Of a stretch of DNA of 35,510 nucleotides, positions 1-35,510 are shown in pieces. The notes beneath the pieces are model-generated. The model ran no database searches. It saw only the letters and a list, made by a program, of their open reading frames with translations, and had not been told where the DNA came from. The DNA comes from an uncultured Desulfobulbaceae bacterium. Lineage in GTDB: Bacteria; Desulfobacterota; Desulfobulbia; Desulfobulbales; Desulfocapsaceae. The stretch spans positions 1 through 35,510 of the forward strand of contig CAISPV010000056.1 of NCBI GenBank assembly GCA_903887485.1, in the 5' to 3' direction. Each line of letters starts with the position of its first letter. The first letter of the stretch is position 1. The translations under genes were made by a program, and so were the position numbers.

Positions 1-38
1 ATTTGAACTAACAATTTAGAAAAGGACTCGTTCTCCAT
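1..38 (-). CDS. 5' end of an unidentified gene running off the left edge
   Basis: Only the first 12 codons are visible on the minus strand (MENESFSKLLVQ). The start is well supported by AAGGAGGG (complement of 43-50) placed a few bases before the ATG at 38. The peptide is too short to identify. An acidic, Ser/Phe-containing start of this kind occurs in several cytoplasmic families, including ribosomal protein S1, but nothing here decides between them. The terminator at 114-160 lies upstream of this gene, so its promoter must sit within about 40-115. Confidence 0.55.
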   Translation of the reverse strand, partial: MENESFSKLLVQ

Positions 39-113
39 GGTTCCCTCCTTCTTGTGATATATCAAAAAGATAAGAACCATTGCTTATTTTTCAACACTTA
101 ACGGGAACAGAGC

Positions 114-160
114 CAAAAAAAAAGCACTTAGCGGATTACCGTTAGGTGCTTTTTCTTTTT
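114..160. terminator. Bidirectional intrinsic terminator
   Basis: A 15-bp stem (120-134 paired with 139-153, with two or three wobble pairs) closes an ATTA loop. The plus strand follows it with a T-rich tract (150-160). The minus strand also reads into a T run, the complement of the A tract at 115-123. The hairpin can therefore stop transcription from either side. It separates the left-edge gene from the 68-residue gene to the right. Confidence 0.75.
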
Positions 161-409
161 CTGGCTAAAGTTTGGTTAAAGAAGATTGTGGAAAATCCTC
201 CCAGAAAAGAAAAAAGTTTCAAGATGGAGAAAATTGTTTGGTTTTCTGTTATTGGAAACGGTGTCTGGCTGAAAAACATTGGTATTCAGGTACCATTTGA
301 CGGTATAAAGGTACAGGCTCTGTACGGGGCTGGTTTTGAGAGAGGATGAGGGTTGCTCTGTCCTCTGTTTCTTTTGCCATGAAATTATTACAGCAAGACG
401 GGGGGAATA
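161..409 (+). other. Non-coding leader with possible RNA structure
   Basis: No convincing gene was seen here; the short open frames lack coding character and start signals. Three inverted repeats cluster at 289-366: GTACC/GGTAC around 289-314, GTACAG/CTGTAC (311-316 with 320-325), and AGAGGA/TCCTCT (341-346 with 361-366). The first two overlap and so would be mutually exclusive. This could be the structured 5' leader of the gene at 410, or chance. No known riboswitch core was recognised. Confidence 0.3.
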
Positions 410-616
410 ATGAGCGAAAAAGATGTAGGAGAAGCACTTGTGCAGGTGATCCGGGATCCACAGGGATCGGCCAGTCAGGAGAGTTTTGCCAGGGCCATGG
501 AGTTGACCAAGGCATACGCCGGTTCAGGTTCGACAACCCATTTCAGCTCTGTTGCCCGGCTCTTTTATGATTTGTTTGAAATGTTCGAGACGGGTGCGGA
601 TCCCCGGAAAAAATAG
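410..616 (+). CDS. Small conserved-looking hypothetical protein, 68 aa
   Basis: No family is recognised. The protein is short and soluble, with a mildly acidic amphipathic-helix composition and no cysteines or membrane segment. The start ATG at 410 follows a G-rich Shine-Dalgarno stretch (GGGGGG, about 401-406), which argues that it is translated. The reading frame ends in a basic tail (DPRKK). A weak hairpin follows at 651-683. An overlapping frame from 346 is a shadow. Function is unknown. Confidence 0.6.
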   Translation: MSEKDVGEALVQVIRDPQGSASQESFARAMELTKAYAGSGSTTHFSSVARLFYDLFEMFETGADPRKK

Positions 617-650
617 ACGCAGCATTCATTTACTTTTGCTTGTGAAATTG

Positions 651-687
651 AAGGGGGTTAGTTTTTATCTATCTGATCCCCTTTCTC
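651..687 (+). terminator. Possible weak terminator after the 68-aa gene
   Basis: Arms 651-661 and 673-683 can form an 11-bp stem with two wobble pairs around a T-rich 11-nt loop. It is followed only by TCTC rather than a clean T run. It lies 35 bp past the stop of the preceding gene and 46 bp before the next start. Termination is plausible but not certain. Confidence 0.4.
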
Positions 688-729
688 ATACGTTAACCGG
701 GCGATACCTAGCCTGGGATTAAGGAAAAA

Positions 730-1113
730 ATGGACATTAATATCACCCAAGACCCTCCGGCCGATGTCTTCCAGACCAAGAGAAAATATCGGCGCATCAT
801 CCCGTATCTTCTGGCCCTGATAGTCTGCGCCATCCTGCTAGCGGTTTTCAAGGTAATTTCTGGCTCGGCCCATGGCGATCTCCTTGAAAACATTGCGCTT
901 GTTTTTTTTGTGGGGCCGGCCTTGGTCTTTTTCTATTGTGTCGAAAAACTCCATGACTATAAAACGCTTTCACTGCAGCAGGAAAAGGAGATAGAGGAAT
1001 TCTGCCGGCAGGATCATGATATTGCTGCCTATTGCGCCAAGGTAGCGATGATGGGCAGAAAAATGGTCAAGGCGGAATATGATGCCTGTAAATCGCAGAT
1101 TGAAGATCGGTAG
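730..1113 (+). CDS. Small inner-membrane protein, 127 aa, unknown function
   Basis: The N-terminal ~20 residues are polar and end in a basic stretch (TKRKYRR). Two hydrophobic segments follow, at about residues 24-44 and 56-70, and then a charged, helical C-terminal half with three cysteines. This predicts a two-pass membrane protein with both ends cytoplasmic by the positive-inside rule. The start has TAAGGA 6 bases upstream. It is convergent with truA, with only 5 bp between stop codons. No family is recognised. Confidence 0.65.
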   Translation: MDINITQDPPADVFQTKRKYRRIIPYLLALIVCAILLAVFKVISGSAHGDLLENIALVFFVGPALVFFYCVEKLHDYKTLSLQQEKEIEEFCRQDHDIAAYCAKVAMMGRKMVKAEYDACKSQIEDR

Positions 1114-1118
1114 GTGAA

Positions 1119-1946
1119 TCAAAAAGGGTTCTTGGGAGTCATTCCCTGTCGAAAAAGTCCGGGCCGCAATTCATCCCCAGCCAGAAAGGTATCCAGCTCT
1201 TCCTGATCATAAAAGGCCCGTTCAAAGAAAAGCCCTTGGGCTGGGGCTGTATGCTGTGTGAGAATAACCGGCTTCTGCAGAAAATTCTGCACCTCTGCCA
1301 CTGCAAGCTGCCCCTTGCCAACTGCCACCAACACCCCGACAATCCGGCGCACCATCTTCCACAGAAAATGTGACCCCACGATCCGAAACAGGATTAAATC
1401 CTCTGTGGCCACGATTTGACAGGTATTGACCATGACCAGCGGCGATTTTTTCTTCACCACCTGCCGGTCGGTGAAGGATGTAAAATCATGCTGTCCCACC
1501 AGCAATGAGGCCGCCTCCTGCATCCGTTTCTCATCCAGTGGTTCCAGAACCTGCCAGACATAGTCCCGGCCAAGGGCCATTTTATGTCTGGCAATCCGAT
1601 AGCAGTAGCTCCGGCCAATACAGTTATGCCGGGCATGAAAACGAGGCCCGGCCCGTTTGCATTCCAGGATAACAATATCGCCTGGCAATAATGCATTTAA
1701 TTTCTGCCTGATTTCCTGGGGAGGCAAGTCGGTCTGGGCCTCCAGATGGGCGGTAAAATGCAGTCCATGCACTCCGGCATCGGTGCGGCCACTGCCCTGC
1801 ACGTCCACCTGAGCGCCAAAGAGATCTGTGGCAGCCTTGAGCAGGCTGCCCTGAATGCTTTTGGCATCATCCTGTTTCTGCCAACCGCTGTAATGGCTGC
1901 CGTCAAACTCCAGGGTCAGCTTGAATCGTTTTGCATGGATGCTCAT
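1119..1946 (-). CDS. truA: tRNA pseudouridine synthase A (positions 38-40)
   Basis: TruA isomerises uridines 38-40 in the anticodon arm of tRNAs to pseudouridine. The 275-residue product has the family's usual length. It carries the catalytic-loop motif GRTDAGVHG with the nucleophilic Asp at residue 56. The family landmarks RFHARH and RRIVGVLVAVG are also present. The frame is open for 26 more codons upstream, but the ATG at 1946 has AAGGAG 9 bases before it and begins the conserved region, so it is preferred. It lies 25 bp after the SulP gene and is probably cotranscribed with it. Other tRNA-modification genes follow at 4321-8070. Confidence 0.95.
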   Translation of the reverse strand: MSIHAKRFKLTLEFDGSHYSGWQKQDDAKSIQGSLLKAATDLFGAQVDVQGSGRTDAGVHGLHFTAHLEAQTDLPPQEIRQKLNALLPGDIVILECKRAGPRFHARHNCIGRSYCYRIARHKMALGRDYVWQVLEPLDEKRMQEAASLLVGQHDFTSFTDRQVVKKKSPLVMVNTCQIVATEDLILFRIVGSHFLWKMVRRIVGVLVAVGKGQLAVAEVQNFLQKPVILTQHTAPAQGLFFERAFYDQEELDTFLAGDELRPGLFRQGMTPKNPF

Positions 1947-1971
1947 CTTGATTAACTCCTTGATTTTACGT

Positions 1972-4179
1972 CTATGCCTGCAGCACCGTTCGTTCGCCAT
2001 TGGCATGGCGCAGACGATGGGCAAGAGTACGGGAAAGGGCAGTGATCAACACAAATGCCAGTCGTTTGTGCTCATCGGCCAGTTGATTAAAATGCTCCAG
2101 GGTCAGCATGTACAGATCGGTATCCGTGTGGGCAATGGCATTATCACTGCGGGGACGGCCATCGAGAAAGGCCAGGCCGCCAAAAAAATCTCCCCGACCG
2201 ATGGTGGCCACATGATGCAGTTGCCTGCTGCCACCAACTGGCGCCATGATCCTGACTTCACCGCGCCGGATCAGATAAATTTCATGCCCCAGATCATCAA
2301 TGGAGTAAATAGTCTCTCCGGCCTTGAAGGATCGTTGTTCCAGACGCTCCTCCAGATCGATCAGGGTTTCATCCTTGCGGCCCTGAAAGAGTTCCATATC
2401 CTGTAATCGCAAAAGCACCTCTGTGTCGACCGGTGCCTTTACATCTCCGAGCAGGCGATCCTCCACCCATTCAATGGCGGTCTCAAGAATCGGAAAAATC
2501 TTCACGGTCTCGCTGCCATTCGTCAGACCAGTCTGTTCAAAAAATTCCCGCAGATTATGGCCATTCGGGAGCTTCTCACGCACGTTACTGAGCAGCAAAA
2601 AGGCGCCGCGCTCAGAGAGCATATCCCGCACCTGGATGAGCATGTGGACCGCCGTGATGTCCACCGACTGCACTAGGCGCAGATCGAGGAGGACATAATC
2701 ACGGTTCTTGATCTCTGGTTCCAGGGTAGAATAGAGCTCATAGGTGGTGCCGAAAAAAAGGCTGCCCTGCAATTCAAAAATGATAGCCTTTTCACCATTT
2801 TGCTCGATCATGCGCCTCTCGGCCTCTGATCTGGACCAGGTCGATGAGCGCTGATGGATAAAGGACTTGTGCCGCACTACCGATCCACCGACCTGTTCAC
2901 GGACAAAAAGCAGGATGGACATGGCAACACCGGCTCCGGAGGCGGCAATCAGCCCCACGGTCAGGGCAATGGTGACCACCGTAAGCACCACCGCAAAATC
3001 AAGGACCGTTCCCCGTGACTCCAGGAATCGCAGGGGCTCCGTATCGATCATGTGCAGACCGATAACAATGAGGATACCAGCCAGGGTGGCAATGGGAATC
3101 CAGGCAATAACACTGTTCAAGGCCAGCGCCGCCACCAGCACCAGAAGGCCTTCCATGATCCCGGAAACGCGCGTCTGGGCGCCGCTGCTCAGGTTGACCA
3201 TGGACGCGCCCATGGTGCCGGAGCCAGGCAGGCCGCCGATCATGGACGAGGTGATATTGGCCAGCCCCTGGGCGCATAATTCACGATTGGGCTCATGACG
3301 GGTCCGCGTCTTCTGGTCGATCACCACACAGGTCTTCAAGGTGTCAATGGAGAGCAGGGCGGCCAGGGTCAGCGCGCTGCCGAGCAGGGCCCCGATCTGG
3401 GCAAGCTTCAACTCACCCAGGTCATGCCAGCGAGTGACAAGGGTACGGAGATACCCTCCTTCCGCCGTACCAAGGGTTCCCAGTATCAGCTTGTTATCAG
3501 CAAGGGTCATCATCGACGGATCGGCAGCGGCCAGCCCGAAATAGGTCAACAACCCGGCACAGATGCCAAGGATCGTGCCGGGAACCGCCTTGGTAACTTT
3601 CGGTCCGAGCAGGGCAACGATCACGGTTGCCGAGCCCACCCCGATACTGCGTAGATCCCACAACCCTGGATCGACAACAACCTGCCACCACGACGTATCA
3701 GTGGCAGCGCCCAGAAAATTCTTGATCTGACTGGTGATAATGATGATGCCAACGCCGCTTAAATAGCCGCTGACCACGGTATAGGGGATGTATCTAATCA
3801 TCCGGCCAATCCCGAGAAAACCAAGCAGGATCTGCACCAGACCCGTTAATATCCCCAGCACGGTCAGCAGCAGCACAATGCTCACCGGGGTAACACCTTG
3901 TTTGACGAGCTCAATGGCAAAGGCTGACAACACCGCTGCCGCCGGGGCGCAAGGCGCACTGATCAGACGGTCGGTGCCGCCAAAAACCGGGGCAATCAGG
4001 CCGATCGCGGCAGCGCCCAGAATCCCTGCCAGGGCGCCAAATGCCGCATAGTGCGGACTGATTGCCGAATAGACAGTGACCCCAAAGGCCACCGCCGCCG
4101 GCAAGGCCACCAGCATGGACGCCAGTCCGCCCCAGAAATCCCCGGGGGCACGCAATTTATTCAAGAGGGCGGACACCAT
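1972..4179 (-). CDS. SulP-family anion transporter with STAS and cyclic-nucleotide-binding domains
   Basis: This 735-residue protein starts with a SulP membrane domain (roughly residues 1-430; about ten or more hydrophobic segments, typical GGTDRLISAP and GLPGSGTMGAS stretches). A cytoplasmic STAS domain follows (about 470-590, LLDLRLVQSVDITAVHML). The last ~130 residues are a cNMP-binding beta-roll (GHEIYLIRRGEVRI, GRGDFFGGLAFLDGRPRS). SulP proteins move sulfate, bicarbonate or other anions; the substrate cannot be read from sequence. The start at 4179 has AAGGAAGG just upstream. The earlier in-frame ATG at 4236 lacks a better signal. A 24-bp perfect inverted repeat lies 62 bp upstream. The cNMP domain suggests ligand gating, which is inference. 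Confidence 0.9.
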   Translation of the reverse strand: MVSALLNKLRAPGDFWGGLASMLVALPAAVAFGVTVYSAISPHYAAFGALAGILGAAAIGLIAPVFGGTDRLISAPCAPAAAVLSAFAIELVKQGVTPVSIVLLLTVLGILTGLVQILLGFLGIGRMIRYIPYTVVSGYLSGVGIIIITSQIKNFLGAATDTSWWQVVVDPGLWDLRSIGVGSATVIVALLGPKVTKAVPGTILGICAGLLTYFGLAAADPSMMTLADNKLILGTLGTAEGGYLRTLVTRWHDLGELKLAQIGALLGSALTLAALLSIDTLKTCVVIDQKTRTRHEPNRELCAQGLANITSSMIGGLPGSGTMGASMVNLSSGAQTRVSGIMEGLLVLVAALALNSVIAWIPIATLAGILIVIGLHMIDTEPLRFLESRGTVLDFAVVLTVVTIALTVGLIAASGAGVAMSILLFVREQVGGSVVRHKSFIHQRSSTWSRSEAERRMIEQNGEKAIIFELQGSLFFGTTYELYSTLEPEIKNRDYVLLDLRLVQSVDITAVHMLIQVRDMLSERGAFLLLSNVREKLPNGHNLREFFEQTGLTNGSETVKIFPILETAIEWVEDRLLGDVKAPVDTEVLLRLQDMELFQGRKDETLIDLEERLEQRSFKAGETIYSIDDLGHEIYLIRRGEVRIMAPVGGSRQLHHVATIGRGDFFGGLAFLDGRPRSDNAIAHTDTDLYMLTLEHFNQLADEHKRLAFVLITALSRTLAHRLRHANGERTVLQA

Positions 4180-4241
4180 GACACCTTCCTTTATGGATAC
4201 CTTAATGATGCTCTGGTTGTACCTGATGAGACGCATGTGCT

Positions 4242-4294
4242 TTTACAGGAGGTATAGGTCATATATGTCTTATATGACCTATACCTCCTGTAAA
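4242..4294. repeat. Perfect 24-bp inverted repeat upstream of the SulP gene
   Basis: Bases 4242-4265 are exactly complementary to 4271-4294 around a 5-nt loop (TGTCT). It lies between the stop of the U32 gene (4321) and the SulP start (4179), both on the minus strand. The stem is AT-rich and has no T run after it on either side, so it is not a classical terminator. It could be a processing or attenuation hairpin in the SulP leader, a dyad operator, or a copy of a palindromic repeat. Part of the stem contains AGGAGGT, so the hairpin would also bury a Shine-Dalgarno-like sequence. Confidence 0.8.
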
Positions 4295-4320
4295 TCAGAA
4301 CCAACGAGATAGTTTGTTCG

Positions 4321-5592
4321 TTATCTGTCCTGCCGGCGCAGGATTCCATTTCGTGTTCCGCAGGTCAATAACGGTTCGGTGGTCAAGAAGACCCTGTTCC
4401 CAGGATTAGCACGGCTTATCTGTTCCCCCTTTTCGGTGCGCATGGCCATGACCGTTAATTGCATCACCTCAATTCCGGGCAACATATATTCGATCACATC
4501 CCCCGTCTCGAGAACGTTTCGGGCCTCAACCAGCGGATGGTCGCCCTCAACCCTGATCACTGCCACTGGCAGCACCGTCTGCTCCTCACGGGAGGTATGA
4601 TAGACCATCTCGTCGCTGCCGGGACGCTGATCAATAAAGTTCTCGGTGGTGCCGCGGGTGCCGGTCTTGGCGATTTCATCCCTGAAGATCGGAGGCAGGG
4701 CAATGGCCGCAGGCTCACGCCAGGCCTCCGGTGGAAGGGCGGCCAGAAAATCGAGGGCCGCACGGTAGATCCGCACCACGCCGCCCACATAAAAGATCGA
4801 CTTCATCCGCCCTTCAATCTTCAGGGAGTTGACGCCCGCTGCCACCAGTTCGGGCAGCCGCTCCAGGAGGCAGAGATCCTTGGAGTTGAAGATATAGGTG
4901 CCCCGCTCGTCTTCTTCCACCGGAAAATACTGGCCGGGCCGTTTCTCTTCCGTGAGCGCGTAGCTGTAGCGGCAGGGATGGGCGCAATTGCCCTGATTGG
5001 CGTCCCGTCCGGTCATATAGTTGGACAACATGCAGCGGCCGGAATAAGAGATACAGAGGGCGCCATGGACAAAGATCTCCAGCTCGCCCTGCACCTGCTT
5101 TCTGATCTCGGCAATCTCCACCAGTGATAGCTCGCGGGCAAGGTTGAGCCGGGAGACTCCCTGGGAGAGCCAGAAGGCCGCCGCCGCGTAATTGGTCACA
5201 TTGGCCTGGGTGGAAAGATGGACGGGAAGGTGCGGCACCACCGTGCGGGCCCGCATGAGGATGCCGGGATCGGCTATAATGAGCGCATCGACGGCGATCT
5301 GCTGCAAAAAGAGCAGATACTGATCAAGGTCGACAAGGTCCTGATTATGGGCCAGGATATTGATGGTCACATAGACCTTGACGCCCCGTTCATGGGCATA
5401 GCTGACTGCCTCGGCCATGGCCTCGGGGCTGAAATTTCCAGCCTTGGCCCGCAGGCTGAATTGCCTGCCGCCAAGATAGACGGCATCAGCGCCATAATGA
5501 ATGGCGGTCACCAGTTTTTCAAAGGTTCCAGCCGGGGCCAACAGCTCCGGTATAACCGGAACGGCCCCATTGCCGCTTTCTTTTTTAGCCAT
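4321..5592 (-). CDS. Peptidase U32-family protein, probable tRNA U34 hydroxylation enzyme (TrhP-like)
   Basis: The protein (423 aa from the ATG at 5592) opens with PELLAPAGTFEKL. It contains the U32 signature around EIFVHGALCISYSGRC, with four conserved cysteines at residues 180, 187, 203 and 207. The landmark KIEGRMKS..YVGGVVR..YR is present too. Members once called collagenase-like peptidases are now known in E. coli and Bacillus as TrhP/YegQ-type Fe-S proteins needed for prephenate-dependent 5-hydroxyuridine at U34. The cysteines fit that group better than a protease. No clear Shine-Dalgarno precedes the chosen start, and the frame is open to 5817, so the N-terminus is uncertain. It is divergent from mnmA, which also acts at U34. 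Confidence 0.85.
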   Translation of the reverse strand: MAKKESGNGAVPVIPELLAPAGTFEKLVTAIHYGADAVYLGGRQFSLRAKAGNFSPEAMAEAVSYAHERGVKVYVTINILAHNQDLVDLDQYLLFLQQIAVDALIIADPGILMRARTVVPHLPVHLSTQANVTNYAAAAFWLSQGVSRLNLARELSLVEIAEIRKQVQGELEIFVHGALCISYSGRCMLSNYMTGRDANQGNCAHPCRYSYALTEEKRPGQYFPVEEDERGTYIFNSKDLCLLERLPELVAAGVNSLKIEGRMKSIFYVGGVVRIYRAALDFLAALPPEAWREPAAIALPPIFRDEIAKTGTRGTTENFIDQRPGSDEMVYHTSREEQTVLPVAVIRVEGDHPLVEARNVLETGDVIEYMLPGIEVMQLTVMAMRTEKGEQISRANPGNRVFLTTEPLLTCGTRNGILRRQDR

Positions 5593-5679
5593 GGTAAAGT
5601 ATATTTCAGAGGTCAGAATGTCAGGTAATCGAGGATATTCTTTGATTACCGTAAGCAATGCAGGAATGCAAGGAGTTCG
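5593..5679. promoter_or_regulatory. Divergent intergenic region with a 7-bp inverted repeat
   Basis: These 87 bp separate the U32 gene from mnmA and should hold both promoters. GGTAATC (5624-5630) is inverted as GATTACC (5644-5650) with a 13-bp spacer, a geometry compatible with a dimeric regulator site. No clean -35/-10 pair was found. The site could be chance. Confidence 0.3.
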
Positions 5680-6714
5680 GTGAAGAAAAGACAGATTGGC
5701 ATCGCCATGAGCGGCGGGGTAGATTCCACCGCCTGTGCCCTGCAACTCCAGCAACACCATGACGTTCATGGATTTTTCATGCGGCTGGCTGGTCCCGATC
5801 TGGCCGGACAGGAACAACGGGTTCGCGCCGTGGCCGATCAGTTAGGGATCGATCTCCAGGTGATCGACCTCAGCCGTGAATTTAGCGCAACCATCCTCCA
5901 CTACTTCACGACGACCTATCAACACGGGCTGACTCCCAATCCCTGTATAATCTGCAACCATACGATAAAGTTTGGATCCTTCATGGATGCCATCCTGGCT
6001 CAAGGTATGGACGCTATGGCCACCGGCCATTATGCGCGGATTGAGAAGGGTGGTGACACATTCCAGCTATGCAAGGGCAGCGATACGGCCAAAGATCAAT
6101 CTTATTTTCTGGCCCGGTTGGATCAGCGCCAACTGAGTCATGTCCTTTTCCCTTTGGGTGAGAGCAAAAAAGAAGAAGTCTATCAGCTGGTGGAAGAACA
6201 AGGATTTACCGGTTTCCGGGGCCAGGAGAGCCAGGATGTCTGCTTTCTGGGGCCGACTCCGATCGGGCAGTTCCTGGGCGAACGCATTCCTCAGTCTGAG
6301 CAGCCTGGTAGAATTGTTACCCGAGAGGGGCAGGCGCTGGGCGTGCACCAGGGCCTCTTCCATTACACCATTGGCCAGCGCCGGGGATTGGGCATTGCCG
6401 ACAGCAGCCCCTGGTATGTCACTGCGCTTGACCCCAAAACCAATACCGTCATCGTCGGCAAAGAGGAAGAGCTGTACCGCAACAGGCTGCTGATCCACCA
6501 TCCTCATTGGCTGGCTGATCAGGCTCCAGAAGAAGGACAGATGTACCAGGTAAAAATCCGCTACCGGCATCAGGGCGCAGATGCCAGAATCAGCAAGATC
6601 GATGACCAGCAGTGGGAAATCCAGTTTGACAGCCCGCAACGGGCCATCACCCCCGGCCAGTTTGCCGTAATCTACGAAAGTGACAGGGTGCTCGGCTGCG
6701 GTGAGATCGAATGA
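5680..6714 (+). CDS. mnmA: tRNA-specific 2-thiouridylase MnmA
   Basis: MnmA activates U34 of tRNA(Lys/Glu/Gln) with ATP and transfers sulfur to make 2-thiouridine. The 344-residue product has the PP-loop SGGVDS at residues 11-16, the nucleophile Cys89 in NPCIICN and the second catalytic Cys188 in ESQDVCFL. It also has GHYARI and the C-terminal substrate-binding barrel. The start is GTG at 5680 with AGGAG at 5671-5675. The sulfur donors (IscS/Tus route) are not in the window. It is followed after 36 bp by mtaB, so the two are probably cotranscribed. Confidence 0.95.
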   Translation: MKKRQIGIAMSGGVDSTACALQLQQHHDVHGFFMRLAGPDLAGQEQRVRAVADQLGIDLQVIDLSREFSATILHYFTTTYQHGLTPNPCIICNHTIKFGSFMDAILAQGMDAMATGHYARIEKGGDTFQLCKGSDTAKDQSYFLARLDQRQLSHVLFPLGESKKEEVYQLVEEQGFTGFRGQESQDVCFLGPTPIGQFLGERIPQSEQPGRIVTREGQALGVHQGLFHYTIGQRRGLGIADSSPWYVTALDPKTNTVIVGKEEELYRNRLLIHHPHWLADQAPEEGQMYQVKIRYRHQGADARISKIDDQQWEIQFDSPQRAITPGQFAVIYESDRVLGCGEIE

Positions 6715-6750
6715 TACCCTCATCAGCCATAAACTGAGCATCAACGAAAA

Positions 6751-8070
6751 ATGAAAAAAATAGCAATAACCACGCTTGGTTGCAAGGTCAACCAGTATGA
6801 ATCCGCCGCCTTCCAGACCGGCTTTGAGGCGGCTGGCTGTGTTATGGCCCAGGCCAAAGAGGCGGCGGATATTATTGTGATCAACACCTGCGCCGTGACG
6901 GCCAAGGCCGGGACCCAATCCCGGCAGGCGGTGCGGCAACTGATGCGTAGGCATCCCGATGCCAAAATCGTGATCACCGGCTGCTACGTGCAGATGGCCG
7001 CCCAGGAACTGGTGCAGATGGTGAACAAGCCCGTCTGCATCGTCGGCAATGGCAATAAGGACCGTCTGGTGCAGGCCGCGCTTTGTGATACCCCCTGCGA
7101 TCTGACCATGCTCATGGGCCGGATCTCCCAGAAAAAAGAGATCTGCCGTCTGCCGGTCCGCCATTTTGGTGATCGGACCCGCGCCTGTCTCCGCGTCCAG
7201 GATGGCTGTCATAATTTCTGCACCTACTGCATTGTCCCCTATACCCGTGGTCCCAGCCGCAGCCTGCCTCTCGCGGAAGTCCTTGATCAGGCCGCCATCT
7301 TTGCCGCGGAAGGACACAAGGAAATGGTGGTCACCGGCATCCATGTGGGGCAGTATGGCAAAGACCTGCCGGACGGAAGCGATTGTATGGCCCTGATGCG
7401 CGGGCTCTGCCTTGCCTACCCGGATATCCGTTTTCGTCTGAGTTCCATCGAGCCCATGGAAATAAGCGACGAACTGCTCACCCTTATGGCCGGGCAGAAA
7501 AATTTCATGCCCCATCTCCATATCCCGCTGCAAAGTGGTGATGACACCATCCTCACCCGCATGAATCGTGGCTACACCACCCAGGAATTCCAGAATACAG
7601 TGGAGCTATGCAGAAAAAGGCTGCCGGATGCGGCCATCGGCATTGATGTCCTGGTCGGCTTCCCAGGGGAGACTGATCAGCACTTTGCCAACACCTGCGC
7701 CCTGCTTCAGGAGCTTGACTGCACCTATCTCCATGTCTTCCCCTATTCCCAGCGACCGGGCACTCTGGCTGCTACCTTTGACCAGCAGATCCCGCAAGCG
7801 GTCAAGGAAGAACGGGTGGCGCAGCTGAGACAGCTGGATGCAGACAAAAAAGGACTGTTTTATAAAAGGTATCTGGGCGCTACCCGGCCGGTGCTGGTTG
7901 AATACAAACGTGATCCCGATGGCAACCTCAAGGGCTTTACCGACAATTATATTCCAGTCAGTTTCCCTGGTCACCGTTCTCTCATGAACACCATCACTGC
8001 GGTCACCCTTACGGCCGTTTCCGCAACCCAGGTAAGTGGCAGAATCGCAGAGGGCAGTCATGCAAGGTGA
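6751..8070 (+). CDS. mtaB: tRNA N6-threonylcarbamoyladenosine methylthiotransferase MtaB
   Basis: MtaB is a radical-SAM enzyme that adds a methylthio group to t6A37 of tRNAs reading ANN codons. The 439-residue protein shows the MTTase layout. The N-terminal domain has cluster cysteines at 11, 47 and 78 (LGCKVNQYES, NTCAVT, TGCY). The radical-SAM motif CHNFCTYC is at 153-160, followed by HIPLQSGDD and a C-terminal TRAM-like segment. LGCKVNQYE and the spacing fit MtaB rather than MiaB or RimO. The Shine-Dalgarno is weak. The last 11 bp overlap cinA. Confidence 0.92.
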   Translation: MKKIAITTLGCKVNQYESAAFQTGFEAAGCVMAQAKEAADIIVINTCAVTAKAGTQSRQAVRQLMRRHPDAKIVITGCYVQMAAQELVQMVNKPVCIVGNGNKDRLVQAALCDTPCDLTMLMGRISQKKEICRLPVRHFGDRTRACLRVQDGCHNFCTYCIVPYTRGPSRSLPLAEVLDQAAIFAAEGHKEMVVTGIHVGQYGKDLPDGSDCMALMRGLCLAYPDIRFRLSSIEPMEISDELLTLMAGQKNFMPHLHIPLQSGDDTILTRMNRGYTTQEFQNTVELCRKRLPDAAIGIDVLVGFPGETDQHFANTCALLQELDCTYLHVFPYSQRPGTLAATFDQQIPQAVKEERVAQLRQLDADKKGLFYKRYLGATRPVLVEYKRDPDGNLKGFTDNYIPVSFPGHRSLMNTITAVTLTAVSATQVSGRIAEGSHAR

Positions 8071-9316
8071 GATAATAGCCATTGGTAATGAGCTGATCTC
8101 AGGGCGAATCGTCAACACCACCAGCGGATTTGCGGCCCAACACCTCTTTGCGGCAGGATATGAGATCTATGCCATGCATACCATCGGCGATTCCCCGGCC
8201 CTGATTGGCGAGGCCTTGAAACGTGCCATCAGCCGGGTTGATTTCGTCCTGGTCACGGGTGGATTGGGCTCAACCGACGACGATCTGACCACCGAGGCGG
8301 TAGCAGAGGCCCTTGATAGACCGACCATCCCTAATCTGGCTCTTCTCTCCGAGATCCGCAATCATCTTGATGCTATCTCCGGCAGCCCTATGAATCCTCT
8401 GGAGAAACTGGCCTGGTTGCCACAGGGGGCAGAGGCCCTGACTGTCCAGTCAAGGATGTCCGGCTACCAATTGATCCACGACAACAAACCGATTTTCTTT
8501 CTTCCCGGCGTGCCATCCCAGATGCAGACCCTGCTCCTGGAACAGGTCCTCCCCCGGCTGGCCCTCTGGAACCATGACAGGCATCTTGTAACCTGTCAGC
8601 GGCTATACAAGATCTTTGGCATGTCTGAGGCCGAGATCAACCAGCGGGTCGTCGAACTGGCCCTGGATCAAAACATCCATATCGGCTACTACCCGGTTTT
8701 TCCGGAAGTGCATTTGAGCTTAACCATGCGCACTCCTGCGGGGAAGTCAGGAGATAATCCTGTTCCCCTCTTTGAGGCCGCATGCACGGCGATAGAAAAG
8801 AGCCTGGGGGATGCCATTTATGGCAGTGACCAGGACAGCATGGCCTCGGTCATCGGCCACCTGCTCAATGGTGCAAACCTGCGCCTGGCGGTGGCCGAAT
8901 CATGTACCGGGGGCATGATTGCTCAGCTATTGACCAGCATCTCCGGCAGCTCCCGCTATTTTCTGGGGGGAGTCATTGCCTACGCCAACAGCATGAAAAC
9001 TGCCTGTCTCGATGTGAGCGAACACCTGCTGGCAACCCATGGCGCTGTCAGCAGGGAGGTGGCTGAGGCAATGGTCATTGGGGTCCGGGATCGAAGTCAC
9101 GCCGATGTCACCATTGCCGTGACCGGCATTGCCGGTCCTGATGGAGGGACGATAGCAAAACCGGTTGGCACTGTTTACATCAGCATGGCCACAAAAAATA
9201 ATATTCAGACCAAGCTCTTTCTTTTTACCGGCAACAGGCAGCAAATTCAGGAGATTGCTGCCAAAACAGCCCTTGACCTTGTCAGGAAATATCTGCTACA
9301 ACGGAACGGTAACTAA
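8060..9316 (+). CDS. cinA: CinA family protein (nicotinamide-nucleotide amidohydrolase)
   Basis: This 418-residue two-domain protein has an N-terminal MoaB-like domain ([31 protein letters not shown]) and a C-terminal PncC-type domain ([31 protein letters not shown]). The C-terminal domain in this family deamidates NMN for pyridine-nucleotide salvage; the N-terminal domain has ADP-ribose pyrophosphatase activity in some homologues. I chose the ATG at 8060, preceded by GAGGGC, over the upstream in-frame codon at 8036, because homologues begin at the conserved strand. It overlaps mtaB by 11 bp and sits 65 bp before recA, the common cinA-recA arrangement. Confidence 0.92.
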
Positions 9317-9381
9317 AAAATCCCAGTTGTTCTTATATCCTTTGTCCACTTCCAATAAAACAGACTCCAAGGAGAACCTTC

Positions 9382-10428
9382 ATGGCGGCACCAGATATCG
9401 CAAAAAACAAAGCAGACAGCGTTGATAACGCTATCAGCCAGATTCAACGTCAATTTGGCAAGGGCTCTATCATGCGGCTTGGCAGCCATGAGACTGAACC
9501 TATTCCGGTGATCCCCACCGGAGTTCTGAGTCTCGATATCGCCCTTGGGGTTGGTGGGTTTCCCAAAGGAAGAATTTCGGAGATCTATGGCCCTGAATCT
9601 TCCGGCAAAACGACCCTGGCTCTGCATGTTGTCGCCGAGGCCCAGAAACGGGGAGGGAACGCCGCCTTCATTGATGCGGAGCACGCGCTTGATACCGCTT
9701 ACGCTGGCCGTCTGGGAGTAGATATTGACAACCTGCTGGTGTCCCAGCCGGATTTCGGGGAGCAGGCCCTGGACATCGCCGAGATTCTGATCCGTTCCGG
9801 CGGTATCGATGTGATTGTCATTGATTCAGTGGCCGCCCTAGTGCCTAAGGCTGAAATTGATGGGAATGTCGGTGATTCTCATATGGGCCTGCAGGCACGG
9901 CTCATGTCCCAGGCCATGCGCAAATTTACCGCGGTGCTTAATCGCAGCAACACCATTCTTATCTTTATCAATCAGATCAGGATGAAAATCGGGGTCATGT
10001 TCGGCAACCCGGAGACCACCACCGGTGGTAATGCCCTGAAATTCTACTCTTCTCTGCGTCTTGATATCCGAAAAATCGCCACCATTAAAGAAGGGACGGA
10101 TAACGTCATCGGCAATCGCACCAGGGTGAAAGTGGTGAAGAATAAGGTCGCCCCACCGTTTAAGACTGCGGAATTTGATATTATCTATGGTGAAGGGATT
10201 TCCAAGACCGGAGATCTTCTTGATTTGGCAGTTGAGGAAGAAATTGTGAATAAAAGCGGTTCTTGGTACTCTTATCAGGATGAGCGGATTGGCCAGGGCC
10301 GGGAAAATGCCAAAAAATTCCTTGCCGATCACCCGGAGATGTTTGCCGATATCGACAAGAAAGTGCGAATGGGTTATGGCTTGGCCGCTGAAACTATCCA
10401 GAAACCAGAAGGACAGGAACAGCAATAA
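9382..10428 (+). CDS. recA: Recombinase RecA
   Basis: RecA polymerises on single-stranded DNA for homologous recombination and stimulates LexA self-cleavage. The 348-residue product is of normal length. It contains [10 protein letters not shown], the Walker A motif GPESSGKT at residues 70-77, the Walker B segment [12 protein letters not shown], and loop 2 ([22 protein letters not shown]). AAGGAG lies 9 bases before the ATG. No E. coli-type LexA box was found in the 65 bp before the start, so SOS control here would need another motif or an upstream promoter in or before cinA. Confidence 0.98.
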
Positions 10429-10497
10429 TCCGCTCACGTGAGAGCTACAGAATCGCGGCTGAAGCCATTACCTGCACTGTTACCAGATCAGGTTCTG

Positions 10498-10549
10498 TTC
10501 GTGCTGAGCTTGTCGAAGCATAAAAGCCCTTCGACAAGCTCAGGGCGAA
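10498..10549. repeat. Palindromic repeat element after recA
   Basis: A 15-bp perfect inverted repeat (10504-10518 with 10529-10543) encloses 10 nt, and the flanking TTCG and CGAA extend the pairing to 10498-10549. The core (CTGAGCTTGTCGAAG) resembles a REP-like palindrome seen scattered between genes in many bacterial genomes; that likeness is from memory. It lies between convergent recA and the nitrilase-RfaE2 gene. It could act as a transcription barrier, though no T run follows. Confidence 0.7.
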
Positions 10550-10568
10550 TGGGATAATGTGGATTGTC

Positions 10569-11861
10569 TTATTCCCTGATTCTGGCAATGATTCTGGTGG
10601 TGGAGGTCTCTGTTGTGAAGGGAATCCTCACCACCTTGCCGCCATTGGCCTTTACTTCGCTGGCTCCGACAATGGCATCTTCCTGCCAGTCTGCTCCTTT
10701 CACCATGATCTGGGGCAGAAGAGCAGTGATCAGGTGGAGCGGGGTGTCGTCGCTAAACAGGACAACGGCATCCACGCAGCCCAGCGCCGCCAAAACCCGC
10801 GCCCGTTGGGACTCCTCATTGATCGGTCGATTCTCACCCTTGATTGAACGAATAGAGCGATCACTGTTCAAACCAACCACCAGAAAATCACCCTGCTTCC
10901 TGGCCTGTTGCAGATACTCCACATGTCCTGCATGCAGGATATCAAAACAGCCATTGGTAAAGACAATCCGCTGCCCTTGCTTTTTCCTGAGTTCCACAAT
11001 CCGGGTACACTCGGCAAGGGAAACGATTTTTTCCTGGTCATCAAAAGGATAGCAGGCCGGGGCCACGGTATTAAAACGTTCCCGTAATTGCTGTTGTTTC
11101 TGGGGGTCAAGGGAGATCGTGGCCAACTGCTCTTCTTCACCTGCTTCCAACAGAATTTCTCCGGCCGGGTCAATGATCAGGGATTGGCCGCCCAGTTTAA
11201 GGTCATTGCTCATGCCGCATCCGTTGCCGGCAATCACAAAGGTCTGGTTTTCTATAGCCCGCGCCTGGAGCAGGGTGCGCCACTGCTCAATCCGCGCCAA
11301 GGGCCATTGTGCAGAGACAACCAGAAGATTCGCGCCCTGCTGACATTGAACTTTAGCTGTTTCTGGAAAACGCAGGTCGTAACAAACCAGTCCGCCTACG
11401 AATCCTGATGCCGTCGCCACAGGTCGTGGTGAATCTCCTTGGGTTAGCCATTCATCTTCATGCCAAAATGAAAAAAGGTGCTGTTTGCGTATCTTGCCTT
11501 GCAGACCGTCACTGTCACTAAAAAACAGGGTATTATAAAGCAGAACTCCCCGCTCATCATCAACCCTTTCCGCTAAAGTTCCCGCCAGCACAATATGATA
11601 GAGGGCTGCAAGCTCCCTTAATTGCTCAAGAAGCCAGGGGGTTTTTCGGCTGAGTTCGCCCAGTTGTTTATAAACGAAGCCGGTTGCCCACAGTTCAGGC
11701 AAAACCAGGATCGTTCCGGGAGGAGGTGGATTTCTCTGTAATGCGGCCCTAAGCCGGTCAAGGTTGACAGCAGGGGCAGCAGGAACGATTTCAAATTGAA
11801 AAAAACCTGCCGAAAGAAAGGAGGGGGATTCAAAAAGCAAAGGAGGATCCTCAGGAGTCAT
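10569..11861 (-). CDS. Carbon-nitrogen hydrolase fused to RfaE2/HldE-type heptose-1-phosphate adenylyltransferase
   Basis: One continuous 430-residue frame carries two enzymes. Residues ~15-265 are a nitrilase-superfamily amidase with a complete triad: Glu56 (LPELWATGF), Lys126 (RKQHLF) and Cys160 (GLVCYDLRFPE). This resembles omega-amidases of the YafV/Nit2 type. Residues ~285-430 match the cytidylyltransferase-like half of HldE: FTNGCFDILHAGH (301-313, HxGH), KGENRPIN, VKGADW and a TTETSTTRII end. That domain adenylylates D-glycero-beta-D-manno-heptose 1-phosphate for LPS core. The start at 11861 overlaps the previous stop as ATGA. The kinase half (RfaE1) is not in the window. Why an amidase is attached is unknown. 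Confidence 0.88.
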   Translation of the reverse strand: MTPEDPPLLFESPSFLSAGFFQFEIVPAAPAVNLDRLRAALQRNPPPPGTILVLPELWATGFVYKQLGELSRKTPWLLEQLRELAALYHIVLAGTLAERVDDERGVLLYNTLFFSDSDGLQGKIRKQHLFSFWHEDEWLTQGDSPRPVATASGFVGGLVCYDLRFPETAKVQCQQGANLLVVSAQWPLARIEQWRTLLQARAIENQTFVIAGNGCGMSNDLKLGGQSLIIDPAGEILLEAGEEEQLATISLDPQKQQQLRERFNTVAPACYPFDDQEKIVSLAECTRIVELRKKQGQRIVFTNGCFDILHAGHVEYLQQARKQGDFLVVGLNSDRSIRSIKGENRPINEESQRARVLAALGCVDAVVLFSDDTPLHLITALLPQIMVKGADWQEDAIVGASEVKANGGKVVRIPFTTETSTTRIIARIRE

Positions 11862-12568
11862 ATGGGGGCTGTTATCTGGAGCAGGGCTTTTTTCACAAGC
11901 TCGGCCACGGAAAAGATCTGTACTTGTCCCTGTTGGTACAGGCGAACCTGACTGGTATCTGTTGTCAGTGGCAGCAATATATCCTGACTGACAACGGCCC
12001 GGAGGCGACCGAGCGACCATGCCGCCAGGCCACGTACACCTCCGTCTTCTGATTGCAGATATGGGAGCAGATCGGCAATCACGCTCTGCGAAATCAGCAT
12101 TGCCGTCCGTCGCTCTGCTAGTCGGCCAATCCCCCAAAGCAGACCACACTGTAATGATGGCAGTTCCAGAAAATTTCCATCCTGATGTTCAAGGGGGCCA
12201 TCAGGCCGGAGATAGGAGATGAGCATATGAAGATATTCGTCGGCCAAACGATCATGATGCAACATGATCTCAGCCATTGCCTCCGGCGCTCCCCAGCCAA
12301 TTCCTCCAGACTCGTCATTGAGACTCCAGAGCAAACGCCGCATCACAATCCTGGCTGCCTCCATATCCTGATCAGCCAGACGTGGTACGACTTGACCAAA
12401 GACACTAATGGCATGCCAACGCACCGTCTCTTCAGGACGAGACAAGGCGGAAAAAAGAGGAGCGACGAGATCTTTTTCTGCATATTTCTGTACTTCACGG
12501 CTGATACGATCAAGATCTGCGGAGGCCAGAAGGGTAAGCACCTCCTGTTTGATTTTTCTGCTGCTCAT
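11858..12568 (-). CDS. HEAT-repeat-like protein
   Basis: The 236-residue product is helical, with repeated units of HEAT/PBS-lyase type (TVRWHAISVFGQVVPRLAD, GLLWGIGRLAE, GVRGLAAWSLGRL). It has a central WGAPEAMAEIMLHH segment. Such proteins usually bind other proteins; no catalytic motif is visible. I recall similar proteins in sulfate reducers (DVU0298-like), but this is unverified. The start at 12568 has AGGA just upstream; the frame is open further but without support. It follows ferritin after 13 bp and overlaps the nitrilase-RfaE2 gene by 4 bp, so the three form one operon. Confidence 0.7.
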   Translation of the reverse strand: MSSRKIKQEVLTLLASADLDRISREVQKYAEKDLVAPLFSALSRPEETVRWHAISVFGQVVPRLADQDMEAARIVMRRLLWSLNDESGGIGWGAPEAMAEIMLHHDRLADEYLHMLISYLRPDGPLEHQDGNFLELPSLQCGLLWGIGRLAERRTAMLISQSVIADLLPYLQSEDGGVRGLAAWSLGRLRAVVSQDILLPLTTDTSQVRLYQQGQVQIFSVAELVKKALLQITAPI

Positions 12569-12581
12569 TGTTCCTGGCGAA

Positions 12582-13073
12582 TTATTTGACCGGCACAACA
12601 AAGACCCGCTTGGCAAGCTCGGTATCAAGGAGAAACAGGCCGCTGGAGTCCTTGCCGATGAGCCGTAAACGATCAACAATTTGCCCCGCTGTTGACTCTT
12701 CCTCGACCTGTTCCGTGATAAACCAGTTGAGGAAGGCCTTGGCGGCATGATCCCGGACATCAAGGGCCACATCAATGAGATTATTGATTAAACTGGTTAC
12801 ATGCTGCTCATGAGCCAGGACCTGTTCAAAGGCCGCCAGGGGAGTCTCCCACTTTTCTTCCGGTTTGGCAATGGCCTCAAGCCTGGCCTTTCCACCGCGC
12901 TCATGGATATAATCATACATCTTTATTCCATGAAACATCTCCTCCTGAACCTGAACACGCATCCAGGAAGCAAAACCGGACAGACTGATTGATTGAAAAT
13001 AGGATTCCATGGCCAGATAGAGATAACTGGAGTACAGTTCTGCGTTAACCTGCTTGTTAAAAGCTTTTTTCAT
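12582..13073 (-). CDS. ftnA: Non-haem ferritin
   Basis: Ferritin oxidises Fe(II) and stores it as a mineral core inside a 24-mer cage in the cytoplasm. The 163-residue chain is a four-helix bundle. All ferroxidase ligands are in place relative to E. coli FtnA with an offset of five residues: Glu12, Glu45, His48, Glu89, Gln122 and Glu125. Typical stretches are NAELYSSYLYLAM and EEMFHGIKMYDYI. AAGGAGACCAAGCA precedes the ATG at 13073. It is the first gene of a minus-strand operon and is divergent from the guanine deaminase; no clear Fur box was seen in the shared gap. Confidence 0.93.
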   Translation of the reverse strand: MKKAFNKQVNAELYSSYLYLAMESYFQSISLSGFASWMRVQVQEEMFHGIKMYDYIHERGGKARLEAIAKPEEKWETPLAAFEQVLAHEQHVTSLINNLIDVALDVRDHAAKAFLNWFITEQVEEESTAGQIVDRLRLIGKDSSGLFLLDTELAKRVFVVPVK

Positions 13074-13199
13074 TGCTTGGTCTCCTTGAAAAGTGTGATG
13101 GTTTCTGGGTGTTCCTTCTTTTTATTTGAGGGGGATTTGCTTATTTATCAGAGAATAATACCGGTTCAGGCAATGGCAACGACGCGGGAGCAAGAAAAA

Positions 13200-13670
13200 A
13201 TGACAGACCAGGAATTAATGAGAGCGGCAATCCACTTGGCAAGAGAGAAAATGGTGGCTGGTGCAGGCGGTCCTTTTGGCGCGATTATTGCACTGGACGG
13301 TGTTGTGGTCGCTCAAGGCTGGAACCGGGTCACCTCCAGCAATGACCCCACAGCCCATGCGGAAATAGTCTGTATCCGTAACGCCTGCGCTGCCCTGCAA
13401 ACCTTTGACTTGACGGGTTACGAGCTCTTTGTCAACTGTGAGCCTTGCCCCATGTGTCTGGCGGCTGCCTATTGGGCCAGACTGAAGCGGATTGTGTACG
13501 GTGCGGACCACAACGACGCTGCCGCTATCGGTTTTGCTGATGCCTTTATTTACACAGAGCTGGCCCTGAACAAAGACAACAGGAGCTTACAGATGCAACA
13601 ACTTATGCATCAGGAAGCCAGGGATGGACTCAGACTCTGGTTGGATCTGGAACAAAAAGTTCTGTATTAA
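13200..13670 (+). CDS. guaD: Guanine deaminase / nucleoside deaminase family protein
   Basis: This CDA-fold zinc deaminase has 156 residues, the same length as Bacillus GuaD. It has the same ligand numbering: His53 and the proton-shuttling Glu55 in TAHAEIV, with Cys83 and Cys86 in EPCPMC. AGGPFGAII and TSSNDPTAHAE match guanine deaminases better than the tRNA adenosine deaminase TadA, whose motifs differ after the first strand. It would convert guanine to xanthine. I chose the ATG at 13200, with GGGAG upstream, over 13173 and the longer open frame. It is convergent with the cNMP/DUF4388 gene. Confidence 0.85.
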   Translation: MTDQELMRAAIHLAREKMVAGAGGPFGAIIALDGVVVAQGWNRVTSSNDPTAHAEIVCIRNACAALQTFDLTGYELFVNCEPCPMCLAAAYWARLKRIVYGADHNDAAAIGFADAFIYTELALNKDNRSLQMQQLMHQEARDGLRLWLDLEQKVLY

Positions 13671-13743
13671 GGGGCGTTGCTGAGGAGCTATGTGTAAGGA
13701 GCCGTTCTTGCCATATAAATATGGGACAGTTTTTTCTAACGGT

Positions 13744-14817
13744 TTATGTCTCCTGATCATCCAGCCGTTTCATTCCTTCCATCAACATTCCCATAAAACC
13801 ACCAATAACCTTATGCCGCATTTCCTGATGAGACAGCCCTTGCACAAAATTGAAGCGGCCCTTTTTGAGGGCAAGCACCGCAAAAAATGCCTCCTGGTCA
13901 TCCTTGCCATCAAATATGGCATAGACCAGCTCACCCTCATTAAACAGTAACTGCCCCTTGTGTTTACCCGCCTTTATCTTCAAAGAGCCTGTTTTCTGAT
14001 TTGAGTTGATCATCTGCAACAACTCAATCGGGGGAATTTCGGTAAACTCTCCAACCATGCCGGAGGAAAGCTCTTCTGCCCGCTGTTTATTGATCGTCGT
14101 AATCCTGCTAACCAGCAACTTGTAAAAGAAGCCTTGCAAGGCTGGAAATTGCACCTGCATATGGTGAAAGTTCTTCTTGCTCAACGTTGCCAGCTCCGTG
14201 GGCTCCATCGCCATAATCGTTGTGGTCACGGTTTCGCCTGACAGCAAACTCATTTCTCCAAAAACATCTCCCTTGCCCATCTCAGCCAGAGTCACCCCAG
14301 CTTCGTCCATGACCTCTACCCGTCCGGAAAGAATGATGTACAGATGGTTCCCCACATCCCCCTTCTGCAGAATCGGGAAACCCCATGGGCATTTCTCTAT
14401 TTGCAGCAGAGTCACCAAATCAAGAAGGTCATCATCATTGAGGGGCTGGAAAATTTGAATCCCCCGTAACAGACCGGCAAATTGCGAGAAATTTTTTGAT
14501 TGTTCTTTACGTTGAGCTGCCACCAGCAACTTCATTGGGACTGTGGTAAATTCTTTTTCCTGCTTAAACTCAAAACAAATACGTCCACTACAGCCACTAC
14601 ATTCAAACTGCGATTTCTTTTTTGTTCCTTGCAGATAATGTTCGTAGGCCACGTCTTCCGATACCAGATGGATAATATCTTGAGCCAGAATCAGGCAGGT
14701 TGACTTGATCCCCGGCAGGCGCATCAACCCTCCATCGACGTAGATCTCCTCTCCCACATTATACAGTGGGCAATGTCGATCTTCTGTAATGATAAAAACA
14801 CCGTTACGAAATTGCAT
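13744..14817 (-). CDS. Regulatory protein with cyclic-nucleotide-binding and DUF4388 domains
   Basis: The 357-residue product has three parts. The N-terminal ~110 residues start with CPLYNVGEEI and carry a cysteine cluster (ECSGCSGRIC, about 70-82), resembling small TIGR04076-type domains. A cNMP beta-roll covers about 117-245 (NHLYIILSGRVEVMD, KGDVFGEMSLLSGE). DUF4388 follows at about 258-340 (GSLKIKAGKHKGQLLFNEGELVYAIFDG). DUF4388 occurs in two-component and gliding-motility-type signalling proteins of deltaproteobacteria. No DNA-binding helix-turn-helix is seen, so this is more likely a signalling adaptor than a CRP-type regulator. A TTG at 14832 is an alternative start; neither has a good Shine-Dalgarno. 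Confidence 0.8.
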   Translation of the reverse strand: MQFRNGVFIITEDRHCPLYNVGEEIYVDGGLMRLPGIKSTCLILAQDIIHLVSEDVAYEHYLQGTKKKSQFECSGCSGRICFEFKQEKEFTTVPMKLLVAAQRKEQSKNFSQFAGLLRGIQIFQPLNDDDLLDLVTLLQIEKCPWGFPILQKGDVGNHLYIILSGRVEVMDEAGVTLAEMGKGDVFGEMSLLSGETVTTTIMAMEPTELATLSKKNFHHMQVQFPALQGFFYKLLVSRITTINKQRAEELSSGMVGEFTEIPPIELLQMINSNQKTGSLKIKAGKHKGQLLFNEGELVYAIFDGKDDQEAFFAVLALKKGRFNFVQGLSHQEMRHKVIGGFMGMLMEGMKRLDDQET

Positions 14818-14880
14818 TTTGCGTCCGGACAAAGAGAGAGAACGGTCAATTTGACCCAGGTGGAATCTGGCAATGTGACT

Positions 14881-15050
14881 AAGCCGTTGGAATAAAATAA
14901 CTGTTACACTTGTATGCCAAGAACGACATAAGGAACCGGTCGCTTGTGCGCCGGGGTGATCCCTGTCGCGAGCAAGACTATAAGACTATGCCATTCATGA
15001 CCGTTGTAACAAAATGGTCGGGAATGTAACAGTTATTTCGTAACGGTTCC
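14881..15050. mobile_element. MITE-like element with inverted terminal repeats
   Basis: AAATAACTGTTACA at 14895-14908 is repeated exactly, inverted, at 15025-15038. The similarity extends imperfectly to about 28 bp at both ends (14881-14908 and 15025-15050). The ~115-bp interior has no open frame of note. The right end contains GTTATTTCGTAACGG, which recurs inverted at 18583-18597 between gspI and gspJ. The element abuts the stop codon of the 110-aa gene and lies 63 bp upstream of the cNMP/DUF4388 gene, so it could affect that gene's promoter. Non-autonomous transposon status is inference; no transposase was recognised for it. Confidence 0.55.
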
Positions 15051-15382
15051 TAATCAGAGCGGCCAAACAACATATAAATGACCAAAGCCAGCACGGCTAC
15101 GCCGCCAAAGATTACTGGCAGCAGCTTGTTCATCTGCAATATGCCACCCACAGTCAGGGTATGCATGTAGTCAGTGCCACTGACCCACCATACCACAATA
15201 AAAATAAAGACTATGATCAGATCCCGAAATGCCTGCTTATACAAAAGATAAACAACCAGCGCGACAAAAGGAACCAGAAACCAGGGATTGGTAAACAATC
15301 CCGCATAATCCACATCCTTGACCTGTTGCTGGAGGTGGGTGGACTCAATCCAAACCAGAACTCTGTTAAAGAAATCATTCAT
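15050..15382 (-). CDS. Small membrane protein, 110 aa, unknown function
   Basis: After ~30 polar residues come hydrophobic segments at about 32-48, 52-68 and 85-105, giving a predicted three-pass inner-membrane protein with a short polar C-terminus. No family or catalytic motif is recognised. The ATG at 15382 overlaps the thiC stop by 8 bp, with AAGGGG about 11 bases upstream, so it is translated with thiC. Coupling to thiC hints at, but does not prove, a link to thiamine metabolism or transport. Confidence 0.65.
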   Translation of the reverse strand: MNDFFNRVLVWIESTHLQQQVKDVDYAGLFTNPWFLVPFVALVVYLLYKQAFRDLIIVFIFIVVWWVSGTDYMHTLTVGGILQMNKLLPVIFGGVAVLALVIYMLFGRSD

Positions 15383-16703
15383 TTGATTTACACCCCTTTT
15401 CCTGTTCGCTTTTTTGCAAATTCACTTGAGAGCGATTAAAAACCTGGATGGCACAATAGGAGCCGCACATGGAGCACGCTGGGGTTTTGTCACTCCCGCC
15501 TTCATGGCGAAAGCGGGCGGCCTTTTCCGGGTCCAGTGACAGCTCAATCTGTCCTTTCCAGTCCAATTTGTTCCGTCGCTCAGCCATCATCCGGTCACGC
15601 TCCATGGCCCCGGGCACTCCTTTCACCAGATCTGCAGCGTGGGCCGCGATCTTGGAGGCGATAACCCCTTCGTGTACATCGTCGACATTAGGCAGCTTCA
15701 GATGCTCGGCCGGGGTCACATAACAAAGATAATCAGCGCCGGCTGCCGCGGCAATAGCCCCGCCGATTGCCCCGGTTATATGATCATAGCCGGGCGCAAT
15801 ATCGGTAACCAGAGGCCCCAGGACATAAAATGGCGCGTTTTTACACATCTTTTTTTGGAGCAGGACATTGGCGGTGATCTGATCCATGGGCATATGGCCC
15901 GGCCCTTCGATGATCACCTGCACCCCGGCATCCCAGGCCCGTTCGGTCAATTCACCCAGGTTGATCAGCTCCTGGACCTGATTGCGGTCGGTGGCATCGG
16001 CCAGACAGCCAGGACGGATCCCGTCACCAAGGCTCAAGGTAACCTCATGCTCCTTGAGGATGGCCAGGAGATCATCAAAATACTCAAACATCGGATTTTC
16101 TTTGTTGTGATGGCTCATCCACTCGAGGGTAAAGGAGCCACCACGACTGACAACCCCCATGACCCGTTTCTGCTTATTCAATCTCTTCTGGAGATCACGA
16201 TTGATCCCGCAATGGATGGTCATAAAATCAACACCATCCATTGCCTGTTTTTCAATAACCTTGAACATCTGGTCAACGGTCACATCCACAATCTCTTTTT
16301 TGTCCCGTTCCACTGCCTCGGCCACGGCCTGATAAATCGGCACGGTGCCGAGTGGCACCGGACAGTTGGCGAGGATTCCCCGGCGCACCGCATCCAGATC
16401 GCCGCCCATGGAGAGATCCATGACCGTATCGGCGCCCGCCTTGACCGCCACCCGCAATTTTTCCAGTTCTTCTTCAAGGCTGGCAATATCCCGGGAAGAA
16501 CCGATATTGGCATTGACCTTGGTACACGTATGCTTTCCTATTCCAATAATTTTTTCAAAATCATGATGCCGATTTTTAGTTATGGCAATGGTTCCAAGCG
16601 CTACACCCGCCATTAATTGTGCAACGGGAAGAGACTCATAGCGCGCGCAAGCTTCAAACAAAGGGGTGACAACACCATTACGCGCGTCCTCTCTAATACT
16701 CAT
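15375..16703 (-). CDS. thiC: Phosphomethylpyrimidine synthase ThiC (short form)
   Basis: ThiC is a radical-SAM enzyme that rearranges aminoimidazole ribotide to HMP-phosphate, the thiamine pyrimidine. The 442-residue protein is the short anaerobe-type form. It has KVNANIGSS, DLSMGGDLDAVR, GTVPIYQA, SLGDGIRPGCLADATDR, EGPGHMP and the C-terminal cluster motif CSMCGSYC. The paralogue BzaF (5-hydroxybenzimidazole synthase) is less likely, because the CLADATDR and VMDLSMGGD stretches are ThiC-like. AAGGAG precedes the ATG. A sigma70-type promoter is visible ~110 bp upstream. No TPP riboswitch was recognised in the leader. Confidence 0.9.
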   Translation of the reverse strand: MSIREDARNGVVTPLFEACARYESLPVAQLMAGVALGTIAITKNRHHDFEKIIGIGKHTCTKVNANIGSSRDIASLEEELEKLRVAVKAGADTVMDLSMGGDLDAVRRGILANCPVPLGTVPIYQAVAEAVERDKKEIVDVTVDQMFKVIEKQAMDGVDFMTIHCGINRDLQKRLNKQKRVMGVVSRGGSFTLEWMSHHNKENPMFEYFDDLLAILKEHEVTLSLGDGIRPGCLADATDRNQVQELINLGELTERAWDAGVQVIIEGPGHMPMDQITANVLLQKKMCKNAPFYVLGPLVTDIAPGYDHITGAIGGAIAAAAGADYLCYVTPAEHLKLPNVDDVHEGVIASKIAAHAADLVKGVPGAMERDRMMAERRNKLDWKGQIELSLDPEKAARFRHEGGSDKTPACSMCGSYCAIQVFNRSQVNLQKSEQEKGCKSNE

Positions 16704-17054
16704 AATTATTCTACTCCTTCCAAGGGGAATAAATCAGAAAATCGGGGTGTCAAGCCGACAAGTCTTGCCAAGTCAGGTTTATCTAACATGACGATCAACA
16801 AACAGTTCTCTTATTATATATACTGTCTTTGCATAGTTCTCAAGTATCTCATTGCCGATATGCTTTTTCCCATTCTGGAAAATAACAAGCCACCATCTTT
16901 TTCAGATACCCAAAAATCTTTAAACTGTGTATTCTATCTGTGTAAGGTGTCGTTCAAAAATAGCTGTAACATGATCATATCATGAATGGCCCCTGATATT
17001 AACGTGAACAGGCCTTGCCTGTTCTTTCTCTTTCCTTTACTTATATCCATAATT
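16704..17054. other. Divergent intergenic region between thiC and gspG
   Basis: About 350 bp without a supported gene. The left part is the thiC leader and promoter. Near gspG is a short perfect dyad, CATGAT-CAT-ATCATG (16970-16984), a possible operator. The THI-box landmarks of a TPP riboswitch (CTGAGA, ACCTGATCTGG) were looked for on the minus strand and not found. No clear promoter for gspG was identified. Confidence 0.4.
16815..16843 (-). promoter_or_regulatory. Predicted sigma70-type promoter of thiC
   Basis: Read on the minus strand, TTGAGA (16838-16843) is followed after 17 nt by TATATA (16815-16820), close to consensus in sequence and spacing. It would give a leader of about 105 nt before the thiC ATG at 16703. 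Confidence 0.5.
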
Positions 17055-17543
17055 ATGAAAATCGCATCGATGTACGCAAAACACAGTCCCTTTCCAAGAC
17101 CTGTTCGCCTGATTCGTTCAAATCATGGCTTTACTCTCATTGAACTGCTGGTTGTTCTCATTATCATTGGCATTCTGGCGGGATATGTCGGACCAAAGAT
17201 CATGGGTCATCCGGAAGAGGCCAAACGCACCATGGCCGCTGTGCAAATCACCAGCCTGGAAACAGCCATTGAGTCTTATAAGCTTGACAATGGCGTTTAT
17301 CCCTCCACCGAACAAGGACTGCAAGCCCTGGTTGAGGCCCCAACCACGGGCAGACTTCCAGCAAAATGGCGCACTGGTGGTTATGTTGCCAAAGGAAAAG
17401 TTCCTAAAGATCCATGGGGCAACGACTATATCTATCTCTGTCCTGGAACTCACAGTGACTTTGATATTATCTCTTATGGAGGTGACGGTCAGGCCGGTGG
17501 GGAAGGTGATGACGTGGATATCACCAACTGGGCAAAGGAATAG
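17055..17543 (+). CDS. gspG: Type II secretion major pseudopilin GspG
   Basis: GspG is the main subunit of the pseudopilus that pushes exoproteins through the secretin. It has a prepilin leader ending in SNHG, then FTLIELLVVLIIIG with Glu at +5 after the processing site, and a single hydrophobic helix. Its C-terminal domain has the GspG calcium-site region (DPWGNDYIYLCPG, YGGDGQAGGEGDD). The start is uncertain: the ATG at 17055 gives a 162-residue precursor with a plausible basic leader, and in-frame ATGs at 16986 and 17070 also exist without a Shine-Dalgarno. It is first in the Gsp cluster. Confidence 0.93.
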   Translation: MKIASMYAKHSPFPRPVRLIRSNHGFTLIELLVVLIIIGILAGYVGPKIMGHPEEAKRTMAAVQITSLETAIESYKLDNGVYPSTEQGLQALVEAPTTGRLPAKWRTGGYVAKGKVPKDPWGNDYIYLCPGTHSDFDIISYGGDGQAGGEGDDVDITNWAKE

Positions 17544-17612
17544 CGGGTGGCCTGGACAAGTGTGATGGATCGTCTCAAGTGTGCAATCATCACGTCAATG
17601 TGTCCTTAAAAT

Positions 17613-18158
17613 ATGTCCGTGTTTGCATCTACCCCTCCTGTACCGCATGGTCGCTTTGCAAACCAACAGGGATTTACCCTGTTGGAGCTGATCATCGTCT
17701 GCCTGTTGATTACGGTCAGCCTGGCATTCAGTGTCCCTAATCTCCGTCAGTCTCTGGTTATTGATCAGCTTGCCGCCAATTCGCGAAAGGTCATGGCCTT
17801 GATCAAAGAGGTCCGCAACCTGGCAGCGCAAAAGCAGCAACCCTACTTGATCTACTTTGATCTTGATCGAAAAAAGATATGGTATCAACAAGATGTTCCC
17901 GCATCAAAGGAAGAAAAAAAACACGACAGCCCTCACCCCAGCATTCAGTTCCCCGCGTCTGTTCACATTCAGGATCTCCAGATCGGAACCGCGGAAAAGA
18001 AAACGTCCGGAGAAGTCGTCCTCTGGGTCAACAGGCAGGGATATCTGGAGCAGACCATCCTCCATCTGGCCGACGACCAGGAAAATGTCATCAGTCTTAG
18101 TCTTTCTCCCTTTTACCGCACGATAAAGGCCCATGACACCTATATTAGTCTGGAGTAA
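17613..18158 (+). CDS. gspH: Type II secretion minor pseudopilin GspH
   Basis: A 181-residue prepilin-like protein with leader ending NQQG and a mature start FTLLELIIVCLLITVSLAF, with Glu at +5. The soluble domain is beta-rich and weakly conserved, as is normal for GspH (GspH/FimT family). GspH is placed at the pseudopilus tip region with I, J and K. No Shine-Dalgarno precedes the start. It overlaps gspI by 26 bp. The 69 bp before it contain GGACA/TGTCC and GTGATG/CATCAC inverted repeats of unclear meaning. Confidence 0.82.
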   Translation: MSVFASTPPVPHGRFANQQGFTLLELIIVCLLITVSLAFSVPNLRQSLVIDQLAANSRKVMALIKEVRNLAAQKQQPYLIYFDLDRKKIWYQQDVPASKEEKKHDSPHPSIQFPASVHIQDLQIGTAEKKTSGEVVLWVNRQGYLEQTILHLADDQENVISLSLSPFYRTIKAHDTYISLE

Positions 18159-18579
18159 AAATTATTTTTCTTTCGTGCCCGGATTTGCGCATAAGCATGG
18201 GGGATTCACCTTGCTTGAAGTCATGATTGCCATCTCTCTGCTCGCCATTGCCCTGACCACCCTGTTTGGCTCCCAGTCGCAAAGCGTCTCCCTGTGTTCG
18301 ACCACCAAGTTCAACACCCAGGCACCATTTCTGGCTCAACTGAAGCTGGCAGAATTCACCAGAGCCACCGAAAGACCAACCTCCGATAATGGTGATTTTG
18401 GCGATCAATTTCCAGGGTATCAATGGAAAATAGAGACCGAAGATGCCAATCTTGAAGCATCAAAAATACTGAGCAAAGTGGGAAACACGCTCCAACGGCT
18501 TACCCTGACCGTTTCTTGGGGCAACAACCGCTATACATATGAGATTAAAAGCTATCTACTTAAAAAGACGGCAAGTTAA
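18133..18579 (+). CDS. gspI: Type II secretion minor pseudopilin GspI
   Basis: A 148-residue pseudopilin with cleavage context HKHGG followed by FTLLEVMIAISLLAIALT, which is typical of GspI (LLEVMIA). A small C-terminal domain follows. GspI nucleates the I-J-K tip complex. The start at 18133 lies inside gspH; a GTG at 18175 would avoid most of the overlap but leaves a very short leader. It is followed by a 72-bp gap holding a repeat element. Confidence 0.85.
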   Translation: MTPILVWSKNYFSFVPGFAHKHGGFTLLEVMIAISLLAIALTTLFGSQSQSVSLCSTTKFNTQAPFLAQLKLAEFTRATERPTSDNGDFGDQFPGYQWKIETEDANLEASKILSKVGNTLQRLTLTVSWGNNRYTYEIKSYLLKKTAS

Positions 18580-18580
18580 A

Positions 18581-18627
18581 AGCCGTTACGAAATAACCAT
18601 TATATTTTTATCCATTTCGTTACGGCT
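18581..18627. repeat. Inverted-repeat element between gspI and gspJ
   Basis: Arms 18581-18594 and 18614-18627 pair over 13 of 14 positions around an AT-rich 19-nt centre. The left arm contains CCGTTACGAAATAAC, identical in reverse complement to 15032-15046 at the end of the MITE-like element. It begins immediately after the gspI stop inside the operon. It may be a minimal relative of that element; an RNA hairpin here could tune expression of downstream genes. Confidence 0.55.
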
Positions 18628-18651
18628 CCTGATACCGGTTTTATTACCCCG

Positions 18652-19362
18652 ATGATGACATTGTTTTCTGACAACGGCCTGATGCAAAAAAGATCGTACC
18701 GAAGCAGCGGATTTACTCTTCTTGAGATCCTGATGGCGATTTCCATTCTTGCCATTGTCGTCTCTCTGGCATATGGCTCATATCGGGCCACCTTTCGCAT
18801 TATTGACAGCACCGAATCACAGACGGAGATATACAATAAGGCCCGCATTGCCATGGATCGGATAAGCACCGACCTTGGCTCTCTGTATCTGGGGACAAGC
18901 GGTTTTCTCCAAGGAAAACCACAAAATCTTGGTAACAGAGAGGCAGATACAATACAGTTCACATCCACCGCCCATCTTGTCTTGAACAGGAAAGAACAAG
19001 CAGCCGGATATGCTACCATCGGCTATACCGTAGAAGAAGATCCCGAGACCAAGGGCTTGCGCCTTTTTCGTCAGGACGTGGCCTTTCGACCCGTTGAGGG
19101 CGAAGCACCTGAGACCAGGAAAGGATTGCTCCTCTGTGATGGCTTGCAGGAAGTCAAGTTTTTCTATCATCGGAACAAACAGGACAAGCAGGACAACTGG
19201 GACAGCAAAGAGATCGAGAAGGCTGATACCAAGGCGCGTAAGCTGCCCGACTGGATTGAGATCAATCTTCTTTTTATTGATCCTGTCGTCGCCGACAAAC
19301 CCATCTGGTTTTCAACGGCAGTCACTTTTCCCGGCACCGATCCAAGCGGAGTAAAACCATAA
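18652..19362 (+). CDS. gspJ: Type II secretion minor pseudopilin GspJ
   Basis: A 236-residue prepilin with leader ending RSSG and mature start FTLLEILMAISILAIVVSLAYG. The large beta-rich domain ends with a conserved-style segment (LPDWIEINLLF...FSTAV), as in GspJ. It joins GspI and GspK at the pseudopilus tip. The start could be 18652 or the in-frame ATG at 18682; neither has a strong Shine-Dalgarno. One base separates it from gspK. Confidence 0.88.
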   Translation: MMTLFSDNGLMQKRSYRSSGFTLLEILMAISILAIVVSLAYGSYRATFRIIDSTESQTEIYNKARIAMDRISTDLGSLYLGTSGFLQGKPQNLGNREADTIQFTSTAHLVLNRKEQAAGYATIGYTVEEDPETKGLRLFRQDVAFRPVEGEAPETRKGLLLCDGLQEVKFFYHRNKQDKQDNWDSKEIEKADTKARKLPDWIEINLLFIDPVVADKPIWFSTAVTFPGTDPSGVKP

Positions 19363-19363
19363 G

Positions 19364-20416
19364 ATGCCGTCCTTTTCTTTCTTCTCTGCCTTCTCACCCA
19401 TAAAAAACAATCGAGGCATGGCCCTGCTGATTGTCTTGACCATCATCAGTCTGATTGTTGCTCTCACCATCCAGTTTAATAAAAATATGCGCCAGAACCT
19501 TCTGGCCTCGGGAATCCAGCGCAACAGTGGCAAGCTGGAGGTTATGGCTAGCTCTGGAGTTAATTTGGCCATGGCAGTCCTGATAAAAGATGCAAAAGAC
19601 AATGAGTACGATTCGCTCCAGGAGTCATGGGCACTTTTGGCCGACGAAGATCTGTCCAAACTTTTTGACGCTGGTTTGCTGACGATTAAAATCATCGACA
19701 ACAGTGGGAAATTCCAGGTCAACAGTGTGGTTCAGAGCAAAAACCAGCAACCTGATGGTAAGAATCCACCACAGATAAGCGAGCAAGAACTGGTTGCCCG
19801 CCGTAATATCCTGTGGCGATTGCTCCGCCAGGAGCCTTTTAATGTGGAAGACAGCGTCGCCACAACTATTATTGAATCGCTCATTGACTGGATTGACAGC
19901 GGAGATGGTGACGGGGAACAGGAATATGGCGCCGAATCCAGTTATTACCAGTCTCTGGATCCGCCATACGCTTGTAAAAATGGCCCGGTAGAGTTCGTTG
20001 AGGAACTTCTTCTGGTGAAAGGGTTCACTCCCGAACTGCTCTTTGGTACGGAAAAACATCCTGGCCTGGCCGCGTTGCTGACCGCCCAGGGGAATGATGG
20101 ACAGATTAACATCAATACCGCCGACCCTCTTCTGCTTCAGGCCTTGCATGAAGATATGACCAAAGAAATGGCTGAGGACATGCAGGCGTTCAGGGCAGAT
20201 AAAAAGAATAAAGACAAACTGGCCTCAACAGCATGGGTTGCCGAGGTTCTTCCTTTCTTTACCGGACAAAATACGTTAAAGAATATAACAGTAAAAAGTC
20301 AGTCGTTTACCATCTTCTCTCATGCCCAACTGGACTCTACGGAAAGAAATATCGTGGCCACCGTGCAACGAGAAGAGAAGCAGAAGATCACTCTCCTGAG
20401 CTGGAAGGTTGAATAA
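19364..20416 (+). CDS. gspK: Type II secretion minor pseudopilin GspK
   Basis: GspK is the largest pseudopilin and caps the tip. The 350-residue protein has a leader ending NNRG and mature start MALLIVLTIISLIVALTIQ. It lacks the +5 Glu, a known hallmark of GspK that fits its tip position. The inserted alpha domain with helix-hairpin-helix-like repeats is represented by VATTIIESLIDWIDSGDGDGE and QININTADPLLLQAL. The acidic DSGDGDGE stretch is the usual calcium or metal region. It is followed by a 166-bp gap with repeats. Confidence 0.9.
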   Translation: MPSFSFFSAFSPIKNNRGMALLIVLTIISLIVALTIQFNKNMRQNLLASGIQRNSGKLEVMASSGVNLAMAVLIKDAKDNEYDSLQESWALLADEDLSKLFDAGLLTIKIIDNSGKFQVNSVVQSKNQQPDGKNPPQISEQELVARRNILWRLLRQEPFNVEDSVATTIIESLIDWIDSGDGDGEQEYGAESSYYQSLDPPYACKNGPVEFVEELLLVKGFTPELLFGTEKHPGLAALLTAQGNDGQININTADPLLLQALHEDMTKEMAEDMQAFRADKKNKDKLASTAWVAEVLPFFTGQNTLKNITVKSQSFTIFSHAQLDSTERNIVATVQREEKQKITLLSWKVE

Positions 20417-20438
20417 TAAAAGTAACGACTCAGGTGGA

Positions 20439-20560
20439 TAGGCCGAAGGTTGAAAGTTTTTAGGGACAAAGAATGTGTAATCTACTACACTCAGAGCTTT
20501 TGAAATGGCGGAAGCGATGATTGATATACTTCAGTTTTCAGCCTAACTACCCGAGTAGTT
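20439..20560. repeat. Inverted-repeat element between gspK and gspL
   Basis: Outer arms 20439-20454 and 20530-20545 pair over 15 of 16 positions if three G-T wobbles are allowed. Inside is GTGTA/TACAC (20475-20479 with 20486-20490). Just outside is a perfect hairpin AACTAC-CCGA-GTAGTT (20545-20560). The interior has no open frame. This breaks the otherwise tight operon and looks like an inserted palindromic repeat. Its class is unknown. Confidence 0.45.
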
Positions 20561-20582
20561 ATAAATAAAAGTTGAATAACCA

Positions 20583-22166
20583 ATGAGTAGTAAATTTCTT
20601 GCTATTGACATCAAACACGACTTGCTCACCGCAATCGTCTTTACTGTTGACGCCAAAGCAATGCACATCATCGACCAGACGATGGTGATAGTTGCCGACC
20701 GGTCCTTTGAAGAGGTATTGATGGAGTTGAGTCAGAAGATTGATTGTCAAGAGGCATCCTGCCATATTGCCTTTGAGGCCGAGTCTTTTTTCTATCGCAA
20801 TCTCTTGTTGCCTTTTACCGACACGAAAACCATCGATAAGATCCTGCCCTTTGAGCTGGAAGAAAATACTCCGGTAAAAATAGATCGACTGCTCATCGAT
20901 GCAATGATTGCAAGGGAAGGGAAACAAAAAAGTCAGGTCATTGCCGCCATGATTGATCGGGATCTCCTGGCAACGCGACTTGCAACCTTGCAGGCGCTGG
21001 GAATTGATCCGGAAACGGTGACTATCTCCGGCATCCCGATCGCCCTTCGCCTGACTCATACCCCTGACCTGCCTGCAGATTTTCTGCTCCTTACTCTTGA
21101 TCTGCAACGGGCAACCTTTATCCTTGTCCGTTCGGGTCACATCAGCGTGATCCGTCCTCTTGTTTTTGACCCAGGTCTCCAGGCTGGTTTCCATGTCGAT
21201 CAGGACAGCAAGAGCATTAAGGTTTTTCGACCAGAAAACAGTGAGAACACCTTTCAGGCATTGTGCATTGCTATTCAACAGACTCTGCAGTCAGTATTTC
21301 ACGCCGGTGAGCTTGCCGTTTACCTGAGCGGGCCTGTTGGCGCCTTGCCAGGGACCGCAGACCGCATCCAGGCCGGTCTCGGTAATATCTGCCAGAGCTG
21401 CACCCTGGTAAGTGGTGTCCCGACGGTCATGGATGCCCCAGTGTCGCTTGCGACAGGGATTGCCCCGGCGGAAGAGCAACCAACGCAGGAGCAACCGACG
21501 GCCATAGACAGTCTGGTGCCGCCATTCATGCCAACTCAAGATGAAAAATGGTTAGCTGGCATTATGGAAGATTCCGTAAATCTGGGCTGGCAGATTACAA
21601 AAAACTGGAAGGGCTTCAACTTCCGTAAAGAGGCCTTTGCCACCAGAAAGTCATTCACCGACAGCAGAACACTGGCATTTGCAATTGTTCTGCCTCTGAT
21701 ATCAGTCGTTCTGCTGTCAATCCTTTATGTCTGGGTTGATTATACCAAGCTTCTTAAAAAACAGAACGAACTCAACGCCCAGATCCACGCGGTATTTGCG
21801 GAGACCTTGCCGGAAATAACCCGAATTGTTGATCCCCTCCAGCAGCTTCAGGTCAAGATTCGTGAGACCAAGCAGACTACCATGGACAAGGATGGCACCC
21901 TGCCGGCAATGACCATTCTCGATATGCTTGCCGAAATATCGGCAAGCATCCCGGGGACACTGGATGTCCGTCTGGCACATTTTGTCGTCGATGACAATGG
22001 GTTGCGTCTTAAGGGCACCACCGACACATTCAATACCGTGAATGCAATCAAGAAAGGGCTGGAGCAATCTCACGTTTTCAGCAATGTTGAAATCAGTGCG
22101 GCCAATCTTGATGCCAAAAGCTCAAAGATCCGATTTGAGCTGAAACTGACCATGAAAGGTGTATAA
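20583..22166 (+). CDS. gspL: Type II secretion inner-membrane platform protein GspL
   Basis: GspL links the GspE ATPase to the periplasmic parts. The 527-residue protein has a large cytoplasmic actin-like domain (about 1-290, beginning FLAIDIKHDLLTAIVF). An acidic, Gln/Pro-rich linker follows (AEEQPTQEQPTAI, ~300-315). One transmembrane helix lies around 365-388. The periplasmic part has a coiled segment and a ferredoxin-like end. It is longer than the ~400 residues usual for GspL and resembles PilM plus PilN joined. No clear Shine-Dalgarno. gspM begins 3 bp after its stop. Confidence 0.82.
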   Translation: MSSKFLAIDIKHDLLTAIVFTVDAKAMHIIDQTMVIVADRSFEEVLMELSQKIDCQEASCHIAFEAESFFYRNLLLPFTDTKTIDKILPFELEENTPVKIDRLLIDAMIAREGKQKSQVIAAMIDRDLLATRLATLQALGIDPETVTISGIPIALRLTHTPDLPADFLLLTLDLQRATFILVRSGHISVIRPLVFDPGLQAGFHVDQDSKSIKVFRPENSENTFQALCIAIQQTLQSVFHAGELAVYLSGPVGALPGTADRIQAGLGNICQSCTLVSGVPTVMDAPVSLATGIAPAEEQPTQEQPTAIDSLVPPFMPTQDEKWLAGIMEDSVNLGWQITKNWKGFNFRKEAFATRKSFTDSRTLAFAIVLPLISVVLLSILYVWVDYTKLLKKQNELNAQIHAVFAETLPEITRIVDPLQQLQVKIRETKQTTMDKDGTLPAMTILDMLAEISASIPGTLDVRLAHFVVDDNGLRLKGTTDTFNTVNAIKKGLEQSHVFSNVEISAANLDAKSSKIRFELKLTMKGV

Positions 22167-22169
22167 CTC

Positions 22170-22751
22170 ATGACAGTCTTGACTTTTCGCAACGCCATCC
22201 AGATGGCTCTGGGTAAGACCGGCTTTAATAAACTGGAAAAACGTGAAAAACGCGTTGTTGTAGTTGGGGCTATTTTGTTTGTTTGTTTTGCCTTGTTTCA
22301 CTTTACAGTCTCTCCCCTGCTCCAGGCTCGGCAACAGACCCAAAAGGTATTGATCCAAAAAAAAGAGGATATCCAGAAGATTCGTCAACTCCAGGCAGAG
22401 TATCGTCAACTTCAGAACCAGGCGGTGAATATCCAGAACAGGTTGCAAAAAAGGAGCTCCTCTTTCACCCTTTTTTCTTTCATTGAAGAGCGAGCCACCA
22501 AGGCCAATGTCAAGCAACTGATCAACTCCATGACCCCTTCAACCTCCGAGGGTGAAGGCCCGCTGCAGGAGTCCCGGGTTGATCTCAAACTGGAGAAGAT
22601 ATCCCTGCAGCAATTGGTGGATTTTTTACAGCAGGTTGAATCAATTGACGATGTTGTCATGATCAAACGGATCTCGATCCAGGAAAACAGTAAAGAAGAA
22701 GGCTTATTGGATGTGGTGATGAAGATTATAACATTTACAAAAAAATCCTGA
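22170..22751 (+). CDS. gspM: Type II secretion protein GspM
   Basis: The 193-residue protein has a short basic cytoplasmic N-terminus, one transmembrane helix (VVVVGAILFVCFALFHFTV, about residues 29-47), a Gln-rich coiled coil (about 50-100) and a small ferredoxin-like periplasmic domain. This is the GspM/PilO plan; GspM pairs with GspL in the platform. The assignment rests on topology and position between gspL and gspN, as the family is poorly conserved. Confidence 0.78.
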   Translation: MTVLTFRNAIQMALGKTGFNKLEKREKRVVVVGAILFVCFALFHFTVSPLLQARQQTQKVLIQKKEDIQKIRQLQAEYRQLQNQAVNIQNRLQKRSSSFTLFSFIEERATKANVKQLINSMTPSTSEGEGPLQESRVDLKLEKISLQQLVDFLQQVESIDDVVMIKRISIQENSKEEGLLDVVMKIITFTKKS

Positions 22752-22753
22752 TT

Positions 22754-23638
22754 ATGACCTTTTTGCAAAATACCTTCTGGCGTTGGTCGCTTTATGGCAT
22801 CTATGCCCTACTGCTGGTCGCAATTTTGCTCTATCTCCGTTTTCCGACGCAAAAATTCAAGACCTTCTGCGCCCAGGTTGTCAGCCAACACTTTTCTGGC
22901 TATGAGAACTCAATCGAGTCGTTAAGGTATCAGTTTCCACTCACTCTGGTGGCCAATAACCTGCGCCTGCAAGCCAATAATCAAGCAGCGAAAGATGTCA
23001 TTGACCTCCCCAAAGTTACTCTTACTCCCAGCCTCAGTGGTAAAGGCAAGACCTTTTCCATCTCCATCACTGCTTATGGGGGAACACATCAGGCTACCCT
23101 GGTACTTGATGCCCATAACACCTTTACCCTGCCCAAAATAGAGATTAATGGCCTTGACCTGGCCAAACTGCCCTGGTTACAGGCACAGACCGGACGAGCC
23201 ATAACCGGTCTGCTCACGGCCCAGGGCAGCTATTCAGGACAAAGCGGACAGGACATATCCAAGGGAACAGGGCAGGGCACTGTCTCTGTCAAAAACGGAA
23301 CCTTCGAGCTGCTCGAGCCAATCCTGTCCCTGAAAAACATTGATGTCGCGAGTGGTGAAACGCTCATCAAGCTGCAGGAGCAGAAGATGCTGCTGACCAA
23401 AGGGAAATTCAGTGGTAAAGAGCTGGCGGGCACCTTTTCCGGCCAGATTGATTCGCTGGGCGTAAACCTTGCTGCCATGCAACTTGACGTGAAAGGCGCT
23501 CTGGCCCCTCTGCCTGCCCTGATCAAAAAGAATGGACTGGCCCAGCCAGTATTGCAACAGTTGCAAAAGAATCATGCGACCCTTCCTTTTCAACTGCAAG
23601 GGACGATTGGTAAACCTGTCTTTCGTTTTGATTCTTAA
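22754..23638 (+). CDS. gspN: Type II secretion protein GspN
   Basis: A 294-residue protein with one N-terminal transmembrane helix (WSLYGIYALLLVAILLYLRF) and a long beta-rich periplasmic domain of the GspN/AsmA-like type (LTVALP-style strands, GLLTAQGSYSG, GTGQGTVSVKNGTFELL). GspN is an accessory component, absent from many systems; an AsmA-like fold may suggest a role in envelope lipid or secretin placement, which is inference. It is 2 bp after gspM and 1 bp before gspC. Confidence 0.75.
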   Translation: MTFLQNTFWRWSLYGIYALLLVAILLYLRFPTQKFKTFCAQVVSQHFSGYENSIESLRYQFPLTLVANNLRLQANNQAAKDVIDLPKVTLTPSLSGKGKTFSISITAYGGTHQATLVLDAHNTFTLPKIEINGLDLAKLPWLQAQTGRAITGLLTAQGSYSGQSGQDISKGTGQGTVSVKNGTFELLEPILSLKNIDVASGETLIKLQEQKMLLTKGKFSGKELAGTFSGQIDSLGVNLAAMQLDVKGALAPLPALIKKNGLAQPVLQQLQKNHATLPFQLQGTIGKPVFRFDS

Positions 23639-23639
23639 C

Positions 23640-24362
23640 ATGGCTGAGAGAATGGTAAATCATTTCAAAAAAGTAATCCCTTTTATCATTATCACCATAT
23701 TGGCGATAGGTGGGGTTGAAGCATTTTATCGGATTCCTTTTACTCGACTCATGCAAACAAGTCAGGCAATTAAGGTTCAAGATGCAGGAGCAAAAATTGC
23801 AGTTCCGGTTGCAAACGGGCAGAAGAAACATCCAGACTTCCAGACAATTCTCAAGCGGAATCTCTTTGGCCCTCCCCCGAAAGAAGTAAAAGCCGCAACA
23901 ACAGCTGCCCCTGTTAAGCCTGTAGCTACGGCACTTGAGCTGAGCCTGGTAGGCACCATTACCGGGCCGCCCAATACTCGCCGCGCCATTCTCCTTGACA
24001 AAAAAAAGAAGGTACAGGATATCTATAATCAGGGTGATACGGTACTGGGGGCTTTGATCAAAGAGATCCAGCGTGAAAAAATTATCCTCAATGTAAACGG
24101 CAAAGAGGAGATGCTTGTTCCGGAAACTCAGAAGACAAAACCCGGTGCTGCGACAATCCCTAATTTCTCCTCGCCGATGCCACCGGCGGATATGGGACAG
24201 GTTCCTCCCCCTGAGGTACCTGTAGAAAGTGGGTTGGAACAACCTATGCCCATAGTAACCCCGGAAGCTCCAGAATCGGCAGATTCCAATCTACCTAACA
24301 TCAACAAACGACCCAACACCAATAATCCACCTAACACCAATAATAATCAGGAAACGCCATGA
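23640..24362 (+). CDS. gspC: Type II secretion protein GspC (short form without PDZ)
   Basis: GspC joins the inner-membrane platform to the secretin. The 240-residue protein has one N-terminal transmembrane helix (VIPFIIITILAIGGVEAF) and a homology-region domain (FQTILKRNLFGPPP, LVGTITGPPNTRRAILLD, DIYNQGDTVLGALIKEI). In place of the PDZ or coiled-coil end it has a Pro/Asn-rich tail with a repeated PNTNN motif. The ATG at 23640 is chosen as it follows the gspN stop by one base; an ATG at 23652 is an alternative. The stop overlaps gspD as ATGA. Confidence 0.8.
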   Translation: MAERMVNHFKKVIPFIIITILAIGGVEAFYRIPFTRLMQTSQAIKVQDAGAKIAVPVANGQKKHPDFQTILKRNLFGPPPKEVKAATTAAPVKPVATALELSLVGTITGPPNTRRAILLDKKKKVQDIYNQGDTVLGALIKEIQREKIILNVNGKEEMLVPETQKTKPGAATIPNFSSPMPPADMGQVPPPEVPVESGLEQPMPIVTPEAPESADSNLPNINKRPNTNNPPNTNNNQETP

Positions 24363-26743
24363 GTTTGATTCATCTTTCACCAATCTCTTGCCATCGCAAG
24401 GCGCTTTGTCTGCAAATTGTTGTCACCCTGCTGCTGCAATTTACGCCCTTGCTCTCCGCGGCTCAGGATGCGGAAACGAAACAATCGTCGACTAAAACAT
24501 CACAGGATACAAACTCCGAGCGATTTATCACCATTGATTTTAACAATGTCGATATCCACCTGTTCATAAAATATATCAGTGAGTTGACTGGGAAAAATTT
24601 TGTGGTCGATAAGGCGGTGCAGGGAAATGTCACCATTATCTCTCCCACCAAGATATCGGAGGATGAGGCCTATCAGCTTTTTGAATCAGTCCTGGAGGTA
24701 AACGGGTTTACAACTGTAGAGGCTGGCGCCATCACCAAAATAATGCCGGCGGCGCGCGCGCTTTCCCAGAACATGAACACCCTCAACCATGGTGAACCGT
24801 CTCGATCCGAAGACAAGATCGTCACCCAGATCATCCCCCTGCACTACAACACTCCTGAAGAGATGAAAAAGGTGTTGCTCCCCCTTGTTTCCAAGACATC
24901 GGTGGTCATTGCCCACACTCAGTCGGGGATGCTGATTGTTACCGAAACCCTCTCCAACATCCAAAAACTGCTGACCATTATTGAAGCCATTGATGTCCCG
25001 CTCACCGATGAAGAGATTGCGGTGATCCCGCTTACTCACGCCTCCGCCACTATAACCGCCACTGCCGTCAATTCCATTTTTCAGCAAACCCAGGGTGCAA
25101 AAGCGGCCAATCCTCAATCTTTCATTAAAGTCGTGGGTTATGAACCTATTAACAGTCTTATTCTGGTGGCATCACCTGTAAATGTCACTCGGGTCAAAGG
25201 GTTGATAGCCATGCTGGATACCGAGATGAAGCAGAACGAGGGGAATATCCGTGTGGTCTATCTGCAGCATGCAACGGCCAAGGATCTGGCGACAGTCTTG
25301 ACCGCCCTGCCTGGTCAACAGTCCAGTGATCCGGCAAAAAAAGGGGAGGCCCCGACCATCTCCAAAGATGTCAAGATCATGCCCGATACCGAAACCAACT
25401 CCCTGATCATCACCGCCTCCCGCACTGAATTCCAAGAGCTGGAAAATGTCATCAAGAAACTCGATATCCCCAGACGGATGGTCTATCTGGAGGCGCTGAT
25501 CATGGAGGTGGATGCTGATTCTTCCTTTAATGTCGGAGTCAGCTGGATGGCGGGCGGCACCTTTCAGGATGGCACCGGGCAGATGCTCACCGGGTTTGGC
25601 GGCAGTGCCGGCTACAAACTTTCAGACACCATCCCTGCTACTCCTGCTGTTGCTGCTGTTGCGGCTACTGCTACGACTGCGGCTGTTGCGGCTGTTCCCG
25701 CTACTGCTGCCATTGGTCAGGGATTTTCTCTGGGTATTCTCAAGCAGGGCATCGAGATCGGTGGTGTCACCTTCCCGAACATCGGCGCTATATTAAAAGC
25801 GTTTAAGGGAGATTCCACTGTCAATGTCATTGCCACCCCGCAGATCCTGACCACTGACAACAAAAAAGCGGAAATCAGTATCGGCGAAAATACCCCTTAT
25901 CTCACCAGAACACAGGCCGCAATTGATAGTACAGGGAAAGCAACTCCGGACACAAGTTCTATCGGCTATCAGAACTATGAATACAAGGATATTGCGACCA
26001 AGCTGACCATCACCCCCCAGATCAATCAGGCCGACATCCTGCGTCTGGAGATCGCCACCGAGGTCAGCAAGCTTAAGGCCGGATCCGCAGCTGATAAACC
26101 CACCACCTTCAAACGCACCGCCACCACCACCGTCCTTGTCAGAGACAACAATACCATTGTTATCGGCGGCATCATTGGTCAGGACGATACCGAAGGTGAG
26201 TACAAGATTCCGCTCCTGGGCGATATTCCGGTACTCGGCTGGTTCTTCAAGGAGAAAAACACCAGTCGAAAAAAGACGAACATGTTCATCTTCATCACCC
26301 CTCGGATCATTAAAAATCCTGGAGAGATGACCGGGGTCACCGATATCAAAACAGACATTATCGAAAAGGATCTCCCGCAAGCAAGGCAACTCCTGGTAAA
26401 CCCGATTGACAATAACCACGTTATGTCTTTGATTGATCAGGGCTTTGAGCTGATGCAGAAAGGAAAATACCCGGAGGCCAAAGAGCTTTTCAATAAGGCC
26501 CTGACCATTGACTCGCATAATTCATACGCCCAATTTAATCTTGGCGCTATCAGTGAGCGGGAAGGCAATCCCCGGCAAGCGATCAAGCTGTACCAGATGA
26601 TTCTCGATAATGCCAGCGCCCAGGCAACTGCCAATACCTCAAACCCCGACAAGGTGGATAGCGCTCTGCTGCAGGCCTGTAAGGAAAACATTGAGCGATT
26701 GCAGAAGACGCAACCACCTGTCAGGGAATCCAATAATCCATGA
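24359..26743 (+). CDS. gspD: Type II secretion secretin GspD with C-terminal TPR
   Basis: GspD forms the outer-membrane channel. The 794-residue precursor has a signal peptide (cleavage near residue 35) and an N0 domain (55-130, FNNVDIHLFIKYISELTGKNFVVD). N1-N3 ring domains follow (~155-365), then the secretin barrel (~373-650, VIATPQILTTDNKKAEISIGENTPY, LLGDIPVLGWFFK, MFIFITPRII). An Ala/Thr/Val low-complexity stretch sits at 426-452. Unusually, after the barrel it continues with a TPR pair (~690-752, GKYPEAKELFNKALTIDSHN, AQFNLGAISEREGNPRQAIKLY). A C-terminal pilotin-binding S-domain is not evident. It overlaps gspC and gspE by ATGA junctions. Confidence 0.93.
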   Translation: MSLIHLSPISCHRKALCLQIVVTLLLQFTPLLSAAQDAETKQSSTKTSQDTNSERFITIDFNNVDIHLFIKYISELTGKNFVVDKAVQGNVTIISPTKISEDEAYQLFESVLEVNGFTTVEAGAITKIMPAARALSQNMNTLNHGEPSRSEDKIVTQIIPLHYNTPEEMKKVLLPLVSKTSVVIAHTQSGMLIVTETLSNIQKLLTIIEAIDVPLTDEEIAVIPLTHASATITATAVNSIFQQTQGAKAANPQSFIKVVGYEPINSLILVASPVNVTRVKGLIAMLDTEMKQNEGNIRVVYLQHATAKDLATVLTALPGQQSSDPAKKGEAPTISKDVKIMPDTETNSLIITASRTEFQELENVIKKLDIPRRMVYLEALIMEVDADSSFNVGVSWMAGGTFQDGTGQMLTGFGGSAGYKLSDTIPATPAVAAVAATATTAAVAAVPATAAIGQGFSLGILKQGIEIGGVTFPNIGAILKAFKGDSTVNVIATPQILTTDNKKAEISIGENTPYLTRTQAAIDSTGKATPDTSSIGYQNYEYKDIATKLTITPQINQADILRLEIATEVSKLKAGSAADKPTTFKRTATTTVLVRDNNTIVIGGIIGQDDTEGEYKIPLLGDIPVLGWFFKEKNTSRKKTNMFIFITPRIIKNPGEMTGVTDIKTDIIEKDLPQARQLLVNPIDNNHVMSLIDQGFELMQKGKYPEAKELFNKALTIDSHNSYAQFNLGAISEREGNPRQAIKLYQMILDNASAQATANTSNPDKVDSALLQACKENIERLQKTQPPVRESNNP
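25634..25714 (+). repeat. Low-complexity Ala/Thr/Val-coding tract within gspD
   Basis: About 81 bp made largely of GCT, GTT, GCG, ACT and CCC-type triplets, encoding a run of Ala, Val and Thr with prolines (residues 426-452). Imperfect CTGCTGTTG-like units recur. It sits in the secretin domain ahead of the conserved FSLGILKQG segment, where secretins tolerate loops. Replication slippage could vary its length between strains. Confidence 0.6.
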
Positions 26744-28422
26744 ACCAGTTACAAAATATCCTAACAGAACGCTTTCACCTGCCGCCTGAGGCCTGGGACC
26801 AGGCCATGGAGAACAGGGAAGAAAAAGGCGGCCAACTGGTCCGAATTCTGATTAAACTGAACAACCTTGACGAGATTGACCTCCTAGAAACCCTGGGGCA
26901 CCAGCTCAACATGGAGGTTAAGCGCACGCTACCCCCCGAGATTCAGACTGATTTTACCGCGATGATTGCCATCGCCTTCCTGAAAAAAAACGGTATGGTC
27001 CCGGTGGCAACACAGGATGACGCCTATATTGCTATCAATGACCCTTTCAGTTTTCAGGCATTTGACGATCTTTGCGCCATCCTGGGTTGGCACGGTGTCC
27101 GGCCCGTCCTGTGTCCAATGGCTGCCATTACCACCGCCATCAATTTTGCCTATGACATGACCCAGGATTCAGCAGCAGAGGTGATGCAGGACATTGACAG
27201 TGAAGATCCGGAGGCCCTTTTTTCCGAGATTCAAGAAACCGGAGATCTTCTTGATGATACCAGTGACGCCCCGGTTATCCGCCTGGTGAACCTCATGTTC
27301 TCCCAGGCCGTGCGTGATAATGCCTCTGATATCCACATCGAGCCCTACCAGAACAGCCTGAAGATCCGTCAGCGCCTCGATGGTATCCTCTATGATATGC
27401 TCAGTCCGCCCAAGCATGTCCAGTCGGCGCTGATCTCCAGGATCAAGATCATGGCCAATCTGAACATTGCCGAAAAACGTCTGCCGCAGGATGGGCGTAT
27501 TGAGTTGAAGGTCGGCAATAAAGATGTAGATATCCGGGTCTCCACTCTGCCCACCTCCTTTGGCGAACGGGTCGTGCTGCGCCTGCTCGACAAATCCTCT
27601 ATCTTGATTACCCTGACCGAGCTTGGCATGCCGGATGACCGCTTCATCCCTTTTACAGAACAGATCCATGCGGCCAACGGCATTGTGCTCGTCACTGGCC
27701 CTACCGGCAGTGGCAAGACCACAACCCTCTATGCGGCCCTGACCTCAATCAATAACACCGACATCAATATCATCACCGTTGAAGATCCCGTTGAATACCG
27801 GATCAGCGGCATTGGTCAGGTTCAGGTCAATCCCAAGATCAATCTCACCTTTGCCTCCGGCCTTCGTTCCATTGTCCGCCAGGATCCCGATGTCATTCTG
27901 ATAGGTGAGATTCGCGATACCGAGACCGCCGAGATTGCCATCCAGTCGGCCCTCACCGGTCATCTGGTTTTTTCCACCCTGCACACCAATGATGCCGCCA
28001 GTGCTATTACCAGACTTGTTGACATGGGTATTGAGCCCTTTCTGCTTTCTTCGTCCATTAATGCCATCCTCGCCCAGCGCCTGGTTCGCATCATCTGTCC
28101 CTACTGTAAAGAGGCCTATACCCCCGACCGAGAAGCGTTGCTCAAACTGGGGATCATGCCAGAAGATGCCAACCGGCAAGTATATAGAGGAAAGGGGTGC
28201 GCGAAGTGTCACCATACCGGCTATAAGGGACGGTGCGGTATTTTTGAACTCTTGCTCATGAATCGCGAGATGAAACACCTGATCCTCCAGACTGCTAACT
28301 CCCATGAGATCAAGGATCTGGCCATTAAAAATGGAATGATCACCTTGCGTCAGGACGGCGCCATGAAGGTGTTTGAAGGCATCACCACCATTGAGGAGGT
28401 GTACAGGGTGTCCAAGGAGTAA
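26740..28422 (+). CDS. gspE: Type II secretion ATPase GspE
   Basis: GspE is the cytoplasmic hexameric ATPase powering the pseudopilus. The 560-residue protein has an N-terminal MshEN/N1E-like region (1-140) and a linker (~145-175). The core has Walker A GPTGSGKT (320-327), an Asp box (ITVEDPVEY), Walker B region DPDVILIGEIRD (382-393) and a His box (HLVFSTLHTND). The zinc module has C453/C456 and C487/C490. All catalytic parts are intact. The start overlaps gspD by ATGA. It is the last Gsp gene here; gspF, which normally follows gspE, is absent. Confidence 0.95.
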   Translation: MNQLQNILTERFHLPPEAWDQAMENREEKGGQLVRILIKLNNLDEIDLLETLGHQLNMEVKRTLPPEIQTDFTAMIAIAFLKKNGMVPVATQDDAYIAINDPFSFQAFDDLCAILGWHGVRPVLCPMAAITTAINFAYDMTQDSAAEVMQDIDSEDPEALFSEIQETGDLLDDTSDAPVIRLVNLMFSQAVRDNASDIHIEPYQNSLKIRQRLDGILYDMLSPPKHVQSALISRIKIMANLNIAEKRLPQDGRIELKVGNKDVDIRVSTLPTSFGERVVLRLLDKSSILITLTELGMPDDRFIPFTEQIHAANGIVLVTGPTGSGKTTTLYAALTSINNTDINIITVEDPVEYRISGIGQVQVNPKINLTFASGLRSIVRQDPDVILIGEIRDTETAEIAIQSALTGHLVFSTLHTNDAASAITRLVDMGIEPFLLSSSINAILAQRLVRIICPYCKEAYTPDREALLKLGIMPEDANRQVYRGKGCAKCHHTGYKGRCGIFELLLMNREMKHLILQTANSHEIKDLAIKNGMITLRQDGAMKVFEGITTIEEVYRVSKE

Positions 28423-28600
28423 GCGAGTGTATTGTTGTTTTTTAAGAACTGGATTGAAGTTTATCAATATAAACTCCCGCGCCGTTCCAGGACTCGTTGT
28501 AAACAGGCTGACAATTTGTTGTGCAGATGGCTGTCGGTCATGTTAGAAACCGTGCTATGGCTTCATTTAGTAAGCGACCTCTTACTGACAATTTTGTATT
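28423..28600. other. Non-coding stretch after gspE
   Basis: No gene, clear terminator or gspF remnant was seen. It leads into a patch of degraded sequence (28601-29268). Together 28423-28863 has no intact gene. Confidence 0.4.
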
Positions 28601-28843
28601 TTATTCTGCTGCTATCTCAACCAGATCATAACCAAGCGCTCTGGCCTCTCTCCTGATTTTTACCAACTTGTTGACATTGTTTCGCTGTACCAGATAATCC
28701 TCTCCCGGCTCCTTGTATCGCTCACCGTGCTTGATAACGATGAGCAATGGCAACACTTGCTTTTTTCGGCCCCAGTCTGTATCGCAGTCGCCTGTATTTG
28801 TCACGATAATATGATCCTTTTTTTGACAGCGGCCCAGCTGATC
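28601..28843 (-). pseudogene. Possible C-terminal remnant of a transposase
   Basis: The minus-strand frame is open from 28843 to the stop at 28601 (81 residues; a GTG at 28804 is the only start-like codon, without a Shine-Dalgarno). The end of the peptide, YKEPGEDYLVQRNN...KIRREARALGYDLVEI, resembles the Y-x-x-x-G-x-DY ... LGY tail of some insertion-sequence transposases. This is recognition from memory, and the family is not assigned. A stop lies directly upstream in frame, so the remainder is lost. It could instead be an unrelated small protein. Confidence 0.3.
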
Positions 28844-28863
28844 TCAATCATGATGCTCTTTAA

Positions 28864-29268
28864 GTGATGCCTTTTTACCGGGGACCTACCGCTCTTACGT
28901 TTTCCGGCGCCTTCATTGTTGAAAGTGGATGGCTATTCCCGGAAAAAACAATCAGAAATTCATGCTTTGGAACAGGAACGGATCGCATCTATCTGCACCC
29001 TGATGTCACATGTCGGATTGAATCCCCGGAGACAGGCCGGGGTTTCCTGATTCGCCAGCAACGAAGTTCAGCTACGGTGATCTGGAACCCCGGACCGATG
29101 ATAAAGGCGGCAGCCATGGTTGATATGAGTGGTGAGGAATATCGGGAAATGGTTTGTGCGGAGGCCGTTATTGCCTGTCAGGAATTAGTGGTTCTGCGAC
29201 CGGGGGAAAGGCTCATGTGCTGGCCACAGAGATTGTCGAACGGTTTGCGGGACAATTTTGAGACTTGA
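28864..29268 (+). pseudogene. Truncated D-hexose-6-phosphate mutarotase (YeaD-like) fragment
   Basis: The 134-codon frame matches only the C-terminal part of the aldose-1-epimerase-like YeaD family. TDRIYLHPDVTCRI, then GRGFLIRQQRSSATVIWNPGP, then MVDMSGEEYREMVCAEAVI correspond to the TDRVYL, VWNP and ADM...VCVE blocks, with the likely catalytic Glu retained. Intact members are about 270-300 residues, so roughly the first half is missing. The first ~25 residues do not fit the family well. It abuts the possible transposase remnant, suggesting insertion-associated decay. No good ribosome-binding site precedes the ATG at 28864. Confidence 0.65.
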
Positions 29269-29277
29269 CAAGTCATC

Positions 29278-29305
29278 TTGGAAAGAAGAAAAGGGGCTAT
29301 AGATA
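29278..29305 (+). promoter_or_regulatory. Possible promoter of the carbonic anhydrase gene
   Basis: TTGGAA (29278-29283) and TAGATA (29300-29305) are spaced by 16 nt. They lie 55 bp before the start codon at 29360. A short perfect dyad GACTTG-A-CAAGTC (29262-29274) lies just upstream, over the end of the mutarotase fragment. Confidence 0.35.
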
Positions 29306-29359
29306 TTTTAGGTTAGGGTAGTTTTTTGGTATTCACATTAACAAAAGGGGGAGTATTCA

Positions 29360-30145
29360 ATGAAAAAAATGATCAGGACGTTTGCCTTTGCGTGTTGCAT
29401 TCTGGCAGCTCCGGCAGTTTCAACCTTTGCCAACAGCAGTGCGCAGAAGCCTGCACCAGAGGCGATAGTGAAGATGTTGCAGGAGGGAAATAGTCGTTTT
29501 GTGGCGAATAAATCTCTGCATCCGCATAGTGACACCCAGCGTCTGATCCAGGCGGGCAAGGAAGATCAGGGCAATCATGCCTATGCCACGGTAATCTCCT
29601 GTTCGGATTCGAGGGTTCCTGTGGAACAGATCTTTGATGCTGGAATCATGGATATCTTTGTGGTCAGGGTGGCAGGTAACGTGGTCGATGTTGATGAGGC
29701 CGGTTCCATTGAGTATGGTCTGCTCCATGTCAATACTCCGGTTCTGGTGGTGTTGGGACATACCCAGTGCGGGGCGGTTACCGCCGTTACCAGCGCGGTT
29801 GAAGGTCATGGTCATGCCCTTGAGCGCAATATCCCGCAACTGGTTGACAATATTGAGCCGGCGGTCAAAAAGGCTATGGCGGCCCATCCGGACAAGCATG
29901 GTAAGGATGTTATCCCGTATGCCATTGAAGAAAATATCTGGCAGGGAATTGATGAACTTTTCATGAGGAGTCCAGCTGTCCGGGAAGTGGTGAAAAGTGG
30001 CAAGGTCAAGGTTGTCGGGGCGATGTATGATGTGGGCACCGGTAAAGTTGAGTGGCTGCCGGAGGCCAAGGTGAGTGAAATTCTACAGAAGGTTGAGCAG
30101 AATCCGGCCAGAGCCATGGAGGCCATGGCCCAAGCTGGCCATTAA
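29360..30145 (+). CDS. Exported beta-class carbonic anhydrase
   Basis: It interconverts CO2 and bicarbonate. The 261-residue precursor has a typical signal peptide (basic MKKMIR, hydrophobic core, cleavage after STFA near residue 24), so the enzyme should be periplasmic. Zinc ligands are intact: Cys81 and the gating Asp83-Arg85 in SCSDSRVP, and His134 and Cys137 in GHTQCGAV. Further family segments are RVAGNVV and SIEYGLLHVNTPVLVVLGH. A GGGGGAG Shine-Dalgarno precedes the ATG. It stands alone between a predicted promoter and a good terminator, so it is monocistronic. Confidence 0.92.
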   Translation: MKKMIRTFAFACCILAAPAVSTFANSSAQKPAPEAIVKMLQEGNSRFVANKSLHPHSDTQRLIQAGKEDQGNHAYATVISCSDSRVPVEQIFDAGIMDIFVVRVAGNVVDVDEAGSIEYGLLHVNTPVLVVLGHTQCGAVTAVTSAVEGHGHALERNIPQLVDNIEPAVKKAMAAHPDKHGKDVIPYAIEENIWQGIDELFMRSPAVREVVKSGKVKVVGAMYDVGTGKVEWLPEAKVSEILQKVEQNPARAMEAMAQAGH

Positions 30146-30162
30146 AGATCTTCCGGCCCGTT

Positions 30163-30199
30163 ATCCGGCCATGAAGCGTTGCTTTATGGCCGGATTTTT
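30163..30199 (+). terminator. Intrinsic terminator of the carbonic anhydrase gene
   Basis: A 10-bp perfect GC-rich stem (ATCCGGCCAT at 30163-30172 with 30186-30195), with a further AAG/CTT inside the loop, is followed by TTTTT at 30195-30199. It begins 18 bp after the stop codon. Confidence 0.85.
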
Positions 30200-30240
30200 A
30201 TATTTCCTGATTCATGACTTAGCCTAACCATTTAACTGTT

Positions 30241-30256
30241 TTACAAAATTTTGTAA
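30241..30256. promoter_or_regulatory. Perfect 16-bp palindrome upstream of nadB
   Basis: TTACAAAATTTTGTAA reads the same on both strands. It lies 40 bp before the nadB start. Position and symmetry suggest an operator for a dimeric repressor. It does not match the Rex or NrtR consensus as I remember them, so the regulator is unassigned. Confidence 0.5.
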
Positions 30257-30296
30257 TTGAGTGCAGGCTTGAAACAAGAGGGTACATGGTGCAGGT

Positions 30297-31925
30297 ATGG
30301 AATGTGATTTTTTGATTATTGGGAGTGGCATAGCCGGGCTTTCCTTTGCCATACGTGTGGCCCGGTTAGGTTCCGTCATTATCATAACCAAAAAAAATGA
30401 AGTTGATACGGCGACGAACCTTGCGCAAGGCGGGATTGCTGCTGTTTTATCGGGAAATGATGCCACGATAAACCATATTCAGGATACACTTGCAAGTGGG
30501 GCCGGCTTGTGCCACGAGGATGTTGTCGCTCTGGTGGTGGAAAATGGACCGGAAAGGGTGCGGGATTTAATAGCCCTGGGAGTTGATTTTGTCAAAGATA
30601 CTCAGGACTCATCGGGGTTGAATTTGGGTCAAGAGGGTGGACATTCCCGGCGACGGGTCGCCCATGCCCATGATTTTACCGGCAAGGAGATTGAGCGAGC
30701 GCTGCTCGAGAAGGCAAAGCAGAACTCCAGGATACAGATCCTCGAAAATCATCGGGCGATAGACCTTCTGATGGTGGCGGATGAGCGGAGTGAGAAGGGA
30801 GGGCCGACGCGTTATTGCGCCGGCGCCTATGTGCTCAATGACGAGAGGACGGTTGAGATTTATAAGGCCAAAGTTACCACCCTCTGCACCGGGGGGACCG
30901 GCAAGGTCTATCTGTACACCAGCAATCCTGATATTGCGACCGGAGATGGACTGGCAATGGCATTCAGGGCCGGGGCGGTGCTGGCCAATATGGAGTTTGT
31001 CCAGTTTCATCCGACATGTCTATATCATCCTAAAGCCAAGAATTTTTTAATTTCCGAGGCGGTGCGGGGCGAAGGCGCCATCCTTGTCGATCAGCATGGC
31101 CGTTCATTTATGGAGAAGTATGACAGTCGCAAGGAGCTGGCCACGAGGGATACCGTTGCCCGGGCGATCGATCAAGAGATGAAAGAGAGCGGGGCGGATT
31201 GTGTTTTTCTTGATATTACCCACAAAGACAAGGAGTTCGTACAAAAGCGCTTCCCGACAATCTATGGACGATGCCTGGAATATGGTATTGATATTACGAA
31301 TGAACGTATTCCGGTAGTTCCCGCAGCTCATTATATGTGTGGCGGGGTGGAGACGGATACCTGGGGGAGGACGTCTCTTGACGGCCTGTTGGCCCTTGGG
31401 GAGACTGCGTGTACGGGATTACATGGTGGCAATCGACTTGCCAGCAACTCATTGCTTGAAGCCGTGGTTTTTGCGGAAAGGGCGGCTCATTATTGTGCTG
31501 AGAACTGGGAAACCCTCTCGCAAATGGTCTTTCCGCCAATAGAACCATGGAAGGCGGGCGAGGCCAAACTATTGAATGAGGAGATCCTGATTCATCATAA
31601 TTGGGATCTTATCAGGCGTATTATGTGGAATTATGTGGGGATCGTGCGAACGGTCAAGAGACTGCAACTGGCAAAAAGGCATATGGATGGGATTTTTCAA
31701 GAGATAGAACAACACTATAAGGATTATTTTGTTACCCCTAATATGATCGAATTGCGGAATATTGCCCTGGTCTCTTTGTTAATCATTCAGTCGGCATTGA
31801 CCAGGAAAGAATCGCGTGGGTTGCATTATCTTGTTGATTACCCTGAAGCGTTGGCGGCCTTTGCCCATGATACTCGATTTATGAAAAAAAAAGGTGGTCA
31901 GCCCGGAGAGATTGAGTTGTGTTGA
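30297..31925 (+). CDS. nadB: L-aspartate oxidase NadB
   Basis: NadB oxidises L-aspartate to iminoaspartate, the first step of de novo NAD synthesis; in anaerobes fumarate can be the electron acceptor. The 542-residue flavoprotein has the FAD Rossmann motif IGSGIAGLS near its N-terminus. It also has NLAQGGIAAV, the NadB-type EGGHSRRRVAHA.D.TG, FVQFHPT, EAVRGEGA, HYMCGGV and GLHGGNRLASNSLLEA, plus a helical C-terminal domain. The Shine-Dalgarno is weak. NadA and NadC are not in the window. It is convergent with the next gene, with 7 bp between. Confidence 0.95.
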   Translation: MECDFLIIGSGIAGLSFAIRVARLGSVIIITKKNEVDTATNLAQGGIAAVLSGNDATINHIQDTLASGAGLCHEDVVALVVENGPERVRDLIALGVDFVKDTQDSSGLNLGQEGGHSRRRVAHAHDFTGKEIERALLEKAKQNSRIQILENHRAIDLLMVADERSEKGGPTRYCAGAYVLNDERTVEIYKAKVTTLCTGGTGKVYLYTSNPDIATGDGLAMAFRAGAVLANMEFVQFHPTCLYHPKAKNFLISEAVRGEGAILVDQHGRSFMEKYDSRKELATRDTVARAIDQEMKESGADCVFLDITHKDKEFVQKRFPTIYGRCLEYGIDITNERIPVVPAAHYMCGGVETDTWGRTSLDGLLALGETACTGLHGGNRLASNSLLEAVVFAERAAHYCAENWETLSQMVFPPIEPWKAGEAKLLNEEILIHHNWDLIRRIMWNYVGIVRTVKRLQLAKRHMDGIFQEIEQHYKDYFVTPNMIELRNIALVSLLIIQSALTRKESRGLHYLVDYPEALAAFAHDTRFMKKKGGQPGEIELC

Positions 31926-31932
31926 CCGCGAC

Positions 31933-32313
31933 TCAGTTTGTATCGCTCCCTTTTTTGCTGGAAAATTGTAACAGCTTCCCCTTCTTTTCCTTTTTCGGCT
32001 GCGGTCGGCATTTGGCACAGGTTTGACAACTGTTGATCATACTGTGGATCCGTTGGAGTAAGGTTGTGCGACATTCCGGGCAGAGTTGGAGAATGATTTC
32101 CTGGTAGATGTCATCAAGGAGTTCCTGCTCCTCTTTATTTTCAAGTTCCACCAGGGCCTGAGCGATGATCCGGTCAGGATATTTGAGTTCTGCCCGGGTC
32201 TGGTCATGGCCGGCAATAATTTCGGTACGGCAATGATAGAAGAGTTCTCCCTCCTGAATGGTTAGGCCGCAGGAGTCACATTTACGGGTGCTGATATCGG
32301 GTATATCGATCAT
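31933..32313 (-). CDS. Cys-rich, probably zinc-binding protein, 126 aa
   Basis: No named family is recognised. The protein has paired cysteines near the N-terminus (CDSCG), in the middle (CPEC) and near the C-terminus (CQTCAKC), arranged like zinc ribbons around an acidic helical stretch (residues ~60-75). The C-terminal tail is very basic (KKEKKGK). This could be a nucleic-acid or protein-binding adaptor. The ATG at 32313 overlaps the stop of the preceding small gene as ATGA, with GAGAGG upstream, so the two are translationally coupled. Confidence 0.7.
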   Translation of the reverse strand: MIDIPDISTRKCDSCGLTIQEGELFYHCRTEIIAGHDQTRAELKYPDRIIAQALVELENKEEQELLDDIYQEIILQLCPECRTTLLQRIHSMINSCQTCAKCRPQPKKEKKGKLLQFSSKKGSDTN

Positions 32314-32522
32314 CGGGGGAGCCTCTCGCCATTTTGTCCAAGAATACGGTTTAGATGTTCTTGAATTCCCTCGGTATGGGCCTTGACATTGCCTTCTTTG
32401 GCCAGGGCAGGAATGGCTTTGGCTGCCACTGTATCCGGGAAGGCTTGGGGGTGAAAATCTATAATCATTCTGTCTTCTTCTGAAATTTCTTGAAATGATA
32501 GAGACAAAAGAGTTGTTTGCAT
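32310..32522 (-). CDS. Small protein containing an amidohydrolase-like N-terminal stub
   Basis: The 70-residue frame starts at an ATG (32522) with a strong AGAGGAG Shine-Dalgarno. From residue 19 it reads MIIDFHPQAFPDTVAAKAIPALA, strongly reminiscent of the first strand of TIM-barrel amidohydrolases (MIIDFHTHxFPD). The second metal-binding His is replaced by Gln, and the protein ends after ~50 matching residues. It is either a truncated amidohydrolase relic or a small protein derived from one. It is coupled by an ATGA overlap to the Cys-rich gene, so translation through it may still matter. Confidence 0.55.
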   Translation of the reverse strand: MQTTLLSLSFQEISEEDRMIIDFHPQAFPDTVAAKAIPALAKEGNVKAHTEGIQEHLNRILGQNGERLPR

Positions 32523-32676
32523 GAGAACTCCTCTTTATACTGTCTCAGGGGTTCATTTGGCAAATCAATTAACTTTTCAGGAAATATTTATGTTGAACAG
32601 GCCTGGCGCAGTTCTTGTCGGCAGGATGACAGCGAGAGTCGATATCAGGAACAAGACCAGACAATAGGATTTTTCC

Positions 32677-33720
32677 ATGCACTATGCACACGTTTGTCTT
32701 CACACCTTTGCCTATGTTCTGCCGCCAAGAGCGGTCAGTTCAGAAGAGCTGGAACAGCGACTGGCCCCGCTCTATGCGCGGCTTAAATTGCCTTTCGGCA
32801 GACTGGAGATGATGAGCGGGATCAGGGAGAGACGTTTCTGGGATCCCTGCACCAGGCCGAGCGAGGGTGCGGCCCTGGCCGGGCGTCAGGTGCTGGAACA
32901 GGCCGGTCTTGTCCCTGAGCAGATCGAGTGCCTGATCTTCACCTCGGTTTCAAGAGATATGATGGAGCCGGCGACGGCCTCTTTTGTCCATAACAGTCTC
33001 GGATTGTCCGCAAATTGTTTGTTGTTTGATCTGTCCAATGCCTGTCTCGGGTTTCTCGATGGGATGGTGATGCTGGCCAACATGATTGAACTCGGCCAAG
33101 TGCAGAACGGCTTGCTGGTGGCTGGAGAAACTGCTGAGGAGTTGGTTGATTCAACCATTGCCGCCCTCTTGGCTGATAAAACATTGACCCGCAAGTCGAT
33201 TAAATCCGCCTTCGCATCCCTGACTATTGGTTCCGGTTCTGTGGCCCTGTATATGTGTCGGGCAGAAGAAGATATGCACCAGCCCCGTCTGATCCACGGG
33301 GCCTGGCGGGCTAATACGACGCATTCCCATCTTTGTCAGGGGAGTCAGCAAGGGCAGGCGACAACGCTGATGAATACTGCTTCCGAAGAATTGTTGCAGC
33401 GAGGTGTGGAGACGGCGCTGATGACCTGGCAGGCCTTTTCTGCTGAACCCGGTTGGCAGGCGGTAGATATTGACCGCTTTTTCTGTCATCAGGTCGGTTC
33501 GGCCCACGCCAGACTGCTCTTTGATTCTCTTGGCCTCGAGCCGGAGAAGAATTTTGAGACCCTGGCCACCTTGGGAAATGTGGGTTCGGTCTCGGCCCCC
33601 ATTACTCTGGCCATGGCTATCGAGCAGAAGGTCTTTGGGCCGGGTCAGAGGGGGGCTATCTTAGGAATCGGCAGCGGTATAAATTGTCTAATGCTTGGTG
33701 TTGACTGGGGGAAAGGATGA
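32677..33720 (+). CDS. OleA-like 3-oxoacyl-ACP synthase III family condensing enzyme
   Basis: This 347-residue thiolase-fold enzyme has the complete catalytic set: Cys123 (SNACLGF), His271 (CHQVGSAH) and Asn301 (LGNVGSVSAP). Glu97 in MEPATAS corresponds to the Glu that OleA uses to activate the second acyl chain. RLEMMSGIRERRFW, THSHLC and GIGSGINCLML also fit the OleA-type branch rather than housekeeping FabH. OleA joins two fatty acyl-CoAs head-to-head, the first step to long-chain olefins. OleB, C and D are not in the window, so the product is unknown. TAGGA precedes the ATG. It overlaps the next gene by ATGA. Confidence 0.72.
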   Translation: MHYAHVCLHTFAYVLPPRAVSSEELEQRLAPLYARLKLPFGRLEMMSGIRERRFWDPCTRPSEGAALAGRQVLEQAGLVPEQIECLIFTSVSRDMMEPATASFVHNSLGLSANCLLFDLSNACLGFLDGMVMLANMIELGQVQNGLLVAGETAEELVDSTIAALLADKTLTRKSIKSAFASLTIGSGSVALYMCRAEEDMHQPRLIHGAWRANTTHSHLCQGSQQGQATTLMNTASEELLQRGVETALMTWQAFSAEPGWQAVDIDRFFCHQVGSAHARLLFDSLGLEPEKNFETLATLGNVGSVSAPITLAMAIEQKVFGPGQRGAILGIGSGINCLMLGVDWGKG

Positions 33721-34289
33721 TGCAAGATCATATAACGAAAGAGCAAGGGGGGCTGTTGTTACGGTTGGCCCGGGAGACTATTGCCGCGAAGCTGGGCCAG
33801 AAGCTGGAAGGAAAAGGCGTTATTGCTGATCCGGCCCTGCAGGCCGAGTGCGGAACCTTTGTGACTTTGAAGATCGGGGGTCAGCTGCGGGGGTGCATCG
33901 GTAATCTGGAGCCTGTGGGCTCAATCGTTGAAGGTATCCGGCGCAATGCCCTGAATGCCGCCTTTCATGACTATCGCTTTCCGGAGCTCACCGCCGAAGA
34001 GCTTGCCCAGGTGCATATTGACATCTCCATCCTGACCCGACCGCAACCTTTGGCCTATCGTGATGGCGGGGATCTCATTGCCAAATTGCGTCCCGGTATT
34101 GACGGGGTCATCCTGAGACTGGGCCACTGTGGCGCCACTTTTTTACCGCAGGTCTGGGAGCAATTGCCGCGGGCCGAGGAATTTTTAGGACATCTTTGCC
34201 GGAAGGCGGGCTTATCTGAGACGGCCTGGGTGGATTCTCATCCTGAGGTAGAGGCCTATCAGGTCCAATGTTTTGAAGAAGGAAATTGA
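33717..34289 (+). CDS. amrA: AMMECR1-domain protein (AmmeMemoRadiSam system protein A)
   Basis: The 190-residue protein is a single AMMECR1 domain. It shows the conserved CGTFVTLKIGGQLRGCIG block (LRGCIG core), NALNAAFHDYRFPELT, and LRPGIDGVILRLGHCGATFLPQVWEQ. The biochemical role of the family is unsettled. It usually accompanies a Memo-type protein (AmrB) and a radical-SAM protein (AmrS), neither of which is here. ATGA coupling to the OleA-like gene and 1 bp to the YkgJ-type gene place it in the middle of a three-gene operon. Confidence 0.88.
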   Translation: MMQDHITKEQGGLLLRLARETIAAKLGQKLEGKGVIADPALQAECGTFVTLKIGGQLRGCIGNLEPVGSIVEGIRRNALNAAFHDYRFPELTAEELAQVHIDISILTRPQPLAYRDGGDLIAKLRPGIDGVILRLGHCGATFLPQVWEQLPRAEEFLGHLCRKAGLSETAWVDSHPEVEAYQVQCFEEGN

Positions 34290-34290
34290 G

Positions 34291-34932
34291 ATGAAAGAGG
34301 TGCAACTGAGTCTTGATCAGGTCAGCTCGATGCGGCAGATCTATGAGGAGATGGAGAGGGGATATGAGCAGGTGGCGGCCCAGTTGCAGTTCAGTTGTGA
34401 CGGTTGCCCTGATAACTGTTGTGACTCCTATTTTCAGCACCATACCTTTGTGGAATGGGGGTATCTCTGGTTGGGATTTCGCCAGCTTTGCGAGACGCGG
34501 CAGGCAGAGATCCTTGAGCGCAGCCGCTTGTATAATACCGCCTGTGAACAGGCCTTGGCCCGCAATGAACGCCCACAGGTCATGTGTCCCTTGAATGAAA
34601 ACGGCCGGTGCAGTCTCTATGCCCATCGTCTGATGGTGTGCCGGACGCACGGGGTTCCGGCTACCATGCAGCGGCCTGATGGGAAGCGGCTTGATTTCCC
34701 TGGCTGTTTTCGTTGTCAGGAGCTGGTCAAGAAGACATTTACCCATGAATCAGAGGCGCCACGCGCGGACCGGACACTCTTGCTGCGCAAGCTGGCAATG
34801 CTTGAAAATGAATTGATGGGAGGCAAGAGGCACCTCTATCCCCGGATAAAATTGACCATTGCCCAGATGCTGGTTAATGGGCCGCCCAGCATTGCTACCC
34901 CTCATTGTGAACGAGGGATGGGGGGAGAATAA
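34291..34932 (+). CDS. YkgJ-type cysteine-cluster protein
   Basis: The 213-residue protein carries the family motif with clustered cysteines CDGCPDNCC near residue 40. Further cysteines are in CPLNENGRCSLY, VCRTHG and FPGCFRC. Members are predicted to chelate zinc or an Fe-S cluster; function is unknown. The ATG at 34291, just after the amrA stop and with AAGGAAA upstream, is preferred to the TTG at 34273. The last ~25 residues are low-conservation. It is the end of the OleA-like/amrA operon and convergent with the next gene. Confidence 0.82.
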   Translation: MKEVQLSLDQVSSMRQIYEEMERGYEQVAAQLQFSCDGCPDNCCDSYFQHHTFVEWGYLWLGFRQLCETRQAEILERSRLYNTACEQALARNERPQVMCPLNENGRCSLYAHRLMVCRTHGVPATMQRPDGKRLDFPGCFRCQELVKKTFTHESEAPRADRTLLLRKLAMLENELMGGKRHLYPRIKLTIAQMLVNGPPSIATPHCERGMGGE

Positions 34933-34964
34933 AGAGAGGAAGGGAAAAGGTACAGGGAGATATC

Positions 34965-35207
34965 TTAAAAGAGCATTTTTGTAAATCGTTGATGGAAGGC
35001 GGTGAGATCTTCGTCACATTCTCCGCAGATCAGTCTGACGGGGCCCAGGATCTGGGAACTATCCTCTTCGGGGGTGAAACTACCATCAGGATTCTGGATA
35101 TATTGAGTCGTGATAATGACGTTCTCAGCAACTTCAATAAAATCTTCATTATTGCCGCAAGATGGACAAGAGATCAGATTGACTGGCGGACGATCTTTAA
35201 TCGGCAT
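34965..35207 (-). CDS. Small zinc-ribbon-like protein, 80 aa
   Basis: The protein has two cysteine pairs, ISCPSCGNNEDF and LICGECDEDL, about 50 residues apart with an acidic loop between. This is a C2-C2 zinc-ribbon layout. No family name is recognised. No good Shine-Dalgarno precedes the ATG at 35207. It is monocistronic and faces the YkgJ-type gene. Confidence 0.65.
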   Translation of the reverse strand: MPIKDRPPVNLISCPSCGNNEDFIEVAENVIITTQYIQNPDGSFTPEEDSSQILGPVRLICGECDEDLTAFHQRFTKMLF

Positions 35208-35241
35208 GGTGTGTTAATTGTGTAAGATGGCGGACAGAATA

Positions 35242-35275
35242 TATTCAGGCAGAAGGCTGGGCTTTTGCCTGAATA
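35242..35275. other. Strong hairpin between divergent genes
   Basis: A 14-bp stem (35242-35255 with 35262-35275, one wobble pair) closes a 6-nt loop (GCTGGG). It lies between the start of the zinc-ribbon gene (minus) and the start of the right-edge gene (plus), so it is not an end-of-gene terminator for either. It may be a leader hairpin or operator. No long T run follows on either strand. Confidence 0.5.
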
Positions 35276-35327
35276 ATCCATCAATCGTTTTTGACAAAAT
35301 CGTATTTGTTAGTGTGTGGTGGAAACC

Positions 35328-35510
35328 GTGGGAGAGATTTTCTTTCTGATTTTGGTAGCTACGGCATTAATTTTGGCTATGTTCCCTTTAAGTGTTGAAA
35401 CTGCCCCAGAGAAATGGCGAGCAAAGACTCTGGTGAAATTTGGGGATGTTGCTCAAGAGAACGCCGCCACCCCAGATAATTCGACAGATACTTTGTGGCT
35501 ACACCATGAA
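35328..35510 (+). CDS. 5' part of a membrane-anchored protein running off the right edge
   Basis: A frame opens after a TAG at 35310-35312 and stays open to the end. The best start is GTG at 35328 with GGTGGA upstream; GTG at 35316 or 35319 is possible. The 61 visible residues begin with a short polar stretch and one hydrophobic helix (FFLILVATALILAMFPL), then a soluble acidic, Thr/Asn-containing region. This suggests a signal anchor or signal peptide with an exported domain. The family is not recognisable from this fragment. Confidence 0.5.
   Translation, partial: MGEIFFLILVATALILAMFPLSVETAPEKWRAKTLVKFGDVAQENAATPDNSTDTLWLHHE

Follow-up and report, generated by a model that had tools for sequence, protein, structure and literature searches.

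A Nit-type amidase joined in one frame to the heptose adenylyltransferase RfaE2 across the Desulfobulbales

In an uncultured member of the Desulfobulbales, a Nit-type amidase and an RfaE2-type heptose-1-phosphate adenylyltransferase are encoded as a single polypeptide, and the same one-frame architecture occurs in most of the genomes sampled from the order. We consider it likely, with a probability of about 70%, that this is a bifunctional protein, the product of neighbouring genes joined lineage-wide, and that its two halves carry out unrelated reactions. In most descriptions, RfaE2 either stands alone or is linked to its kinase. Both halves of the protein belong to known families; we did not find their combination, its spread or its decay in the open-licence literature searched, and the architecture may well be listed elsewhere. 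The order-wide join of RfaE2 to a nitrilase-family amidase parallels the NitFhit fusion of animals. It also tests the Rosetta-stone inference, in that genomes with a decayed RfaE2 keep the amidase, while one outlier looks like the reverse.

Architecture of the fusion gene

The window, by which we mean the whole 35,510-nucleotide stretch of DNA that was analysed, had been predicted to hold an in-frame amidase–RfaE2 fusion of 430 codons at positions 10,569–11,861. The coordinates, the length and the absence of internal stops hold, and the strand needs to be specified: translation runs on the minus strand, from an ATG at 11,861 to the stop codon at 10,571–10,569, and the plus-strand frame across the same positions contains many stops. 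The open frame reaches further upstream, to position 12,149. The start was placed at 11,861 because this ATG overlaps the TGA of the upstream gene as ATGA and because homology begins at this point (Table 1).

Table 1. Features of the fusion gene and its upstream neighbour in the window.
Feature	Position	Strand	Basis or role
DVU0298-family HEAT-repeat gene, upstream (start probably at Met 12568)	11858..12568	-	NF045662, 221.2 bits vs cut-off 75
Fusion gene, Nit-type amidase + RfaE2 heptose-1-phosphate adenylyltransferase, 430 codons + stop	10569..11861	-	ORF, Pfam, NCBIfam
Amidase (CN_hydrolase) domain, ~residues 18-262	11076..11810	-	Pfam, sequence comparison, predicted fold
E56	11694-11696	-	Amidase catalytic residue
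K126	11484-11486	-	Amidase catalytic residue
C160	11382-11384	-	Amidase catalytic residue
Linker, ~residues 263-275	11037..11075	-	Predicted confidence <50 at 266-270
RfaE2 domain, ~residues 276-429	10575..11036	-	TIGR02199 over cut-off; nearest solved chain by sequence 5x9q
HxGH motif of RfaE2 domain	10923-10934	-	Alignment

Pfam detects CN_hydrolase at residues 22–260 (2.5e-35) and CTP_transf_like at residues 301–426 (4.7e-18), and no other domain. The proposed pairing of RfaE2 with an omega-amidase-like domain is borne out by profile scores on both sides: the N-terminal half belongs to PF00795 (122.5 bits; cut-off 23.2) and contains the E56, K126 and C160 triad, and the C-terminal half exceeds the NCBIfam cut-off of TIGR02199 (206.5 bits versus 181.5). 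The motifs reported as complete, Glu56/Lys126/Cys160 and NGCFDILHAGH, are seen in the alignment with the numbering as given. The latter spans residues 303–313, and its H310 and H313, the two histidines of HxGH, are invariant in a 32-row alignment (A1). The predicted structure has a mean pLDDT of 88.3, with values below 50 at residues 1–11 and 266–270, and a pTM of 0.70; the model does not fix the relative placement of the two domains. Taken at the level of sequence, these data confirm a genuine two-domain fusion in which both predicted active sites are complete.

The amidase half of the predicted structure matches 3p8k, 2e11, 2w1v and 1f89, its nearest solved chains. This fold comparison concerns mostly the amidase half; the assessment of the RfaE2 half comes from its sequence and profile matches. 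Two specific identities for the amidase were dropped, since the fusion scores under both curated NCBIfam cut-offs: 95.1 bits for the YafV-type amidohydrolase NF007757 (PRK10438; equivalog cut-off 249) and 89.6 bits for the deaminated glutathione amidase NF033621 (cut-off 355). When the 32 members of A1 were scanned, both models matched all 15 amidase-bearing rows, with best E-values of 1.3e-38 for the YafV model versus 9.3e-29 for the deaminated-glutathione model. By sequence, the amidase appears closest to omega-amidase and Nit1-like enzymes while missing both curated cut-offs. Nit2 is described as an omega-amidase and Nit1 as hydrolysing deaminated glutathione (PMC9913352), and YafV is listed as an omega-amidase of methionine salvage (PMC3223725). 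Four further CN_hydrolases are encoded in the source genome.

Several known systems share parts of this design. The C-terminal half resembles HldC/RfaE2, the free-standing D-glycero-beta-D-manno-heptose-1-phosphate adenylyltransferase, in its full domain, its HxGH motif and the separate kinase, but it bears an N-terminal amidase domain, whereas HldC stands alone. The kinase–adenylyltransferase fusion HldE (NF008454) has a C-terminal domain of the same family, but its partner is the RfaE1 kinase instead of an amidase; a score of 192.7 bits, where the cut-off is 521, and the lack of a kinase domain in the Pfam scan rule out an HldE identity. With omega-amidase and the YafV-Xc1258-Nit2/Nit3 amidases (branch 10 of the nitrilase superfamily), the amidase half shares fold and triad; it differs from them by its fusion to RfaE2 and its scores below the NF007757 and deaminated-glutathione cut-offs. 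Glutamine-dependent NAD synthetase carries an N-terminal CN_hydrolase domain on an adenylate-forming enzyme, and 3sez is among the structures in the fold comparison; the fusion matches its model NF010588 at 48.3 bits, however, far under the cut-off of 479. Judged by analogy, the nearest parallel in design is NitFhit of worms and flies, in which an N-terminal Nit amidase precedes a C-terminal nucleotide-handling domain, the two being separate proteins elsewhere (PMC9913352). The NitFhit structure 1ems was among those compared. In contrast to NitFhit, the C-terminal domain here is the RfaE2 nucleotidyltransferase and not the HIT domain of Fhit, which the Pfam scan did not find in the fusion.

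Spread of the fusion and its unfused relatives

Some match to the fusion protein was found in 140 of the 146 order genomes, and in 107 of the 146 the E, K and C of the amidase and the two H of RfaE2 occur together in one frame at the locus; this count is defined by the presence of all five residues and is no test of their conservation. Several of the remaining genomes are cut by contig ends or broken (e.g. G005, G015, G122, G130, and G042). Outside the order, the phylum sample (297 genomes, from which 12 order members were left out) has a match spanning both domains in at least 28 of 285 genomes. The pairing, for which the original prediction had proposed a database search, is thus not isolated. 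Among the matches listed, the carriers outside the order belong to families f31, f34, f42, f43, f62, f69, f75, f78, f79, f91, f96, and f105. Named carriers include the cultured Desulfobulbus alkaliphilus (L076), a Desulfocapsaceae MAG (L066) and a Thermodesulfobacterium MAG (L079).

All five residues are kept in 22 of 22 loci examined from the at least 28 spanning phylum genomes (G201, described below, is a further one of these genomes). A larger alignment of order and phylum loci, to which 157 of 159 mapped loci contributed a row (each represented by its best frame, with the window's locus among them), shows substitutions at E, K or C in G201 and one RfaE2-only row and nowhere else.

Unfused relatives were studied in 32 phylum genomes, picked for strong unfused amidase or RfaE2 matches in the phylum survey. 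Amidase and RfaE2 are adjacent on the same strand in 15; in 11, RfaE2 is part of an HldE-length frame and the amidase is encoded at another place; in three, RfaE2 sits in a shorter frame away from the amidase; the last three have an RfaE2 match only. Among the best 80 named RfaE2 loci listed, 14 are fused, five have an amidase near RfaE2 and 61 have no amidase relative within the stretch, the flank length of which varies from locus to locus.

The junction was examined in 20 adjacent pairs, from named and unnamed loci. In 18 of these, every listed RfaE2 start precedes the end of the amidase stop codon, which makes the genes overlap; L271 and L277 also allow a later RfaE2 start. Twelve loci (L080, L085, L118, L159, L268, L269, L271, L273–L276, and L278), which group together in the amidase tree, have an ATG, GTG or TTG in the RfaE2 frame at the same offset of −55 inside the amidase gene, and this looks like a real RfaE2 start codon. 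The RfaE2 frame often continues without a stop deep into the amidase gene.

Overlapping genes of this kind represent either one step before fusion or one step after a split. In the amidase tree (76 rows, quick search), the 20 unfused adjacent pairs and six lone amidases form one starred group, and the fused rows lie outside it on several branches instead of forming one group; the RfaE2 tree (95 rows, quick search) is weak in its deep branches. The two trees neither show nor exclude a single origin of the fusion. As to direction, we tentatively favour fusion over later splitting.

Decay of single halves and the heptose genes

The fusion is the sole RfaE2 match in the source genome and also the sole match of its two-domain kind there. 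A check for a separate RfaE1 kinase, proposed together with the fusion, located one elsewhere in the genome (G000:C117:4915-5865; 376.2 bits, cut-off 345). Two glycosyltransferases exceed the cut-off of PF01075, the heptosyltransferase family, and a GmhA relative scores below its cut-off (180.7 versus 209.45). The HldD epimerase (TIGR02197) is over cut-off in nine of the 146 order genomes, the source genome not among them, so the product is more likely ADP-D,D-heptose. RfaE1 and RfaE2 are each over cut-off in 111 of the 146 genomes, compared with nine for HldD. By these profile scores, most order genomes seem to stop at ADP-D,D-heptose or to use another epimerase. One single-contig genome that is 99% complete (G011) has HldD and an RfaE1 just below the cut-off (340.8 bits) and lacks an RfaE2 match; it has either another adenylyltransferase or a stretch that is absent from the searched sequence.

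Counted by cut-off, 103 of the 146 order genomes have both RfaE1 and RfaE2, 27 have neither, and eight have only the one and eight only the other. Among the 27 that have neither gene, 13 retain an orthologous amidase (at least 120 bits and at least 180 residues). The other 14 fall below this filter; nine of these are at least 94% complete, and the remaining five are incomplete drafts, of which one shows a partial match. The amidase is thus not always kept when RfaE1 and RfaE2 are gone, and these 14 genomes are compatible with a functional tie between the halves.

In five of the 13 genomes (G067, G124, G144, G111, and G088), the amidase is followed by a degraded RfaE2 remnant of about 100 residues. 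HxGH and the C-terminal STT motif are gone from all five, Pfam no longer detects a second domain, and the E, K and C of the amidase are retained. Three of the five (G144, G111, and G088) are single-contig genomes. In the amidase tree, the starred branches require the RfaE2-decay label to change three times or more. The RfaE2 parts of the remnants are 0.22–0.56 identical to those of ten intact relatives, compared with 0.54–0.86 between intact pairs and 0.35–0.67 for the amidase halves in the same remnant comparisons. The reverse was seen in G201 (L160; G201:C38, 3501-4946, minus strand), where the RfaE2 motifs are intact and the amidase sites read D, G, and S; this is a single draft genome, and the gene stretch includes unknown bases. 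The amidase can outlive RfaE1 and RfaE2, and RfaE2 outlives the amidase residues in one outlier. Since one half decays while the other stays, the halves probably have separate jobs.

Presence or absence of RfaE2 tends to follow that of its kinase, a co-loss that is weakened by correction for kinship. A tree-based pairing of 124 rows gave 4.2 pairs for and 1.0 against, with a median p of 0.375, which is not significant. After dropping six rows in which a gene is truncated or broken (G029, G042, G025, G030, G060, and G125), the pairing gave 4.8 for and 0 against, with p = 0.0625, the minimum for five pairs.

Roles of the two halves and neighbouring genes

In the reading that we favour, the C-terminal half would be the cell's only RfaE2/HldC and, together with the separate RfaE1 kinase, would provide lipopolysaccharide synthesis with ADP-heptose, most likely the D,D form. 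The N-terminal half, of the Nit type (omega-amidase/YafV- or Nit1-like), would hydrolyse a small amide by means of Glu56, Lys126 and Cys160, and this reaction would most likely serve housekeeping or clean-up and have no connection with heptose. The repair function that had been suggested for the amidase fits, by analogy, with its relatives. The two genes were probably joined because they were neighbours, often overlapping, in the phylum, rather than because one enzyme supplies the other.

The persistence of the fusion could be a sign of a functional tie, which would speak against separate jobs. The amidase might act in the heptose or LPS pathway, or be channelled with it, by removing an amide by-product or by passing its product or ammonia to a linked step, as in glutamine-dependent NAD synthetase. 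Fusion or linkage is indeed kept widely (in the 107 order genomes, the at least 28 others and the 15 of 32 chosen genomes with adjacent genes), the 14 genomes below the amidase filter also lack RfaE1 and RfaE2, and a LapB-like TPR gene lies near the amidase in four of 38 loci examined, all of them unfused relatives (L080, L085, L118, and L159). However, 13 genomes keep the amidase with neither kinase nor RfaE2, the amidase is located elsewhere in the 11 chosen genomes with an HldE-length frame, and 61 of the best 80 named loci listed have no amidase relative in their stretch; to our knowledge, the reactions of ADP-heptose synthesis contain no amide and that of RfaE2 uses no ammonia. We regard a pathway role as unlikely, and the same 13 genomes and 61 loci argue against the nucleotide-sugar step that the original prediction had offered for the amidase. 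Just as doubtful is the more specific proposal that heptose activation in the phylum has in the amidase a partner that has gone unrecognised, and that their linkage, first as neighbours and then in one chain, was selected because the amidase removes or recycles an amide by-product tied to LPS heptose synthesis. If this were true, the pair would be a Rosetta-stone clue that metabolite repair takes place in the heptose pathway.

Alternatively, the main role of the amidase half might be that of a scaffold on which RfaE2 oligomerises, or the RfaE2 remnant might play this part for the amidase, with catalysis being secondary. A precedent is the Nit core of C. elegans NitFhit, where a Nit tetramer carries Fhit dimers (PMC9913352). 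G201, with RfaE2 intact and the amidase residues lost, and the five genomes that keep about 100 residues of dead RfaE2 would suit such a role; on the other side, only G201 and one RfaE2-only row among 157 have E, K or C replaced, and the low identity of the remnants relative to intact pairs and to their own amidase halves fits decay better than structural constraint. A primarily structural role thus appears improbable. An artefact, in which a misassembly, missed stop or frameshift joins two genes, has a negligible probability: frames are broken or truncated in some drafts (e.g. G042 and L164), but the five residues stand together in one frame in 107 order genomes, among them the single-contig G066 and G133, which excludes chance, frameshift and misassembly and leaves no room for the stop or frameshift between the domains that had been named as a possible refutation.

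Around the fusion, no conserved LPS operon was seen in the 38 loci examined. A ComF-like phosphoribosyltransferase gene precedes the amidase in six of them (L084, at 5148-5960, L118, L156–L158, and L079); for this gene and the LapB-like gene, Pfam was run on one example each.

A more regular neighbour is the DVU0298-family gene. Using the window's gene as phmmer query in 149 loci with enough upstream DNA, we found a relative directly upstream of the amidase, and on its strand, in 54 of the 57 loci that belong to three families of the order (22 of 24 in f1, 23 of 24 in f12, and 9 of 9 in f4) and in none of the 92 loci of other families and from outside the order; the NCBIfam assignment to NF045662 was made for the window's upstream gene only. 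Two of the three loci that miss this neighbour (G049 and G134) have just a distant amidase. The gene occurs in each of the five genomes where RfaE2 has decayed and in the eight f4 loci with a lone amidase, and within the three families it is a steadier neighbour of the amidase than RfaE2. The DVU0298-family protein is possibly a functional partner of the amidase, and its linkage in three families gives a lead on two proteins of unknown role. DVU0298 itself appears in a table of CO-dehydrogenase genes in a published study.
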